From positions 1 to 64,000 of the forward strand of contig JAHAYJ010000029.1 in assembly GCA_018384375.1 (NCBI GenBank): a stretch of DNA of 64,000 nucleotides, in the 5' to 3' direction. The stretch is from Lachnospiraceae bacterium. Its GTDB lineage: Bacteria > Bacillota > Clostridia > Lachnospirales > Lachnospiraceae. Position numbers and translations under genes: made by a program. The notes under the pieces were generated by a model. That model was given only the letters and a program-made list of their open reading frames with translations. It was not told the origin of the DNA and did not search any database. Shown one piece after another: positions 1 to 64,000 of this stretch. The number at the start of each line of letters is the position of its first letter. Position 1 is the stretch's first letter.

Positions 1-2
1 TG

Positions 3-62
3 GCAGAACTAATGCCTTGGTCGGAAATACTTCCCGATTGTTGTAAACAACTGAAGAGATAA
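3..62 (+). CDS. C-terminal end of a gene entering from the left, possibly IS66-type transposase
   Basis: One frame is open from the window edge to a TAA at 60-62 and encodes a tail ending in ELMPWSEILPDCCKQLKR. The LMPWSE..LPD pattern resembles, from memory, the C-terminus of IS66-family TnpC transposases of Clostridia, which end with an L-L/M-P-W motif. Only about 19 residues are visible, so identity is a guess. A hairpin with a T-run follows 8 bases after the stop, which supports a real gene end here. Confidence 0.35.
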   Translation, partial: AELMPWSEILPDCCKQLKR

Positions 63-70
63 TTATGACT

Positions 71-100
71 CGCCACCTCTATCAGGTGGCGATGCTTTTT
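71..100 (+). terminator. Rho-independent terminator
   Basis: CGCCACCT (71-78) pairs perfectly with AGGTGGCG (84-91) across a 5-base loop, followed by a T-run at 96-100. It sits just after the partial plus-strand gene and probably ends its transcript. ACTCGCC (69-75) could alternatively pair with GGCGAGT (107-113), giving a mutually exclusive fold. Confidence 0.6.
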
Positions 101-172
101 CAGGCAGGCGAGTTATTTACCTGATACAATTCAGACAGTACAAATGCCTATTACACTGTCCGGATGAAACAT

Positions 173-230
173 AAAGCCACCAGTGATACCTATGTGTGAG
201 GAACACATAGGTATCGCCGGCGGCTTTTTA
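173..230. terminator. Long hairpin, probable bidirectional terminator
   Basis: A perfect 13-base inverted repeat, GATACCTATGTGT (185-197) with its complement (203-215), is extended outward by AAAGCC with GGCTTT pairing and ends in TTTTT on the plus strand. It lies at the 3' end of the minus-strand glycosyltransferase gene and after the plus-strand gene from the left, so it may stop both. Confidence 0.5.
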
Positions 231-256
231 GACAGTCATCCCCTTGGTCTCCAATG

Positions 257-1282
257 CTAATTAAAATTGAAGAATCGCCTGCATATCTTATAACCTTCCA
301 CGGAAATTTTTCTGCCGCCTTTCCCCGGAAGATTCATACAGTTTCCAAGCAACCCATATCGCAGCTTCCGGTAAAGAATCCAGTCCTTTTTCTTGAGATA
401 ATCCCAGAGTTCGTCCTTCTTATTCAGATTTTCCTTTGTATCGGATCTAATCAGCATAATAGATGATATCGTGGTGATAATATCCAGATAACTGAGCATA
501 TAGTGATAAAGCTTCTTATTGGAAGAAATCTTGTTTTTGTTTGCAACCATATAGTCGATCATAATCTTGTTGACCTTAATCTGCTGGTCTATCCTTCCGA
601 TCATCACACTTTCGTTGACAGACTGATCTGCCCTTCCAATGTAATAGCGGTAGAAATTGACATCCAGATAATACATGTTCTTAACATACGGCAGCGGTTC
701 AAACACATAAATATTATCTACATAAAAGGTGTGCTCGGGAAGCCTGATACCACATTCCTTAAGGAGCTTCGTTCTAAAGATTACAGAATGCATGAGCATA
801 TACTGTCCTTTGTGGAAGTGTTTCACATCATCCCAGGTAAACATTTCGTTTACAGGAAGAGCATGCTTATAGCGCATCACCTTACGCCGTTTTTCTCCAA
901 CCTTCTCATATACAAAATTGCTGACCAGCATATCCAGAACCTTCTCACCACCGGTAAGATTACGCAGGGTTTCCAAAATCTGCATATATGGTTCTTCCTT
1001 CACCCAGTCATCACTGTCTACCACCTTAAAATAAATTCCGGTTGCATTTTCAATACCGGCATTCACAGCTGAACCATGCCCGCCATTTTCCTTATGTATT
1101 GCCTTGACGATAGAAGGATAGCTTGCCGCATATCTGTCTGCGATCTTTGCTGTCTCATCCTTCGAACCGTCATTTACAATAATGATTTCTACATCCTCTC
1201 CCCCGATCAAAAGGGATTCCACACACTTTTCCATATAGGCTGCCGAATTGTAACACGGCACCGCAAAAGATAAAAGCTTCAT
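257..1282 (-). CDS. Family 2 glycosyltransferase
   Basis: GT-A-fold glycosyltransferase, which moves a sugar from a nucleotide-sugar to an acceptor, usually for surface polysaccharide. Visible motifs are FAVPCYN near residue 6, the nucleotide-binding VNDGSKDE at 36-43 and the DxD-like VVDSDDW at 87-93. The 341-residue length suits a GT2 catalytic domain plus a C-terminal extension without clear membrane segments. The start at 1282 has an AAAGG site 9 bases upstream. It stands alone, with no polysaccharide cluster beside it, so donor and acceptor cannot be inferred. A second GT2 gene lies at 16762. Confidence 0.85.
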   Translation of the reverse strand: MKLLSFAVPCYNSAAYMEKCVESLLIGGEDVEIIIVNDGSKDETAKIADRYAASYPSIVKAIHKENGGHGSAVNAGIENATGIYFKVVDSDDWVKEEPYMQILETLRNLTGGEKVLDMLVSNFVYEKVGEKRRKVMRYKHALPVNEMFTWDDVKHFHKGQYMLMHSVIFRTKLLKECGIRLPEHTFYVDNIYVFEPLPYVKNMYYLDVNFYRYYIGRADQSVNESVMIGRIDQQIKVNKIMIDYMVANKNKISSNKKLYHYMLSYLDIITTISSIMLIRSDTKENLNKKDELWDYLKKKDWILYRKLRYGLLGNCMNLPGKGGRKISVEGYKICRRFFNFN

Positions 1283-1416
1283 CTTTCTTAACCTTTCTTT
1301 CCAGTCACCTTTCTTTTCCTATCATTTCTTTTTATGATTCTACTATACGCCCGAAGTATGACCAAAATCAACTTAAGAATTTCTAAAGAGAACCCTATCT
1401 GAAACAGTACCCTGTA

Positions 1417-3147
1417 TTATAGGTGATAGAAATAGTTCAGGTAAGAAGCATATGCGGATGGAATCGGATACTTTTCCTTTGCTTCACCCTGCTCCACAAA
1501 AATCATATCCTTGCCGCCCTTAGGTGCAAGCTCATCCACCCGGACTGCATACCCAGTCATATGCCATTCCTTATGGGTAAAAATATGCTTGCTTGCACTC
1601 AGCTTCTCAATCTTAATTACAGACATTCCTTCTGCCTTCAGGTAAGCAATGACCTGCTTTTCCGACAGTTTTCCTTCCAGACATGGAAATTCATACATTC
1701 CTGCAAGTAATCCCTTGGAAGGTCGTTTCTTTAGGGCTGCTTTATTTTCATCTCTGATAATCAGAACCGTTTTTTCTTCAATGACTCTCGGCTTTTTAGC
1801 GCTCTTATGGGGATAATCTGTCTCACACCCCTGTGTATGTGCCCGGCACAACAGCTCCCACGGACATTCTGTGCAATGTGGTGCTCCATTTGGTATACAC
1901 ACCATTGCTCCAAGCTCCATCAATGCCTGATTAAAATCTCCCGGCCGATCTGAAGGCATTGCTGCCCTCAGTTCTCCTTCGACTTCCTTTTTCACTGTCT
2001 GTTGCATAATATCTCTGGCATCACACCTAAGGCGCGACAATACACGAAGCACATTCCCGTCTACAGCAGGTTCCTTTTTTCCATAAGCAATAGAGCTGAT
2101 CGCTCCCGCCGTATAGCTGCCGATTCCGGGAAGCTTCAACAGTTCTCCATACTCACAGGGCATTTCACCGCCATATTCTTCCATGATCCTTTTTGCGGCT
2201 TTATTTAAGTTTCTGACTCTGTTATAGTATCCAAGTCCTTCCCAGAGCTTTAAGAGTTCTTCCTCCTTTGCATTTGCCAGATGTTCTATATCCGGCAATA
2301 CCTTCATAAATCTGTCATAATATGGCTTAACTGCTTCCACTCTGGTCTGCTGAAGCATAATTTCAGAAACCCAGACATGGTACGGTGTGGGTTCCTCCCT
2401 CCAGGGAAGAATTCTTCTTCCTTTATCATACCAGGCAAGAAGCGGATCTGCTATTTCATCAAGAACAGACAATCTAACCGGTACCGGGCTCTTGATTTCC
2501 ATAGAATCCGCTGTTACCAGACAATCATATGCCAGAATCTGCACGCCCTTCTGCCTTGCCTCAATCAGGGCATCCGCGAATTCCGGCTGAGTATCTCTGT
2601 TTGGTGTAAAGTACTTCACGCCCTCCATCTGAACAACAAAAATAATATACGCCTTGTAGCCTTCTCCCAGAGCTTTTTCAAGTTCTTTTACATGCTTTAC
2701 CGCTCTTTCGGAGGGTGCATCCGGAAACAAAACAATATCATTCTGTTCCAACGTAACACCCTTTACTTCTATAAATATCTTATCCTGTGGTGTTTCCACA
2801 TAAAAGTCAAACCGGGAATTGCAATATATCGTTTCCGGTCTGATAAAGACTGCATCCCGAAAGAGTTCTTTCTTGTTAAGCCACTCCTCCACGGCCTTGT
2901 TAGGCGCCTGTGAATCCATATTGATAATCCGTTCCCCCTTGCGGACAGCCACAAGATCATAGGCTGTGCTCCGCTCTGCATTCTCACTCTTTTCCAGGAA
3001 TACAGAAGCATGCTCTGTCAAAAGTTCCCGGCATCTTCCGGTATTTTTAACATGAACCTTTTCTATTTCCCCTGAGTGCTTCACATAGGCAATAAATCTG
3101 TTAGGGCGGCTCTCAAATTGTCCTTCTGTAATATGATTGTATTTCAT
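1417..3147 (-). CDS. mutY: SfsA-MutY fusion: SfsA-type nuclease domain plus A/G-specific adenine glycosylase
   Basis: Two full domains in one frame (numbers count from an upstream ATG at 3165). Residues ~7-230 match the SfsA family, with SRFDFYV and EVKG consistent with its PD-(D/E)xK-like nuclease fold. Residues ~233-582 match MutY, which removes adenine opposite 8-oxoG: catalytic Glu268 in VWVSEIMLQQT, helix-hairpin-helix LPGIGSYTAGA at 345-355, Asp369 in VDGNVLRV, a four-cysteine Fe-S cluster near 430-447 and a NUDIX-like C-terminal domain. The cluster spacing is C-x7-C-x2-C-x5-C; E. coli has x6 in the first gap. I chose the ATG at 3147, preceded by AAGAGGAAG; ATG 3165 is an alternative. 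It follows the nucleotidase gene by about 30 bases. Confidence 0.9.
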   Translation of the reverse strand: MKYNHITEGQFESRPNRFIAYVKHSGEIEKVHVKNTGRCRELLTEHASVFLEKSENAERSTAYDLVAVRKGERIINMDSQAPNKAVEEWLNKKELFRDAVFIRPETIYCNSRFDFYVETPQDKIFIEVKGVTLEQNDIVLFPDAPSERAVKHVKELEKALGEGYKAYIIFVVQMEGVKYFTPNRDTQPEFADALIEARQKGVQILAYDCLVTADSMEIKSPVPVRLSVLDEIADPLLAWYDKGRRILPWREEPTPYHVWVSEIMLQQTRVEAVKPYYDRFMKVLPDIEHLANAKEEELLKLWEGLGYYNRVRNLNKAAKRIMEEYGGEMPCEYGELLKLPGIGSYTAGAISSIAYGKKEPAVDGNVLRVLSRLRCDARDIMQQTVKKEVEGELRAAMPSDRPGDFNQALMELGAMVCIPNGAPHCTECPWELLCRAHTQGCETDYPHKSAKKPRVIEEKTVLIIRDENKAALKKRPSKGLLAGMYEFPCLEGKLSEKQVIAYLKAEGMSVIKIEKLSASKHIFTHKEWHMTGYAVRVDELAPKGGKDMIFVEQGEAKEKYPIPSAYASYLNYFYHL

Positions 3148-3176
3148 ACTTCCTCTTATCTGCATCGTTTTCCATT

Positions 3177-4109
3177 TTACGGATCCCGCTTATGCTCTTT
3201 ATCCCTGTTTTGCTTATAGGGAACTCTCGCCGATGGTACTACTTCTGAGGCAGGCTGCGTATGTATTGCCTGATCATCAAAGAAAATATGGGCTCCGAAA
3301 GCCTTAAGTACCGCAGTCTTGGTAACACCGCCAAGAAAAAAAGCCTCATCGATACGCACATTCCACGCCCGCAGGGTTCGAATCACGCGCTCATGGGCAG
3401 GAGCACTTCTTGCCGTAACAAGCGCAGTTCGAATCGGTGCCTGCTGAGGAGTAAACTCTCTTTGTATGTCTGAGATCGTCTTAAGGAATTTGGCAAACGG
3501 GCCTCGCTTCATCGGCTGTTCTGCCTGAAGGCGCTCATTTTCTTCAAATGCCTCAAGTCCTTTTTCCCTATATATCTGCTCTGATTCATCGGAAAACAGC
3601 ACTGCATCCCCGTCAAACGCAATCCTTATCTGGGAAATTTCTTCCTGGTTTCCGGGCATTTTAATTTCATCACAGCAAATAATTCCTGCAGCCATCCCAC
3701 AGTCTATCGCCGCCTGTACGTCCTCCTCATCTGCTGAGAGATACAGATCCGTATGAAAGGCCTCAAGGTAAGGTGTCAGAGAAGCACCGCTGGCAAGAAC
3801 CGCTCTTGAAATATTAAGTCCATAATGTGCTATGGAATTAAAGACCCTAAGAGAAGTATCGGGGCTGTTATGTGACATTATGATTACTTCAACCCGTCCT
3901 TCCTGTCCCGGGATCTTATTGATATTCAGTAAGGCCTCTATCAACCGAAAACCGTTCCCCGGCTTAAGCAGTTCCTTTTCATGCTCCACCTGATAGTTGC
4001 AATAGGCATCTATCCCCTGCGTTTCAAATATTTCGTTTTCAACTGTAAGATCAAACAACGCCCGTGATGATACTCCAATCACCAGTCTGCTTTCCAAATC
4101 GTATGCCAT
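3177..4109 (-). CDS. 5'-nucleotidase, cN-I-like (PF06189 family)
   Basis: The 310-residue protein resembles the cytosolic 5'-nucleotidase family PF06189, which dephosphorylates nucleoside monophosphates such as AMP. Recognisable stretches are LVIGVSSRALFDL at the N-terminus, VIIMSHNSPDT mid-protein, LASGASLTPYL, and a C-terminal HIFFDDQAIH that supplies acidic residues typical of HAD-like folds. A good AAGGAG site precedes the ATG. It lies just upstream of the sfsA-mutY fusion in the same direction, so the pair may be cotranscribed. The link to nucleotide salvage is family knowledge; substrate specificity is not visible. Confidence 0.8.
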   Translation of the reverse strand: MAYDLESRLVIGVSSRALFDLTVENEIFETQGIDAYCNYQVEHEKELLKPGNGFRLIEALLNINKIPGQEGRVEVIIMSHNSPDTSLRVFNSIAHYGLNISRAVLASGASLTPYLEAFHTDLYLSADEEDVQAAIDCGMAAGIICCDEIKMPGNQEEISQIRIAFDGDAVLFSDESEQIYREKGLEAFEENERLQAEQPMKRGPFAKFLKTISDIQREFTPQQAPIRTALVTARSAPAHERVIRTLRAWNVRIDEAFFLGGVTKTAVLKAFGAHIFFDDQAIHTQPASEVVPSARVPYKQNRDKEHKRDP

Positions 4110-4171
4110 AGTTTCTCCTTCTCCCGTGTCCGGTCCTATTCACCACACTCCTTCAGAAGAAGCAGGAACAA

Positions 4172-4801
4172 CTATCGCAAGCGATTACATTCAAACTTTT
4201 CAAACGTCAAAAGGCAGTTCTTAAGTTCCTCATATCGCTGCTCCGTATCACCTTCCTCAATTTCCAGATCAACGGAAATAGCCATTGTATTAATCATCTC
4301 ATCCGTGATGCGGTGGTGAAGTGCTGCCAGAATATTCAGACGTTCCTCATAAGAATCAGCATCCAGAAATTCCAGCACCAGCGGGTCAATATTTAATTCT
4401 TCCTGTTCCTTGTCTACCGAAATTCCGACTGTCTCCTGGCAATTATCCTGTGCTGGAACCTGACGGTTATCCTGCACTGCAGCCTGGCAGTTATCCTGCC
4501 CTATTTCAAAATTGTTATTCGCATCCTTATCCCTTTCAGGCATCTTCCCTGCAGCCGGCATCTGAATCAGCTCCTGCTGAAGCTCAAACCGATATTCCTG
4601 ATTTGCGTCAGGATATTTTGTTTTATCTACCTTCTCCATAAACATGGAAAGTGGTCTTGCATATACCTGATAATCACCGTAAAGTGCCTGATAAATTACC
4701 AGTTCCTCTCCTGTTTCACTGTGCTTTGCCAGTGTCACAATTCTGTATAAATTTCCTTTAAAATGCCTGTATATCTGTTGGGGCATGGGTTTGTTCGACA
4801 T
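4172..4801 (-). CDS. DUF1653 domain protein with a C-terminal helical extension
   Basis: Residues ~7-75 match DUF1653: YRHFKGNLYRIVTLAKHSET, then a YQALYGDYQVYARPLSMF core ending in an FxEKVD motif. The middle (~100-128) is a low-complexity stretch with a repeated QDN-x-Q unit (DNCQAAV, DNRQVPA, DNCQETV), a likely flexible linker. The C-terminal ~75 residues are acidic and helical. DUF1653 proteins are usually about 70-90 residues, so this one is long. GGAGG precedes the ATG at 4801. No function can be assigned. It lies 62 bases upstream of the nucleotidase gene. Confidence 0.75.
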   Translation of the reverse strand: MSNKPMPQQIYRHFKGNLYRIVTLAKHSETGEELVIYQALYGDYQVYARPLSMFMEKVDKTKYPDANQEYRFELQQELIQMPAAGKMPERDKDANNNFEIGQDNCQAAVQDNRQVPAQDNCQETVGISVDKEQEELNIDPLVLEFLDADSYEERLNILAALHHRITDEMINTMAISVDLEIEEGDTEQRYEELKNCLLTFEKFECNRLR

Positions 4802-4896
4802 AGTTTTCCTCCGCTTATCCCGTTCCGGTACGATTATGAATTATTTACACAACTATATCAATTATAATCCCTGCTTCCCTTCTTGTCATTCTTCTT

Positions 4897-5283
4897 TTAA
4901 AAATCAGATTCAAGAAATTTGTGGTAAAATCCACAGTCCTCCACGGGAAATGTAATCTCCTTGCAGGAGGCTAAAAGTGCTTCCTTCTCGGTATCTTCAA
5001 GTCCTGCTATCCTGCGGTGGTGAATAGTCACAATATAGTCTCTGCTTCCATCTTCATTGATGATTCTGTTCATGGTTACTCCACTGTCAGAATACCCCTG
5101 CTGAACCAGATAGGTACGGAGTTCCTTCACATATTCCTGTTCCACGGTTCTGTAATACTCCTGCATTTCCTTGCTCATACCGTCCTTCTGGCTGAGCACG
5201 GTTCCGGATATCCCAAAGGCTGCGATCAATATCAGTAATGCAGTAAATATGGTTGTTCTTATCATTTTGTTTATTCTTTTCAT
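4897..5283 (-). CDS. Small membrane-anchored or secreted protein of unknown function
   Basis: From the chosen ATG (5283, with AGGAGG 7 bases upstream) the product is 128 residues. A lysine/arginine-rich start is followed by one hydrophobic segment (about residues 10-30, TTIFTALLILIAAFGISG), a signal anchor or uncleaved signal peptide. The rest is a hydrophilic domain with a DYIVTIHHRRI strand and two cysteines (SCKEITFPVEDCGF) that could form a disulfide outside the cell. An in-frame GTG 21 bases further upstream is less likely. I do not recognise the family. Confidence 0.7.
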   Translation of the reverse strand: MKRINKMIRTTIFTALLILIAAFGISGTVLSQKDGMSKEMQEYYRTVEQEYVKELRTYLVQQGYSDSGVTMNRIINEDGSRDYIVTIHHRRIAGLEDTEKEALLASCKEITFPVEDCGFYHKFLESDF

Positions 5284-5360
5284 AACGCTTCCTCCTGCCT
5301 TCAACCTAATTGAGCTCTGTTCTTTTTATCTAAGACCAGTATACGGAAAGCTATGTCCAA

Positions 5361-5399
5361 TAAAAAGGACTCCGTCAACTTTTTTCATTGACTGAGTCC
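5361..5399 (-). terminator. Rho-independent terminator
   Basis: GGACTCCGTCAA (5367-5378) and TTGACTGAGTCC (5388-5399) form an 11-pair stem with one mismatch. Read on the minus strand it is followed by TTTTTA. It lies about 50 bases beyond the stop of the zinc-ribbon gene and should end that transcript. Confidence 0.7.
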
Positions 5400-5448
5400 A
5401 AACTCTCATCTGCCCACTTGGGACCGTATCCGTTTCAAAAACAAATTA

Positions 5449-5718
5449 CTATAACCAATCATAGCTTCCGCCAGTAATTGCAAGGGAAAGAAGCATGTCC
5501 ATTTTTTTCACCTCGTCCTCTCCGCTCACTACCTGCAAAAGCCTTGCCTCTTCTATAACTGCCGGCATTTCTTCATCCGGTCCTATTTCCATATCCGGTT
5601 CTTCTCCGCAATAAGGGCAGACCAACTGTGGTGCCACCTTGACAGATAAAAATCTGTTTTTACAGTTACTGCATTCATAATAGCCGCACATCTGTGTGCC
5701 ATCCGGTACATAATACAT
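5449..5718 (-). CDS. Small zinc-ribbon protein
   Basis: An 89-residue protein with a C-x2-C...C-x2-C zinc ribbon (CSNCKNRF near residue 16, CPYCGEEP near 34), plus an extra cysteine at position 11. The remainder is acidic with a short hydrophobic C-terminus. GAGGAG lies upstream of the ATG, and a terminator follows. Such single-ribbon proteins are often nucleic-acid or protein adaptors, but the function here is unknown. Confidence 0.7.
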   Translation of the reverse strand: MYYVPDGTQMCGYYECSNCKNRFLSVKVAPQLVCPYCGEEPDMEIGPDEEMPAVIEEARLLQVVSGEDEVKKMDMLLSLAITGGSYDWL

Positions 5719-5779
5719 AAAATCGTCTCCTCGCCACTTATTATTCTGCCGGAACCATTTACAATATATGGTTCAAATT

Positions 5780-7057
5780 TTATCTTCCATCCACCATCAG
5801 ATGGAGAATTTCTTTATCCGTTTCCTTCATACCGACCTTAGCCAGCTGACCGATATTTTCAATATTGGCTTCAATCCCCTTGGTGACTATTCCATCACCG
5901 GCTTTAAATTCCTGCCCTTCTTTATACATGAAATAACCGAGAATTCCGCTTTCTACTGCAACCGCAATCTTGGCTGCACAGCTTGCCTTCGCTCCATCAC
6001 AAATCACTCCGGATACAATTGCAAGTGCATTGACAAGCGTATGGGCTATCACCTTGTAATCCCCTCCGTACAGATAAGCAATTCCCGCACCGCTTCCGCA
6101 GCCTGCACTGATTGCCCCACAGTAAGCCGAAAGCTTACCGATTCCTGTTTTCTGATGAATGGTTACAAGATCGGATAAAAGCACTGCACGAAGCTTCTTT
6201 TCCTCCGGCACCTTTAGATAATCCGCATAGACCGCCACCGGAACCGAAGCTGTAATTCCCTGATTACCGCTGCCCGATACGATAACAACCGGCATGGAAC
6301 AGCCGCTCATCCTGGCATCCGAACCGGCTGCCGCCATTGCCTTTGCAAGCACCTTGACATCATCCCCGTATGTATTTTTCAGGACCTTTCCGATGTTAGC
6401 CCCGTAATCGCCCTTCATTCCCTCCTCAGCAATTGCCATATTGTACGCAATCTGCCGCTCGATCATGGGTCTGATCTCGTTAAGCTCCACGATATCTGCA
6501 AACGTAAGAATATCCTTCACATTGAGAAGGCTTCTGTCAGCGCCTTTGCCCTCGCGTTCCTCTGTCTCTTTTTTCCAGATCGTCTGCCCGTTTTTTTCCT
6601 TTCTCACAATATTGTTATGCGCATCCTGTACCTGCACACTACTGTTTTCTTTTGCCGAAAAGAGTGTCACCTGTATATCAAGGATGTGATCTGACTCCAT
6701 CACCTCCACCTGGATCGGTACCTGATCAAGAAATGCCTGTATTTTTTCTATCTTCTCGGAATTAGTGTCTGAAATCACCTCGAGACCCTTTGTCGCATCA
6801 CCTGCCGCTGCTCCTGCAGCAACCGCCGCTTCTATTCCTTTCAGTCCTCCGGTTCCCGGAACCGTTACACTTTTGGCATTTTTTATGATATTTCCACTCA
6901 AAACTGCCTTTGCCCTTATGACCTCTCCTTCAAGCAATTGTCTGGCAGATGCTGCTGCGAGAGCAATTGCAATCGGTTCCGTGCATCCGAATGCGGGAAT
7001 CAGTTCTTCCTTTAAAATCTGTAAATAGGTTTCGTAAACTCTGTCATGCTTTTCCAT
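5780..7057 (-). CDS. L-cysteine desulfidase / L-serine dehydratase alpha-like family protein (UPF0597, CyuA/YhaM type)
   Basis: The 425-residue protein matches UPF0597, whose members degrade L-cysteine to pyruvate, ammonia and sulfide using an Fe-S cluster (E. coli CyuA/YhaM; archaeal cysteine desulfidase). Conserved cysteines appear in FGCTEPIAIALA near the N-terminus, SGCSMPVV in the middle and AYCGAISAGCGSGAG in the C-terminal half, followed by GVICDGAKASCAAKIA. I chose the ATG at 7057, with GAGGTG 6 bases upstream, rather than the GTG 9 bases earlier. It is monocistronic with its own promoter at 7106-7134. Substrate is inferred from family only. Confidence 0.85.
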   Translation of the reverse strand: MEKHDRVYETYLQILKEELIPAFGCTEPIAIALAAASARQLLEGEVIRAKAVLSGNIIKNAKSVTVPGTGGLKGIEAAVAAGAAAGDATKGLEVISDTNSEKIEKIQAFLDQVPIQVEVMESDHILDIQVTLFSAKENSSVQVQDAHNNIVRKEKNGQTIWKKETEEREGKGADRSLLNVKDILTFADIVELNEIRPMIERQIAYNMAIAEEGMKGDYGANIGKVLKNTYGDDVKVLAKAMAAAGSDARMSGCSMPVVIVSGSGNQGITASVPVAVYADYLKVPEEKKLRAVLLSDLVTIHQKTGIGKLSAYCGAISAGCGSGAGIAYLYGGDYKVIAHTLVNALAIVSGVICDGAKASCAAKIAVAVESGILGYFMYKEGQEFKAGDGIVTKGIEANIENIGQLAKVGMKETDKEILHLMVDGR

Positions 7058-7105
7058 GATGCCCACCTCTTCCTTGCCTAAAGACGTCTGTCTGCATTTT
7101 TTGCT

Positions 7106-7134
7106 ATTATATCTCCGGAAGCAGTAAGAAGCAA
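7106..7134 (-). promoter_or_regulatory. Sigma-A type promoter of the cysteine desulfidase-like gene
   Basis: On the minus strand a perfect TATAAT (7106-7111) lies 17 bases from a weak TTGCTT -35 box (7129-7134). The start codon is about 50 bases downstream. Confidence 0.5.
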
Positions 7135-7230
7135 GTAACAGTTCTTCCAGAAATTTGTATAGTCATGGGCAAGTAATAGTATCTCTTATGGGTATATTTA
7201 CTTTCAGCGTAGATGACTTGTGATGTAACT

Positions 7231-7365
7231 GCCCCGCTTCTTTTCTGAAGCGGGGCACACTAATCTTTCCCAGGCTCTCTCGCCCCGCTTCTTTTCTGAA
7301 GCGGGGCATACTAATCTTTCCCAGGCCCTCTTGCCCCGCTTCCTTTTTCAGCACGGGGCACACGG
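7231..7365. repeat. Tandem 51-base repeats, each with a perfect GC-rich hairpin
   Basis: Two near-identical 51-base units (7231-7281, 7282-7332) and a diverged partial third (from 7333). Each starts with GCCCCGCTTC, six loop bases, and GAAGCGGGGC, a 10-pair perfect stem, followed by a unit containing CTAATCTTTCCCAGG. In the third the stem is decayed. The 51-base period is a multiple of 3 and creates a spurious repetitive minus-strand ORF (7163-7396), which I do not accept as a gene. They lie between divergent genes, directly before repeat element A. Confidence 0.85.
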
Positions 7366-7407
7366 ACATTTTTTCAATACCGATCCCACATTGCAAACAA
7401 TCTGTAC

Positions 7408-7436
7408 TTCAAAAAAAACTTTCTTGATGATATAAT
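7408..7436 (+). promoter_or_regulatory. Promoter reading into repeat element A
   Basis: TTCAAA (7408-7413), a 17-base spacer and a perfect TATAAT (7431-7436). The -10 box abuts the first stem of the element, so a transcript would begin with the first hairpin. Confidence 0.55.
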
Positions 7437-7610
7437 AGGCGCAAAAGAAAACCAAGCGACACCGAAGGTGGCATTTGGTTTTCTTGCGCCTATTAACGAG
7501 CGAACTGGCTGCGAAGCAGGCTTTACCGCACCTGTGGTGCGGGTTTGCGAGTTTTAAACACTGCAAAAGTAACCAAGCGACACCGAAGGTGGTAACGGTG
7601 GTATTTGGTG
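7434..7610 (+). repeat. Dispersed structured repeat, copy A (candidate 5' leader element)
   Basis: Copy A of an element found again at 41757-42060. An outer stem joins AATAGGCGCAA at 7434 to its complement ending at 7494, continues through AGAAAACCAA with TTGGTTTTCT, and encloses CACC-GAA-GGTG (7460-7470). Next come CTGC-GAA-GCAG (7509-7519), CCGCACC-TGT-GGTGCGG (7526-7542), the phrase GGTTTGCGAGTTT, and a closing ACCAA..TTTGG unit around CACC-GAA-GGTG (7581-7591). It ends about 22 bases before the start codon of the DUF362 gene. It may be a cis-acting RNA leader or a REP/MITE-like element. Confidence 0.85.
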
Positions 7611-7631
7611 TATTGAAAAGGAATTAAAATC

Positions 7632-8747
7632 ATGATCCAGACTCTACAGCTCGTCCCCGAATATAAAGAAGAACTGATCTACCCTGCCATCTGCAAATCC
7701 ATGGAGGCTCTTGGCATTGAAAAGGAATTGCAGACAGATTTCAAGGTTGTGATAAAACCCAATATGGTCATGGCGAAAAGCCCTGATTTCCCTGTTACCA
7801 CTCATCCCCTTGTGGTGAAATGCGTTGCACGCTGGCTCAGAGAACACGGAGTGACAAATATCATCCTTGCCGAAAGCTCGGGCGGACTCTACAATGCGGA
7901 ACATATGAAAAATCTGTATCATGTCTGTGGCATGAAGCAGCTGGAACCGGAGGTTTCTCTGAATATGGATTTTTCCGCAAAAACTGTCAACTGTCCTGAT
8001 GGTTTTGCCAATCACTCCTTCCACATCATTACACCCATTGTGGAGGCTGACTACATCATCAATATCTGTAAACTGAAAACCCATGCCATGACTGGCTATT
8101 CCGGCGGTATCAAGAATCTGTTCGGTGTCATTCCCGGTCTTGAGAAGCCTCAGTTACACTATCGTTGGCCGGAAATTGAGGACTTTTCCAGAATGCTTGT
8201 GGAATTGTCACAGATAGTGGCACCTCAGCTCACTGTCATTGACGCCATCGATGCCATGGAAGGCAACGGTCCTACAGGTGGAACCTCCCATCCTCTTCAT
8301 ATGCTTCTTGCTGCCAAGGATCTCTATACGCAGGATTATTTTGCGGCGGGACTTATGGGGCTTGACCCTATGAAGATTGTCATGATTCGCCAGGCAATGG
8401 AAAAGGGCCTTGTAAAGCCTGAAGAAATGGAACTTAAGGGAGATCCGATTCCGGATACGTTGACTTCCTTTAAGCTTCCTGACACACAGAAGCTTGACTT
8501 CACCGGAACACTGCCCGGTTTTCTTAAAAAGCCCTTTTTGTGGATTGCCGGAAGACTCCTGAAATCCTATCCCCAGCTTGATCAAAAGCTCTGCATAGGC
8601 TGCGGGAAATGTGCGGAGAGCTGTCCTGCACACATTATTCAAATTAAGAATCGAAAGGCTGTATTTAAAAAGAAGGGCTGCATCTCCTGCTTCTGCTGTC
8701 AGGAGATGTGCCCCATGAAAGCCATCTCTGTAAAGAAGGCTTTATAG
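7632..8747 (+). CDS. DUF362 domain protein with a C-terminal 2x[4Fe-4S] ferredoxin domain
   Basis: A 371-residue protein. Residues ~35-280 match DUF362 (VVIKPNMVMAKSP, ILAESSGG, ICKLKTHAMTGYSGGIKN, VIDAIDAMEGNGPTGG). The C-terminus (~318-368) carries two ferredoxin motifs, CIGCGKCAESCP and CISCFCCQEMCP, each giving C-x2-C-x2-C-x3-C; the second has an unusual C-F-C-C. DUF362 proteins are thought to be iron-sulfur redox proteins of anaerobes; the reaction is unknown. There are no signal peptide or membrane segments. AAGGAA precedes the ATG. The gene is alone on the plus strand behind repeat element A. Confidence 0.85.
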   Translation: MIQTLQLVPEYKEELIYPAICKSMEALGIEKELQTDFKVVIKPNMVMAKSPDFPVTTHPLVVKCVARWLREHGVTNIILAESSGGLYNAEHMKNLYHVCGMKQLEPEVSLNMDFSAKTVNCPDGFANHSFHIITPIVEADYIINICKLKTHAMTGYSGGIKNLFGVIPGLEKPQLHYRWPEIEDFSRMLVELSQIVAPQLTVIDAIDAMEGNGPTGGTSHPLHMLLAAKDLYTQDYFAAGLMGLDPMKIVMIRQAMEKGLVKPEEMELKGDPIPDTLTSFKLPDTQKLDFTGTLPGFLKKPFLWIAGRLLKSYPQLDQKLCIGCGKCAESCPAHIIQIKNRKAVFKKKGCISCFCCQEMCPMKAISVKKAL

Positions 8748-8806
8748 CGATTACGCCTTACATTACTACCCTTCCGGTTTCCACACCTTTATTACTTTGC
8801 ATCCGG

Positions 8807-9016
8807 TTACCGTATTTCAATCACTTCGTATCCGGCTTCCGTTACTGCTGCCCTTAATGCTTCATCATCTACGGGAGCATTGAGGGATATTTCAGCGCTC
8901 TTATTCTCAAGGCTCATAGTCACCTTGGCAATACCCTCCACTGCTTCCAATGCCTTCTGTACTCTTGCGGTACAATGTCCGCATGCCATTCCTTCAATGA
9001 TCACTGTTTTCTCCAT
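8807..9016 (-). CDS. copZ: CopZ-like copper chaperone, nested in-frame at the 3' end of copA
   Basis: Inside copA, and in the same frame, AGGAGG (9025-9030 on the minus strand) stands exactly 8 bases before an ATG at 9016. Initiation there gives a 69-residue protein: one complete HMA fold starting MEKTVIIEG, copper motif GMACGHC at 9-15, ending EVIEIR. This equals the size of free CopZ proteins that carry Cu(I) to CopA. So the locus could make both a long CopA with a fused C-terminal domain and a free chaperone. E. coli copA makes a small chaperone by frameshifting; this would be a different route. Expression is inferred. Confidence 0.6.
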   Translation of the reverse strand: MEKTVIIEGMACGHCTARVQKALEAVEGIAKVTMSLENKSAEISLNAPVDDEALRAAVTEAGYEVIEIR

Positions 9017-11440
9017 CTCTGATTCCTCCTGTCTATTTTCTTTTTTATAGCTGCTAATAACTTCTACATTGCTTTCTTCCGTGCGATTGTCAGCGCATTC
9101 TTCCTTTGCTTCCTCGCTCCCATAGCTCTTAAAATTGCGCAGCCGCAATGCATTTCCCACTACAAACAAACTGCTGAGACTCATTGCTGCAGCACCAAAC
9201 ATAGGATTCAGAAGAATGCCGAATGCCGGATACCACACACCTGCTGCCAGCGGAATGCCGATGACATTGTAGAAAAATGCCCAGAACAGATTCTCCTTAA
9301 TGTTCCTGATTACTGCACGGCTAAGCCTGATTGCGGTAATGGCATCTGTCAGCTGACTTTTCATCAATATGATGTCTGCACTGTCAATGGCAACGTCCGC
9401 TCCCGCACCGATTGCGATTCCCACATCCGCGGCTGCAAGCGCCGGTGCATCATTGATGCCGTCCCCGATCATGGCTACTTTTCTGCCACGACTCTGCAGT
9501 CTTCGGATTTCCTTTTCCTTGTCCTCCGGAAGGACTTCAGCAATCACCTGATTGATTCCCAGTCTCCTCTTTACCGCTTCAGCGGTTCTTTGATTATCAC
9601 CGGTTAACATAACTACGTCGATTTTCATTCGGTGAAACTCTTTCATTGCCGCAAAAGAAGTACTCTTCACTGTATCAGCAACTGCAATGATGGCAATGAG
9701 CTGCTTTTCTCCCGCAAAGAAGAGCGGTGTTTTTCCGTCCTCGGACAGCTCCCGCGCTGCCTCCTCCTGCTCCGCGGAAAGGGAAATATTGTTTTCCTCC
9801 ATAAACTTCTGATTTCCTGCCATGAATTTTTGTCCGTTCAGAATGCCCGCCACGCCTTTTCCGAAAACCGCCTGAAAATCGGACACCTCCGGAACAGTAA
9901 GCTTCTTTTCCTGGGCTTTACTTACAATGGCTTCCGCCAGCGGATGCTCACTGGGCTTCTCTACAGCTGCCGCTAAGGAAAGGAGCTGATCGGTATTCAG
10001 TTTTTCATCGTAACTGAGGATATCCGTAACTCTGGGTTTTCCCTCGGTAATCGTTCCTGTCTTATCGAGCACAACCGTATCAATATCCTTTGCCGCCTGA
10101 AGGGCATCTCCCGATTTGACCAGGATTCCGTTTTTGGCCCCCACACCGGTTCCCACCATGATAGCAACAGGTGTAGCAAGTCCAAGTGCACAGGGACAGG
10201 AGATCACGAGAACCGCAATTCCGCATGACATAGCCGTTTCAAAGCCACCGCCTGTTAAAAGCCACACCGCAAAGGTCAAAACAGCAACTCCCATCACAGC
10301 CGGGACAAAAATTCCGGCTATTTTGTCCGCAAGTTTTGCAATGGGCGCCTTGGAGGCTGAGGCCTCCTCCACCAGACGAATGATCTGGGAAAGGGTAGTA
10401 TCCTCTCCTACTCTTGTAGCGCGGCAGACCAGCCGTCCCGCCTTGTTCATGGTGGCGGACACTACCGGATCACCCGGCCTTTTCTCCACCGGAATGCTCT
10501 CCCCGGTGATTGCTGCCTCATTGATGCTGGAGGTCCCCTCCTCGATCACGCCGTCAACAGGGATCAGGCTTCCCGGTTTCACCACAAATAAATCATTTTT
10601 CATAAGCTGCTCTGTGGGAATTTCCTTTTCTGTCCCATCCGCCATGCGCAGAATTGCTGTTTTGGGGGACAGATCCATCAGCTTTTCAATGGCTTCACCG
10701 GTCTTCCCCTTGGAACGGGTTTCCAGATATTTACCCACCGTAATCAGGGTGAGTATCATACCCGCCGATTCAAAATACAGATTGGACGCGTATCGCTCCA
10801 CCAGTGCCAAATCCCCATGTCCAAGGCCGTAGCCGATCCGGTAAATAGCAAAGATTCCATAGACAAGCGCCGCTCCTGAGCCTACCGCAATCAGGCTGTC
10901 CATATTAGGGCTTCTTAAAAGGAGCGTTCTAAATCCCTTCTCAAAATATTTTCGGTTTACATAAATTATCGGTAATACCAGAAGGAACTGCGTAAATGCA
11001 AAGGTCAGCGCATTTTCATTTCCATGAAAAAGCTTCATAAACAGCTCCGGTGCCGGAATCTTCAGCCACATAAAAATCATGTGGTGCATGGAAACGATCA
11101 TCAAAGGAATCATGAAAAGAATGGAAATGATAAGTCTGCTGCGCATCTGCTTATTCTCTTTTTTTCCTTTCAGCGCTTCCCTGCCATTCACATTCTTTCC
11201 TGATATCCTGCCCTCTTCTGATCTTTCCGTAAAAAGGCTTGCGCCGTAGCCGCCCTTTTCCACTGCGCTGATAATTCTTTCTGAATCACACTTTGACTCA
11301 TCATAGACCACCTGCATGCTGTTCGTGAGCAGATTGACTGTGACCTCCTGCATGCCCGCAAGTGACCGGACGCTCTTCTCCACATGGGAAGAACATGCCG
11401 AGCATGTCATCCCTGTTACGGTATATTTTTCTTTTTTCAT
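8807..11440 (-). CDS. copA: Copper-exporting P1B-type ATPase with N- and C-terminal heavy-metal domains
   Basis: ATP-driven Cu(I) export across the plasma membrane. In order: HMA domain with GMTCSAC at 10-16, membrane segments, actuator loop TGES at 312-315, the metal-site CPC at 415-417 in a transmembrane helix, phosphorylation site DKTGT at 459-463, hinge GDGINDAP, last membrane pair ending near 765, a hydrophilic charged linker, then a second HMA domain (809-877) with GMACGHC. The C-terminal HMA position is uncommon; most CopA proteins carry these domains only at the N-terminus. The last 69 codons also have their own ribosome site (separate entry). It lies 18 bases after csoR, in the same operon. 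Confidence 0.95.
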   Translation of the reverse strand: MKKEKYTVTGMTCSACSSHVEKSVRSLAGMQEVTVNLLTNSMQVVYDESKCDSERIISAVEKGGYGASLFTERSEEGRISGKNVNGREALKGKKENKQMRSRLIISILFMIPLMIVSMHHMIFMWLKIPAPELFMKLFHGNENALTFAFTQFLLVLPIIYVNRKYFEKGFRTLLLRSPNMDSLIAVGSGAALVYGIFAIYRIGYGLGHGDLALVERYASNLYFESAGMILTLITVGKYLETRSKGKTGEAIEKLMDLSPKTAILRMADGTEKEIPTEQLMKNDLFVVKPGSLIPVDGVIEEGTSSINEAAITGESIPVEKRPGDPVVSATMNKAGRLVCRATRVGEDTTLSQIIRLVEEASASKAPIAKLADKIAGIFVPAVMGVAVLTFAVWLLTGGGFETAMSCGIAVLVISCPCALGLATPVAIMVGTGVGAKNGILVKSGDALQAAKDIDTVVLDKTGTITEGKPRVTDILSYDEKLNTDQLLSLAAAVEKPSEHPLAEAIVSKAQEKKLTVPEVSDFQAVFGKGVAGILNGQKFMAGNQKFMEENNISLSAEQEEAARELSEDGKTPLFFAGEKQLIAIIAVADTVKSTSFAAMKEFHRMKIDVVMLTGDNQRTAEAVKRRLGINQVIAEVLPEDKEKEIRRLQSRGRKVAMIGDGINDAPALAAADVGIAIGAGADVAIDSADIILMKSQLTDAITAIRLSRAVIRNIKENLFWAFFYNVIGIPLAAGVWYPAFGILLNPMFGAAAMSLSSLFVVGNALRLRNFKSYGSEEAKEECADNRTEESNVEVISSYKKENRQEESEMEKTVIIEGMACGHCTARVQKALEAVEGIAKVTMSLENKSAEISLNAPVDDEALRAAVTEAGYEVIEIR

Positions 11441-11458
11441 TTCTTCTCCATTCCGAAG

Positions 11459-11806
11459 CTATTTCAGCTTCTTCACAAGCTCAATCGCTTCCTCCATGAT
11501 CTGCTCATTGCCGCTTTTTACTTCCTCCACCACACAGGTATTTAGATGTTCCTTAAGCACAATGTAGCCGAAGCTCTGAAGCGCGCTCTCCACCGCTGCC
11601 ACCTGAGTCAGGATATCTCCGCAGTAACGATTTTCATCCAGCATTCTGCTGATTCCGTTCAGCTGCCCGATCATACGGCTCAGTCGGTTCTGAAGCTGTT
11701 TCTGCTGAACGGCGCTTCTGGGTGTGTGCTTGGTATGACAGCAGCTACATTCACTTTCCATTTCTTCCTTACAGCATAAAGCATTACCGTTTTCTTCCTT
11801 TTTCAT
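11459..11806 (-). CDS. csoR: CsoR-family copper-sensing repressor
   Basis: A 115-residue all-helical DNA-binding regulator that releases DNA on binding Cu(I). The ligand set is visible: Cys62 (RYCGD), His87 and Cys91 (EHLNTC), matching the C-H-C fingerprint of copper CsoR. An extra N-terminal Cys/His cluster (C11, C12, C20, C22, C23, H24, H27) precedes the core at about residue 34 and is unusual; it may bind metal too. GGAGGAA precedes the ATG. It is first in the csoR-copA operon, and two operator-like palindromes lie just upstream, one inside the promoter, pointing to autorepression. Confidence 0.92.
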   Translation of the reverse strand: MKKEENGNALCCKEEMESECSCCHTKHTPRSAVQQKQLQNRLSRMIGQLNGISRMLDENRYCGDILTQVAAVESALQSFGYIVLKEHLNTCVVEEVKSGNEQIMEEAIELVKKLK

Positions 11807-11845
11807 TACCTGATTCCTCCATTTTGCACGTTAGTAACATTTCGA

Positions 11846-11862
11846 ATACCCCACCCAGGTAT
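11846..11862 (-). promoter_or_regulatory. Second CsoR operator-like site
   Basis: ATACCCCACCCAGGTAT is a G/C-core imperfect palindrome very similar to the site inside the promoter, lying between the -10 box and csoR. It may be a downstream operator copy. Inferred from similarity only. Confidence 0.45.
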
Positions 11863-11877
11863 CTTGCTATCATGCCA

Positions 11878-11906
11878 ATGATATACCCCTACAGGGTATT
11901 TGTCAA
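11878..11906 (-). promoter_or_regulatory. csoR-copA promoter with CsoR operator in the spacer
   Basis: On the minus strand, TTGACA (11901-11906), a 17-base spacer and TATCAT (11878-11883). The spacer holds the palindrome ATACCC-n5-GGGTAT (11883-11899), the G-tract inverted-repeat layout known for CsoR operators. Binding there would block RNA polymerase, consistent with copper-inducible expression. Confidence 0.8.
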
Positions 11907-11930
11907 TAACAATGACAGTATTTGTTCCAT

Positions 11931-11963
11931 AAAAAATACATCCTGCATATGTACAGGATGTAT
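11931..11963 (-). terminator. Rho-independent terminator
   Basis: ATACATCCTG (11936-11945) and CAGGATGTAT form a perfect 10-pair stem; on the minus strand it runs into TTTTTT. It lies about 70 bases beyond the flavodoxin stop and separates that operon from csoR. Confidence 0.75.
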
Positions 11964-12030
11964 ATGTAATAGATGTTAATTTTCCGGCTGACATAGTCTT
12001 TCAGTCAAAGCATTCGTAACAGGTTCCTGA

Positions 12031-12513
12031 TCACATGAGTGCAGAGCAAAATGCTTCTATCTCCATATCATTTTCCGGCTTTCTGTTTTCCCTCGGATCG
12101 ATCAGGATAAGCTCTGTTTCAAACTGATCAATACCGATATATTTCTTCATTTTCCCGATCGCTTTATTGGCACCGCCTCCGCTAAAGCATGCAAACACAG
12201 CAATTTTCTTTTCTGAAATGCTTTTATTCTCATGAAGAAAGGTTCTGATCGGTGGTGCAAAGCTGCTGGCCCATACAGGTGTGCCGATGATGATTCTGTC
12301 ATATTGCTCTGCGTTAAATTCATAAGGCTGCAATTTCGGTTTTTCTCCCATCACCGCACTTTTCCCGCCCCATATAAATTTTTTTGCTCCCTGATCAGGG
12401 TAAGCTTTTACCGGCTCGATACGGATCAAATCCGCATTCAATTTTTCTTCAATTTTGTCTGCAACATATTTGGTATTTCCAGACATGGAATAATATACGA
12501 TTGCTGTTTTCAT
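12031..12513 (-). CDS. Flavodoxin
   Basis: A 160-residue FMN-binding electron carrier. The phosphate-binding loop YYSMSGNTKYVA is at residues 7-18 and the flavin-side loops GTPVWASSFAPP and CFSGGGANKA are clear. Length fits flavodoxin or the flavodoxin domain of flavoprotein oxidoreductases. I chose the ATG at 12513, which overlaps the upstream padR stop by one base (TGATG), implying translational coupling; a GTG 12 bases earlier is the longer alternative. Its partner may be the polyferredoxin two genes upstream. A terminator follows. Confidence 0.85.
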   Translation of the reverse strand: MKTAIVYYSMSGNTKYVADKIEEKLNADLIRIEPVKAYPDQGAKKFIWGGKSAVMGEKPKLQPYEFNAEQYDRIIIGTPVWASSFAPPIRTFLHENKSISEKKIAVFACFSGGGANKAIGKMKKYIGIDQFETELILIDPRENRKPENDMEIEAFCSALM

Positions 12514-13058
12514 CAACGCTTCCACTCCTCAATTAATCGTTTTGCCTCTTCACACCATTTCAGATAAGACTCATAGGTCCTAATCCCAAATTGAACCGTT
12601 AGGTAATAGTACTTATGAGTATCTTCCTCCAGATAATGTGACAGATTTTCTTCAAACATCCTTAAAATCTGTAGTTCATCCTTACATTTCTCTTCAAACC
12701 TCTCAATATGCTCCCCGGCCCCCTCAAACCCTGTCTCATTCCCAAAGAAAAGCTTTAATAAGGTTTCATAGCGAATCTCGTCCTTTTCCGCCGGCTTTTT
12801 CAGCCATTCCTTTAAAGCTTCCCTTCCGATATCCGTAATGGAATAGGAAATTTTCTCACGGCCATTGGAACTGGCATTTTCCTTTGTAACCTTTCCTTCC
12901 TGTTCCAGCTGATTTAATGTGGGGTAAATGCTGCCAAAGCTTCCGCCCCAGAAAAATCGAAGAGAACTATCCAATCTCTTTTTCATCTCATAGCCGGTCA
13001 TGGGTTCATGACTGAGTAGTCCCAACAGGACATAATCCATTTTCTTTGTATTTGCCAT
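12513..13058 (-). CDS. PadR-family transcriptional regulator
   Basis: A 181-residue winged-helix regulator: the N-terminal PadR domain (YVLLGLLSHEPMTGYEMKKR, then GSIYPTLNQLEQEG with the wing after it) and a helical C-terminal dimerisation region (~95-180) of the Vir/PadR type. PadR proteins usually repress by binding palindromes and respond to small molecules or drugs. Its gene lies between a polyferredoxin gene and a flavodoxin gene in one operon. The 42-base palindrome covering that operon's promoter is the obvious candidate operator, so it is probably autoregulated. The ligand is unknown. Confidence 0.88.
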   Translation of the reverse strand: MANTKKMDYVLLGLLSHEPMTGYEMKKRLDSSLRFFWGGSFGSIYPTLNQLEQEGKVTKENASSNGREKISYSITDIGREALKEWLKKPAEKDEIRYETLLKLFFGNETGFEGAGEHIERFEEKCKDELQILRMFEENLSHYLEEDTHKYYYLTVQFGIRTYESYLKWCEEAKRLIEEWKR

Positions 13059-13061
13059 CTT

Positions 13062-13793
13062 TTATCTGCCCCTTTTTAACCCATAGGATAATGCTTTCCT
13101 CGGACAATGGTCCACACAGGAGCCGCATTGAATGCATTCCGCTCCGAAGTCATGATTGTCCCTTACTAATTCTACCACGTTTAATCCCATCGGGCAGTTT
13201 TGATTACATTTTTTACAGGAAATGCATTTCTCTTTCTCTGAGGTGATATGAAGTCCCGGCAGATGTAAAAAATGTCTGATCTTCGTTCCGATCACCATAA
13301 ACGGTGCCATCCAGCAGAAATAATGGCAGAAGATTCTTTTTCCAAAAAGGACTGCGGGAATCAGCACCAGAAAAATCACACCATAATAAATCACATAATT
13401 ATAAATCTCTGCAATTGAGATTCCATGGTCGGTCATGTAAAAGAAATCTATGGAAATTTCTTTTTCCCGAAAAATAAAGCACAGGATCACTGCACCAATC
13501 CAAACTACCCAAATGGCATATTTTATGTAATTTCTAAAGCCCTGTTTCGGCACCCTGTCATTTACAGAAAACAGACACTCCTGCATGCCTCCCATCGGGC
13601 ACAACCAGCCGCAGAAAATTCTGCCCAAAAAAACAGAACCAAGCAACATACAGAGAAATACAATAAAACTTCCGGAAACAATTCCCTCCATTGCTCCCTG
13701 AATGATCAAATACGGAGACATATACCATATTGTAATCGGAAACAAGAGCAAAGAAATGATTAATAATAATTTTCTAATATTCTGTCTCTTCAT
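13062..13793 (-). CDS. Membrane polyferredoxin (NapH/MauN-like 4Fe-4S protein)
   Basis: A 243-residue membrane protein. It has roughly four to five hydrophobic segments, including one at 8-25, one around 42-58, one near 90-108 and one near 130-150. The paired CGWLCPMG and CHYFCWMAP motifs are typical of NapH-type quinol-linked or redox membrane proteins. The cytoplasmic C-terminus has two ferredoxin motifs, CISCKKCNQNCP and CIQCGSCVDHCP. It should pass electrons between the membrane and a soluble partner; the flavodoxin in the same operon is a candidate. AGGAGG precedes the ATG. It is the first gene under the palindromic promoter. Confidence 0.85.
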   Translation of the reverse strand: MKRQNIRKLLLIISLLLFPITIWYMSPYLIIQGAMEGIVSGSFIVFLCMLLGSVFLGRIFCGWLCPMGGMQECLFSVNDRVPKQGFRNYIKYAIWVVWIGAVILCFIFREKEISIDFFYMTDHGISIAEIYNYVIYYGVIFLVLIPAVLFGKRIFCHYFCWMAPFMVIGTKIRHFLHLPGLHITSEKEKCISCKKCNQNCPMGLNVVELVRDNHDFGAECIQCGSCVDHCPRKALSYGLKRGR

Positions 13794-13807
13794 GATTTCC
13801 TCCTGAA

Positions 13808-13857
13808 TGTATCAAACTGATATATCGTATGATATATCAGTTTGATACATTTGTCAA
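13808..13857 (-). promoter_or_regulatory. Promoter overlaid by a perfect 42-base palindrome (probable PadR operator)
   Basis: Two perfect 19-base arms (13808-13826 and 13831-13849) flank a 4-base centre, beginning TGTATCAAACTGATATATC. On the minus strand, TTGACA (13852-13857), a 17-base spacer and TATCAT (13829-13834) form the promoter; one arm fills the spacer and the centre overlaps the -10 box. The -35 and -10 hexamers are identical to those of the csoR promoter. The -35 box overlaps the end of the decayed acetyltransferase gene. Confidence 0.85.
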
Positions 13858-14485
13858 GACAAAAGAGAAGCAGTATTCATGTAATGACATGCCCATACAG
13901 GCTTCTTATCCTGTTCAATCGCATATTGTATCATCTTTTTCGCCACGATCAGCCCTAACCCTTTTTGTTTATATTTAGGGCTTGTCTCTATTCCTATATC
14001 GATTTCCCTGCTGCTTACCGCAGCTGAAAAAGCCCAGGAAGCGATATCATTATCACATGTGATACAATACCCTTTCCCTCTCATCAAAAAGTCATTTTCA
14101 TTTTTCCAGAAAAGTAATGGCACAATTCCCCCTGAAATTTCCGCCAATGTCTGATGATCTATTTCTTTCAATTCATATCCTGCAGGTAAGCTTGGTTCGG
14201 GCAATTCCGTATTCCCGAAATAATCAAAGAAATATCTTCTTTCCAAGACAACATCATCTTTTAACTTAAAATATTCTTCTACAGATTTATCACTTGTCAT
14301 TAAAAGAAAACGCCTGGCATTTGTTTGTTTTCTATCCATCATAAGTTCATAGATCTCTTCCAGAAAACATCTATCAACTCATCATTTGTCAACAGCCTAT
14401 AAGCTGGCAGGCACAAAAGGACATACTCTATTCCTTTCTTCTTTAAATACTTTTTAATATATATTAATCGATGTATTAAAAAGCA
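13854..14485 (-). pseudogene. Decayed GNAT-family acetyltransferase (PF12746-like)
   Basis: The open part (13854-14342) encodes 162 residues like the GNAT family PF12746: YELKEID, ASWAFSAAVSS, EIDIGIET, KGLGLIVAKKMI and PVWACHYMNTAS. It stops right there, where relatives continue for some 30 residues with a LAEKLGF-like end. Upstream (about 14344-14485) another frame encodes KKKGIEYVLLCLPAYR and TNDELIDVF; adding one T to the TTTT run there would join it in frame to LEEIYELMMDRKQ. A similar single-T loss occurs at a T5 run near 14477. Frameshifts plus the missing end suggest a dead gene. Confidence 0.6.
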
Positions 14486-14663
14486 TTATATGTAAGTGCT
14501 TCTATCCTGTCAATATGATCCCGACATTTCCTGCACTGCTTCCGCATAGACAAATATGTGATCAAAATGGCAGCTTAGTCTTTCCTTACGGCCACATAAG
14601 CATTCCTGCATTGCTTCTCCCTGTCCGATACAGTACAATGAAAAAGAAAGGAAGGTAAAAAGT
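14486..14663. other. Intergenic, possible further remnant of the decayed gene
   Basis: No intact gene. A 33-codon minus-strand ORF (14510-14611, after AGGGAG) encodes a cysteine-containing peptide that I do not recognise; another frame reads DHIDRIEALTYNAF towards the pseudogene. These may be remnants of its N-terminal part. The AT-rich remainder holds no clear promoter. Confidence 0.3.
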
Positions 14664-14840
14664 ATGAAGGATCAATCTGTAAAAGAAATAATCACTACGA
14701 TCTGCAAGGCTGTTGCACTGGCAATGGGCGTTGCTGTTGTTGCTTTATCCGCACTGAACACAATAGACGCAAACACCTCTGCCACACTGCTGGGTATCGG
14801 TCTTGCCTGTGCCGGAGTTGCAATGCTGCAGAAGCAATAG
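14664..14840 (+). CDS. Small hydrophobic protein, 58 residues
   Basis: A 58-codon ORF starting MKDQSVKEIITTICKAVALA, with AAGGAAGG 8 bases upstream. After a short charged start it is almost entirely hydrophobic with many alanines and glycines, in two segments (about 13-32 and 38-54) split by NTIDANTSAT. This looks like a two-helix membrane hairpin or a small helical bundle. Codon use is ordinary for the window. I recall similar small unnamed proteins in Lachnospiraceae, but know no function. A terminator follows directly. Confidence 0.75.
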   Translation: MKDQSVKEIITTICKAVALAMGVAVVALSALNTIDANTSATLLGIGLACAGVAMLQKQ

Positions 14841-14854
14841 TCCTTTCCAGCAAA

Positions 14855-14904
14855 AAACACCGGAATACGCAACGCAGTACCTGCAATGCACGTTTCCGGT
14901 GTTT
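14855..14904. terminator. Bidirectional terminator between convergent genes
   Basis: AAACACCGGAA (14855-14865) pairs with TTCCGGTGTTT (14894-14904) around a 28-base interior that can itself fold. T-rich sequence follows on the plus strand (TCATTTTTC) and A-rich sequence precedes it, giving T-runs on both strands. It lies between the 58-residue ORF and ftsH. Confidence 0.6.
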
Positions 14905-14924
14905 CTCATTTTTCATCTGTTCTT

Positions 14925-16745
14925 TTATGAATCCTGGTTCAGAATCTTCATAAACTCCTCGCCTGTAATTGTCTCCTTTTCATACAGATACTTGGAAATC
15001 TCGTGAAGCTTGGGCATATTCTCAGAAAGCAGCTTCTCTGCTTTTTCATACTGAGTCTTGACTACCTGAATGACCTTTTTGTCAATTTCCTTTGCCGTAT
15101 CCTGTGAGCAGGCAAGTGCGGTGTCCCCGCCCATGTACTGATTGGTTACAGTCTCTAACGCCACCATACCGAAATCATCACTCATACCGTATCTGGTAAT
15201 CATGGCTCTTGCAAGCTTGGTTGCCTGTTCAATGTCATTGGATGCCCCTGTGGTAATGGAGTGGAAGATCAGTTCCTCCGCTACCCGGCCGCCGGTAAAG
15301 GTTGCAATCTTGTTTTCAATTTCTTCCTTGCTCATCAGATTATGTTCGCCTTCATCCACCTGCATGGTGTATCCAAGTGCTCCTGATGTTCTGGGAATAA
15401 TCGTGATCTTGGTAACCGGTGCCGAATGTGTCTGAAGCGCTGCCACCAGCGCATGTCCCACCTCATGATAGGATACGATCAGCTTTTCCTTGTCGGAAAG
15501 CACCTTATTTTTCTTCTGGTAGCCCGCAATGACAACCTCAATACTTTCCTCCAGATCTGACTGTGTCACAAACGCTCTTCCCTCACGCACTGCACGGAGC
15601 GCAGCCTCATTAACCATGTTGGCAAGCTCTGCACCGGAGGCCCCGGAGGCTGCTCTCGCAATGGCATTAAAATCAATATCATCCCCAAGCTTTACCTTCT
15701 TGGCATGTACCTTAAGGATCGCCTCACGTCCTGCCAGATCCGGCAATTCTACGGGAACACGTCTGTCAAATCTTCCGGGACGAAGAAGTGCCGGATCAAG
15801 GGACTCCGGCCGGTTGGTAGCTGCCAGAATGACAACACCCTTAGAACCGTCAAAGCCATCCATCTCCGTCAAGAGCTGGTTCAGCGTCTGCTCTCTTTCA
15901 TCATTTCCTCCCATCCCGCCGGTATCACGCTTTTTACCGATGGTATCAATCTCGTCAATAAATACGATGCAGGGTGCTTTTTCATTTGCCTGCTTAAACA
16001 GATCTCTTACCTTTGCTGCACCCATGCCCACAAACATCTCTACAAATTCAGAGCCGGAAATAGAGAAGAACGGAACATTGGCTTCCCCTGCCACTGCTTT
16101 TGCAAGCAGTGTCTTACCGGTTCCGGGAGGGCCAACCAGCAGTGCCCCTTTTGGCATGGATGCACCGATTTCCTGATATTTCTGCGGATTATGGAGAAAA
16201 TCTACGATCTCCTTCAGAACTTCCTTTGCCTCATCCTCTCCTGCCACATCACTAAAATTAATCCCTGTCGTGGATTCCACATATATTTTGGCATTGCTCT
16301 TTCCAAACTGCATGGAAGGTATTCCGCCTCCCATTTTTTTCATAATTCTGGAAGACATCCATTGTCCCAGAGCCACAAAAATGACGATTGGCAATACCCA
16401 GCTGATGATAAAGCTTAAGAAAGGAGACATTTCTTCCTCTACAACTCTTCCAAACTGACAGCCTGATGCCCTCAGCCGGTCTACCAGTTCCGGATCATCA
16501 AACGTCGTGGTCTGATAAAATGCCGGTTTCTCTGCTTTATCGACAAAATAAATATAGTCTCCTTCTATCTGTACCTTATCAACCTGCTTTTCCTCTACCA
16601 TGTTTAAAAAGGTTCCATAGTCCACTGTTTCCACCTGCTGCCGCAAGATTTTGGGAAACAGCAATACATTTAAAAGCATCATGACAATCATGACAATCAC
16701 ATAGTAAAAAATGAGCGGCTTCTTTGGTTGCTTCACTTCCTTCAT
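14925..16745 (-). CDS. ftsH: ATP-dependent zinc metalloprotease FtsH
   Basis: Membrane-anchored AAA+ protease that degrades unneeded or misfolded membrane and cytosolic proteins as a hexamer. Two N-terminal transmembrane segments (about 11-30 and 108-127) bracket an extracytoplasmic domain. Walker A GPPGTGKT is at 205-212, Walker B IVFIDEID near 260-267, the arginine-finger region RPGRFDRR near 322-329, and the zinc site HEVGH at 427-431 (HExGH is usual). The 606-residue length is normal. GGGAGGG lies upstream of the ATG. It follows a GT2 gene by 16 bases, an unexpected operon partner. Confidence 0.96.
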   Translation of the reverse strand: MKEVKQPKKPLIFYYVIVMIVMMLLNVLLFPKILRQQVETVDYGTFLNMVEEKQVDKVQIEGDYIYFVDKAEKPAFYQTTTFDDPELVDRLRASGCQFGRVVEEEMSPFLSFIISWVLPIVIFVALGQWMSSRIMKKMGGGIPSMQFGKSNAKIYVESTTGINFSDVAGEDEAKEVLKEIVDFLHNPQKYQEIGASMPKGALLVGPPGTGKTLLAKAVAGEANVPFFSISGSEFVEMFVGMGAAKVRDLFKQANEKAPCIVFIDEIDTIGKKRDTGGMGGNDEREQTLNQLLTEMDGFDGSKGVVILAATNRPESLDPALLRPGRFDRRVPVELPDLAGREAILKVHAKKVKLGDDIDFNAIARAASGASGAELANMVNEAALRAVREGRAFVTQSDLEESIEVVIAGYQKKNKVLSDKEKLIVSYHEVGHALVAALQTHSAPVTKITIIPRTSGALGYTMQVDEGEHNLMSKEEIENKIATFTGGRVAEELIFHSITTGASNDIEQATKLARAMITRYGMSDDFGMVALETVTNQYMGGDTALACSQDTAKEIDKKVIQVVKTQYEKAEKLLSENMPKLHEISKYLYEKETITGEEFMKILNQDS

Positions 16746-16761
16746 CGGTACCCTCCCGGTC

Positions 16762-17595
16762 TTAAGCAGACCTGATCCATTTCACTTTATTAGTCTTATC
16801 ATGCGCAAAGGACAGATAAAACATCTGAATCCTGAGTTTATTTTCCTCATACAGATCAATTGCTTTGTATAGATCTCTGTAATGATCAAACAAAATTCGC
16901 TTGGTTCGAATGGACTGCTGGAAATTCACCTGTGTATCTACAAGGCTTCCCTTCGTCTTTACATAGTAATAAAGAGGCTTTCTGATCACGCCAACCTTTC
17001 CCACATACTGCAGATATTCCAGATTGAACTGAAAGTCCTCACACCAATCAAGTTGGAGGGAACACTTAAGAGCAAAGGTTCTGATGATATCCGCCCGGAA
17101 AAATTTATTCCAGAGAACGCCATAATAAAAATTCGCGGGGGCTTCCATCATATATTCTGCATACTTCATTCTGGTGATCACAGGACCTGCATCAATATGT
17201 CCCTTGGTATAAATCCGTCTCCCGCATACTCTGTAAAAATCAGATATCACCATATCACAGCCAAAGGTAAGTGCTGTATTGACAAATTCCTCCGTTGCCT
17301 GCTTTACAAGCCAGTCATCACCGTCCACAAACTGGAAATAATCTCCCTTTGCCTGCTCCATTGCCACATTTCTGCTGTCTGACACGCCGCTGTTTTCCTT
17401 TTCTATGTACCGGAAGCGGGAATCCCGCTGTGCATATTTTTTGATGATCCTATCTGTATGATCACTACTTCCGTCATTCACTACAAGAACTTCAATATTG
17501 GAATAGCTTTGGTTCTGAATGCTGCGAAGACATCTCTCAATCGTTTTTTCACCATTATAGACCGGCACGATAATACTCACCAATGGCTGTGCCAT
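16762..17595 (-). CDS. Family 2 glycosyltransferase
   Basis: A GT-A-fold enzyme of about 277 residues: SIIVPVYNGEKTIERCL at the N-terminus, nucleotide-binding VNDGSSDHTD near 37, and DGDDW (DxD-like) near 92. It resembles EpsH/WcaA-type transferases for exopolysaccharide or cell-wall glycans; the sugar is not predictable. I chose the ATG at 17595, 8 bases after GAGGGAG; an in-frame ATG 6 bases earlier and a GTG before it sit too close to that site. It is directly upstream of ftsH. Confidence 0.85.
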   Translation of the reverse strand: MAQPLVSIIVPVYNGEKTIERCLRSIQNQSYSNIEVLVVNDGSSDHTDRIIKKYAQRDSRFRYIEKENSGVSDSRNVAMEQAKGDYFQFVDGDDWLVKQATEEFVNTALTFGCDMVISDFYRVCGRRIYTKGHIDAGPVITRMKYAEYMMEAPANFYYGVLWNKFFRADIIRTFALKCSLQLDWCEDFQFNLEYLQYVGKVGVIRKPLYYYVKTKGSLVDTQVNFQQSIRTKRILFDHYRDLYKAIDLYEENKLRIQMFYLSFAHDKTNKVKWIRSA

Positions 17596-17685
17596 GCTCA
17601 TCACTCCCTCATTTTTGCCAAATATCTATCAAGCAATTTACCGCTCTTTCGCCCAAAAGTCAATTATGGGTTTCTAAACAATTTA

Positions 17686-18750
17686 TTAAATAAAATATTT
17701 TTCCTTTATCCTGATCCCTTCCGGATTAAAATCCGGCTCCAGTGCCTTTTTGATCAGCCCAAACTCCTCCGGATAAATACAGTTCGGCAGACTATTCTCC
17801 TTTATGCCTTGCAGAATCTCCTCATAGTCCATAAAAATAACCTCCTCCACTTCACTTTCCTGAAGGTCCAGTTCCTCTATCTTTACAGGCTTTTCGTAGA
17901 GATAAACCGCACTGATTTCATGATCGACAAACATTTCTCCCCAAAATTCCTTTTCAAAATAGCCCTCATGGAATCCAATAAACCGAAAATCCTCCGGCTT
18001 TGCCGCAATACCGAGTTCTTCACCGATTTCCCTTACAGCAGAAACTTCATAGCTGTCTCCGGCATGCATATGACCTGCGGAAGAAATGTCATAATGTCCG
18101 GGATAGGAATCCTTCTTTTTACTGCGTTTTTGCAGCAGGACATCCACGCCGCCGTCCTCCCGCCTTCTGATCACCCACATATGAACCGTGCGGTGGAAAT
18201 CGCCACTCCTGTGCACCATGCTTCGTTCCTTCACATGACCGGTAGGCGTTCCGTCCGGCTTGCAGATATCAAACAACTCCAGTTCCTTTCCGTCAAGGGC
18301 AGCCCTGTACCATGTTCCATCCTTTTTGTAACTGAGCTTCAATGAAAAGAATGGCACTTCTCTTCGAAGCAGATCAAGAAACAGCACATCGCCATCCCAC
18401 AGGTTCAGACTCTCGATTTTATCCTTTTCAATCCACTGAAGCGTTCCCTCATCACAGGATGTCAGGCTTCCTTCAAATGCATCTGCCGTATAAAGACACA
18501 TGTATTCGGTAGGGGCATCTTCGCTGCAAAAGGTAACGATCCCCCGGAACCGATAAGCAAAAAGGGTAAGACCGGTCTCCTCCTTCACCTCGCGAAGAAG
18601 GCACTCCTCCGGGCTTTCGCCCGGCTCAAAGTGCCCTCCTACGCCAATCCATTTATCTTTATTGATATCATTTTCTTTGGAAACCCTGTGCAGCATCAGA
18701 TACCGGTCATCCTGTTCTATATAGCACAGTGTTGTCATCGGACTTTTCAT
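17686..18750 (-). CDS. Tandem NUDIX protein: MutT-type domain fused to an isopentenyl-isomerase/YfcD-type NUDIX domain
   Basis: Two NUDIX hydrolase domains in one 354-residue chain. Domain 1 (~1-145) has a perfect NUDIX box at 39-61 (GHFEPGE...REVKEETGL), like 8-oxo-dGTP diphosphatases. Domain 2 (~155-330) has a box at 226-248 (GHMHAGD...REIGEELGI) in which the first Glu is Asp, with the LFDICKPDGTPTG and HRTVHMWV entry typical of IDI-like/YfcD hydrolases. Each may clean up a different pyrophosphate-linked substrate. Its start overlaps the yqeY stop (TGATG), so the genes are coupled. Confidence 0.85.
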   Translation of the reverse strand: MKSPMTTLCYIEQDDRYLMLHRVSKENDINKDKWIGVGGHFEPGESPEECLLREVKEETGLTLFAYRFRGIVTFCSEDAPTEYMCLYTADAFEGSLTSCDEGTLQWIEKDKIESLNLWDGDVLFLDLLRREVPFFSLKLSYKKDGTWYRAALDGKELELFDICKPDGTPTGHVKERSMVHRSGDFHRTVHMWVIRRREDGGVDVLLQKRSKKKDSYPGHYDISSAGHMHAGDSYEVSAVREIGEELGIAAKPEDFRFIGFHEGYFEKEFWGEMFVDHEISAVYLYEKPVKIEELDLQESEVEEVIFMDYEEILQGIKENSLPNCIYPEEFGLIKKALEPDFNPEGIRIKEKYFI

Positions 18751-19196
18751 CAGCCAAGCATCTCTCCCACAATTTTATTGACCAGACCGCCATCTGCTCT
18801 TCCCTTGACCCTGGGCATCAGTTCCTTCATGACCTTCCCCTTATCCTTGCCGGAGGGCTCTGTGATGCCCAGCGCTGCAAGCACTTCCTTCACCTGCTCA
18901 CGGATTGCCTCCTCGCTCATCTCCTCCGGTGCAAATTCCTGATAAACGTCAAGCCTTAGCTGACATGCCTGCTTAATGTCGTCTCTTCCTTCCGGCGCAA
19001 GCTCCATGGTTTCCTTGGTCTGCTTGATCTCCTTCTTAACGACCTCAAATTCCTCTGCCTCCGTAAGATCTGCTCTTTTGTCAATTGCCTTATTCTTCAG
19101 TGCGGAGAGAAGCATGGAAAGGGCATCCTTTCTATCCTTATCTCTGTTCTTCATTGCTTCCACCATCTGGGAGCGTACCGTTTCAATCATGCTCAT
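18750..19196 (-). CDS. yqeY: GatB/YqeY domain protein
   Basis: A 148-residue protein matching the YqeY family: ALSMLLSALKNKAIDK, an EEAIREQVKEVLAALGITEPSGKDKGKVMKELMPRVKGRADGGLVNKIVGEML-type tail (here cited only in part as GKVMKELMPRVKG). The fold resembles the tRNA-interacting tail of GatB, but the role in the cell is uncertain. It lies 18 bases after holA and is coupled to the tandem NUDIX gene, forming a holA-yqeY-nudix operon. Confidence 0.88.
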   Translation of the reverse strand: MSMIETVRSQMVEAMKNRDKDRKDALSMLLSALKNKAIDKRADLTEAEEFEVVKKEIKQTKETMELAPEGRDDIKQACQLRLDVYQEFAPEEMSEEAIREQVKEVLAALGITEPSGKDKGKVMKELMPRVKGRADGGLVNKIVGEMLG

Positions 19197-19214
19197 AATT
19201 TTTACTTCCTTTCC

Positions 19215-20192
19215 TTATTTCGTGCTGTATTTAATGATCAGGAGCTCTACGCTCATGTTGTCATTCATTTTTCCGGTTTTGATTGCTTCCTCTGCTGCCA
19301 CGCAGGCCTCCACTGCATCCCGCAGCTCCTCCCTCTGAAATCTTGATGCCTGGGTCACATATTTTCCGGCGATAAAACCGGGCAGACCGACCTTCTCCCC
19401 GATTGCCTTATTCTGATACCCTTTCCCGCCAAGCTCCTTCACCTGTAAAAGAAGATTGAACTGTCTTGCGATCAGAAAGAGGATCCGCATGGGCGGCTCC
19501 TTTAACGCCAGAAGCTCATAGTAAAGCTCCAGGGCCTGTTTCTGCTTCTTATCCGCGATGGCATTTACCATATCAAAAATGTGACTGCTAAGACGTTTGG
19601 TGCAGATTTCTTCGATATCCGCTTCGGTAATGGCTTCCTTTTCCATGCAATAGCAGAAAAGCTTCTCGGTTTCCTTGCGGATGTTTTCCATATCGGTACC
19701 GGTCTTCTCCAAAAGATAGTTTAATGCGCTTTCGGATATCTTTTTGTTTTCCTTTTTTACCATGCTTAGTATCCAGCGCTTTAAGGTATTCTCATCCTGA
19801 ATGGCAAATTCCACCACGCAGCCCTTTGCCGCAATCGTCTTATACAGCTTGCTGCGCTTATCAATCTCCGTCTCTACCAGAAGAAAATAGACAGTCTGCG
19901 CCGGAACTGCCAGATATTCCGCAAGCTGCTCCCCGCCGCTCTTGAGAAGACCGCTGTCCTCAATCACGATCAGTCTGCGCTCTGCAAAAAAGGGCAGTGT
20001 CTCTGCCTGATCAATGATCTCCCCTATGGAGATATCCTTTCCTTCATAATAATGATAATTCATGGAATCATCACCGATGATGGCTTCCTTCAGCTTATCT
20101 CTGTACTGTTTGCGAAGATAAGCCTCCTCCCCATAGAGCAGATAAAGGTGATTCAGTTGTCCCGTTTTTATATCCTGAATAAGACGCTGCAC
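19215..20192 (-). CDS. holA: DNA polymerase III subunit delta
   Basis: The delta subunit is the wrench of the clamp loader that opens the sliding clamp. The 325-residue length is typical. The N-terminal HLYLLYGEEAYLRKQY and later KRWILSMVKKE, LSSHIFDMVNAI and PMRILFLIARQFNLLLQ blocks match HolA. The start is GTG at 20192, preceded by AGAGG. It heads the holA-yqeY-nudix run and diverges from the HAD phosphatase gene. Confidence 0.92.
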   Translation of the reverse strand: MQRLIQDIKTGQLNHLYLLYGEEAYLRKQYRDKLKEAIIGDDSMNYHYYEGKDISIGEIIDQAETLPFFAERRLIVIEDSGLLKSGGEQLAEYLAVPAQTVYFLLVETEIDKRSKLYKTIAAKGCVVEFAIQDENTLKRWILSMVKKENKKISESALNYLLEKTGTDMENIRKETEKLFCYCMEKEAITEADIEEICTKRLSSHIFDMVNAIADKKQKQALELYYELLALKEPPMRILFLIARQFNLLLQVKELGGKGYQNKAIGEKVGLPGFIAGKYVTQASRFQREELRDAVEACVAAEEAIKTGKMNDNMSVELLIIKYSTK

Positions 20193-20284
20193 GTTAAACC
20201 TCTGTTCCCATAGCTTTTCTATAAAAGAATACCACGTTCCCGGGAAAAATAAAATTAAATCTTCAAATTTTATTCCACTATTTA

Positions 20285-20293
20285 TGCTATAAT
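20285..20293 (+). promoter_or_regulatory. Extended -10 promoter of the HAD phosphatase gene
   Basis: TGC followed by a perfect TATAAT (20288-20293) forms an extended -10 element about 40 bases before the ATG. No good -35 box is at the usual distance, which such promoters tolerate. Confidence 0.5.
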
Positions 20294-20332
20294 CATAATT
20301 GAAAATTTTTATACAAACGGATGGAAATACTC

Positions 20333-21157
20333 ATGAATCAATACAAACTGATTGCATTTGATATGGATGGCACCTTATTAAATTCTGAAAAGAAAATCTC
20401 CCCGGAAACCCTGGCCTCCATCCACCATGCTTTTGCAGTGGGAAAAGAGGTTGTTCTTTCTACCGGAAGATGCCTTCCGGAACTGCAGGAATACCTTTCT
20501 CTCATTCCCGAGTTAAGATATATTGTCTGCACCAGTGGTGCCCTTGTCTACGACATGAAGGAAAAGCAGGCAATCTATTCAAATGCCCTGGCTGAAGAAA
20601 CAGTCAAACAAATTATAGAAATTAGCCAAATGGAAGATGTGATGCTTCATTTTCTTACAACGGAATCTATTGTTGAAAGGGATAAGGTCAGCCATATGCA
20701 GGATTATGAAATGGGCATATACCAGCCAATGTTTCAAAAGACCACCAGAAAAGTGGATGATATTGCCGCCTATTTTCTGTCCCATCCCTCTCCGATAGAA
20801 AAGATCAATATCTATCACACCGATCCCGAGGCAAGAAGCCGCACCATGAATCGCCTAAAAAAATATCCGCTGGAATTGATTTTTGCTGAGAGCAGTTCTT
20901 TGGAGTGTTCCTCCATCGGTGCTACAAAGGGAAATGGTCTGCAAAAATTATGTGACCATTTACATATTTCCATGGCAGAGGTCATTGCTGTGGGGGATGC
21001 CGATAATGATCTCGATGTTCTGGGACGAGCCGGCCTCTCCATTGCCATGGAAAATGCAAACCCAAACGTCCGGCGACTATGTAAAGTAACGGTAGCAGAC
21101 AATGATCATAATGGCTGCAAGGAAGCCATTGATCACTATCTGCTCCGCCAACAATAA
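20333..21157 (+). CDS. Cof-type HAD-IIB phosphatase
   Basis: A 274-residue member of the Cof/HAD-IIB family, which dephosphorylates sugar phosphates and similar small metabolites in the cytosol. Motif I is FDMDGTLLN near residue 7, with catalytic aspartates; motif II is the VLSTGR serine/threonine; motif IV is VGDADNDLDVL near the C-terminus, after the KGNGLQKL lysine region (motif III). I chose the ATG at 20333; a second in-frame ATG 12 bases earlier is possible, and neither has a strong ribosome site. It is followed 21 bases later by a DinB-like gene. Confidence 0.9.
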   Translation: MNQYKLIAFDMDGTLLNSEKKISPETLASIHHAFAVGKEVVLSTGRCLPELQEYLSLIPELRYIVCTSGALVYDMKEKQAIYSNALAEETVKQIIEISQMEDVMLHFLTTESIVERDKVSHMQDYEMGIYQPMFQKTTRKVDDIAAYFLSHPSPIEKINIYHTDPEARSRTMNRLKKYPLELIFAESSSLECSSIGATKGNGLQKLCDHLHISMAEVIAVGDADNDLDVLGRAGLSIAMENANPNVRRLCKVTVADNDHNGCKEAIDHYLLRQQ

Positions 21158-21178
21158 TAAACAAAGAGGTGAAGAGAT

Positions 21179-21694
21179 ATGGCATTATGTGATGATATCA
21201 GATACTTGACAAACAGAGCCTTATGGGAAACTGAAAATCTCATGAAGTGCATCCCTGATGAGTTGTGGACCAAGCGGTATGACGGCATTCCCATGTGGAA
21301 ATACCTCTATCACATGTTGTATTCCATGGACAGATGGTATATCAATCCCTATGACCCTGCCTATCAAAATCCGGAATTTCATACAGAAACACTGGCCGAT
21401 CTAAATGTCATCCCAAAGGATGAGTGTCTGGAACGGGAACAGCTTGAAGAGTATTTTTTTAAAATCAGAAGTAAAATACAGGAATATATTGAGCAATTAA
21501 AGGATGAAGATCTCTCAAATCCACCTCAGGACTGTGATATGTCCAGATTCCTTTTAATTTTAGGTCAGTTTCGTCATTGGCACCGTCATATGGGAGTTAT
21601 CTATGGCTTTATCATAGAAGATGCGGGTAAATGGCCTTATGTTCTTAATATGCTTGGGAAATATCCCAATGAGCCAATGCCAAACTTTTTCTGA
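21179..21694 (+). CDS. DinB-superfamily-like protein
   Basis: A 171-residue helical protein with a DinB-like pattern: an early TENLMKCIPDELW, a histidine in YLYHMLYSMDRWYINP, and a later HWHRHMGVI cluster. Those histidines match the metal-binding positions of the DinB/YfiT four-helix bundle, which includes thiol transferases. AGAGGTGAAG precedes the ATG. It follows the HAD gene closely, so they probably share a transcript. The function is unknown. Confidence 0.7.
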   Translation: MALCDDIRYLTNRALWETENLMKCIPDELWTKRYDGIPMWKYLYHMLYSMDRWYINPYDPAYQNPEFHTETLADLNVIPKDECLEREQLEEYFFKIRSKIQEYIEQLKDEDLSNPPQDCDMSRFLLILGQFRHWHRHMGVIYGFIIEDAGKWPYVLNMLGKYPNEPMPNFF

Positions 21695-21748
21695 CATGCA
21701 TAACTTTACTCCTGTATGCATATATTACTAACAGGAGGAGATGTTTTT

Positions 21749-21820
21749 ATGTTGGCGTGGGTTACACTTTTGATACAAACACTGAAAAAGAACAGGACAG
21801 AAAAACGGTCACCTCAATGA
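21749..21820 (+). CDS. Possible 23-residue membrane peptide
   Basis: A perfect AGGAGGAG ribosome site stands before an ATG opening a 23-codon ORF: a hydrophobic start (MLAWVTLLIQTL) followed by a strongly basic tail (KKNRTEKRSPQ). That is the profile of small membrane peptides, including some type I toxins, but length alone proves little. The stop lies inside the hairpin of the following terminator. It could also be a leader peptide remnant. Confidence 0.35.
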   Translation: MLAWVTLLIQTLKKNRTEKRSPQ

Positions 21821-21837
21821 GATGACCGTATCTTTTT
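21805..21837. terminator. Bidirectional rho-independent terminator
   Basis: ACGGTCA (21805-21811) and TGACCGT (21823-21829) form the stem, with TTTTT on the plus side and TTTTT on the minus side after the preceding A-run. It ends the plus-strand HAD-DinB transcript and the minus-strand kinase gene. Confidence 0.75.
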
Positions 21838-23656
21838 ACTTCTCCTTCTTTGGCTGACTCCCTACCGGTATCCGTATGGTTACCTCTGTTCCCTTCCCGG
21901 GGCTGCTCTTAATCATTAGACTTCCCTGTAGCATGCTTTCCAGGCGGAATCGAACATTTCTGATTCCCACTGAATCCTCTTTTTTGCATTCTTCCGGTAC
22001 AAAACCGGCACCATCGTCCGTAATCGTTATGATGATGTTATTCTCCTCACGAATGGTATGAAGCCATACCGTTCCTTTTCTTCCATGCTCCACCAGTCCA
22101 TGCTTGATTGCATTTTCTATAATAGGCTGTATCGTAAGCGGTGGAATCTGAAAATTTGATTCCTCAATATCCTTTTCAAACGTAATCACATCCGGAAATC
22201 TGAGCTGCTCTAATGAGACATAATCCACTACCTGCTCCAGTTCCCTTGAGAAATCAATCAGCCCTTCCTCCTCAATGATTTTAATATTTCTCCTTAAATA
22301 TCGTGAAAAAAGGATCAGGGCATCATCGGCCTTTTCCGCATCATATTTGCAGTATCCGCTGATTGCCGTAAGAACATTAAAAATAAAATGAGTCCGGATC
22401 TGGCTCATCATGGTGGTGATACGTCGCTGCGTCAGTTTCCGCTCGTTCTCTGCCAACTGCCTGTCCTTTTCTGCAAGCTGCATTTCCTGCTCACTGTAGT
22501 TGAACATGGTAGCGATCCCCATAAATACAATATACAGGAGAAATGCCAGCAGGGAAAAAAGCAGACCGGACGAATTCCCCTTAATATAGAATGCAGCCAC
22601 ATCAGCGATTACCCCTACCACACAGATAAGAGGAAGCTTTTTCCCTATTAACATTTTAAACTTCTGGGGATATTTAACCCGTTCCAGAATGATAGTTCCG
22701 ATTGCAGCAGCCGCCCCCACAGCAATCACAATGTGAGTGACAAACAAAGTTTCGCGTAGATCTCTCACTCCAAAGAATTGAAGCAATAGCTGTATCAGGC
22801 ACATTAAGGATGCCACAATACAATAACCATCCAAAATGTTACGACTTACCTTGCTTAACCTGTCCTCCAGCCACTTGATCAAAGGCACGATACCCAGCAT
22901 CAGCATCGTGATCGATACGTAAAACAGAAGTATCGGCCTGTTGGGGAGCATAAAAGGAGTAAATCTTGTATCTGTCAGTCTCCAGAGCCCCATCATGACT
23001 GAAAACATGCCAAGGGCTGCCAGACTTTTGCCACGATGCTTCTTAATCAGGTTATACCCTGCGACACAGATGAAGACAATTCCCACAAAAACAGCCATAC
23101 CTCCCAGGATAAGCTGCGGCAGATCTCTGGATAGTCTGTCATTGTAGATCGCCATCTGCGAGCCTATCAAAAATTCAACCTCTCTGTCACGAAAGCTCTC
23201 ATACACAGGCGTAATAGTAACGCGGATTTCCTTCCCGATATCTTCACGATAAAGGGGAATCATCACCCAGTTACTACCCACTGTCTTACTGATCCAGTTT
23301 TCCCCGGAAGGTTTCAGACTGTAAATATTCTGCCCGTCCAGATAGACATCCACATATTGATGTACCGTATAAAAGGCAAGGTGCGTATCGCTGTAAAGTG
23401 TTTCACTAATAGAAAAAGTATACTCCTTCCTAACACCAATCGGCGCATCCACATCCCGGATTTCCCTGCAGGAATAGTCATCGATTCGAGTAAACCCTGA
23501 ATCCTTTCTGCTTCGCTTTATCTCCACATTATCCGTCACACATAATAACACCAAAAGAGCCATCAGCGCCAGCCCGGCACCAATCGACAGCACGATTGAT
23601 AGTTTGGATAAATCAATATTTCGTTTCGGTTTATCTCCTCTTTCTAAATCCGGCAT
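21836..23656 (-). CDS. LytS/YesM-type membrane sensor histidine kinase, orphan
   Basis: A 606-residue kinase. One N-terminal membrane segment (about 20-42), an extracytoplasmic beta-rich domain (~50-185, including DVYLDGQNIYSL), then about seven membrane segments (~190-385) in a 7TMR-like array, a coiled coil rich in LAEKDRQLAENERKL, the phospho-acceptor region SQIRTHFIFNVLTAIS (His_kinase PF06580) and an HATPase domain with QPIIENAIKHG and ITDDGAGF. No response regulator is adjacent. Such kinases normally pair with LytTR or AraC-type regulators; the lone LytTR gene at 40024 is one candidate. AAGGAG precedes the ATG. Confidence 0.88.
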   Translation of the reverse strand: MPDLERGDKPKRNIDLSKLSIVLSIGAGLALMALLVLLCVTDNVEIKRSRKDSGFTRIDDYSCREIRDVDAPIGVRKEYTFSISETLYSDTHLAFYTVHQYVDVYLDGQNIYSLKPSGENWISKTVGSNWVMIPLYREDIGKEIRVTITPVYESFRDREVEFLIGSQMAIYNDRLSRDLPQLILGGMAVFVGIVFICVAGYNLIKKHRGKSLAALGMFSVMMGLWRLTDTRFTPFMLPNRPILLFYVSITMLMLGIVPLIKWLEDRLSKVSRNILDGYCIVASLMCLIQLLLQFFGVRDLRETLFVTHIVIAVGAAAAIGTIILERVKYPQKFKMLIGKKLPLICVVGVIADVAAFYIKGNSSGLLFSLLAFLLYIVFMGIATMFNYSEQEMQLAEKDRQLAENERKLTQRRITTMMSQIRTHFIFNVLTAISGYCKYDAEKADDALILFSRYLRRNIKIIEEEGLIDFSRELEQVVDYVSLEQLRFPDVITFEKDIEESNFQIPPLTIQPIIENAIKHGLVEHGRKGTVWLHTIREENNIIITITDDGAGFVPEECKKEDSVGIRNVRFRLESMLQGSLMIKSSPGKGTEVTIRIPVGSQPKKEK

Positions 23657-23896
23657 AAAAGTTCTCCTTCTGTTCTTCCACTTCTATCTGCTCTTTTTAA
23701 TATCCGGTTTCTTACATCTGCTATCAGTAATTATAAGGAATTATACCATACCGGTCCACATTTTCCCATCTCTCATTCCGGAATCTATCTTCATATTCCG
23801 GCTTACACCGGGAACTAATGCACTCATATACTTTCAGCCTGATTTCCCATGCAGTTGATGTAGCTTACAGGCATGAAGAAAAGAGATTGGAATTTC

Positions 23897-26101
23897 TCAC
23901 TTCACATACCCCGACACCTTCACCTGTTCTCCTTTCACCTTGATTTCAATAGCGCCCACTTCGTCCGTGCGCAATACCTTCACACCTGCCTTTTCAAGCC
24001 GATCAAGCAGTTCCTTGTGGGGATGACCGTAAGAATTGTTAACACCGCACGAAATAACTGCATAGTGTGGGGAAAACTGCTGCAGGAAATCCTCTGATGT
24101 CGAATTGGCAGACCCATGATGCGCCACCTTCAGAAGTGTGTATTCATAATCTCCGATGCCGATGCTTTCTCCTGCTTTGCAGGTATCCAGCAGCTTTTCC
24201 TCTCCTTCTCCTTCCAAGTCTCCGGTGAGAAGTGCGTGAAAATCGCCATAGCTCATATCAAGCACGATGGAATATTCATTTGCCTCCCCTGTCTCATATC
24301 TCTTTTCCGGATGCAGACAGGTAATTATCAATTCACCGGCTTTGATTTGCTGACCGGCACTGATATACTGAACCGGAACGGCAGCAGCTGCAGCAGCTGT
24401 CTCCAGCTCATGATAAGCTTCCTGCCTGCTGTCTTCCCCTATATCCGGCAGGACCAGGCATTCCACGCGGATCCCGTTCTGCTTCCCCTGCTTAAGAAGT
24501 TCCTTCACGCCATTGCAGTGATCCTCATCGGGATGTGTTACAAAGACTGCTTTCAGGCAATTTGTTCCCTGATGCTTTAGGAACGGTATCAGACGATATT
24601 CTCCTACATCACTTACCGAAGAGCTTCCACCATCAATCAGAAACCTGCTGCCGTCCTCACTTTTCACATAAATTCCGTCTCCCTGCCCCACATCCAGGAA
24701 GGTAAGCTCAAGTTTTCCTCCCGAGCGCAGAACCAGAACAAAAACGGCTGCGGCTATAATCAGCCAGCGCATCAAAAGGGATAGCTTCTTTCGCAGTACC
24801 GCGATCAGCAATAATGCGGCCAGATATAGGACAAGCTGCCAGACCTCCGGTTTCCCCAGATTGAGAAGATGTGCCGGCAGCTCTTCACTGTAACCGCAGG
24901 CAGTCTCATAAATTCTAAGCACTCCACTGATCAAATAAACAAAAGGAATCGCAATTGGTTTACATAATATTCCAAGTAAAAGTACCATAAGACCGGCTGC
25001 CATCAGATAGCTCATAAGGGGAATAACCAAAAGATTCAGAAAAATGGAATACGGTGGAAATTGATAATAAAACCACAAATAAACCGGCAAAGTAATAACC
25101 GCTATTCCAAGTGCGGAAAGAAATATCTGTTCCACTTTTCCACACATCGGATTCGACAACGGCTTTCTGTGCTCTGTCAGGGCAGGTATGAGCAATGCAA
25201 TTCCCAGCACACACCCGAAAGAAAACACAAACCCACTTTGATAAAAATACATGGGCTGTTCCAGAAGAAGCAACACTGCTGCAACGGCAAGGGCTGTCAA
25301 AAGATCATAGGTTCGCTCTGCCACAATCGAAAGCATATGTATGGAAAACATCAGTATTGCCCTGATCGCGGATACGGAAAAGCCAGTCATAATACCGTAT
25401 AGCATCAGCACTATAGTTGCCAAAACCGCTGCTGCCTTCATGGGAATCCCGCATTTTCTAAGAAGTCTGAAAAGCCCCATGCCGAGCATGGATACATGCA
25501 GACCCGAAATTGCCAGAATATGTGCAATCCCATTTCTCTGATAAAGCGCTTTCAGTTCACTGTCCAACTCTCCTTTTTCTCCCAGAAGCATTGTCTGCAT
25601 CAAGGCACTTTCCTTTTCAGGAAGATTTTCTGCAAAAATTCCTGCAAGAAAGCGTCGGAAACGATACAGGCCCTCTTTAAAATGATCATATTCAGTTGTC
25701 TGTTCCAGAATAATTGCCTGATTCAGGCGATAAGAAATTCCAGATATCTGATAAAAAGAATAGGCATCAAACTGTCCCGGATTCGTAGCTCTTTCAAACG
25801 TTTTCAGTTTCCCTGTAAGCGTTACCCTGCTCCCCATCCCGGGTTCCTTCTGCCCGGATTTCAAATAGCATATCACTTTTTCTCCGGGTGGTTCATCACC
25901 GGACAGATCCTTCAGATACAAGACAAGAATCTGCCCATTCGGTTGTCTTACGCTTTCCTTCCTGAATACCTTTCCTGCCAATGTCACTTCACAGCCCTGA
26001 TAGGCGTCGTAATTCTTGCACACTTCAGGACTCAACAGACAGGCAATGTATAAAAGGAAGATCAGCAAAAGACACCCGAAAGCCAATGGGCGTTTTCCCA
26101 T
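23897..26101 (-). CDS. comEC: DNA internalisation / competence protein ComEC
   Basis: ComEC/Rec2 forms the membrane channel for single-stranded DNA uptake. About 734 residues: N-terminal membrane segment, an OB-like DUF4131 region (GCEVTLAGKV), the multi-span Competence domain with ILAISGLHVSMLG, and a C-terminal metallo-beta-lactamase-like domain with LDVGQGDGIYV, THPDEDHCNGV, and VAHHGSANSTSEDFL. I chose the ATG at 26101 with AAAGGG just upstream; a GTG 24 bases earlier is in frame. It is 31 bases after a GerMN lipoprotein gene, and comEA lies 3 kb upstream on the same strand. Confidence 0.93.
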   Translation of the reverse strand: MGKRPLAFGCLLLIFLLYIACLLSPEVCKNYDAYQGCEVTLAGKVFRKESVRQPNGQILVLYLKDLSGDEPPGEKVICYLKSGQKEPGMGSRVTLTGKLKTFERATNPGQFDAYSFYQISGISYRLNQAIILEQTTEYDHFKEGLYRFRRFLAGIFAENLPEKESALMQTMLLGEKGELDSELKALYQRNGIAHILAISGLHVSMLGMGLFRLLRKCGIPMKAAAVLATIVLMLYGIMTGFSVSAIRAILMFSIHMLSIVAERTYDLLTALAVAAVLLLLEQPMYFYQSGFVFSFGCVLGIALLIPALTEHRKPLSNPMCGKVEQIFLSALGIAVITLPVYLWFYYQFPPYSIFLNLLVIPLMSYLMAAGLMVLLLGILCKPIAIPFVYLISGVLRIYETACGYSEELPAHLLNLGKPEVWQLVLYLAALLLIAVLRKKLSLLMRWLIIAAAVFVLVLRSGGKLELTFLDVGQGDGIYVKSEDGSRFLIDGGSSSVSDVGEYRLIPFLKHQGTNCLKAVFVTHPDEDHCNGVKELLKQGKQNGIRVECLVLPDIGEDSRQEAYHELETAAAAAAVPVQYISAGQQIKAGELIITCLHPEKRYETGEANEYSIVLDMSYGDFHALLTGDLEGEGEEKLLDTCKAGESIGIGDYEYTLLKVAHHGSANSTSEDFLQQFSPHYAVISCGVNNSYGHPHKELLDRLEKAGVKVLRTDEVGAIEIKVKGEQVKVSGYVK

Positions 26102-26132
26102 ATTTTCCCTTTCTTTACCTTCCACACTGTGT

Positions 26133-27074
26133 TTACTGTTCCACTAACTCCAGATTTCGTTCAAATACCGTTGAAAGATTGACATTTTCTTTATAGCTTA
26201 TATTTGTGTCACCATTGATTGAGATCTGGACCTTATTTACATTTGACAATTCTGCCAGAGAATTCGTCAAAGAGTAGATGGTAACCTCTGAGTTCACATT
26301 ATAAATCTGTGTCAGGAAGGAATTATCCAGGTTTACATAACATATTCCATCCTTTACATTAACACTGACGATCTTCGTGTCCGGATTTATTGTGGGATAA
26401 GCCTGATCTCCTTCCTCCGGTCCTGCAATCAGCTGCTCTACCACCAGTCTTTCCACGGAGATATTGCTGCTGTACACCACCGTTCTTGTAACCTTTTTCA
26501 GTCCGTCTCCTGTTTCATTTGCCAGGTAAAGCGTCAGCTTTGCCTTTTCGTAAGTGTTGATCTCATTTCCGGCATTGTCAATGAACATATCCGCATTCAT
26601 AACTCCTATAACGCTGCCGGAAGCATCCTTCAAAGGCTCTGTCCTGACCTGAAAGGAAACATACCGAATTCCGTCAATCTGTGTCAGAGTTCTTACAATT
26701 GCCGCGCGTACCAGGACTTCAGTCGTAACAGACTGTGTCAGATATCCCTCGTCAAAATTCAGCGTCAGCTGATCCTCCGTAATACTATAATCAAGAAGAT
26801 GAAAGCTGCCGGAAAGAGGGACCTTATATTCAAGCTTCTCCGGCACTGTACCAAGCTGAGTGATCAGTTCTTCAAGAAGTGCATCTGTGTCCGTCGTCTC
26901 CGTTCTGTATTCACCCGCAAAAATTGCTGTTTCTTCGTGGTTTACATAATATATTTTATACAAATCTCCCTGCTCCTGCTTTCCCTTCTGTCTGCAGGCA
27001 CACATGCTGATCACACTTAATGTCAATAGCAGGAAAAGTAAAAGGCTTCGCTTTCCCTTCATACGAATGGTCAT
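26133..27074 (-). CDS. GerMN-domain lipoprotein
   Basis: A 313-residue secreted protein. A signal peptide with a hydrophobic core (LLLFLLLTLSVISM) ends at CACRQ, a probable though non-canonical lipobox. Two GerMN (PF10646) domains follow: residues ~40-155 (TLNFDEGYL) and ~180-300 (ICYVNLDNSFL, VYSLTNSLAEL-type helix). GerMN domains are found in spore-germination GerM and in LpqB. The gene is 9 bases downstream of a histidine kinase gene in a response regulator-kinase-GerMN order like actinobacterial mtrA-mtrB-lpqB, so it may modulate the kinase outside the cell. Confidence 0.85.
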   Translation of the reverse strand: MTIRMKGKRSLLLFLLLTLSVISMCACRQKGKQEQGDLYKIYYVNHEETAIFAGEYRTETTDTDALLEELITQLGTVPEKLEYKVPLSGSFHLLDYSITEDQLTLNFDEGYLTQSVTTEVLVRAAIVRTLTQIDGIRYVSFQVRTEPLKDASGSVIGVMNADMFIDNAGNEINTYEKAKLTLYLANETGDGLKKVTRTVVYSSNISVERLVVEQLIAGPEEGDQAYPTINPDTKIVSVNVKDGICYVNLDNSFLTQIYNVNSEVTIYSLTNSLAELSNVNKVQISINGDTNISYKENVNLSTVFERNLELVEQ

Positions 27075-27083
27075 ACTCCTTTC

Positions 27084-28565
27084 CTATGCCAGTACCCTGG
27101 TAAGCGGTATTTTTACAAGAAATGTTGTTCCTTCCCCTTCGGTACTTTCCACCTTTATGGACCCACGGTGAAGCAGTACCGCGCTTTTGGTAATTGCAAG
27201 CCCCAGGCCGGTTCCTCCGATTTCCCTGGAATGAGATTTATCTACTCTATAAAATCTCTCATAGATCTGTCCGATACTTTCCTCCGGAATGCCAATTCCC
27301 GTATCGGATACCTGAATGGTAAAAAACTGGTGGTCCGCATCCACAATCACCTCTACCCTGCCCTGCTCCTTGTTATACTTGATCGCATTCTCAACAAGGT
27401 TTGTAAGGATCAGGGAAACCTTCACTTCATCCACCTCAGCGATAACTTCACGTTTGCTGATCAGCGTTACCTCAACATTGTTCTTTCTGGCTATCGGGCG
27501 CAGTCTCTTCAATATGATCTCAGTCAGTTCGTTGATATTTACCACGCTGATATTCAGCTGTGCTGCTGACTTGTCCATTTTTACCAGTGCCAGAAGATCA
27601 TTGATGATTTTATCCTCACGTTCAACCTCCTGTGCAATATCAACCATGAATTCATGATAAAGTTCGGGTGGCACATCCTGCTGGGCAAGAAGCGAATCTG
27701 CCAACACCTTTACGGATGTGATAGGCGTCTTCAGCTCGTGAGACACATTTGCCACAAACTCCTTACGGGAATCATCCAGCATTTTCATTCTTTCCAACAG
27801 ACTATTAAAGGCGTTTGCAATCTGCTCTGTTTCCAGATAATCAGATACGGTAATGGGATCATTGGTATATCCCTCCTTCACCTCGCTGATAGCACCGGAT
27901 ACCCGGTCAAAAGGCCATGTGATCAGCTGAGCAAGCAAAAGGGCAATCGCAAAGATACAAAAGATCATGATGCTTTCAATGATCAGTGCCTTGCGATTCA
28001 GAATTTCCATGGTTGTGACAATTGTATCCGTTGATACGCTGATCAGCATGACACCCCTCACAACTTCCGTTCCACCGGGTGTTTCCGCTGTCGCCATTTT
28101 ATCGGAAACCGTCTCTATGATGGGAATGGTAATCTCGATAAAGCCGTTTACCGCATCGTGACTTGCTGTGTTTGTCCCCTTCATGCATTTGATCACTTCT
28201 TCAGAAATGATGGTTTTTCCTTCACTGATCCCGTAAGTATCCTTTACTACCTTCAGGTTGCCGTTGATAATGAGTACCCTTCCGTTGTACAGACTGGAAA
28301 GCTGTTCCAGCTCTGCATTGATCACCTCAGAAGACGGGTCCTGCAAATAGTTATATGTAATCAGATGATTTGCAATAATTTTCAGCTGAGTCTGTACGTC
28401 TGAAATGCGCACCGCGATTGCCCGGTCCTCATAGTTTTCCATGATTCCCGCACGCATAATGAAGCTTGGGATGATTCCCATCAAAAAGAAAATAACAAAC
28501 AGGCGGACCTTCAGGCTCCGCCATATCTTGAATCTATTCAGAATTGTTTTTATTCTTTCAGCCAT
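27084..28565 (-). CDS. Membrane sensor histidine kinase (HAMP, HisKA, HATPase)
   Basis: A kinase of about 493 residues. The first membrane helix is near 17-37, followed by an extracytoplasmic domain to ~190, a second helix (SIMIFCIFAIALLLAQ, ~198-216), HAMP, a phospho-acceptor FVANVSHELKTPITS (~267), and ATP-binding NLVENAIKYN, DTGIGIPEES and GGTGLGLAITKS boxes. The layout resembles WalK/MtrB-type cell-envelope kinases without a PAS domain. I chose the ATG at 28565; a GTG 9 bases earlier is possible. It sits between its response regulator and the GerMN lipoprotein. Confidence 0.92.
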   Translation of the reverse strand: MAERIKTILNRFKIWRSLKVRLFVIFFLMGIIPSFIMRAGIMENYEDRAIAVRISDVQTQLKIIANHLITYNYLQDPSSEVINAELEQLSSLYNGRVLIINGNLKVVKDTYGISEGKTIISEEVIKCMKGTNTASHDAVNGFIEITIPIIETVSDKMATAETPGGTEVVRGVMLISVSTDTIVTTMEILNRKALIIESIMIFCIFAIALLLAQLITWPFDRVSGAISEVKEGYTNDPITVSDYLETEQIANAFNSLLERMKMLDDSRKEFVANVSHELKTPITSVKVLADSLLAQQDVPPELYHEFMVDIAQEVEREDKIINDLLALVKMDKSAAQLNISVVNINELTEIILKRLRPIARKNNVEVTLISKREVIAEVDEVKVSLILTNLVENAIKYNKEQGRVEVIVDADHQFFTIQVSDTGIGIPEESIGQIYERFYRVDKSHSREIGGTGLGLAITKSAVLLHRGSIKVESTEGEGTTFLVKIPLTRVLA

Positions 28566-28605
28566 AAGCTGCACTGCCTCTCAAACCGGAATCCGATTTA
28601 CTATA

Positions 28606-29286
28606 TTATGCAAAATAATAGCCTACGCCCCACTTGGTATGAACATATTTAGGTTCCGAAGGATTTTTTTCTATCTTTTCCCGCAGCCTTCTGACATGTA
28701 CATCCACTGTCCGCACATCTCCCGGATAGTCATTTCCCCATACCAGCTTTAGCAGATTCTCACGGCTGTACACCTTGTTTGCATTCACCACCAGAAGCTC
28801 AAGCAGTTCAAACTCTTTGGCTGTCAGATTGATTTCCCTGCCTGCAATATAAACTCTTCTTCCTTCACAGTCAAGCTTCAAGTCTCCATTCTCGATCACC
28901 CTGGCTGCCTCTCTGGGCTTCGGAGATGTCCGCCGGATAATTGCCTTGATCCTTGCCTTTACCTCCAGAATATTAAAGGGCTTGGTAATATAGTCATCCG
29001 CACCATACTCCAGACCGAGGATCTTGTCCATATCCTCGCCTTTCGCAGTTAACATAACAATGGGGACACTGGAAAATTCCCGTACCTGTTGACATACCTC
29101 AAAGCCTGTAAGCTTAGGGAGCATCACATCCAAAAGGATAATATCATACTCCTTATTTTTTATCATAGTAAGCGCTTCTTCCCCGTCATAGGCACAATCC
29201 ACTTCCATTCCATCCTGTTCCAGGCTGAACCGGATTCCCTTTACGATCAGCTTTTCATCGTCAACTACCAGCACTTTCTTTGCCAT
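28606..29286 (-). CDS. OmpR-family response regulator
   Basis: A 226-residue regulator. The receiver domain (1-115) has KVLVVDDEKL, phospho-acceptor Asp in DIILLDVMLP near 53 and Lys in YITKPFN near 101. The winged-helix DNA-binding domain (~130-226) has INLTAKEFELLELL, YSRENLLKLVWG and VRRLREKIE. It closely resembles WalR/MtrA-type regulators of cell-wall metabolism. The next gene is its likely kinase. Confidence 0.93.
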   Translation of the reverse strand: MAKKVLVVDDEKLIVKGIRFSLEQDGMEVDCAYDGEEALTMIKNKEYDIILLDVMLPKLTGFEVCQQVREFSSVPIVMLTAKGEDMDKILGLEYGADDYITKPFNILEVKARIKAIIRRTSPKPREAARVIENGDLKLDCEGRRVYIAGREINLTAKEFELLELLVVNANKVYSRENLLKLVWGNDYPGDVRTVDVHVRRLREKIEKNPSEPKYVHTKWGVGYYFA

Positions 29287-29317
29287 TTTATTACTCTCCC
29301 ACTTGTCCTACACACAA

Positions 29318-30019
29318 TTATACGGTAATGCTGTCTCTGATTTTTTGAAACAGCCCCTCTTTTATCCCCTCAACATTCATAATATCTTCTATTCTTTGAT
29401 ATGCCCCGTTTGCTTCCCGGTATGCAACAATACTTTTAGCCTTACTGGTGCCGACTCCGGGCAGCATACAAAGAAGTGCCTCACCCGCCGTATTAATATT
29501 GATCAGTCCGCCTCCGCTGTTTTCCTCCGGTGCACCGTCCGGTGAAGTCCCGGCATCACCCTCTGAAATGCCCGTACTGTCTGAAATTTCCGTCCATGCC
29601 ACTTCTCTTGTTTCTTCCACTGTGGGGACATATATTTTCATTCCGTCAGTGACCGGACCAGCCTGATTCAGATAGTCCTCACGCGCATCCTCCCGAAATC
29701 CTCCCGCAGCCTCTACCACCTGATAAATTCTGCTTCCGTTGTCTAACGTATAAACTCCGGGACAATTCACTGCCCCACAGATATGTACCACGCAGAAGAC
29801 TGTCGCTTCTACCGGCATAGTAGCCGGCGATGGGGACAGTTCCGGCTCCTCCTCAGCCTTTTGGGAAGCCTGTGTCTCATCTTCTTTCTCCGGATCCGTC
29901 TCTCCTACAGCAGATGTAAGCATCAGGGTTTCCGTTTGTTTTTCATTTCTTTTACATCCCAGCAGAATGCAGAATAAAACAACGAAAATCCCCGCAGCAA
30001 TCTTCCATTTTTCCTTCAT
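29318..30019 (-). CDS. comEA: ComEA-type DNA-binding protein
   Basis: Membrane-anchored receptor for double-stranded DNA during transformation. A hydrophobic anchor (residues ~5-22, ending GCK) is followed by an acidic Pro/Glu-rich linker, an SLBB domain (~75-150; VVHICGAVNCPGVYTLD) and a second linker, then a C-terminal helix-hairpin-helix pair, ININTAGEALLCMLPGVG. The start is the ATG at 30019, with AGGAAGGAG upstream. It precedes the two-component genes; comEC is 3 kb downstream, so the uptake genes bracket an envelope-stress-type regulator. Confidence 0.9.
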   Translation of the reverse strand: MKEKWKIAAGIFVVLFCILLGCKRNEKQTETLMLTSAVGETDPEKEDETQASQKAEEEPELSPSPATMPVEATVFCVVHICGAVNCPGVYTLDNGSRIYQVVEAAGGFREDAREDYLNQAGPVTDGMKIYVPTVEETREVAWTEISDSTGISEGDAGTSPDGAPEENSGGGLININTAGEALLCMLPGVGTSKAKSIVAYREANGAYQRIEDIMNVEGIKEGLFQKIRDSITV

Positions 30020-30123
30020 CGTTACTCCTTCCTGCAAAGCAGAAAGCCCCTTATAACGATACTATCTTATTGTAAAATAAATTGCAGGGATTGACAAGCC
30101 CTTGGGAAATTTTGTTGCAGCAC

Positions 30124-30555
30124 TTATTTCCATTTAAATATAACGATTCCCGCAATTGCAATGACCATTCCAATCAGCTTACGCCATTCAAGAGGCTGTT
30201 TTTCCACACCGAACCAGCCGAGCAGTTCGATCACATATGCCACAATGAGTTGCGCGATCACGATCAGCATGACTGCTCTGGCAGGGCCAAGCATTTCCAT
30301 GCTTTTAATTACTGTATACGTAATAAATGCGCCGATTGCGCCTCCAAGCAGCATATATTTGGGCTCCACCTTAAATAGCGCTCCAAAGGACGAACGATCA
30401 GCACACAGCCATGCACCAAGACAGACCAGAAGAGCCGTCAGTTGCACAAAAACATTTGCCACCCAGATACTGGAATCCTTGGTTACCTGTGTGTTGAACA
30501 CTCCCTGAATACTCATCAGTGCCCCTGAAATAAGCGCAATAAAAAATCCAATCAT
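30124..30555 (-). CDS. DMT-superfamily small membrane transporter (DUF606/YdcZ type)
   Basis: From the ATG at 30555 (AAGGAGG upstream) the product is 143 residues with about five hydrophobic helices: GFFIALISGALMSIQGVF, WVANVFVQLTALLVCLGAW, LLGGAIGAFITY, AVMLIVIAQLIVAYV and KLIGMVIAIAGIVIF. It matches DUF606, a half-size relative of EamA drug/metabolite exporters that acts as a dimer. The substrate is unknown. Confidence 0.85.
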   Translation of the reverse strand: MIGFFIALISGALMSIQGVFNTQVTKDSSIWVANVFVQLTALLVCLGAWLCADRSSFGALFKVEPKYMLLGGAIGAFITYTVIKSMEMLGPARAVMLIVIAQLIVAYVIELLGWFGVEKQPLEWRKLIGMVIAIAGIVIFKWK

Positions 30556-30652
30556 ATGGGCCTCCTTCACATTTCTTACTACTTCATCATACCCACATGA
30601 TTGGAAATTTATTCGCATCCTGCTCTATTCAGGAACAATTCTTTTTTGGTAT

Positions 30653-32179
30653 TTACTCACCTTCTGAGCCCTCTAATGTGTTCTCTTCGAAGTATTCCTC
30701 ATCGACATACTCTTCCTCCTGCTCCTGTTCCTCGTATGTCACCTCAAGATATTCCTCTTCGTATGCTTCTCCCGTAATCTGGCTCTTAATCTGCTCCGAC
30801 AATTCCTTTAACTCCCTGTTGGCATCTGCCCCGTTCCAGATTTCAGAGAAGGAAACCTCAAGTTGAACCCAGAAATTGCTTGTTTCAAGCATTTTCGGCA
30901 TAGAAATTGATTTCTCATACTCCTTTGCAAACTGTTCCAGCGCTTCGTAGCCGTAATCCACATCCTTTGCTGCGGACACCTTTCCCGTGCGGGCATATAA
31001 AATATCCGTATACTCATTGGTCAGAAAATAGGCGAAATCATTTGCAACCTCTTTCTTTTCAGAATACCCATTGACCACCACGCAGTTGGTTACGGAAAGA
31101 GAACGGGTCTTCATCTTATCATTGATATCCGGTGTGACGGCAATTCCATACTCATATTCAAACAATCCGTCTGCCATTGCATGCTCCAGGGCAAACACAG
31201 CATCCGTTGTCGCCACCGTAAATACCATTTTCCCTGCCATAAACTCATCCAGAATTCCTTCATAGCTGATCTGACTGGTATCTATGGAAAAGAACTGATT
31301 CAGCTCCTGATATGCCTCCATACTCTTAATTGCATTTTCATTGTAAATATCAATCTGTGAAGTATCCCAGCCGGCTTCGCCACCCATCCGGATTGCATCC
31401 CCCACAAAGAAGTAATTATAGAAAATATCGGTTACATCCCACTTAAATACACCTTCCACCTGCTGCGGTGCATCATAGCTGTCGGCAAACGTTCTGATAT
31501 CCTCAATCGTATCCGGAAGGAGCTCCTGCATCTTAGCTGAAATCTGCTCCTCCGTAAACTGTTCCTCCTTGTCTGCACTGCCTTCTGTGCCCTCCAGGGC
31601 CTCAATCTTATCTTCCTCCAGAAGACCGGCGTCCTCCTTCGCCTGCACTGCCTCTGCCTCCAGACGGCTTTTCGCCAGATCCCTTATATAGGTCTTATTG
31701 TAGAGCAACGCACTTGTCTCAAAATAAAAAGGATAACCGATCAGCTTGTCCTTGTAGGCAGCTGCCTGTAGACCGGTGCCGATGTATTCATCCTCCATCA
31801 CAATTCTGTCAGGGGGCGTCACCTCATTTGCAAGTCCTGCCAGATAAGCTTTTTCAAGAGAATCATGTCCAAGAATATAGAGATCCGGTGCATCGGCTTC
31901 CAGGGAATTCTGATTGATCTTTTCCAGATATTCCAGTCCGGATTCCAACACCGGAACCACCCTCACATCATGGTTTTCATTGTAGGTTACTGCAGCACTG
32001 CTCAAATATGAAGTAAGCGCTTCATCCGTATACCACAGATAAAGCGTTTCCTTCTCTTTTGTAAACACAGTATTTTCCTGTTTTTCCGTAACCTGGCGTC
32101 CAGATTTGGCTGTTCCAAAGGTAAGTGCTGCGGCTATGGCAATGATTCCCACTGCCGTCAGTCGTTTTTTCAGACTCAT
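30653..32179 (-). CDS. Extracellular solute-binding protein, orphan
   Basis: A 508-residue protein with an N-terminal membrane/signal segment (AVGIIAIAAALTFGTA) and an ABC sugar-binding (MalE-type) fold: LYLWYTDEALTSYLSSAAVTY-type opening (cited in part), DLYILGHDSLEKAY, YPFYFETSALLYNK and FMAGKMVFTVATTDAVF. No lipobox cysteine is visible, and the C-terminal ~35 residues are extremely acidic (runs of Glu with Tyr). No permease or ATPase is nearby. It starts 15 bases after argD with its own GGAG site, so it may be the last gene of the arg operon; a link to arginine is unproven. Confidence 0.75.
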   Translation of the reverse strand: MSLKKRLTAVGIIAIAAALTFGTAKSGRQVTEKQENTVFTKEKETLYLWYTDEALTSYLSSAAVTYNENHDVRVVPVLESGLEYLEKINQNSLEADAPDLYILGHDSLEKAYLAGLANEVTPPDRIVMEDEYIGTGLQAAAYKDKLIGYPFYFETSALLYNKTYIRDLAKSRLEAEAVQAKEDAGLLEEDKIEALEGTEGSADKEEQFTEEQISAKMQELLPDTIEDIRTFADSYDAPQQVEGVFKWDVTDIFYNYFFVGDAIRMGGEAGWDTSQIDIYNENAIKSMEAYQELNQFFSIDTSQISYEGILDEFMAGKMVFTVATTDAVFALEHAMADGLFEYEYGIAVTPDINDKMKTRSLSVTNCVVVNGYSEKKEVANDFAYFLTNEYTDILYARTGKVSAAKDVDYGYEALEQFAKEYEKSISMPKMLETSNFWVQLEVSFSEIWNGADANRELKELSEQIKSQITGEAYEEEYLEVTYEEQEQEEEYVDEEYFEENTLEGSEGE

Positions 32180-32194
32180 TCATTTACTCCGTTT

Positions 32195-33388
32195 CTATTC
32201 ATCCAGACAGGTCTTTAAAATTGAAAGCATCTCATCCACATGCTTTTTCTCAATAATAAGAGGCGGCACAAACCGAATGATATTTGTACCTGCATTAATC
32301 AGGATCAGTCCTTTGTCAAGCGCCTTGGTAATGATCTCACCTACCGGCTTCTTAAACACCAGCCCCTGCATCAGCCCCAGACCGCGTCTTTCTTCAATAC
32401 AATCATATTCCGTTACAAGCTCATCCAATTTTTCCTTCAGATAAGCCCCTACTTCATTTACATTATCTATTATATGGTTCTCCTCAAATAAATCAAGCAC
32501 AATATTTATGGCAGCTCCGGCAAGAGGATTTCCTCCGTAGGTGGTTCCGTGGTCCCCACTGGTAAGAGAATTCTGTCCTACCTTCTCTGTCATCAAAAAG
32601 GCACCTACCGGCACACCACAGCCAAGAGCCTTGGCTGTGGTCATGATATCCGGCTTGATACCATATTTCTGCCAGGCAAACATAGAACCGGTACGCCCCA
32701 TACCACACTGGATCTCATCCAGGATCAGCAGAATATCCCTTTCCTCACAGAGGGCCTTCACCTGCTTTAAAAAGCTCTCCTGCGCTGGATAGATACCACC
32801 CTCTCCCTGCACCGTCTCAAACAAAATGGCACAGGTTTTATCTGTCACGTTTGCAAGCACACTTTCAAAATCATTCATCCTTGCAAAACGGATATTTCCG
32901 ATCATCGGCTGAAAGGCTTCCCTGTATTTGGGATTTCCGGTCACGGATAACGCTCCCATGGTCCTTCCGTGAAAGGAATGCTCCATGGCAATGATCTCAT
33001 GATCAGTGCTTCCGTCCTTCAGATACGCATATTTTCTTGCCGCCTTAATGGCACCCTCCACGGCCTCTGCGCCACTGTTGGTAAAGAACACTCTGTCCAT
33101 TCCGGAAGCCTTTTTTATCTTTTTTGCTGCCTCAATTGCAGGAACATTGTAATAATAATTTGAGGTATGGATCAGTTTATCAATCTGCGCTTTCAAAGCA
33201 TTGTTATATTTCTGATTATTGTATCCCAATGCAAAAACTGCAATTCCTGCGCAAAAGTCAAGGTATTTTTTCCCTTCCACGTCATAAAGATAAACACCAT
33301 CCCCCTTATCAAGAACCACCTGATACCGATTGTAGGTGTGAAGCAGTGCCTTTTCTGCCTCCTCAATATATTCCTTCATTGTTTCCAT
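32195..33388 (-). CDS. argD: Acetylornithine aminotransferase
   Basis: A PLP-dependent class III aminotransferase converting N-acetylglutamate semialdehyde to N2-acetylornithine. The 397 residues include [55 protein letters not shown] and the PLP lysine in [15 protein letters not shown]. It is downstream of argB in the minus-strand arg operon. The ATG at 33388 has a distant GGAGG; an ATG 9 bases later is also possible. Confidence 0.95.
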
Positions 33389-33434
33389 CTCTTTTTGTTT
33401 TCCTCCATTTAAAAATCATCCTCGCGGGAAGCTT

Positions 33435-34331
33435 TTACTGCTCCATGGTATTCTTATCCTCATCCCTGATAATTGCAGTTCCCACACCGGAATTGGTAAA
33501 GATTTCAAGCAACAAACAGTGAGGAATCCGGCCATCCAGAATATGGACTCTGTTAACACCATTTTCAATGGCCGAGGTACAATTATTCAGTTTTGGAAGC
33601 ATTCCACCGCCAATAAAGCCATCCTCGATCAGTTTATTTGCCTCCGACGCCGTAATTCTTGAAATGAAAGAATCTTTGTCATTGATATCCTTATACAGCC
33701 CTTCAATATCCGTGAGAAATACCAGTTTATCGGCACCTACAGCCTTGGCAATGGCACAGGCTGCATCATCTGCATTGATATTGTAGGTCTGAAAGTTTTC
33801 ATCCATCCCGATCGGTGCAACAATCGGCAGATAGTCATTTTCCAACAGATCGTAAAGGATCTTGGCATTGACAGTCTTCACATCACCTACAAAGCCAATA
33901 TCCTGTCCGCCGGAATACTTTTTCTCCACGTTTAAAAGCTTTCCATCCTTTCCGCTGACACCGACAGCCTTTACTCCCAGCTCTTCCACCATAGTCACGA
34001 GACTTTTGTTCACCTTGTTCAGCACCATCTCAGCAATTTCCATGGTCTCCTCATCCGTCACACGAAGCCCGTTTATGAACTGCGCTTCCTTGCCAACCTT
34101 CCCAACCCAACGGCTGATTTCCTTTCCGCCGCCGTGAACAATGATAGGCTTAAAGCCTACCAGCTTCAGCAAAGTAACATCCTTAATGACATTTTTTTGA
34201 AGTTCCTCATTACTCATAGCCGAGCCGCCGTATTTTACCACAATGATCTTCCGGTTAAACTTCTGTATGTAAGGAAGGGCTTCAATCAGCACCTCCGCCT
34301 TCTTTAAAACATCCTGCATATCCTTATCCAT
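33435..34331 (-). CDS. argB: Acetylglutamate kinase
   Basis: Phosphorylates N-acetylglutamate, usually the arginine-inhibited step. About 298 residues with [40 protein letters not shown] and GGMLPKL. An N-terminal helix before the core (residues 1-20) is of the kind seen in arginine-sensitive hexameric enzymes, so feedback inhibition is plausible. I chose the ATG at 34331, 5 bases after GGAGG; an ATG 12 bases earlier is in frame. It lies between argJ and argD. Confidence 0.96.
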
Positions 34332-34372
34332 TTTTTCCTCCATTCTGAAATGCCATGATTTCTTCCGCTTTT

Positions 34373-35596
34373 CTAGCTGCGGTAGTCCGCATTGATCTTT
34401 ACATAATCATAGGTCAGGTCACACCCCCACGCAGTAGCACTTTCCTCTCCCATTTTCATATCAACCAGAACAGTTACCTCCGGCTCTGACAAGATCTTTG
34501 TTGCTTCCTCTTCATTGTAGCCTGTAGATACCCCATCCTGATAAATCTTGATACGTCCTGCCTTGCTCTCGAAATACAGATCAATCTTTTCCGGATCAAA
34601 CTGTACCCCCGAATAGCCGAGGGCACACAAAACTCTGCCTGCATTCGCATCATGTCCGTAGATCATTGCCTTGACCAGACTGGAGCAGACTACAGATTTA
34701 CTTAATATACGTGCGTTTTCCTTCGTGTCGGCCCCGATTACCTTAGTTTCCAAAAGAGCTGTTGCTCCCTCCCCGTCTCCTGCCATCATTTTGGCTAAGG
34801 ACTCATTTATGTAATGAAGAGCCGCCTTGAATTCTTCGTATTCCGGTGTGCCATCCTGAATCTCCGGATTCTCAGCCATACCGTTTGCCATCACCAGAAG
34901 AGTATCATTGGTGGACGTATCCCCGTCAACAGAGATCATATTAAAGGTATCAACCACATCCTCCTTCAGCGCTCTGGTAAGAAGTTCCTTGGAGATCACA
35001 GCATCAGTGGTTACAAAGCCAAGCATCGTACACATATTGGGATGGATCATTCCGGAGCCCTTGCACATGCCTCCCAGGGTGACTTTCACGCCCCCAATCT
35101 CAATTTCTACTGCTGCCTGCTTGGATCGGGTATCTGTTGTCATGATGGCTTCTGCTGCCTGGGTTCCCGCATCCAACGTTTCTGCCTTTGCTTTCGCAAG
35201 CTTTTCAACACCGGCCTCAATCCGATCTATCGGGAGCTGCATGCCGATGACACCTGTGGATGCAACCAGCACTGCATCCTCCGGGATATTCAAGAGTTCC
35301 GCGCTCTTCTTTGCTGTCCTACTGCAATAGTCAAGTCCCTCTTTTCCCGTACAGGCATTGGCAATTCCCGCGTTGATGATCACTGCCTGCCCAAAGGGCG
35401 ATTCCTCAACCACCTTCTTATCCCACAATACGGGAGCCGCCTTCACCACATTGGTGGTAAAGGTTGCCGCCAGAGTGCAGGGCTTTTTACTGTAAATGAT
35501 TGCCATATCCTTTCTGTTCTGATATTTGATAGCAGCCTCCGCACCTGCTGCCTCAAAGCCTTTTGCTGCTGTTACTCCACCTGTTCTGATCTTCAT
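34373..35596 (-). CDS. argJ: Glutamate N-acetyltransferase / ornithine acetyltransferase
   Basis: Recycles acetyl groups from acetylornithine to glutamate; bifunctional members also use acetyl-CoA. A 407-residue Ntn-type enzyme that self-cleaves at a conserved Lys-Gly-|-Ser/Thr-type site near [17 protein letters not shown]: the cleavage threonine sits in the [10 protein letters not shown] stretch. [22 protein letters not shown] and DGDTSTNDT are further hallmarks. AAGGAGG precedes the ATG. Its presence means the acetyl cycle here is recycling rather than linear. Confidence 0.95.
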
Positions 35597-35634
35597 AGCT
35601 TCCTCCTTGCCGTCTTCTGCGGCTGTTTCTTTTC

Positions 35635-36105
35635 TTATCCGTTAAACCTTACAATATTTTCCTTATTTAAAACAAAGTCATAATAGTTAAGATCCTCTCT
35701 TCTCGTCCATCCGATTTCCTTCCAGAAAGCATTTCCGATGTCATTTTTCGTAAAGGCTATCAGTGAAACTTTGCTGATCTTTTCTCTCTGAAGTGCTTCC
35801 ATGCAGTGCACTACCATGTTCTTTCCGATTCCGTTCATCCGGTAATCCTCATGCACACACACGTGATACAGACATCCCCGTCTGCCGTCATGCCCACACA
35901 GAATGCTTCCTACGATCTTCCCGTCACTCACTGCCACAACACTGGTACCGGGATTTCTCGTAAGAAATCTCTCCACACCTTCCCGGGAATCATCAATGCT
36001 CCTGATCGCAAAGCCCGAAATACTCATCCAAAGCTTGTGAACACCTTCATAATCTTCAATTGTCATGGGACGGATCGCAATCTCTTCCAGATTTTTCTTT
36101 ATCAT
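35635..36105 (-). CDS. GNAT-family N-acetyltransferase in the arg operon
   Basis: A 156-residue GNAT enzyme: acetyl-CoA binding motif CVHEDYRMNGIGKNMVVHC (V-x-R-x2-G-x-G/A form), with SILCGHDGRRGCL before it and NAFWKEIGW after. It starts right after the YbaK-like gene, whose stop codon overlaps its GAGGAG site. Position between arg genes suggests a role in acetylation of an amino acid, possibly as an N-acetylglutamate synthase feeding the cycle; that is an inference, since it could equally modify proteins or metabolites. Confidence 0.8.
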   Translation of the reverse strand: MIKKNLEEIAIRPMTIEDYEGVHKLWMSISGFAIRSIDDSREGVERFLTRNPGTSVVAVSDGKIVGSILCGHDGRRGCLYHVCVHEDYRMNGIGKNMVVHCMEALQREKISKVSLIAFTKNDIGNAFWKEIGWTRREDLNYYDFVLNKENIVRFNG

Positions 36106-36111
36106 TTTGCT

Positions 36112-36681
36112 TTACTCCTCTCGAAGTTGCACTGCCCGATATTCATGTTTTACATAGGGCAGGAACTTATGAAGCACGTCACTCGTTCTGAGCCGCAGAC
36201 TGGATGTATTGACGCAGGGATGACAGCCGAGATATTCCTCTGCAAGAATCTCCTCATCAATCAAAAGGTTCACATGCATTTCCTTGTCATTCATCAGCCC
36301 CATAACACTGACAGCACCTGGTGAAATATGAAGGTATTCCTCCATAAATTCCTCCGGTGCAAAGGAAAGTCTTGCTACGCCGAGCTGCTTCGACACTTCC
36401 TTTGTCTTGAACTTTTTTTCTCCCGGCATCATCAAAAGATAAAAAACCGTCTTCTGGGTATTACACAAAAACAGATTCTTGCACATGCGGATTCCCAAAA
36501 GCTCATCCACTCCATGACACGCCTCAATGGTTGCCATCGGCTCATGATCCATTCTTTTAAAAGGAATATCCAATTTGTGAAGCAGTTCATACACTGCCAT
36601 CTCTCTTTGGAGTCTCCCCTCCCCGGAAGGAATATCCTCATACAAGTTGAAATCGTGTATCAATTCATTCTTTTCGCTCAT
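36112..36681 (-). CDS. YbaK/ProX-type aminoacyl-tRNA deacylase
   Basis: Prolyl-tRNA-synthetase-associated domain protein that hydrolyses mischarged tRNA (Ala- or Cys-tRNAPro type) in trans. About 189 residues: VYELLHKLDIPFKRMDHEP, then KNLFLCNTQKTVFYLLMM, KFKTKEVSKQLGVARLSFA, and SPGAVSVMGLMND. The start is the ATG at 36681, sharing one base with the argC stop (TAATG), so translation is coupled. A proofreading enzyme inside an arginine operon is unexpected. Confidence 0.85.
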   Translation of the reverse strand: MSEKNELIHDFNLYEDIPSGEGRLQREMAVYELLHKLDIPFKRMDHEPMATIEACHGVDELLGIRMCKNLFLCNTQKTVFYLLMMPGEKKFKTKEVSKQLGVARLSFAPEEFMEEYLHISPGAVSVMGLMNDKEMHVNLLIDEEILAEEYLGCHPCVNTSSLRLRTSDVLHKFLPYVKHEYRAVQLREE

Positions 36682-37634
36682 TATAAATTCAGTCCTTTGT
36701 TCTCCGCACAGCCTAACATGATATTCAGACACTGGATCGCTGCACCGGATGCGCCTTTCCCAAGATTGTCAAACTGTGCATGTAGAACTACTCTCTCCTC
36801 GTTTCCTGTCACATAAATCTTCAGTCCGTCCCAGCCGGAGCATCCGTTTCCTGCCATCATGCCCTTCAATTCTTCTTCCGCTCCATAAGGCATGACCTTG
36901 ATAAACTGCTCACCCGCATAATATTCCGCAAAGAATTTTGTCAGCTTTTCCGGTGATGTTTCTTTTTTCAGATAGTCAGTATAAAGAGGAAGGCTTACCA
37001 CCATACCACTGTAATAATCTGCAACGATGGGAGAAAACAACGGTTCTCTTGAAAGACCTGTAATCTTCTTCATTTCCTTTAGGTGCTTATGTTTCTGAGT
37101 TAATGCATATTCTCTGGGCGCATCAAGCTCTACCGGACGTTCATCAGATTCATACTCAGCAATCATCTTTTTCCCGCCACCACTGTAGCCTGTGAGGGAA
37201 AAAGCAGCCACCGGATAGTCGGAAGGCAAAATCCCCTGTGAAACAATCGGATATGCCAGTGAGATAAAGCCTGTAGCATGACAGCCCGGCACAGCAATCC
37301 TCTTTCCTTCTTTAATCTTATTTCTATGTACCGACGAAAGCTCCGGAAAGCCGTATGCCCATCCATCCTCCGTTCTGTGTGCAGTGGAGGTATCAATAAT
37401 CCTTACATTTTCATTTTCCACAAGAGAAACGGACTCCCGTGCTGCTGCATCGGGAAGACAAAGGAAAGTAATATCCGACTGATTGATCAGGCGCTTTCTC
37501 TCCTCCACGTCCTTACGCAATTCAGCTGAGATGGGAATGAGTTCAATATCGTCTCTTTGCCCGAACCGTTCGTGGATCCGCAGTCCCGTGGTTCCTTCAC
37601 TTCCATCTATAAAAATTTTTGTTTTACTGCTCAT
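36681..37634 (-). CDS. argC: N-acetyl-gamma-glutamyl-phosphate reductase, type 2
   Basis: NADPH-dependent reduction of acetylglutamyl phosphate to the semialdehyde. The 317-residue length and the FIDGSEGTTGLRIHERF nucleotide-binding start are those of the shorter type 2 ArgC. The active-site cysteine lies in VPGCHATGFISLAYP, with SLTGYSGGGK after it. AGGAG precedes the ATG. First gene of the minus-strand arg operon, with its promoter at 37659-37687. Confidence 0.94.
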   Translation of the reverse strand: MSSKTKIFIDGSEGTTGLRIHERFGQRDDIELIPISAELRKDVEERKRLINQSDITFLCLPDAAARESVSLVENENVRIIDTSTAHRTEDGWAYGFPELSSVHRNKIKEGKRIAVPGCHATGFISLAYPIVSQGILPSDYPVAAFSLTGYSGGGKKMIAEYESDERPVELDAPREYALTQKHKHLKEMKKITGLSREPLFSPIVADYYSGMVVSLPLYTDYLKKETSPEKLTKFFAEYYAGEQFIKVMPYGAEEELKGMMAGNGCSGWDGLKIYVTGNEERVVLHAQFDNLGKGASGAAIQCLNIMLGCAENKGLNL

Positions 37635-37658
37635 AGTCTCTCTCCTCGCTCTATGTAT

Positions 37659-37687
37659 TTTATTGTCCTCTTTTACATCTGTGTCAA
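37659..37687 (-). promoter_or_regulatory. Promoter of the argC operon
   Basis: Consensus TTGACA (37682-37687), 17 bases, AATAAA (37659-37664) on the minus strand; about 25 bases upstream of the argC start codon. Confidence 0.65.
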
Positions 37688-37790
37688 ATAAAATATCAGC
37701 ATGCTCTAAAATTATAACTCCTGAACCGTCTGTTTTTCAACAATACATTCCCATTCCTTCTACAATATTCTCATTCACTCTACATGATAG

Positions 37791-37873
37791 GGCTTTTGTG
37801 GCCTTTTCTTTCTTCTGTGCCCCGCCCTGCTGCTGGCCCCGGGGCTTTTGTGGCCTTTCTCGCTTCTGTGCCC
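37791..37873. repeat. Pair of ~32-base direct repeats
   Basis: GGGCTTTTGTGGCC, a pyrimidine-rich stretch and TTCTGTGCCC occur at 37790-37822 and again at 37842-37873, with a GC-rich insert (CCGCCCTGCTGCTGG) between. They sit in an otherwise AT-rich region and may be remnants of a dispersed repeat. Confidence 0.6.
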
Positions 37874-38140
37874 ACCTGCCCCTAAATCACAGAGCATCTA
37901 ACAGAGCATTTATATTTATTTTTTGTCGTCAACTGCAGGCGCACCCACTTAATAGGAGTTAATCATTCTGAAAAGTATTCACAAGGAATTGTTAAGAAAT
38001 AGATCCATTTTCTTCAAATCCGATTTTCTCATAATTTTCCAGCTGTTTTCACTTTGGTCAAGCAGTGCCGCCAAAATTATGCGCCTCTCAAAAATGTATT
38101 TTTAAACACTTTATTCATGTTATTCACGTTCTATTTCCAA

Positions 38141-38377
38141 TAATTATGCAACATATCTCATAATTATGCAATACTTTTTTTATTTTCCCATCATTTCATA
38201 AATATCATATGTAAACTGCAATATAGTCGACTGTCATAAAATACAGGCTTTGAATGCAGTTCCACTCTTGATTTAATGCATATTAATTCGAATAATATGC
38301 ATAATATTCAAATATATTTCCATTTTATGCAATTAAATACAGGTTTTTCTTTTAAATATGCAAAAATAACTGTTGCA
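38141..38377. promoter_or_regulatory. Helically phased TGCA motif array, candidate ArgR operators
   Basis: A/T-rich copies of TAATTATGCA-type motifs have TGCA at 38147, 38167, 38277, 38298, 38328, 38359 and 38374. Most steps are near whole turns of DNA (20, 21, 30, 31 bases); the last step is 15. The block at 38277-38301 is nearly a palindrome, TGCATATTA, seven centre bases around TTCGAA, TAATATGCA. ArgR boxes are A/T-rich palindromes of similar size, so repressor binding is plausible. The last copy overlaps the argG -35 box. Confidence 0.5.
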
Positions 38378-38401
38378 TTCTTCTCTGTTTTGTAGTATAT
38401 T
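38373..38401 (+). promoter_or_regulatory. argG promoter
   Basis: TTGCAT (38373-38378), a 17-base spacer and TATATT (38396-38401), about 60 bases before the argG ATG. Confidence 0.6.
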
Positions 38402-38460
38402 GTGATTTATCGATAACAAACAAAAATATTAATAAAAAATACACATGGAGGCATTCTATT

Positions 38461-39681
38461 ATGAAAGAAAAAGTTATCTTAGCGTATTCAGGCGGACTCG
38501 ATACAACTGCGATCATCCCCTGGCTGAAGGAAAACTTCGATTACGAAGTAGTCTGTGTCTGCATCGACTGCGGACAGGGCGAGGAACTGGACGGCCTTGA
38601 AGAAAGAGCAAAATTCTGCGGTGCTGAAAAATTATACATACTTGATGTAACAGATGAGTTCTGCGATGAGTATATCGTTCCTTGTGTGCAGGCTCACGCT
38701 GTCTATGAAAACAAGTATCTTCTTGGTACCTCCATGGCAAGACCGCTGATTGCAAAGAAGCTGGTGGAAATTGCCCGTAAGGAAGGCGCTGTTGCCATCT
38801 GCCATGGTGCAACCGGCAAGGGAAATGATCAGATTCGTTTCGAGCTTGGTATCAAGGCACTTGCTCCTGACTTGAAGATCATCGCTGCATGGAGAAATGA
38901 CAAATGGACACTGGATTCCCGTGAATCTGAAATTGAGTACTGCAAGGCACACGGCATTGACCTTCCGTTCTCCGCAGATTCCAGCTACAGCCGTGACCGT
39001 AACTTGTGGCATATCAGCCATGAAGGTCTGGAACTTGAGGATCCTGCTAATGAACCCAACTTCGAGCATCTGCTTGTCCTTGGCGTAACTCCCGAGAAGG
39101 CTCCCGAGGAGGGCGAGTATGTTACCATGACCTTTGAAAAAGGTGTTCCCACCTCCGTAAACGGTAAAAAGATGAAGGTATCCGATATCATTCGTGAGTT
39201 GAATCGGTTAGGCGGGAAACATGGCATCGGTATTGTAGATATCGTGGAGAATCGCGTTGTAGGTATGAAGTCCAGAGGTGTTTATGAAACTCCCGGCGGA
39301 TCCATCCTGTATGAAGCTCATCAGCAGTTAGAGGAGCTGATTCTTGATCGTGATACTTATGCCGTTAAAATGGATATGGGCAACAAGATGGCACAGATTG
39401 TTTACGAAGGGAAGTGGTTCTCCCCGCTTCGTGAAGCAGTTCAGGCTTTCATCGAGTCCACACAGCAGTATGTAACCGGTGAAGTCAAATTTAAGCTTTA
39501 CAAGGGTAATATCATTAAAGCCGGCACTACTTCTCCTTACTCTTTATATAATGAAAGCATTGCTTCCTTCACAACCGGTGACCTGTACGACCATCATGAT
39601 GCAGAAGGCTTCATCAATCTGTTCGGTCTTTCCACCAAGGTTCGTGCTATGAAGATGCAGGAGCGCGGTGAACTGAAATAA
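38461..39681 (+). CDS. argG: Argininosuccinate synthase
   Basis: Condenses citrulline and aspartate with ATP to argininosuccinate. The 406-residue protein starts with the nucleotide P-loop AYSGGLDTTAIIPWL and has CHGATGKGNDQIRFELG, YSRDRNLWHISHEGLELED, NRVVGMKSRGVYETPGG and YNESIASF, all standard. GGAGG lies 9 bases before the ATG. It diverges from argC. argH was not seen in the window, so the last step must be encoded elsewhere. Codon use is highly biased, consistent with strong expression. Confidence 0.97.
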   Translation: MKEKVILAYSGGLDTTAIIPWLKENFDYEVVCVCIDCGQGEELDGLEERAKFCGAEKLYILDVTDEFCDEYIVPCVQAHAVYENKYLLGTSMARPLIAKKLVEIARKEGAVAICHGATGKGNDQIRFELGIKALAPDLKIIAAWRNDKWTLDSRESEIEYCKAHGIDLPFSADSSYSRDRNLWHISHEGLELEDPANEPNFEHLLVLGVTPEKAPEEGEYVTMTFEKGVPTSVNGKKMKVSDIIRELNRLGGKHGIGIVDIVENRVVGMKSRGVYETPGGSILYEAHQQLEELILDRDTYAVKMDMGNKMAQIVYEGKWFSPLREAVQAFIESTQQYVTGEVKFKLYKGNIIKAGTTSPYSLYNESIASFTTGDLYDHHDAEGFINLFGLSTKVRAMKMQERGELK

Positions 39682-39714
39682 TTGTCTGCAAAACTATGGA
39701 GGTCAATCACCTTT

Positions 39715-40008
39715 ATGGACGTAATCACACTGTTACTGGTTTATTTTGTTTCAGTAAATCTGATTGGTTTTGCCTTTATGGGCATCGACAAATATAAAGC
39801 AAAAAAAAGGGCCTTCCGGATTCCGGAAGCCACCCTTTTTATCATTGCAATCATTGGCGGAAGCATAGGTTCCCTATTGGGAATGTATGCTTTTCGTCAT
39901 AAAACAAGACATCGAAGTTTTGTCTATGGAATGCCCTTTATTTTATTGGTACAGCTAGCACTTCTTATTGCATTTTTAAACGCACCTATTGAGATATCCA
40001 TCATTTAA
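39715..40008 (+). CDS. DUF1294 small membrane protein
   Basis: About 97 residues with a DUF1294 core: VNLIGFAFMGIDKYKAKKRAFRIPE, IIGGSIGSLLGMYAFRHKTRH, and a final hydrophobic helix. Three to four membrane segments are likely, with a conserved D-K-x2-A loop. Function unknown. I chose the ATG at 39715 (GGAGG 11 bases upstream); the open frame begins at a TTG directly after the argG stop. It probably belongs to the argG transcript. Confidence 0.8.
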   Translation: MDVITLLLVYFVSVNLIGFAFMGIDKYKAKKRAFRIPEATLFIIAIIGGSIGSLLGMYAFRHKTRHRSFVYGMPFILLVQLALLIAFLNAPIEISII

Positions 40009-40023
40009 CGGGAGGAACGCAAG

Positions 40024-40761
40024 ATGCACATCGCCATCTGTGATGACAATATTGCTGACAGAAAGCAGTTAGAACGGTTGTTGGGACGTGAATCGGATAA
40101 GCGCAAGTCAGATACCGGTGTATTTTACACAGATTCCTACGGAGACTGTGAGGTTCTCGGCAAAAATCCCATGCCATATGACCTTTTCTTTATTGATCTT
40201 ACCGAAAATGCTCCGGACGGTCTTTCCTTTGCGTTACAGCTGCGCCGTTTCGGTGTAACGGTTCCCATTGTACTGTGCTCCTCCAAAATTGACTACAAAG
40301 CTGCCTATGAAGCACTTCCCGAATGTCCCTATGATTTCATGTTTCTGGAAAAAGCTATCCGTACCGAAGAGCTTTCAAAAACGCTGGATCAGACCATTGA
40401 GTTATTGGAAAAGCGGGTTCCCATGATTGAATTGCGCTCCGATACGGAAACCTTTTATGTACAGGAAGACGATATCGTCTATGCGCTCACACAGGGACAA
40501 TATGTCCATGTTTTTCTAAAGGACGGAAGAAGCATCCTGCTTCTTACCGACATGCTCAACTTCTACTCCACTGTTGATATGTACAGCCATATGGTTCTGC
40601 TTACCGACAGGGTTCTGTTTAATATCGTATATATGGACAGCTATACCCCCTTTAAGGTAATATTAAAGGACGGGACCTCTCTGAAGTCCACGCCCTTCTC
40701 AACCAAATATATTAAGCTTGCTCTAAAAATGTATCAGGAAGAAGAACATCCTACAATGTGA
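40024..40761 (+). CDS. LytTR-type response regulator, orphan
   Basis: A 245-residue regulator. The receiver (1-120) starts HIAICDDN, has a likely phospho-acceptor Asp in LFFIDLTENAPDG (~57) and Lys in FLEKAIR. The C-terminal half (~138-240) has the LytTR beta-sheet DNA-binding pattern (DDIVYALTQGQYVHVFLKDG, then HMVLLTDRVLFNIVYMDS), though diverged from AgrA/LytR. No kinase is adjacent; the LytS-like kinase at 21836 is unpaired too. GGGAGG precedes the ATG. Its last 11 bases overlap the 3' end of degV on the other strand. Confidence 0.8.
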   Translation: MHIAICDDNIADRKQLERLLGRESDKRKSDTGVFYTDSYGDCEVLGKNPMPYDLFFIDLTENAPDGLSFALQLRRFGVTVPIVLCSSKIDYKAAYEALPECPYDFMFLEKAIRTEELSKTLDQTIELLEKRVPMIELRSDTETFYVQEDDIVYALTQGQYVHVFLKDGRSILLLTDMLNFYSTVDMYSHMVLLTDRVLFNIVYMDSYTPFKVILKDGTSLKSTPFSTKYIKLALKMYQEEEHPTM

Positions 40762-41587
40762 CAATTACACCCCCGTCATTGGCATACATGCTGCTGACAC
40801 CCTTGGTATCCATGATCACTACATCCTTCACCTTGATTTTATCTAAAATCATTTTCTTTACGCTCTGTGCACGCTCAAGGCAGTTACAATGTGTGATCAT
40901 CAACGTTTTTTCCTCCGGATGAACCGCTTCCTTTACAACGGTCTCTGCCATCTTGGCCAGAGCCTTCTTAATTCCGATCGCCTGTCCCAACTGGATGATC
41001 TCACCCTTATTCGCCCCCATAACCGGCTTAATACTTAAGGTGGATGCTACCAATGCCTTCACACCGGTCAATCTCCCATTTTTTCTTAAAGTCTCCAGGT
41101 TGTCCAGGACAAAATAAGTGTTCATATTGTCTCTGTAATCTACCAGTTTCTTGCAAATTTCTTCAAAGGAAAGCCCTTTCTCCGATAACTCTACTGCCTT
41201 AAATGCCGGTTGTGTCTCTCCACAGCTTGCAGATTCCGAATCAAGAATAAAGATATTCTTTTCACCAAACTTTTCATGATACAGCTTTTTTCCAAGCTCT
41301 GCACTGTTGTAGCTTCCGCTCAGCTTGGAGGATAAGGTAAATACAAAAACATTGTCCGCATCCGTCTTGAATGCCTCCATAAATTTTTCCGGAGAAGGGC
41401 AAAAAGACTTGGGACATTTGGGGGATGCCGCCACTTTTTTAAGAAATTCAGCCTGATCAAACGTCTCATCATCCATGATCAATTCATCGCTCACTTCCAG
41501 TCCCAGCGGCACACGTTCAAACCTCGGATCGTTTTCATATTCTGCCGGGAATTCGCAACAGCTGTCTGCTACAATCTTATAACTCAT
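40751..41587 (-). CDS. DegV family fatty-acid-binding protein
   Basis: A 278-residue DegV protein (FakB type), which binds a fatty acid for phosphorylation by a FakA-like kinase. It has the N-terminal KIVADSCCEFPAEY, a VFTLSSKLSGSYNSA serine/threonine lipid-binding loop, GRLTGVKALVAS and MITHCNCLERA. The start is the ATG at 41587, with GGAGG upstream; an in-frame TTG is 12 bases earlier. The two genes' 3' ends converge and overlap by 11 bases. No FakA homologue is in the window. Confidence 0.88.
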   Translation of the reverse strand: MSYKIVADSCCEFPAEYENDPRFERVPLGLEVSDELIMDDETFDQAEFLKKVAASPKCPKSFCPSPEKFMEAFKTDADNVFVFTLSSKLSGSYNSAELGKKLYHEKFGEKNIFILDSESASCGETQPAFKAVELSEKGLSFEEICKKLVDYRDNMNTYFVLDNLETLRKNGRLTGVKALVASTLSIKPVMGANKGEIIQLGQAIGIKKALAKMAETVVKEAVHPEEKTLMITHCNCLERAQSVKKMILDKIKVKDVVIMDTKGVSSMYANDGGVIVTL

Positions 41588-41727
41588 AACAACCTCCAAA
41601 ACCGTTTTATATAATTATTCATAACCATTCGATGTAGTTTTCATTACCACATATGATAACATACCTCACACAAGGTGTAAACCCCTTTATTGCAAATCCT
41701 TCCATTCTGATTTATGAGTCTTTATCC

Positions 41728-41756
41728 TTGCACCTTCCCCGGAAATATTATAGAAT
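41728..41756 (+). promoter_or_regulatory. Promoter reading into repeat element B
   Basis: TTGCAC (41728-41733), 17 bases and TAGAAT (41751-41756). As at copy A, the -10 box is immediately before the AATAGGCGCAA start of the element. Confidence 0.5.
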
Positions 41757-42060
41757 GTAATAGGCGCAAAGGAAAACCAAGCGACGCCGTAGGCGGCATT
41801 TGGTTTTCCTGCGCCATTAACGAGCAAACTGTCTGCGCAGCAGACGGCTAAGCACCGCAGGTGCGGGTTTGCGAGTTTAAACCGCACGGCGGCTAAGCAC
41901 CGCAGGTGCGAGTTTGCGAGTTTAAACCGCACGGCGGGTAAAGGCCGCAGGTGCGGGTTTGCGAGTTTAAACCGCACGGCGGGTAAGGGCCGCAGGTGCG
42001 GGTTTGCGAGTTTTCTTCGCAAAGCAGACCAAGCGACGCCGTAGGCGGCATTTGGTTTTA
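41757..42060 (+). repeat. Dispersed structured repeat, copy B, with internal 45-base tandem units
   Basis: Same architecture as copy A: outer stem GGCGCAAAGGAAAACCAA with its complement, enclosing CGCC-GTA-GGCG (41785-41795); then GTCTGC-GCA-GCAGAC (41831-41845) and GCACC-GCA-GGTGC (41852-41864), then three 45-base units (41882-41926, 41927-41971, 41972-42016), and a closing ACCAA..TTTGG unit around CGCC-GTA-GGCG (42037-42047). The A-T pair in the CACC/GGTG stems of copy A is G-C here, in both end hairpins, so pairing is kept. It ends 25 bases before the malic enzyme start. The repeats create spurious coding on the minus strand (41687-42022). Confidence 0.88.
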
Positions 42061-42085
42061 ATAAATAAAAAGTGAGGTATCAGTC

Positions 42086-43240
42086 ATGACCACAAATGAA
42101 AAGGCATTAATGCTGCATGAGCAATGGAACGGTAAACTGGAGACTGTTTCCAAAACCCCGGTGAAATCCCGTGAAGATTTGTCACTTGCCTACACGCCCG
42201 GTGTGGCAGAACCGTGTAAGGTAATTGCGCAGGATAAGGAGGCGGCTTACAAGTATACCATGAAGGCAAACACAGTGGCAGTTGTTTCCGACGGAAGCGC
42301 TGTTCTCGGTCTTGGAAATATCGGTCCCTATGCGGCTATGCCTGTTATGGAAGGGAAAGCTGTTCTCTTTAAAGAATTCGGTGGGGTCAACGCAGTTCCC
42401 ATTTGTCTGGATACCCAGGACACAGAGGAGATCATCAAGGCTGTCACCTATCTTGCTCCCGGCTTCGGCGGGATCAATCTGGAGGATATCAGTGCTCCCA
42501 GATGCTTTGAAATCGAAGAACGCCTGAAGGAAATCCTGGATATTCCTGTTTTTCATGACGATCAACATGGCACCGCAATTGTGGTTCTTGCCGGTATCAT
42601 CAATGCTTTAAAGGTAGTTGGAAAAAAGAAAGAGGATTGCCGCGTGGTCGTAAATGGTGCCGGAAGTGCCGGTGTAGCCATCACAAAACTGCTTCTGACC
42701 TATGGATTCCCCAACATCATCATGTGTGACAAGGTGGGAATCGTATCCAAGGATACAGAAGGTCTTAACTGGATGCAGAAGAAAATGACTGAAGTTACCA
42801 ATTTAAATAATGAAAAGGGCTCTCTTGCCGATGCCTTGAAGGGTGCCGATATCTTTGTGGGCGTCTCAGCCCCCGGTATTGTTTCCAAGGAGATGGTTGC
42901 ATCCATGAATAAAGATGCTATTCTCTTTGCCATGGCAAACCCGGTTCCCGAGATCATGCCGGACCTTGCCAAGGAAGCCGGGGCACGCGTTGTCGGAACC
43001 GGCAGAAGTGACTTCCCGAATCAGGTTAATAACGTAGTTGCTTTCCCCGGAATCTTTAAAGGTGCCCTGGAAGGCCGCGCTTCCCAGATCACTGAGGAAA
43101 TGAAGCTGGCAGCTGCAAATGCCATTGCTTCCCTGGTTCCTGATGAGGAATTGAACGAGGATAACATTATGCCGGAGGCTTTTAATCCACGCGTTGCCGA
43201 GCTTGTTGCAGAAGCAGTAAAGTCACACATAAGGAAATAG
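42086..43240 (+). CDS. Malic enzyme (oxaloacetate-decarboxylating malate dehydrogenase)
   Basis: Converts malate to pyruvate and CO2 with NAD(P)H. The 384-residue length is that of the short bacterial type without a phosphotransacetylase domain. Features: LAYTPGVAEPC with catalytic Tyr, KANTVAVVSDGSAVLGLGNIG, INLEDISAPRCFEIE, FHDDQHGTAIV metal ligands, and nucleotide-binding NGAGSAGVAIT. Cofactor preference is not clear. GTGAGG precedes the ATG. It follows repeat element B, which may control it, and stands alone or leads into the radical SAM gene 30 bases later. Confidence 0.93.
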   Translation: MTTNEKALMLHEQWNGKLETVSKTPVKSREDLSLAYTPGVAEPCKVIAQDKEAAYKYTMKANTVAVVSDGSAVLGLGNIGPYAAMPVMEGKAVLFKEFGGVNAVPICLDTQDTEEIIKAVTYLAPGFGGINLEDISAPRCFEIEERLKEILDIPVFHDDQHGTAIVVLAGIINALKVVGKKKEDCRVVVNGAGSAGVAITKLLLTYGFPNIIMCDKVGIVSKDTEGLNWMQKKMTEVTNLNNEKGSLADALKGADIFVGVSAPGIVSKEMVASMNKDAILFAMANPVPEIMPDLAKEAGARVVGTGRSDFPNQVNNVVAFPGIFKGALEGRASQITEEMKLAAANAIASLVPDEELNEDNIMPEAFNPRVAELVAEAVKSHIRK

Positions 43241-43270
43241 CCACTAATACCTCCGAAATGAGATTTCAAT

Positions 43271-44311
43271 ATGATATGCGATCATACAGGCATCCGCGAA
43301 GACTGGCATGGAAAGCCATACTACTCGTTGGATGCCTATTGTAAAAACACTTATGGGGAAAAACTATATAAAGCTTCTCTGGATGCGGGTCTTTCCTGTC
43401 CTAACAGGGATGGTACTCTTGGCACCGGCGGCTGTATTTTCTGCAGTGCCGGAGGAAGCGGTGATTTTGCTGCCAGGATCTCCTGTGGCATACCTTCCGG
43501 CTCGGAAGCAGACAATAGCGCTGCCCTTGAAGTCTCTTTCCATCAGGCTTATGCTAAAAGCCTGTCTCTGCTTCAAAAAAAAGAAACCGGACACAGGTAC
43601 ATTGCTTATTTTCAAGCCTATACCAATACCTATGGTCCTGTTCCCTATTTGGAAAGAATATTTTCTCTTGCCTTAGAGGAGCCTACTGTTGCAGGTATTT
43701 CTATTGCAACCAGACCGGACTGTATCGATAGGGAAATCATGGAGCTGCTGATCAGGTTAAAAACAGCATATGCTCCCAAATTTATCTGGATCGAACTGGG
43801 ACTGCAGACGATCCATGAAAAAACCGCTGCCTTTATCCGGCGCGGCTATCCACTTTCCTGTTTTGCAGACTGTCTGAATCGTCTTTATGATGCAAATATT
43901 CCGGTAATCGCACATGTTATTCTGGGATTGCCCGGTGAGACCAAAAGCGATATGCTTGAAACTATAGAATATCTGAACGCTACCCCTGTTTCCGGTATCA
44001 AGCTGCAGCTCCTTCACATTCTGAAGGATACTGATCTTGGGCAGCTGTATTTAGAAGCTCCCGATCAATATTGCAGACTGAACTCCCTGGAACAGTACCT
44101 GGATGTCCTGATACCGTGCATTACACATCTTAGAGCGGATATCGTCATTCATCGTCTGACCGGTGATGCACCGGCTCCTCTCTTGCTCGCTCCGCTCTTT
44201 AGCAGGAACAAACGCCTTGTTTTAAACACTCTTCATAAAAAGATGAAAGAGCAGCATGCATTTCAGGGGCAATATTTTACAGAAAGGAAGAAACCATGCA
44301 CGATCCTTTAA
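43271..44311 (+). CDS. TIGR01212-type radical SAM protein (YhcC-like)
   Basis: A 346-residue radical SAM enzyme: cluster cysteines in SCPNRDGTLGTGGCIFC (C...C-x2-C), FQAYTNTYGP, SIATRPDC, WIELGLQTIHEKT and GLPGETKSDML. The TIGR01212 family is widespread in bacteria, with no established reaction. The ATG at 43271 has only a weak ribosome site, and the first 16 bases of the next gene lie within it. Confidence 0.9.
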   Translation: MICDHTGIREDWHGKPYYSLDAYCKNTYGEKLYKASLDAGLSCPNRDGTLGTGGCIFCSAGGSGDFAARISCGIPSGSEADNSAALEVSFHQAYAKSLSLLQKKETGHRYIAYFQAYTNTYGPVPYLERIFSLALEEPTVAGISIATRPDCIDREIMELLIRLKTAYAPKFIWIELGLQTIHEKTAAFIRRGYPLSCFADCLNRLYDANIPVIAHVILGLPGETKSDMLETIEYLNATPVSGIKLQLLHILKDTDLGQLYLEAPDQYCRLNSLEQYLDVLIPCITHLRADIVIHRLTGDAPAPLLLAPLFSRNKRLVLNTLHKKMKEQHAFQGQYFTERKKPCTIL

Positions 44312-44808
44312 CGCTTTATAAACTGATTGTTCTCTATATGCTCACCAGAGTTGATTTTCCTTTGACTAAGGCACAGGTTGGCGATTTTATACTTGGAAAA
44401 GAATACACGAACTTTCTGACTCTCCAGCAGGCAATCGGCGAGCTGATTGATGCAGGACTTGTAACTGCACAATCAATCCGCAATCGCACCCACCTTACCA
44501 TCACGGGAGAAGGTCGGGAGACTCTGCGCTTTTTCCAGAATCAGATCAATGACAGCATCAAGTCGGATATTGATGATTTTTTCCGTGAAAACGAAATTGA
44601 ACTGCGCAATGAGGTCTCTATCCTGGCTGATTATTACAAGTCAACCTCCGGAGAATACGAAGCCCATCTCGTTGCAAAGGATAAAAATGTAGATTTGGTT
44701 AACATAACTATATCCGTTCCTTCTGAAGAAACTGCCGCCGCTATCTGTGATAACTGGCAGAAGAAAAATCAGGATATCTATCAGTATCTGATCAGCCAGC
44801 TTTTTTGA
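44296..44808 (+). CDS. DUF4364 family protein
   Basis: A 170-residue Clostridia-specific family. The N-terminal two thirds is winged-helix-like: LTLYKLIVLYMLTRVDFPLTKAQVGDFIL (cited in part), QQAIGELIDAGLV, and LTITGEGRETL, as in PadR/MarR-like DNA-binding folds. The C-terminus is a beta-rich domain. AAAGGAAG lies upstream, and it overlaps the radical SAM gene by 16 bases, so the two are coupled. It may be a regulator; no target is known. Confidence 0.85.
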   Translation: MHDPLTLYKLIVLYMLTRVDFPLTKAQVGDFILGKEYTNFLTLQQAIGELIDAGLVTAQSIRNRTHLTITGEGRETLRFFQNQINDSIKSDIDDFFRENEIELRNEVSILADYYKSTSGEYEAHLVAKDKNVDLVNITISVPSEETAAAICDNWQKKNQDIYQYLISQLF

Positions 44809-44813
44809 TCAAA

Positions 44814-47534
44814 TCAAAGCATACCTTCTATTTTCTTTAAAACCGCATTGTACAATTGGAAAAACCCTTCCCAATTTTCTTTCAAAAACGCTTCCTTTTC
44901 CTCTTTGGCCGCCATTTCCTGCTGGAATGCCATTTCTGACAGTTCTTCGGCTCCGATCTGCAGAGAAGTACTTTTTATTGCATGTACGATAATGGCGTAA
45001 TTCTTCCAGTCACCCTGCTGGAAGAATTCCGGCAGGCGACTTAAATATTCCTGTCCCTGCTCCCAATAAGCCTTAAGCACCTCTGCATACATTTCTTCAT
45101 TGCCATAGCAATACTGTATAGCCTTATCCTTACTCAGATGAACTTCCCTTTCCTTTCGTTCAGCCGGGAGATAGCGATCCAGAATTTGTTCCAACGCCTC
45201 GACATTTATCGGTTTAGACAAATAATCTGTAAAGCCTTCCTTCAGATAGTTCTCTCTGCTTCCGGAAACTGCATTTGCCGTAAGTGCTATTACCTCTGTC
45301 TGCGCATTGAAACCGTCCTTTTCCCGCCTGAGCATATGAAGGGTTTCGATTCCATCCGGTTCCGGCATCATATGATCCAAAAAAATCAAATCATACTTTT
45401 TCGTTCTGCAGCATTCAAGGCATTCCTGTCCTCCCGAGGCTGTTTCTACCTGAATTCCTGTCCGTTTCAGCAATGCTCTAAAGACCACAAGATTCATTTC
45501 ATTGTCATCTACTGCCAGGACAGTGGCCTCAGGCGCATACAACTGCGTACCAGTATCCGGCAGAACACTGTCCCTTTGAAGGCGTCCTTTAGCAATCGTT
45601 GTTTCAATCTGTGATGCCTCCTTCGCCAGTTCCTCCTCTTCCCCGTAAACGATTCCCTGGGGAAGCTCCACCGTAAATCGCGATCCTTTCCCATACACGC
45701 TCTGCACATCGATGCTTCCGTGCATAAGCTCCACAAGCCGCTTCGTGATATTCAGTCCCAGTCCTGTCCCTTCAATTGAGCGATTGCGGTTTTCCTCTAA
45801 TCTGGTAAAGCTCTCAAACAGGCGCTTTCTATCCTCCTCGCGAATTCCCATGCCGGTGTCCTCTACAGCCATGACTAGACAGAAAGGACCTTCTTTTTCA
45901 CGTTTTCCGTTCACCTCAAGGAGAACACTTCCACTGGGCGTATACTTTACTGCATTGGTTAACAGATTATTTAGAATCTGTTTGATCCGGACCTCATCGC
46001 CATAAAGCGTCCTGGGTATCTCCCCGTCGATCTTCACCTGTGCCTGCAGCCCTTTCTTCTCCGCTTTCATCTGCAGAACCATAGAAACATCCTTCAGAAG
46101 ATCAGCCACGTTATAGTTTGCCTCCACCAACTCCAGCTTTCCGGCTTCGATCTTTGAAAAATCCAGCACATCATTGATCAGCGCAAGCAGCATATCACCT
46201 GCCCGCCCAATACTCTGTGCGTATTCGTCAATGGTCTCATCCTTGTTTTCCCGCAGGATCATTTCATTCATTCCCATAATGGTGTTGATCGGTGTTCTGA
46301 TTTCATGAGACATACTCGCCAGGAAATCTGCTTTGGATTTGCTCATCATGACAGCAAGCTGCTTTTCCTTCTCCAGCCCGATAATTTCCCGTCCTGTCTG
46401 GATGGATGCCATGATGATCAGAATAAAAAGTCCGATATTCATCATAATTCCTGTGGTCTTGATAAACCTTTGATACTGCCAGATCATTTCCACAATTCCG
46501 GACACGATCATGCCGAAAACTCCTACCGCAATCAGGCGGTATTCCCCGATTTTTTTATACCAGTCGATCACAATGGTAACTGACACAAAAAGAATCTCAA
46601 TCAGAAGAATGACATAAGTAATAAAAATGGTATCCACAAAATCATAGATCTCCAAAAGCTGCAGCCCTGTGCTGATTACAAAATCAACGATATTTGCCAC
46701 GCAGAGAAGCACATACCATTTTTGATATCTATATGCCTGAATATGATTCATATATAACAGAAGCGGCAACGGTAACAGCATCAGGAAAAATACTGCCATG
46801 TTGGCCACAACAGATACATTGGGAAAAAAGAACTGACGCAGCTTGGATTCACTGAGGATCCACAAGGTGGTCAGCATAATGCCGCCCCCGAGATAATGCA
46901 GTGCTATATTTTTGTGGAGAAGATACCGCAGAATAACCCCCACAGCAACGCAGGTAATACTTAAGAAAAGCATACACGCCGCGACCAGTGTTTCTCCTCC
47001 GTAAACACGAACCAGATAAGTCTGTATATCCGATTTATCTCCGATATACACCTGATTCATAAGGCCTGTATACCAGGAATCCGTAATCGTAACCAGACGA
47101 AGTGTTTTCCCACGGTCACTGCTGTTCAGTTTTGCGAACACATAGCTGCCCACACTGTTCCTGCCAAACGGTCTTGTATCCTTTGTCGTATAGTTCTGGC
47201 GAAGCTCCCCATCCACATAGATTTCCATATCCTGCATGGAGCTTCGAAAGCAAAGACTGGTTTCATCCGTAAGATTCTCCGGCAGCACTGTTTCCACAAC
47301 TACCGCTTCTTTTCGTTCTGCCTCACACTCTCCCGGTACTGTAACTGCTACGCGTGTTCCATCCGCCAAAACTCGCTCCCAACTGCTTTCAAAAACCCTA
47401 CAGCCCTCTGAGCCGGACACATTTTCTGCCGGGAGCAGGCACTCTGCCAACACAAGAAAGAGCAGAACACCTGTAAGCAATACAACCAGTATCCATTTGA
47501 TTCTGTGTATCGAAGTATTCGTTCTATTTCCCAC
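44814..47534 (-). CDS. Hybrid histidine kinase (7TMR-type sensor, HisKA-HATPase, REC, HPt)
   Basis: A phosphorelay kinase of about 906 residues. It has an N-terminal membrane helix, an extracytoplasmic beta domain (~35-190; SFRSSMQDMEIYVDG region), about seven membrane segments (~190-395), a phospho-acceptor FLASMSHEIRTPINTIMG, ATP-binding NLLTNAVKYT and GTGLGLNITK, a receiver domain with Asp in LIFLDHMMPEPDG, and a C-terminal HPt with HAIKSTSLQIGA. The start is a GTG at 47534, 4 bases after GGAGGGG; an earlier in-frame TTG lies inside the upstream gene. It is 26 bases after the DUF5722 gene, so it may be cotranscribed with that surface enzyme. Confidence 0.9.
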   Translation of the reverse strand: MGNRTNTSIHRIKWILVVLLTGVLLFLVLAECLLPAENVSGSEGCRVFESSWERVLADGTRVAVTVPGECEAERKEAVVVETVLPENLTDETSLCFRSSMQDMEIYVDGELRQNYTTKDTRPFGRNSVGSYVFAKLNSSDRGKTLRLVTITDSWYTGLMNQVYIGDKSDIQTYLVRVYGGETLVAACMLFLSITCVAVGVILRYLLHKNIALHYLGGGIMLTTLWILSESKLRQFFFPNVSVVANMAVFFLMLLPLPLLLYMNHIQAYRYQKWYVLLCVANIVDFVISTGLQLLEIYDFVDTIFITYVILLIEILFVSVTIVIDWYKKIGEYRLIAVGVFGMIVSGIVEMIWQYQRFIKTTGIMMNIGLFILIIMASIQTGREIIGLEKEKQLAVMMSKSKADFLASMSHEIRTPINTIMGMNEMILRENKDETIDEYAQSIGRAGDMLLALINDVLDFSKIEAGKLELVEANYNVADLLKDVSMVLQMKAEKKGLQAQVKIDGEIPRTLYGDEVRIKQILNNLLTNAVKYTPSGSVLLEVNGKREKEGPFCLVMAVEDTGMGIREEDRKRLFESFTRLEENRNRSIEGTGLGLNITKRLVELMHGSIDVQSVYGKGSRFTVELPQGIVYGEEEELAKEASQIETTIAKGRLQRDSVLPDTGTQLYAPEATVLAVDDNEMNLVVFRALLKRTGIQVETASGGQECLECCRTKKYDLIFLDHMMPEPDGIETLHMLRREKDGFNAQTEVIALTANAVSGSRENYLKEGFTDYLSKPINVEALEQILDRYLPAERKEREVHLSKDKAIQYCYGNEEMYAEVLKAYWEQGQEYLSRLPEFFQQGDWKNYAIIVHAIKSTSLQIGAEELSEMAFQQEMAAKEEKEAFLKENWEGFFQLYNAVLKKIEGML

Positions 47535-47560
47535 TTTTCCCCCTCCGGATGATGATTCCT

Positions 47561-49384
47561 TTACCTGATAATCTCGCTCCAACTGGAAATTCCGATCAAA
47601 TCCTTTGCAAAATTCGTATACTGTGCGTGCTCCGGTGTATCAATATACTTAAATACATTATAAATCTGTCTCTGACCACCGCTGGAGTTATAAAGCCCAA
47701 AGGACAGCCCCTGAGCAACCTCCTCCGCCGCATCTGTCTGACGGTTCAGCAGGAATCCGTCAATTTCCGCATAAGCCTCCATTTTATAGTAAGCATAAGC
47801 ATAAGCCGCCGCCTGCACAGCTTCACCGGCCTGTGCCGTATAGCCAAGCTCGCTGATCAGAATGCTTCTCGTCTTTCCATCAGAGGTCTTGAATTGATCC
47901 TGACGCAGATAGTTTACCAGAACCTCAATATTTGCCATTGTGATCATGGAAGTACCTGCATTATGTTCCACATACTTGGAGGACTTCCATGTCCTTGCCT
48001 CTGTCAGCGGCACATTATAGGGATGCTGTGCCAGTCCCCAGTCAATATTTCCTTTTGCGGAAATATTGGCATTAAACACATCCAGAACATCTCTTGCATC
48101 ATAGTTGGTATTATTTTTAATATTTCGATCCCATTGCTGATCAAGAGAAATGTATACCTTCGCACTACTGCTCATGCTCTTGATCGCTGTATAGAACACC
48201 CGGAATGCCTTGGCATACTCCTCCACATAGGTTTCAATATCCGTATGTGCCATGTAATTCCATTCCTTACGGGCATTGATTTCATTGGCAATAACCCAGT
48301 TGGAAATTTTCCCGTGTTTATTGTCGGAATAGCGGTCTGCAAGAAAGGAGCCGATTGCAGCCATATATTCTACTCCCGATTCTTCCGCACCATTGAATGC
48401 ATAATAGGGTGACGAACTGCCGCTCCTCGCATTGGGGTGAATCAGCTGAGGATAGGCAGAGGAATAATTGTTCAGGATAATCGCCGTTGAGGTAATCCCC
48501 TTGGCTGTCAAGGTACTGAATACCAGATCATATTCTGCCACCACCTGACCGTTAAAGGTATAGGTCTTTCCATTGTAGGTATATTGGATCGTGGGATAAG
48601 CAGGATTGCTGGTAGGACCCAGCAGTCTTGCAACCGGAATATTATAGGCTGCCTGCTTGACACCCAGATTGTCAAGTTCATTGCCCCGCAGCTTGTTGGG
48701 GTCAACCAGAAGTCCTTTGATAGAGGCCGGCTGCATATACACCGAGGAGTGCTTTGCAATCACCTCCGGGTTAGTAATATAACTGGGTGTACTGACCTGT
48801 ACATACTTTCCGTCAAGCTTCACTGCTACCACAAATTTTTTGTATAAACGGCTTCCTGACATATTATGATTGAGTGCCGCAGTAAGTACAATTTCTGTGT
48901 CCTTGTATTCCTTGTCAAGGTATTCACTTTCCTCCGGGATACTATTCTCATAAGTATTCAGTGCAAACAGGTAATAATATTTATCATCACTTTTGGGAAT
49001 CCCATCCCCTGTGACTGTAACGGAAACCCTTCCCGTTTCCGTTTTGATTTCACATTCCGTGATCTTTGCAAAATCTGCCCTGTTTTCCTCTGTCAGCTCA
49101 TAGGTTGCAGGTCGTTTCTTAAAGTTTTCAAGCACCGCATCCCCGGCAGTAACAATATGGTCAACCACATCATTTCCCAGTTCCGGTCTCTCCGGCTCTT
49201 GTTTCGTCTCCTCCTGTACTATGGGCTGCTCCGGTTCCGGAATCGGCTCCGGTTCCTTTTCCCTCAACGCAAAAAATATGGCAAGTCCCACTCCCACGAG
49301 CAAAACAACACCCGCGATAAGGAGCATAATATAGAAAAGCTTGGGTTTGCATTCCTTCCTTTTTCTTCCGGTTTTAAATTCCAT
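47561..49384 (-). CDS. DUF5722 protein, membrane-anchored GH-A-like glycoside hydrolase
   Basis: A 607-residue protein: basic start, membrane anchor at 16-41, a Pro/Glu-rich linker (43-67), a beta domain (~75-215) and a TIM-barrel-like C-terminal domain. It has clan GH-A-type catalytic glutamates: Glu368 in VIANEIN (acid/base after Asn, as in the NE motif) and Glu512 in LISELGYT (nucleophile strand). It is probably displayed outside the cell to trim glycans, but the substrate is unknown. A hybrid kinase gene follows. Confidence 0.8.
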   Translation of the reverse strand: MEFKTGRKRKECKPKLFYIMLLIAGVVLLVGVGLAIFFALREKEPEPIPEPEQPIVQEETKQEPERPELGNDVVDHIVTAGDAVLENFKKRPATYELTEENRADFAKITECEIKTETGRVSVTVTGDGIPKSDDKYYYLFALNTYENSIPEESEYLDKEYKDTEIVLTAALNHNMSGSRLYKKFVVAVKLDGKYVQVSTPSYITNPEVIAKHSSVYMQPASIKGLLVDPNKLRGNELDNLGVKQAAYNIPVARLLGPTSNPAYPTIQYTYNGKTYTFNGQVVAEYDLVFSTLTAKGITSTAIILNNYSSAYPQLIHPNARSGSSSPYYAFNGAEESGVEYMAAIGSFLADRYSDNKHGKISNWVIANEINARKEWNYMAHTDIETYVEEYAKAFRVFYTAIKSMSSSAKVYISLDQQWDRNIKNNTNYDARDVLDVFNANISAKGNIDWGLAQHPYNVPLTEARTWKSSKYVEHNAGTSMITMANIEVLVNYLRQDQFKTSDGKTRSILISELGYTAQAGEAVQAAAYAYAYYKMEAYAEIDGFLLNRQTDAAEEVAQGLSFGLYNSSGGQRQIYNVFKYIDTPEHAQYTNFAKDLIGISSWSEIIR

Positions 49385-49407
49385 GGTCCTTCTCTCTTTC
49401 GTCTAGT

Positions 49408-50748
49408 TTAATCCCGGTCAGAGCCTTCTGCTTCTTTCTTGATCCGCTTCATATGCTCCTTTATCTTCACTTCATATCCGTTTCCGGACGGATGGTAAAA
49501 TTCCTTCCCGCTCAGTTCATAGGGCAGATATTGCTGACGCACATAATGATTTGGATAATCATGTGCATATAAATATCCGGTACCATGCCCCAGCTTGGCT
49601 GCTCCCTTATAGTGGGCGTCCTGCAAATGTGTGGGGATCGGTAAGTTCCCTGTCTCCTCCACCGTCTGCATTGCCTCCTCGATCGCACACACGCAGGCAT
49701 TGCTCTTGGGTGCACTTGCTACATACATGGCGGCTTCCGACAAAATGATCTGCGCCTCCGGCATTCCGATCCGTTCAACTGCAAGGGATGCATTGGTTGC
49801 CACCACAAGTGCCTGCGGATCGGCAATTCCCACATCCTCTGCCGCACAGATCATAATCCTCCTTGCAATGAAGGTTACACTTTCTCCCGCATAAAGCATC
49901 CGCGCAAGATAATAGACTGCCGCATCCGGATCAGATCCTCTCATGCTCTTGATAAAGGCCGAAACCGTATCGTAATGGTTATCACCAGTCTTGTCATATC
50001 GCACCGCCCGCTTCTGAATGCATTCCTGGGCAACGTCAAGCGTGATATGTATTTTGCCATCCTTGCTGCGCTGCGTGGTCATAATACCAAGCTCAATGGC
50101 ATTCAGTGCATGTCTCGCATCTCCTCCGGCAAGATCCGCGAGGAACTCCATGGCATCCTCTTCCAGCACTGCGTCATAGGACCCCATGCCCTTCTCTTTA
50201 TCATAGACCGCCCTTTTCAGCAGCTCCTTGATATCCTCACGGCTTAAGGGCTTTAATTCAAAAATAATGGAGCGGGAGATCAGTGCACTGTTCACCTCAA
50301 AATAGGGATTCTCCGTGGTCGCACCGATTAAAATGAGTGTTCCGTCCTCCACAAAAGGTAACAGATAATCCTGCTGTCCCTTATTAAACCTGTGAATCTC
50401 ATCGATAAAGAGGATCGTCTTTTTCCCGTACATGCCCTGCGTGTCCTTGGCAGCCTTAACGACCTCCTCCATATCCTTTTTCCCTGCAACTGTTGCATTG
50501 ATCTGCGTAAACTCCGCGCTGGTTGTGTTTGCAATAACCTTCGCCAGCGTCGTCTTCCCGGTTCCCGGCGGACCATAAAAAATGATGGAGCTCAGCTTAT
50601 CTGCCTGAATGGCACGGTAAAGAAGCTTGTCCTTGCCGATGATATGCTGCTGCCCCACCACTTCATCAAGTGTTGTCGGTCTGAGTCTCGCCGCAAGGGG
50701 AGACTCCTTTTCCATGTTAGCAGATCGCATATATTCAAATAGATCCAT
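49408..50748 (-). CDS. rarA: Replication-associated recombination protein A
   Basis: AAA+ ATPase of the RarA/MgsA/WRNIP1 family that acts at stalled forks. In its 446 residues, PTTLDEVVGQQHIIG precedes Walker A GPPGTGKTT near 58, Walker B ILFIDEIHRFNKGQQD near 110, sensor ATTENPYFEVN, then the C-terminal tetramerisation domain with DPDAAVYYLARML, SEAAMYVASAPKSN and GYLYAHDYPNHYV. AAAGG is upstream of the ATG. It is 24 bases upstream of the DUF5722 gene. Confidence 0.95.
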   Translation of the reverse strand: MDLFEYMRSANMEKESPLAARLRPTTLDEVVGQQHIIGKDKLLYRAIQADKLSSIIFYGPPGTGKTTLAKVIANTTSAEFTQINATVAGKKDMEEVVKAAKDTQGMYGKKTILFIDEIHRFNKGQQDYLLPFVEDGTLILIGATTENPYFEVNSALISRSIIFELKPLSREDIKELLKRAVYDKEKGMGSYDAVLEEDAMEFLADLAGGDARHALNAIELGIMTTQRSKDGKIHITLDVAQECIQKRAVRYDKTGDNHYDTVSAFIKSMRGSDPDAAVYYLARMLYAGESVTFIARRIMICAAEDVGIADPQALVVATNASLAVERIGMPEAQIILSEAAMYVASAPKSNACVCAIEEAMQTVEETGNLPIPTHLQDAHYKGAAKLGHGTGYLYAHDYPNHYVRQQYLPYELSGKEFYHPSGNGYEVKIKEHMKRIKKEAEGSDRD

Positions 50749-50819
50749 AATTCATCAACCTTTACTATGCATATATAAAGATTATACATTATTTATCCGC
50801 TGCCGCCAACATGGATTTT

Positions 50820-51491
50820 CTAATACGATAAGGAACAAACTATAATTTTCTCTCCAAAATCAGGCATTTCGGCACAGCAGGCGTATCTGTACCCATCCTG
50901 CAGGTCATATTCTCTGAAAAAAAACTTACCGCCTTGATTTACGCATTGTTTCACTGCAATACCAGCATCCTGGATGTCAATCATAAACTCATCGAGCGAT
51001 AGTTTCATTCCCTGTCCTGTCACCTTTAAAAAGCTTTCCTTCAGCGTCCAATAACGGTAAAACATTTCCTGCTTTTTCTGCACGGAGCTCTGCCGGAGGA
51101 TCTGCCCATATTCTTCCTCATGAAAAAAGCGCTTTGCAATCTTAAAATCCGTATCCCGAATTCTCTCAACATCACAGCCTACCTCGCAATCCGCGATGGC
51201 GCACATAACTCGCTCACCCGAATGGGAAAGATTAAAGAAAACAGCAGGATAATCCTTCAAAAAGGGCTTGCCATTCTCCCCGTAGGACAGCGTAAGCTCC
51301 TTATCACAAATTCCCCAATCCTTAAGTCCCTTCTGCAAAAGGCCCCAGACTCCCAGAGAAAGCCTCTTATCCTTGTCAAAGCGCATCCTGTCAACCCTTT
51401 GACGACGGTGCTCCGGCACAGAAGCATACAGTCTTTCAAAAAGGGCAGAATTATTTAGTTCCTCCACATTTGCAACATAGGTGCTAATCAT
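50820..51491 (-). CDS. 4'-phosphopantetheinyl transferase (Sfp type)
   Basis: Moves phosphopantetheine from CoA to carrier-protein serines. The 223-residue length fits the Sfp (pseudo-dimeric) class. GKPFLKDYPAVFFNLSHSGE, then CEVGCDVERI with Mg-binding Asp/Glu, and FYRYWTLKESFLKVTG with W-x-x-K-E are all present. No NRPS or PKS is in the window, so the natural partner is unknown; it could activate AcpP if AcpS is absent. GAGGGATTCTG precedes the ATG. Confidence 0.9.
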   Translation of the reverse strand: MISTYVANVEELNNSALFERLYASVPEHRRQRVDRMRFDKDKRLSLGVWGLLQKGLKDWGICDKELTLSYGENGKPFLKDYPAVFFNLSHSGERVMCAIADCEVGCDVERIRDTDFKIAKRFFHEEEYGQILRQSSVQKKQEMFYRYWTLKESFLKVTGQGMKLSLDEFMIDIQDAGIAVKQCVNQGGKFFFREYDLQDGYRYACCAEMPDFGEKIIVCSLSY

Positions 51492-51651
51492 CAGAATCCC
51501 TCAGGTCAGAAAATAATCAACTCGCTATTGCCAGTGTAAACGTTTTTCCAACATTCGGCAAGACCGTACCCAATTCTTTTTCTCATCAAGGAATAATGGG
51601 AAGCCATATTGGGCATAATAAAAGCTATTCCATTTAGAAAGGGAGAGCCAA

Positions 51652-52497
51652 ATGCACGATTTCTTTTATGGCTGGTACATGAAATGCCAGTCAGAAAACC
51701 AGACGCTGGCAATCATACCGTCTTTTCATCAGGCGAAGGGGAAATGTGACTGCTATATTCAGATCATCACGAATACTGCTGCCCGGTCAATTTCCTTTTC
51801 CCCTGACACCTTTCGTAAGACTAATCAGGGAATCCGAATCGCTGACAACTACTTTGGGAAACACGGGATTCTTTTATCAATAGAAACATCAGAAATAAAA
51901 GTGAAAGGGAAGCTTCGTTTCGGCCCTCTCTCACCCTTAAAATATGACATCATGGGACCGTTTACTTTTATACCGTTTCTGGAATGTCGTCACAGTGTTT
52001 TCAGTATGCGCCATCCTGTCTGCGGCATGGTATCCATCAATGATAAGCCATATTCTTTTCAAGACGGATGGGGATATTGGGAGGGTGACCGTGGCCGTTC
52101 CTTCCCCAAAGAATATGCCTGGACGCAATGTTGTTTCCCGGGTGGTTCCCTAATGCTGTCAGTCGCTGACATTCCTCTTGCCGGTATCCATTTTACCGGG
52201 ATCATAGGCATTGTACTTTGGCAGGGACGGGAATACAGACTGGCTACCTACCTGGGTGCAAAAGCAGTTAAAATCGAGAGCGGAACCCTTCGGATTACAC
52301 AGGGGGATCTGACATTGGAAGCACATTTGCTCAAGGCTGCCAGGCGCCCGCTAAAGGCTCCCAGCAATGGAAGCATGACAAGAATCATCCACGAGAGTGC
52401 CGCATGCCGGGCGTCCTACCGCTTTCGGAAGAAAGATCTCACGATTTTTGCCTTTGAGACAGAGCTTGCTTCCTTTGAATATGAATATCCCTATTGA
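51652..52497 (+). CDS. Tocopherol cyclase-like family protein
   Basis: A 281-residue protein resembling the bacterial branch of PF14249 (tocopherol cyclase-like): FFYGWYMKCQSENQTLAIIP, a beta-rich barrel, then GYWEGDRGRSFPKEYAWTQC, and GIIGIVLWQGREYRLATY. Plants use such enzymes for vitamin E, but an anaerobe is not expected to make tocopherol, so only the lipocalin-like fold should be assumed. The ATG follows GGGAGAGCC. Neighbours give no hint. Confidence 0.75.
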   Translation: MHDFFYGWYMKCQSENQTLAIIPSFHQAKGKCDCYIQIITNTAARSISFSPDTFRKTNQGIRIADNYFGKHGILLSIETSEIKVKGKLRFGPLSPLKYDIMGPFTFIPFLECRHSVFSMRHPVCGMVSINDKPYSFQDGWGYWEGDRGRSFPKEYAWTQCCFPGGSLMLSVADIPLAGIHFTGIIGIVLWQGREYRLATYLGAKAVKIESGTLRITQGDLTLEAHLLKAARRPLKAPSNGSMTRIIHESAACRASYRFRKKDLTIFAFETELASFEYEYPY

Positions 52498-52515
52498 AAA
52501 GACAGAACCATACTG

Positions 52516-53196
52516 CTAGTCAAACAGCAGCTCGTCTACCGTGACAAACTCGTATCCTTTCTGCGTCAGTTCGTCCACGATTTTCAGAGCCGCCGTTACC
52601 GTAGTCTTATATTGGTCATGCATCAAGATAATATCATTTTCCTTTGCTTTACTACAGACGCTCCGCACAATGCGGGCGGCATCGCTGCTGCACCAGTCAA
52701 GGGGATCTATGGTCCAGAGTACCGGGAACATGTTCAGTTCCTTCTCAAATTCCTTGTTCCAGCTACCGTAGGGCGGGCGGACATAAATGGTATCCTGTCC
52801 GGTCACCTCTCTGATCACTTCATTTGTTTTCCGTATCTCCTGCTTAAAGCTCTCTTCATTCTGGGAAGTCAGTTGAATGTGACTATAGGTATGGTTGCCA
52901 ATCAAGTGTCCATCCTCATAGATCTCCTTCACGATTTCCGGATAGGCCTCCACATTTTGTCCGGTAATGAAAAACGTAACCTTTACATTACGTTCCTTTA
53001 GACCCTTCAATAGCTGCTGCGTATAGTATGGATGGGGACCGTCATCGAAGGTCAGCGCTATCTTTTTGCTGTCTGCCTCCTGTATAGCATTTCCCATAGC
53101 TTGAATGCTTCTTTGGGAAAAAACTCCGATCATACACATAACCGCCAGAAATAGCAATAAAATAATACATACCAGAATCCTTTTTTTCAAATTCAT
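52516..53196 (-). CDS. Polysaccharide deacetylase (NodB fold, PdaB-like)
   Basis: An exported zinc enzyme that removes acetyl from GlcNAc/MurNAc-type polymers. The N-terminal membrane segment (6-25) is followed by the NodB catalytic domain: IALTFDDGPHP (motif 1), GHLIGNHTYSH (motif 2, zinc His), YVRPPYGSWN (motif 3), TIDPLDW (motif 4), and ILMHD (motif 5). All catalytic residues are present. The ATG at 53196 has a weak ribosome site, with an in-frame TTG 6 bases earlier. It follows the transglutaminase gene in a run of surface proteins. Confidence 0.9.
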   Translation of the reverse strand: MNLKKRILVCIILLLFLAVMCMIGVFSQRSIQAMGNAIQEADSKKIALTFDDGPHPYYTQQLLKGLKERNVKVTFFITGQNVEAYPEIVKEIYEDGHLIGNHTYSHIQLTSQNEESFKQEIRKTNEVIREVTGQDTIYVRPPYGSWNKEFEKELNMFPVLWTIDPLDWCSSDAARIVRSVCSKAKENDIILMHDQYKTTVTAALKIVDELTQKGYEFVTVDELLFD

Positions 53197-53252
53197 ATAC
53201 AAAGTTCTTTCTGATCCCTTATTTTATCTATATTCTAACGTTCTTCGTCTCA

Positions 53253-54815
53253 TTACCGGATTGTCACGATATGAGTAACCAGATATTTATCCCCCTGCAG
53301 CTGCTCTGTCTCAAGCGTCATTTCACAGGAAGACCCACCGACTGCCGCAAGTGCACTTTCCATATAAGCCTGTCTGTAACTGTCATTCTGATAATTCTGC
53401 ATCCACTGTTCAAGCAGCTCTTCACTCTCTATCACATTCGTAAAAGTATAGGTGCCAATCCCGTTCTGCACGATCTGATCGTAGCAGTCCTCATAATATT
53501 TCTGTAAGTCAGTGATGACCTGCTCCTTAGTCATGCCCACATCCTCAAGGCTTCTTAGCCCGTCATCCAGGTTCTGGGGCTGTTCCTGCTCCGTAGTCTG
53601 TTCCAGATTCCGGTAGACTTGTCCGTTGCAGGGAGGCAGATATACCGACAGTTCCTTGCGGATATGGGTACTTGCATAATCCGCATCCGTCTTATTGAAA
53701 TAATCATAGGTACCGCTTCCGGTATCATCCCATGTGGTATCTACATTGTAATACCCATCCTCCAACGCCACAATATTCCAGGCATGATTTTCACCGGCAT
53801 AGCCCGTGCAGTAATAGCAGGGAATCCCAAGCTGCAAAAGAAGATATTGAAATGCCCGTGCATATCCGGCGCACACCGTCTGTCCGTTTACCAGCGCACT
53901 GTAGGCACTCTGGTTCATTTCTGCTCCCAGATTATAGGTGATCCTGTCGATCAACGCATCATGGACAAATTTCTCCTTCTCATAGTTTCCGGACAGGCTT
54001 TGTGCCTGCGCCAGAATCTGATCTGCATTCTCATAAAAAACTGCTTTGACATTCTCCAAATCCTGTGCTGTACGGTTAAACTGCAGATCAATCTCCACGC
54101 ACTGTCCGTTCCCCCTAAATTTCCCCGAATAAGCCGTATCCATCCAGAATAGCTCCGGATGGTCGCCATATACCGCAGAGAAGACATTTTTCAGCTCTCC
54201 GGGCGTCACTGCCTCTATGGGAGCAAAAACCGGATACAGCGCGTTTGCATTGGCATAAATCTGGCGATACAAATGCTTCCCTGTCTCATCCAGCATGTCA
54301 TAATAAGGATAATAGACCGGATCAAAGGCAAGACCATCTCCGGTATTTCCCACATCCAGCTGCTTTTGAAGGCGGCCTGCCTCCTTTTCGTCGACCTGCT
54401 CCTGTTTATCCTGAATTTCCTGATAACCGCTTTTGCCGGATACCTCCTTAGGGATCACGATTTCAGACTGACTGGGCGGGAGATATTCGGAAGAAGTATC
54501 TGATGCAAGTCCTTCGTTTGCAGTCTCCGTCAGACTGCCATTTTCCGGCTCCTTTACTAAACTGCTTTTATCCTGAACCTGCTCCTGTTCCCCACCGACT
54601 TCCTGCATGGGTGCAGCAGTCTCCGGCTTAAGAACATGGCTCTCAGGCAAAGCGGTGTTTTCCTTGTCTAGATAGACCTCTTCCTGCCTGTTCAAATTCA
54701 TAGAATTCACGATTGACTCCGTAATTTCAGGCTTCAAAGCACATAAAAGAATCAAACCGCAAAGCAATACGATGAGAGCCAATATACAATACAAGATTCT
54801 TCTTAAAATTTTCAT
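53253..54815 (-). CDS. Membrane-anchored transglutaminase-like protein
   Basis: A 520-residue protein with a membrane anchor at 7-28, a long low-complexity Glu/Pro/Gln-rich region (~35-155) and a transglutaminase-like (cysteine protease) domain with the triad visible: Cys in NGQTVCAGYARAF (~320), His in GENHAWNIV (~345) and Asp in YYNVDTTWDD (~360). A C-terminal helical tail follows. It sits outside the membrane. Such proteins may cleave or crosslink peptides in the wall. GAGGAAC is upstream. It is in a run with a DD-carboxypeptidase and a polysaccharide deacetylase. Confidence 0.85.
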   Translation of the reverse strand: MKILRRILYCILALIVLLCGLILLCALKPEITESIVNSMNLNRQEEVYLDKENTALPESHVLKPETAAPMQEVGGEQEQVQDKSSLVKEPENGSLTETANEGLASDTSSEYLPPSQSEIVIPKEVSGKSGYQEIQDKQEQVDEKEAGRLQKQLDVGNTGDGLAFDPVYYPYYDMLDETGKHLYRQIYANANALYPVFAPIEAVTPGELKNVFSAVYGDHPELFWMDTAYSGKFRGNGQCVEIDLQFNRTAQDLENVKAVFYENADQILAQAQSLSGNYEKEKFVHDALIDRITYNLGAEMNQSAYSALVNGQTVCAGYARAFQYLLLQLGIPCYYCTGYAGENHAWNIVALEDGYYNVDTTWDDTGSGTYDYFNKTDADYASTHIRKELSVYLPPCNGQVYRNLEQTTEQEQPQNLDDGLRSLEDVGMTKEQVITDLQKYYEDCYDQIVQNGIGTYTFTNVIESEELLEQWMQNYQNDSYRQAYMESALAAVGGSSCEMTLETEQLQGDKYLVTHIVTIR

Positions 54816-54862
54816 TTTGTTCCTCTTTTGTTTTTATCTTTTAAACTCTGTCTCCTTCGGCC

Positions 54863-56059
54863 TTATCCAAGAAACTGCTTGTAAATATCCACATGGTCAT
54901 AAATGCACTTCCAGACATGATTGGCTCCGGCAGTCACACAGATATAGCCATTTCCTGATGCATCCTCCGCATAGCTGGCGGCACAGTTTCCAGACTGCAC
55001 CACATAACCGGTCTTGGCATAAAGCACCTCACCACCGGCATCCTTGTCCTCGATCCGGCGCAGAAACCAGTTAGAGATCGTGATTCCCTCCGGATGCTGC
55101 TCTGTTGCAGAGGTGGTGTAGCTATGTGCCGAAAGCACCTCCCGGCACAGTTCATTATCCGCTGCAGCCTCCATGATTATTGCCATATCATAGAGCGTAC
55201 AGTAATGCTCCTCATCATAGATGCCTACACAGTTGGTAAAGTGTGCCGTATCTGAAAGGCCAAGCTCTTTCAGCTTTTCATTCATCATCTCCACAAAGGC
55301 TTCCTGGCTTCCCGCAACATAGGTGGCAAGTCCCACCGCCGCATCTGCTCCGGATGGCAGGATTGTCCCATAAAAGAGGTCTCTCACTGTAACTGTCTCA
55401 TCCTTCAAAAATCCCACACTGCTGCAGTCATGAACATAACCGTAGTCCGTAATTTCAAGTGTCATGGTAAAGGTATCGTCAAGAGCCTCCCTATCGATAT
55501 GCTCTGCTGCCACCAGAACCGTGAGAATTTTCGTCATGGATGCCGGATTGATCTTCGTTTTTGCACCCTTCTGTGCCAGGATCTCTCCGCTGCCCACATT
55601 AATCAGAATCGCATTACTGCTGACGATTTCTTCCCCCAGCTGTCTGGTAGCTTCTGTTTCCCTGGCTGAATATTCTTTCCTGGGTGTACTGCCGGCTGAA
55701 TTCCCGTTCTCCTCCTCATTGATTGTCCCTACTGCCACACCTCCTATGGCTGCCAGTTCTCCCTCTTCTCCGGTTCCTTCCATCCTATCAATATATTCCC
55801 AATCTCCTGTAGCTTCTGTATTCTGTGTATTTTCTATCTTTTCTGTATTCTTCTGCTTTTTTGCGGAAATACCGCTTACCGTCTTTACGCCGGCAAAAAG
55901 AATCACGAAAACCAGTACAGCGCCGGCCGCAAGCGGAGCAAGCCTTTTGATCTGCTTCCGGCGCCTGCGTTGTCTTTCTTTTTCCTCCCGCATCTGCCGG
56001 ATCCGCTGCGCGCGGCGCGCACTGATTTCTTCTTCCCTGTTTGTCAACTGTTCATTCAC
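54863..56059 (-). CDS. D-alanyl-D-alanine carboxypeptidase (S11, DacF-like)
   Basis: Trims the terminal D-Ala of peptidoglycan stem peptides. The N-terminus is a cytoplasmic basic stretch (RRAQRIRQMREEKERQRRR), a membrane helix (~45-65), then a linker and the penicillin-binding domain: SxxK in NPASMTKILT (~177), the SxN position as ILPSGADAAVGLA, and KTG in AKTGY. The middle motif reads S-G-A here rather than S-G-N, a variant I recall in other Clostridia. It is anchored by its N-terminus, not by the usual C-terminal amphipathic helix. A charged cytoplasmic tail this long is unusual. Confidence 0.88.
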   Translation of the reverse strand: MNEQLTNREEEISARRAQRIRQMREEKERQRRRRKQIKRLAPLAAGAVLVFVILFAGVKTVSGISAKKQKNTEKIENTQNTEATGDWEYIDRMEGTGEEGELAAIGGVAVGTINEEENGNSAGSTPRKEYSARETEATRQLGEEIVSSNAILINVGSGEILAQKGAKTKINPASMTKILTVLVAAEHIDREALDDTFTMTLEITDYGYVHDCSSVGFLKDETVTVRDLFYGTILPSGADAAVGLATYVAGSQEAFVEMMNEKLKELGLSDTAHFTNCVGIYDEEHYCTLYDMAIIMEAAADNELCREVLSAHSYTTSATEQHPEGITISNWFLRRIEDKDAGGEVLYAKTGYVVQSGNCAASYAEDASGNGYICVTAGANHVWKCIYDHVDIYKQFLG

Positions 56060-56156
56060 CTAAAACATACTCCTTTAAGCTGTGCCATTCCATTGTTGTC
56101 ATTCCCGCTCTGCGGGAGAGCGTACCTTTTAAGTATATGCTAAAACAGTTTTTGTA

Positions 56157-57068
56157 TCAATTATTTCTTTTGTCACAATCCGTTTCCAGGAGACGGATAT
56201 AGTGGTTAGCCTCACGCAGTACATGATCTGCCAGCAGCGGTAAAATAATGGAGGCAATCTTGCAGTCCAGAATACCGTCTGCTCCCGCCGCCTTAAAATC
56301 TCGATATTTCAGTGTTTCCTTGAGTGTCTCTTCGGTCAGACCCATCGCACGACAGTCCTGCTTTCTGGATTTTTCCATAAGCTTTCTGTAATCCATGGCA
56401 AACTGATCTGCTGTCAGAATCAGTTCTTCCTCACTGGGATCCAGCAGTCCTCTGATAAACAGGGCATGCTCCATCATGATCCGGTTCCAGAATTCCTCTG
56501 TTTTCTTTAGGTTTTTGTAAGAAAGCTCTTTGTTTTCCAGCAGTTCCATAACCGTAGCGCGGTACAGCTTCGCTTCCCTTTGAATATGCTGAATAAGCAG
56601 AGGGTAATTGGCATTAAAAAGCCTCCCTCTGCTTACTTCTTCAAGAATATTTTCTTTAAAGTCAATCAGACCATCCAGAAGACGCAGTGCTCTTCGGTTG
56701 ATCTCGGTAACCATTCCGTCTGTTTCCATGAAATCCTCTGAGCAGGACCGGGAACGAAGCCTTAATTCTTCCTCCGTGATCCTGCTGTCAATAGGAACCC
56801 CACTCAGCTGCTGGGTTCTTCTTTCTGCGGGTATGGTAAACTCCGTCACCAGCTCGCCGGATTTAAGGACCTCCTGATTCACTCTTCTGTTGCTGATCGT
56901 GACCACATCACGGAGCAGATCTTCAAACTGTTCCCTGAAGTAGTCTGCTCTCCGGATCCATGCTGTATCTGCGCAGGGAAAGCCTGCCGCCAGAAAGAGT
57001 CCATGCTCCTTCATGATTCTTGCAAAAAATAAATGTGTTTCTAACGATAATGCTGCATAATTTTCCAT
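56157..57068 (-). CDS. DUF2935 protein (tandem hemerythrin-like helical domains)
   Basis: A 303-residue, all-helical protein of two repeats of a ferritin/hemerythrin-like fold: domain 1 starts ETHLFFARIMKEHGLFLAAG, domain 2 starts FWNRIMMEHALFIRGLLDPSE, each with E-x6/7-E-H-type metal ligands, and each ends with a helix containing LIQHIQREAKLY or HVLREANHYIRLL. The matched E-H-x6-R pattern suggests a di-iron or other metal centre. Function unknown; the family is found in Clostridia and bacilli. Confidence 0.85.
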   Translation of the reverse strand: MENYAALSLETHLFFARIMKEHGLFLAAGFPCADTAWIRRADYFREQFEDLLRDVVTISNRRVNQEVLKSGELVTEFTIPAERRTQQLSGVPIDSRITEEELRLRSRSCSEDFMETDGMVTEINRRALRLLDGLIDFKENILEEVSRGRLFNANYPLLIQHIQREAKLYRATVMELLENKELSYKNLKKTEEFWNRIMMEHALFIRGLLDPSEEELILTADQFAMDYRKLMEKSRKQDCRAMGLTEETLKETLKYRDFKAAGADGILDCKIASIILPLLADHVLREANHYIRLLETDCDKRNN

Positions 57069-57131
57069 ATTTCTTCATACCTTATATTTATGGCTTTTTA
57101 CTATCATACGCAAAATAAAAGGTATGGTGCT

Positions 57132-58160
57132 TTAAAAAATCCCTAATAAACGCTGCATGAAAATGCTAACACACGCAATACCGATCCAGCAGCAAAGCCC
57201 CATCAGAATCGGCTTTCCTCCTGTTTTTACCAGCTTCACAATATTGGTATTTAATCCGATTGCCGCCATCGCCATTACGATAAAGAACTTGGACAATTCC
57301 TTAAAGGGCTTGAAAAATGCCACATTCACGCCCGCCATCACGGAAATCGTGGTGATTACGGAAGCAAGAACGAAAAACAAAATAAAAAACGGAAATACCT
57401 TTTTCAAGCTGAAATTGCCATCCCCCTTCTGTCCTGCCTTCTTCATCTTAGCGGTGCGCCAGAAGGCAAGCACCAGTGTGATCGGGATAATGGCAAGGGT
57501 ACGGGTCAGTTTCACAATGGTTGCTGTATCCAGCGCATTTGCCCCCGGATGCATCCCATCCCAGGCTGCAGCTGCTGCTGTTACGGAGGAAGTGTCATTG
57601 ACAGCCGTACCTGCAAACAGTCCGAATCCCTCATTTGTCATGCCAAGCAGACCTCCCAAAGAAGGGAAGATCAAGGCAGCGATTACATTAAACAGGAAAA
57701 TAACAGAAATAGACTGGGCGATCTCCTCATCATCTGCACCGATGACCGGTGCTGTTGCCGCAATGGCAGAACCTCCACAAATAGAAGAGCCTACACCAAC
57801 CAGCGTTGAAATATTGGAGGGCATCTTTAACAGCTTTTGCATGATAAAGGCAATCACCAGTGATGTTGTGATTGTTGAGAGAATAATCGGCAAAGACTGC
57901 AGTCCCACCTTGGCAATCTCCGATAAATTCATGCCAAAGCCAAGCAAAATCACCGCATACTGCAAAATCTTTTTGGAAGTAAAGGTAATGCCACCCTGCA
58001 ATCCTGATTTATCCTTGATCAATAAAGTAATCACCATTCCTGCAAGGATTGCAAATACAGGGCCTCCGATCACCGGAAGCAGCTTGCCCAGATACCAGCA
58101 GGGCAATGCAATCACAAGGCATAGAGCCAGTCCGTAGCCATTCTTTTTTAGAAAGTTCAT
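57132..58160 (-). CDS. YeiH family putative sulfate exporter (UPF0324)
   Basis: A 342-residue membrane protein with about ten hydrophobic segments, matching YeiH/UPF0324: [57 protein letters not shown], and [15 protein letters not shown]. It is annotated in the family as a sulfate or sulfite-type anion exporter; the substrate is not established here. GAGGTACAG precedes the ATG. Confidence 0.9.
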
Positions 58161-58198
58161 CTTCTGTACCTCACTTATTCTTTTGTATTCATCTTACT

Positions 58199-58378
58199 TT
58201 ATTTTCCGACAAACTGATTGCTCTGTCTGTCATAAAAATATCCGATCCCGTTTAGCTTCTCCTCTGTTTCCGCAAGGCTGATATCAAGATCATCACACAT
58301 CTCTTCAAAGCTTCTATAGTAATCGCGGAGCTTGAGGTTTACATAACTAAGCAACATTACAGGTTCCTTCGGTATCAT
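58199..58378 (-). CDS. DUF4250 small protein
   Basis: A 59-residue protein of the DUF4250 family: MIPKEPVMLLSYVNLKLRDY, then a CDDLDISLAETEEKLNGIGY helix pair and a YDRQSNQFVGK end. The start is the ATG at 58378, 8 bases after AGGAGG; in-frame ATG 58384 and TTG 58399 are less likely. The family is common in Clostridia. The fold looks like a small helical DNA-binding motif, but the role is unknown. Confidence 0.8.
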   Translation of the reverse strand: MIPKEPVMLLSYVNLKLRDYYRSFEEMCDDLDISLAETEEKLNGIGYFYDRQSNQFVGK

Positions 58379-58545
58379 CAACATTTCCTCCTCTTCCAAT
58401 CATTGGCAATCTAATCGTAATATAATATAACAATCCTTTGGCAGTTTCACAAGCCTCTTGACCAAATTGTTCTTTCATAATATAGTAGGGGAACATGAAC
58501 CGACACCGGGTTCCATGAATAGAAATGTAAAAGTGAGGTTTTATC

Positions 58546-59163
58546 TTGTTTCGAAATATTAAGGTTTCATCCTGTATCATCGGACTGACCGGCAGCATCA
58601 TTCTCGCCTTCGGGCTCTATCACGTCCACTCCTGTTCCGGCGTAACAGAGGGCGGGGTACTCGGCATGACGCTACTGTTGCAATACTGGTTTCATATCTC
58701 CCCAGCGGTAACAGGCTTTGTTTTAAACTCTGCCTGTTACCTGTTTGGGGCTAAGCAGTTGGGTAAGGAATTCATCTTCTATTCGGCTCTGTCCACCGCA
58801 GGCTTTTCCCTAGCCTACAAGATCTGTGAACAGTTTGATCCCTTGTGGCCGCAGCTTTATGAAATGCCGCTGCTTGCCTCCGTTGCCGGTGCCCTGTTTG
58901 TGGGCGTAGGCGCCGGACTGTGCGTTAGCATCGGCGGGGCGCCGAGTGGTGACGATGCCCTTGCTATGAGCCTTTCAAAACTTACTCATATTAAGATCCA
59001 ATGGGTTTATCTGCTGTCAGACTTTCTGGTGCTGGCACTTTCCGTCACCTATATTCCTCTTCAGAGACTCGGCTATTCCGTTCTGACCGTGATTTTATCG
59101 GGCCAGATCATCGGATTGCTCCAACGGATCAAGCTTAAGCCTGCTTTAAGGCACCAGCCGTAA
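58546..59163 (+). CDS. YitT-family membrane protein
   Basis: A 205-residue protein with about five to six hydrophobic segments: [56 protein letters not shown] and [19 protein letters not shown], followed by [16 protein letters not shown]. The GVTEGGVLG and G-G-D/S-x-D motifs are typical of YitT/DUF161. The start is TTG at 58546 with GTGAGG 7 bases upstream. Its last 29 bases overlap the 3' end of clpB on the other strand. Confidence 0.8.
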
Positions 59164-61726
59164 GTGCCTCATTCTCCACAGAAATCAGGATCGTATCTCC
59201 CTGATCCACCTGATCTGCCAGAATCAGCTTAGCGGAAAGAGTTTCCACATACTTCTGAATATATCGCTTCAAAGGTCTTGCACCGTAAACCGGATCATAA
59301 GCATTTTCTACGATAAAGGCCTCTGCCTCAGGCGTCAGCTTGACGGTCAGTTCCCTGTCTGAAAGCCGTCTGTTAAGGTCATCTATGATCAGCTTGATGA
59401 TGCCGGTAATATTGTCCTTGGTCAGCGGCTTAAAGAGGATCGTTTCATCCAGGCGGTTCAGAAATTCCGGTCTGAAATGTGCCCTAAGGTCATTCATAAC
59501 CAGCTTTTCGGCTTCCTCACCAATATGACCATTTGAGTCAATTCCATCAAGCAGATAGGAAGCACCGATATTGGATGTCATGATCAGAATGGTATTTTTA
59601 AAGTCCACCGTCCTTCCCTGGGAGTCTGTAATACGTCCGTCATCCAATACCTGAAGAAGAACGTTAAATACATCCGGGTGTGCCTTCTCAATCTCATCAA
59701 AGAGTACCACAGAATATGGTTTTCTTCTGACTGCTTCAGTAAGTTGTCCCCCCTCCTCATACCCAACATATCCGGGAGGTGCCCCGATCAGTCTGGATAC
59801 AGAGTACTTCTCCATGTATTCACTCATATCGATCCGAACCATATTGTTCTCATCATCAAACAGGGATGCTGCCAGTGCCTTTGCAAGCTCCGTCTTACCT
59901 ACACCGGTAGGTCCGAGAAACAGGAAGGAACCGATGGGCTTGGTAGGGTCTTTGATTCCTGCCTTTGAACGGATAATGGCCTCCGTCACCTTGGTTACAC
60001 CCTCATCCTGTCCTACCACCCTCTTGTGAAGCTCCTCATCCAGATGGAGCGTTTTATTTCTCTCACTCTCCGTCAGCTTGGCAACAGGGATTCCTGTCCA
60101 TCTGGAAATAATTCTTGCAATTTCTTCCTCTGTCACACTTTCATGCACCAGGGACAGATCTTTGTTCTTAACCTGTTCTTCCTCGATTTCCAATTGCTTT
60201 TTCAGAGCCGGAAGTCTGCTGTAGCTCAATTCGGCTGCCTTTTCGTAGTCACCCTCTCTCTGGGCAATTTCAATCTGGCTTCCGATGGCATCAATCTCCT
60301 CACGCAGCTTGGAAAGCTTCTCAACGGAAGCCTTTTCATTTTCCCATTGCGCCTTGCGATTGTTCAGCTCTTCCTTTAACTCAGCCAGCTCCTTCTGAAG
60401 GGTCTCGAGCCGTTCTTGACTTAACCGGTCATCTTCCTTCTTCAGCGCTGTCTCCTCTATTTCCATCTGCATCACCTTACGCTGAAGCTCATCCAGCTCG
60501 GTTGGCATGGAATCCAGCTCTGTCTTGATCAGTGCACAGGCTTCATCTACCAGATCGATCGCCTTATCAGGAAGGAAACGATCCGAAATATATCGGTTAG
60601 ACAGTACCGCAGCACTTACCAGTGCATTGTCCATGATCTTTACGCCGTGATATACCTCATAGCGTTCCTTCAGACCACGAAGAATGGAAATGGTATCCTC
60701 AACAGTAGGTTCCTCCACCATAACAGGCTGGAACCTACGTTCCAGTGCCGCATCCTTCTCAATATACTGTCTGTATTCATCCAGGGTGGTCGCGCCGATA
60801 CAGTGAAGCTCACCCCTTGCCAGCATAGGCTTTAACATATTGCCGGCATCCAGCGCACCGTCTGTCTTTCCGGCTCCCACGATGGTATGCAGCTCGTCAA
60901 TAAACAGAATGATCTGCCCGTCGCTGTTCTTCACATCCTCAAGAACTGCCTTCAGTCGTTCCTCAAATTCACCACGGTATTTGGCACCTGCTACAAGCGC
61001 TCCCATATCCAGTGCAAATATCTTTTTATCCTTCAGACCCTGGGGCACATCTCCGCGGACGATACGCTGTGCCAGTCCCTCTACCACCGCAGTTTTACCT
61101 ACACCGGGCTCACCGATCAGTACCGGATTGTTTTTTGTCTTCCGCGACAAAATACGGATGACATTTCGAATCTCATTATCCCTGCCGATCACAGGGTCAA
61201 GCTTTTGATCTCTCGCCTTTTCTACCAGATCCTGTCCGTATTTGGCAAGCGTGTCATAGGTTGCCTCGGGATTGTCAGAGGTCACTCTCTGATTGCCTCT
61301 CACCGTAGAAAGTGCCTGTAAAAAGCGTTCCCTGGTAATACCGAACTCCTTAAAAAGTTCCTTGATCGCCTTGTTGGGATATTTCATCATGGCAAGGAAC
61401 AGATGCTCTACCGATACATATTCATCCCCGAAGGTTTTCAGCTCATCCTCCGCAGAAATCAGTACCTTATTCAGATCCTGTCCCACATATGCCTGGCCGC
61501 CTTGTACCTTGGTTCTTCTGCTGATCGCTTCCTCTACCTTATTCACAAAGTACTGGGGATTGATCTCCATTTTTTCAATCAGCTTCAGAATCAGGCTGTC
61601 CTCCATTGTAAGCAGGCTGTATAGCAGATGCTCCTGCTCAATTTCCTGATTCCCGTATTCATAGGCAAGCTTCTGGCATCCCTCCACAGCTTCCATAGAT
61701 TTCTGGGTAAATTTATTGATATTCAT
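59135..61726 (-). CDS. clpB: ATP-dependent disaggregase ClpB
   Basis: Hsp100 chaperone that, with DnaK/DnaJ, pulls proteins out of aggregates. About 863 residues: N-domain ([20 protein letters not shown]), AAA-1 with Walker [14 protein letters not shown] and pore loop KYRGEF, a long coiled-coil middle domain (~395-530; [20 protein letters not shown], the ClpB hallmark), then AAA-2 with [14 protein letters not shown] and pore [10 protein letters not shown] chose the ATG at 61726, after GAGGTGG; an earlier ATG would run through the promoter. CIRCE and promoter at 61762-61803. Confidence 0.95.
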
Positions 61727-61761
61727 GACTTGCCACCTCACTTTCCCTTTGTTATAGTCAC

Positions 61762-61790
61762 AATATAGCACCGGCGTTAGCACTCGTCAA
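61762..61790 (-). promoter_or_regulatory. clpB promoter
   Basis: On the minus strand, TTGACG (61785-61790), a 17-base spacer and TATATT (61762-61767). The -35 box lies inside the CIRCE centre, so repressor binding would block it. Confidence 0.8.
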
Positions 61791-61803
61791 TAGAGAGTGC
61801 TAA
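61777..61803. promoter_or_regulatory. CIRCE (HrcA operator) upstream of clpB
   Basis: TTAGCACTC, 9 bases, GAGTGCTAA: an exact match to the CIRCE consensus, the HrcA repressor site of heat-shock genes. hrcA is not in the window. Confidence 0.95.
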
Positions 61804-61832
61804 CAATTTATAAAAAATTTATTCCTATAAAC

Positions 61833-62792
61833 TTACGCGACTCTTGACGCGTCGTAAAATTCCTTCAGCTTCTTCTTGGCTTCCGGATTTAAATGTCTTG
61901 GTACCTGAATTTCCACAGTCACGTACTGATCCCCTTTTACGGAAGGATTTTTCATGGAAACAATGCCTTTGCCCCGAAGCCTGATCTTGGTTCCTGACTG
62001 CGTCCCCTCCTTAATTTTGCAGCTGACCTTTCCATATAATGTATTCACGATCACCTCGCCGCCGAGCGCTGCCGTGATAAAGGGAACGTTAACTGTCGAA
62101 TAAACATCCATGCCTTTTCGCTCAAAGCTTGCGCTCTCCCGGACCTGTACCTCCAAAAGAAGGCTGCCTGCCTCGCCGCCATTTCTACCCGGCATTCCTT
62201 TCCCCCGAAGTCTGACCTTCTGTCCATGATCGATCCCGGCAGGGATATGAACCTGCAGCGATTGCATAGTTCCGTCAGGATGCTGAAAACGAATGGTCTT
62301 TTCACAGCCAAGAGCAGCTTCCTCGAAGCTGACCTCCACGTAGGCTGTCACATCCTGCCCTTTTCCTGAAAAAGCCTCTCGTCGGAATCCTCCTCCAAAA
62401 TGATCACCGCCAAAGCTGCTGCCAAAATGACTACTCTTAAATCCCTGACCATGCCCGAAAAGATCACCAAACAGATTATCAAGATCTACATCAGCACCAT
62501 CAAAATGGAACTCCTGATAGCTGCCTTGCGGATTACCCTGAAAATGGCCATCGCCCGCTCCCTCTTCAAATGCAGCATGACCAAACCGGTCATATAGCTT
62601 TTTCTTCTCTTCATCACTCAGCACATTGTAAGCTTCCGTAACCTCTTTAAACTTTTCTTCCGCCTGTGGATTCCCTGCATTGGTATCCGGATGATATTTC
62701 TTAGCCAGCTTCCGATATGCTTTTTTTATGGCTGCGACATCTGCACTCTTATCAAGACCAAGGACTTCATAATAATCTCTTTTCCTGCTCAT
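61833..62792 (-). CDS. DnaJ-like cochaperone without zinc finger (CbpA type)
   Basis: About 319 residues: an N-terminal J-domain ([25 protein letters not shown], cited in part) with the essential HPD in [10 protein letters not shown]; a Gly/Phe-rich region ([11 protein letters not shown]); then the DnaJ C-terminal substrate-binding domains ([21 protein letters not shown], then [11 protein letters not shown]). The CxxCxGxG zinc-finger repeats of true DnaJ are absent, so it is a CbpA-type protein. The start is the ATG at 62792, after AGAGGG. Located between clpB and hsp20, it may share their heat-shock role. Confidence 0.9.
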
Positions 62793-62826
62793 TAGCATCA
62801 CCCTCTTTTCACCGGCTTATACCTAT

Positions 62827-62856
62827 TAAAAATACCCCGGGGGATTAGCCCGGGGC
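62827..62856 (-). terminator. Terminator or attenuator after hsp20
   Basis: CCCCGGG (62835-62841) with CCCGGGG (62849-62855) forms a very strong GC stem; on the minus strand it is followed by TATTTTT. It lies between hsp20 and the DnaJ-like gene and would limit readthrough. Confidence 0.75.
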
Positions 62857-62868
62857 AGGAAATTCACA

Positions 62869-63306
62869 TTAGCCTTCAATTGCTATATGCTTTTTCTGTT
62901 CTACTCTCTTTGCTTCTGCCTTAGGAATATCCACTTTCAGAATACCATTCTCGAACTTACCGTGAATATCTTCTTCTGTGATTCCCTCACCGACGTAGAA
63001 GCTTCTGCTCATAGAACCGGCATATCGTTCCTGACGAAGATATTTACCATTCTTGTCGGATTCATCCTTGTCAAGTTCCTTGGCTGCAGATATGGTCAGG
63101 TAACCGTTTTCCAACTGAACCTCAATCTCATCCTTCTTAAATCCGGGCAGATCAACAACGAGTTCATAGCCCTCGTCCTTTTCCTTGATATCCGTCTTCA
63201 TCACGTTCTTTGCATGTTTCCCGTACAGCTTCTTGTCAATATCAGGAAATGAAAAATCCATCCAATCATCAAATAAGTTTTCTCCAAAAATACTAGGCAT
63301 TAACAT
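62869..63306 (-). CDS. Small heat-shock protein (Hsp20/alpha-crystallin)
   Basis: A 145-residue ATP-independent holdase that binds unfolding proteins. The N-terminal arm holds aromatic residues (DDWMDFSFPD), the alpha-crystallin domain spans ~38-130 (YELVVDLPGFKKDEIEVQLENG, cited in part, then YVGEGITEEDIHGKFENGILKVDIPK in part), and the C-terminal extension ends HIAIEG, with an I-x-I-type anchor. GGAGG precedes the ATG. CIRCE and a promoter lie ~110-150 bases upstream. Confidence 0.94.
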   Translation of the reverse strand: MLMPSIFGENLFDDWMDFSFPDIDKKLYGKHAKNVMKTDIKEKDEGYELVVDLPGFKKDEIEVQLENGYLTISAAKELDKDESDKNGKYLRQERYAGSMSRSFYVGEGITEEDIHGKFENGILKVDIPKAEAKRVEQKKHIAIEG

Positions 63307-63413
63307 AAGTCATTCCTCCATTCTATTTTGACATAAATGCCAATTGTAAATTTTTTGGGATTCAAATCGGAATGATCATCTCAATTTCTTTTCTCTTCCC
63401 TTGTTCTAGTTGT

Positions 63414-63442
63414 AATATAACACGCATTATTAGCACTGTCAA
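63414..63442 (-). promoter_or_regulatory. hsp20 promoter
   Basis: On the minus strand, consensus TTGACA (63437-63442), a 17-base spacer and TATATT (63414-63419), with the -35 inside the CIRCE centre, the same geometry as at clpB. Confidence 0.8.
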
Positions 63443-63456
63443 TGGGCGAGTGCTAA
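63430..63456. promoter_or_regulatory. CIRCE (HrcA operator) upstream of hsp20
   Basis: TTAGCACTG, 9 bases, GAGTGCTAA: one mismatch to the CIRCE consensus. The left arm departs at its last base, which creates the consensus -35 hexamer. An HrcA-controlled hsp20 is expected. Confidence 0.9.
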
Positions 63457-63581
63457 TTTATTTGTGAAAAATCTGTGAACACTTTTCATATGCTCTACAA
63501 TTCCACATTATTGATATTATGCGTAGACTGTTGTAATATACTATTAGCTAGTAAAAAAATTATGTGTCTTAGGCACAAAGC

Positions 63582-63619
63582 GAAACCCCGAAGAGTTGCC
63601 GCTCTTCGGGGTTTCTTTA
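63582..63619. terminator. Strong hairpin terminator
   Basis: GAAACCCCGAAGAG (63582-63595) and CTCTTCGGGGTTTC (63602-63615) form a 14-pair perfect stem with a 6-base loop, followed by TTTAT. It lies between the toxin-antitoxin remnant and hsp20 and can end minus-strand transcription from the antitoxin gene. Confidence 0.75.
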
Positions 63620-63659
63620 TAAATTTCGTCCTTGATACTGTATTGTTACTACATAAACT

Positions 63660-63707
63660 GAATTCACGGATTGCTCTAGGGTTGACTTTTACCTTATATT
63701 TATCCAA
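63660..63707 (-). pseudogene. Truncated RelE/ParE-type toxin start
   Basis: A TTG start, with GGAG upstream, overlaps the antitoxin stop and begins DKYKVKVNPRAIREF, the first strand and helix of RelE/ParE-type toxins. After about 16 residues the similarity ends, and the frame runs through the terminator hairpin (stop near 63495) with no toxin-like sequence. So only a stump of the toxin remains. Confidence 0.55.
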
Positions 63708-63963
63708 AATGTTTTTTCTCCAATTCTGCAAAAACTATTTCTGCGTCAACTGCTTCTGCTCCGTTAGCAATTTCTTGCTCGGATTCGAAAATTGCCTGGT
63801 CGATGCGATTCATTCTTGCAAATTTATCGTATAATTCACTACTCATCACAACCAAATCGCTATATCCGTTTTTAGTAATAAAAATAGGCTCCTGTTCCTT
63901 GTGTGCGATATTAGAAATTTCGGTTGTATTGCGTAAATCCTTAATAGGCATAATAAGTGGCAT
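63700..63963 (-). CDS. Phd/YefM-family antitoxin
   Basis: An 87-residue antitoxin. The N-terminus (IKDLRNTTEISNIAHKEQEPIFITKNGYSDLVVMS, cited as IKDLRNTTEISNIA and FITKNGYSDLVVMS) is the Phd/YefM DNA-binding fold, and the acidic C-terminal half (ESEQEIANGAEAVDAEIVF) would bind the toxin. AAAGGAG precedes the ATG at 63963; an in-frame ATG is 12 bases later. The promoter probably lies beyond the window end. Its toxin gene is cut to a stump, so it may now act as an orphan repressor or an anti-addiction antitoxin. Confidence 0.85.
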   Translation of the reverse strand: MPLIMPIKDLRNTTEISNIAHKEQEPIFITKNGYSDLVVMSSELYDKFARMNRIDQAIFESEQEIANGAEAVDAEIVFAELEKKHFG

Positions 63964-64000
63964 AATGCTTCACTCCTTTCTGTGGTACAATTCATTAGGA

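Follow-up and report, generated by a model that had tools for sequence, protein, structure and literature searches.

The 64,000-nucleotide stretch of Lachnospiraceae DNA analysed here (the window) holds two structured elements, copy A at about 7431-7609 and copy B at about 41751-42060, each followed by a protein-coding gene in the same direction (Table 1). These places, and most of the anatomy, agreed with a preliminary description made from the sequence. A −10-like hexamer adjoins the 5′ stem in both copies (TATAAT at 7431-7436 in A, TAGAAT at 41751-41756 in B), and the start codons, placed within about 25 bases in the description, lie 22 nt (A, codon at 7632) and 26 nt (B, codon at 42086) past the last hairpin. 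Three terminator-like GCCCCGCTTC...GGGGC hairpins with 51-nt spacing are located just upstream of copy A (window 7230-7357).

Table 1. Features of the two elements and their downstream genes (window coordinates)
Feature	Position	Strand	Basis
Extended −10 box TGATATAAT, directly abutting copy A	7428..7436	+	sequence and ortholog comparison
Copy A hairpin 1: palindromic stem, conserved AAGCG/CATTT internal motif, C-GAA-G tip	7433..7495	+	
Copy A middle domain: CGAG-[CGAAC/GTTTG stem, two hairpins]-CGAG	7497..7551	+	
Copy A partial second hairpin 1, broken by TAACGGTGG	7563..7609	+	direct repeat 7450-7471 / 7571-7592
DUF362 and 4Fe-4S (ferredoxin) protein gene, downstream of copy A	7632..8747	+	Pfam
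Malic enzyme promoter TTGCAC-17-TAGAAT, directly before copy B	41728..41756	+	ortholog comparison
Copy B hairpin 1 (TAATAGGCGC...GCGCCATTA), C-GTA-G tip	41758..41819	+	
Copy B middle domain: CGAG...CGAG and 45-nt tandem modules with a short hairpin and GTTTGCGAG	41821..42013	+	
Copy B second copy of hairpin 1 top	42021..42059	+	
Malic enzyme gene, downstream of copy B	42086..43240	+	Pfam

Copy A carries the three C-GAA-G loops claimed for it, as CGAAG pentamers at 7463, 7512 and 7584, and copy B has seven CGNAG pentamers, two CGTAG and five CGCAG. A GGTTTGCGAGTTT phrase is common to both, once in A and three times in B, and these four places are its only exact matches in the whole genome. The end hairpins do change together, reading CACC-GAA-GGTG in A and CGCC-GTA-GGCG in B. 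The closing hairpin reported for both copies is present and repeats the top of hairpin 1, but that of A is broken by about nine extra bases. The 45-nt repeat in the middle of B occurs as a single module in the ortholog of the sister genome G025. Compared with dinucleotide shuffles, the fold of copy A gave a z of −5.4 (0 of 200 shuffles as good) and that of copy B a z of −5.9 (0 of 100).

The element had been presented as a two-copy structure, and this part of the description had to be given up. A hairpin-top pattern occurred at 16 places in the 3.1-Mb genome of the window and at none for its backward control. A search of this genome with R1, a covariance model of hairpin 1 built from eight of its own copies, yielded 13 elements, and further copies are present in relatives. 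One of the 13 is split across two contigs (end of G000:C31, start of C69), and several others lie near contig ends, as expected of repeats. R1 matches (E <= 0.001) were found in 23 of the 37 genomes of the genus, the other 14 having none; they were most numerous in the own genome (26), G025 (17), G060 (12) and G007 (9), with opposite-strand echoes and tandem matches counted. A pattern scan of named genomes revealed at least 117 matching stretches, and the 80 titles among the matches listed read Lachnospiraceae, Clostridium/Clostridiales, or just Bacillota or bacterium. Acetatifactor muris DSM 23669, Hominisplanchenecus faecis and a Kineothrix strain are among the carriers. A phage or plasmid origin was rejected; copy B matched 2 of 50,697 phage and 2 of 72,556 plasmid records, and the element is not mainly a phage feature. 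One stretch in viral contigs matched the pattern. Two fecal phage records (L383 and L384, unverified and unannotated) contain tandem units between matching TGATATAATGAGC or TGATGGAATGAGCGC repeats. No description of this repeat family was found in the open-licence literature consulted, and the portion of PMC5171806 dealing with transcription starts of a Lachnospiraceae relative does not describe it. The family is widespread in Lachnospiraceae and apparently undescribed so far.

The position of the copies relative to promoters and genes was then determined on 222 rows, comprising 130 pattern copies from named-genome loci and 92 copies from the R1 searches (13 from the own genome, 75 from other members of the genus, and 4 from G051 and G056 of other families). 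Opposite-strand echoes, secondary matches to the same element, the C69 half of the split copy, and the matches G014:C23, G003:C54 and G012:C169 were left out of the 92. Dropping 16 rows that were near an end or had a duplicate context gave 206 distinct copies. The mirrored 3′ flank served as control, and ORFs were called by a simple script. A −10-like hexamer (one mismatch at most, 9-24 nt before the core) was present just upstream of hairpin 1 in 127 of the 206 copies, compared with 7 mirrored, and the stop codon of an ORF of at least 80 aa lay 5-26 nt before the core in 40, compared with 1. Both features were found in 15 copies. The p-values of 4e-41 and 5e-12 are descriptive only; the copies are related by descent and some genomes are represented in both sets, so that these values overstate independence. 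The distance from the −10 hexamer to the core showed two peaks, at 16 and 20 nt. Among the 127 copies with a −10 hexamer, 82 have an extended TG, and a TTGACA-like hexamer peaks at a spacer of exactly 17 bp, where 36 match at least four of six positions, compared with 0 to 11 at the other spacers from 8 to 31. The positions that reach 0.6 or more upstream of the hexamer are one −35 position (T, 0.68), the TG (0.80 and 0.73) and the two preceding bases (about 0.6). Random orientation, which the preliminary description had said would count against its view, was not observed. The next ORF of at least 100 aa is in sense in 104 and in antisense in 10 of the copies with a −10 hexamer, and in sense in 58 and in antisense in 13 of those without one.

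This usual same-direction placement directly behind a promoter or a stop codon makes the element, on sequence grounds, probably the folded start of a message. The sense orientation and the location at the expected transcription start also favour our main rival explanation, a dedicated cis-regulatory RNA leader whose AAGCG/CATTT motif and CGAG domain would be bound in the nascent 5′ UTR by a trans factor controlling a regulon, and so does the conservation across species at groEL, thyA|folA and murA. The distribution does not suit such a leader in other respects. The downstream genes have no pathway in common, being DUF362 and malic enzyme by Pfam, and murA, rlmL-like, folA, rpsK and others by N-termini read by eye. 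R1 matches range from 0 to 26 per genome within one genus, opposite-strand echoes included. The palindrome often extends into the −10 region, which is expected to be untranscribed, and the copies that follow groEL in G003 and G023 sit before a terminator-like hairpin. A purely promoter-bound leader is further at odds with 25 of the 206 copies that stand behind a stop codon without a −10-like hexamer, and with 54 that fall in neither class. Taken with the pairing data below, a dedicated regulatory RNA appears unlikely.

We make no claim that copies adjoin terminators; 5′ T-runs were seen in 11 of 91 and 28 of 123 copies compared with 9 of 91 and 23 of 123 mirrored, counts that rest on partly wrong core positions. 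On a Lachnospira eligens megaplasmid (L385 2001-2145), a copy lies between the stop codon of an MBL-fold hydrolase gene and the start codon of hemZ.

Inspection of the family revealed a common plan. In hairpin 1, the lower stem is variable and the upper one A-rich/T-rich; then come the AAGCG/CATTT motif and a short stem, whose tip is usually GNA. What commonly follows is TTA(A/G)CGAG and then a further stem (CAAAC/GTTTG or AAAATC/GATTTT, for example), a pair of short hairpins and CGAG again. If the two CGAG sequences face each other, in copy A as in the family, two adjacent G.A pairs could result; in copy G028:C19, ordinary pairing would be possible at this position instead. Copies at L236, L237, L249 and L270 start with TAGCGAGG directly after a terminator-like T-run (a shorter run in L246), with a possible CGAG/CGAG within the stem of hairpin 1.

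Pairing was examined in 116 distinct copies taken from 128 rows. Covariation, the lack of which had been named as a second point against the element, was very strong. The N9-N17 pair, left free by the pattern, was Watson-Crick in 116 of 116 copies with all four pair types (shuffle mean 46), and the S10-S16 pair, where the pattern allows only G or C, was likewise Watson-Crick in all 116 (shuffle mean 77). The pair limited by the pattern to purines showed a G.A or A.G swap in 108 copies, A.A in 5 and G.G in 3. At the four variable pairs where G.U is possible, 5 G.U and 1 A.C were counted compared with 449 Watson-Crick pairs. Copies at the groEL and thyA orthologs show two-sided stem changes that keep pairing, which suggests that some copies are probably maintained by selection.

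Folding was asymmetric between the strands. In two sets, the sense strand of hairpin 1 folded better than the antisense strand by 60 to 23 and 100 to 26, and that of the downstream domain by 69 to 11 and 101 to 20, which we attribute to G.A pairs existing on one strand only. Both the covarying structure and the better sense fold are in line with a regulatory RNA. The rarity of G.U pairs at hairpin 1 is not; their frequency there showed no sense excess (6.0 vs 5.9% and 5.9 vs 6.0%, sense vs antisense), and in the downstream domain the excess was small (6.9 vs 5.4% and 6.1 vs 5.0%). The 139 terminator-like control hairpins gave 9.1 vs 3.7%, although selecting these hairpins by their sense fold raises sense G.U. 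A folded single DNA strand or template-switch repair fits the G.U scarcity better than a purely RNA-level constraint, and template-switch repair of quasi-palindromes could be an alternative source of it. A palindrome directly behind the −10 box and partly outside the expected transcript might also act in double-stranded form, as an operator or cruciform to which a repressor binds at the transcription start. For a duplex site, the strand asymmetry of folding would be unexpected, pairing is kept while the sequence varies, and copies lie behind stop codons as well, so this reading is highly improbable.

In 42 of 147 copies, compared with 2 for a reversed-query control, the beginning of hairpin 1 recurs as a 3′ piece that breaks off at varying points; the 147 used here each have a sense ORF (100 aa or more) that begins no more than 420 nt away, and the match threshold was 14 of 18. 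Such a piece might act as a strand-exchange translational switch, in which the partial copy of the 5′ strand of hairpin 1 would compete for the 3′ strand and hide or free the Shine-Dalgarno site. In favour, the 3′ partial repeat of the L. eligens hemZ copy reads AAAAGGAAGCAACG-ATG and may supply the Shine-Dalgarno site. At the same threshold 105 of the 147 copies have no partial copy, several have it distant from the start codon, and the many different points at which its 3′ end stops are what decaying tandem units would show. We therefore consider a switch very unlikely. Retro-copying from +1 was also rejected; by eye, the tail begins at a stem feature and at no fixed distance from the −10 box.

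We examined whether the promoters are present where the element is not. At the malic enzyme gene, element B is carried by the own genome and G025, and all 14 other orthologs examined are without it; a TTGC(A/G)C-17 bp-TATGAT-like (TANNNT) promoter is kept in 11 of these 14, the exceptions being G034, G010 and G005. Upstream of DUF362, 5 of the 10 element-free orthologs shown (G018, G012, G020, G035 and G001) have TGNTAAAAT at the place of the −10 box of copy A, followed directly by a short leader, and the other 5 have a different upstream region. At this gene in G020 (L379), a different long inverted repeat, GTAACTGTTCAGTAC...GTACTGAACAGTTAC, lies between promoter and start codon. At dapF, G033 alone of 13 genomes examined carries hairpin 1, and the A-run TGTGNTA context is the same in 8 of the 12 others. 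Copies precede murA in the own genome, where the copy is expanded, in G025 and in G023. TTTACA and TATA(A/C)T at promoter spacing are kept in 20 of the 20 others shown, G003 with a truncated copy among them. The promoter is thus present in many element-free relatives at four loci, and the element was therefore added to, or lost from, an existing promoter there. At murA, TATAAT-GTACGTTAGCGAG occurs exactly in 4 of the 20 and as near variants in others, which is the remainder expected after deletion of hairpin 1. This scar may be what an older element left behind when it was lost, and not an empty site, so that the locus may show both loss and gain. No gain of the element within a species was seen.

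Signs of mobility were also sought. The pattern TATAAT-nnn-CGTTA(A/G)CGAG occurred at 12 places, compared with 3 for the backward control. Five are murA leaders, and most of the seven in G028, G060 and G002 belong to a sister family, TGATATAAT-GAGCGTTAGCGAG-hairpin-GGCGAG. Copies reading TGATATAAT-GAGCGTTAGCGAG-AAGAATG were observed at L210, L217, L218, L219 and L220 of these three genomes, mostly behind −10-like boxes, and several copies of the main family also end in TGATATAAT. One sister-family copy apparently lies inside an ORF, again not as a pure promoter-leader would predict, between two ATGATATAATGA sequences 79 nt apart, and the flanking frames fit. No homolog of this ORF, and thus no intact form, was seen in the other 36 genomes. 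The main family showed no consistent target-site duplication, and neither a duplication nor terminal inverted repeats were seen by eye at A or B. Of the features of a MITE, terminal inverted repeats plus target-site duplication, we thus found the flanking ATGATATAATGA on both sides of that single sister-family copy.

Elements of the IS200/IS605 type transpose as a single strand. A mechanism of this kind would account for a single active strand, for hairpins close to the ends and for joining on the 3′ side of a short target. A Y1 transposase (PF01797) was rejected as partner of the present family. Both occur in 11 of the 37 genomes, the element only in 12, Y1 only in 10 and neither in 4 (p 0.19), and no R1 match was found in the available flanks, which cover 20 of the 33 Y1 matches. 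No transposase partner for the element was thus found. We also considered a more specific route, in which a mobile hairpin family would join the non-template strand directly behind the −10 box while that strand is single-stranded in the open promoter complex, so that transcription initiation itself would be the target and the insert would become the 5′ leader of the host mRNA; we hold this to be quite unlikely.

The family was compared with known systems. The statement that the element matches no known riboswitch or RNA agreed with the absence of Rfam matches at gathering score in the window. Relaxed matches (plant plastid, microRNA, plasmid antisense RNA, snoRNA and RsmY) were weak, scattered and far below that score, and were rejected. 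With the cis-regulatory leaders and riboswitches of Rfam the family shares a structured 5′ leader upstream of genes. Bacterial REPs, of the GTAG/CGTC type associated with TnpA-REP/RAYT, are described in the part of the literature covered here as small, mostly intergenic palindromes with short conserved tags and many copies per genome, features shared by the present family. In the sections of PMC3733652 considered, REPs are predominantly downstream of coding regions, and GTAG REP termini often provide the stop codon of the flanking ORF. The present family differs in being larger, modular and tied to promoter −10 boxes, in having no GTAG/CGTC tag, its conserved parts by inspection being AAGCG/CATTT and TTA(A/G)CGAG...CGAG, and in having no link to Y1 transposase. 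A closer architectural likeness is found in the BOX elements of Streptococcus pneumoniae, given in the relevant part of PMC3049150 as boxA-(boxB)n-boxC with a variable tandem middle module and predicted RNA stem-loops. Our family reads hairpin 1-(CGAG module)n-partial hairpin 1 and likewise has a variable tandem middle module. The likeness is one of architecture, and abutting −10 boxes are absent from that part of the BOX account.

Of the three possibilities raised in the preliminary description, a cis-regulatory RNA, a protein-binding DNA element or a REP/MITE family, a REP-like repeat is thus the one that the evidence favours most, and its usual outcome is likely to be a transcribed leader. 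We consider it probable that the elements form a REP/BOX-like family of small, modular, structured interspersed repeats that come to lie behind a −10 box or a stop codon and are then transcribed. Each unit has a 5′ hairpin with the AAGCG/CATTT motif and usually a C-GNA-G tip; a CGAG...CGAG domain, able to expand in tandem, often follows, and a truncated second unit is present in a minority of copies. Most copies start right behind the −10 box of an apparently genuine promoter, or behind a stop codon, usually in sense. We infer that the family spread as DNA, the folded sense strand being joined downstream of TAA/TATAAT-like targets. Once in place it would be transcribed, with the hairpin at or near the mRNA 5′ end or just past the stop codon, a place from which it might influence translation or the stability of the message.

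The usual picture of structured interspersed repeats is one of intergenic debris or of 3′ stabilisers. Here, a repeat family recurrently fills the few bases between the −10 box and the expected transcription start, and its example cautions against taking every conserved, covarying leader for a riboswitch. It raises the questions of whether transcription initiation guides insertion and whether 5′-terminal hairpins set mRNA lifetime in these bacteria. If mobile, the repeats would supply ready-made 5′ leaders within a major family of gut bacteria.
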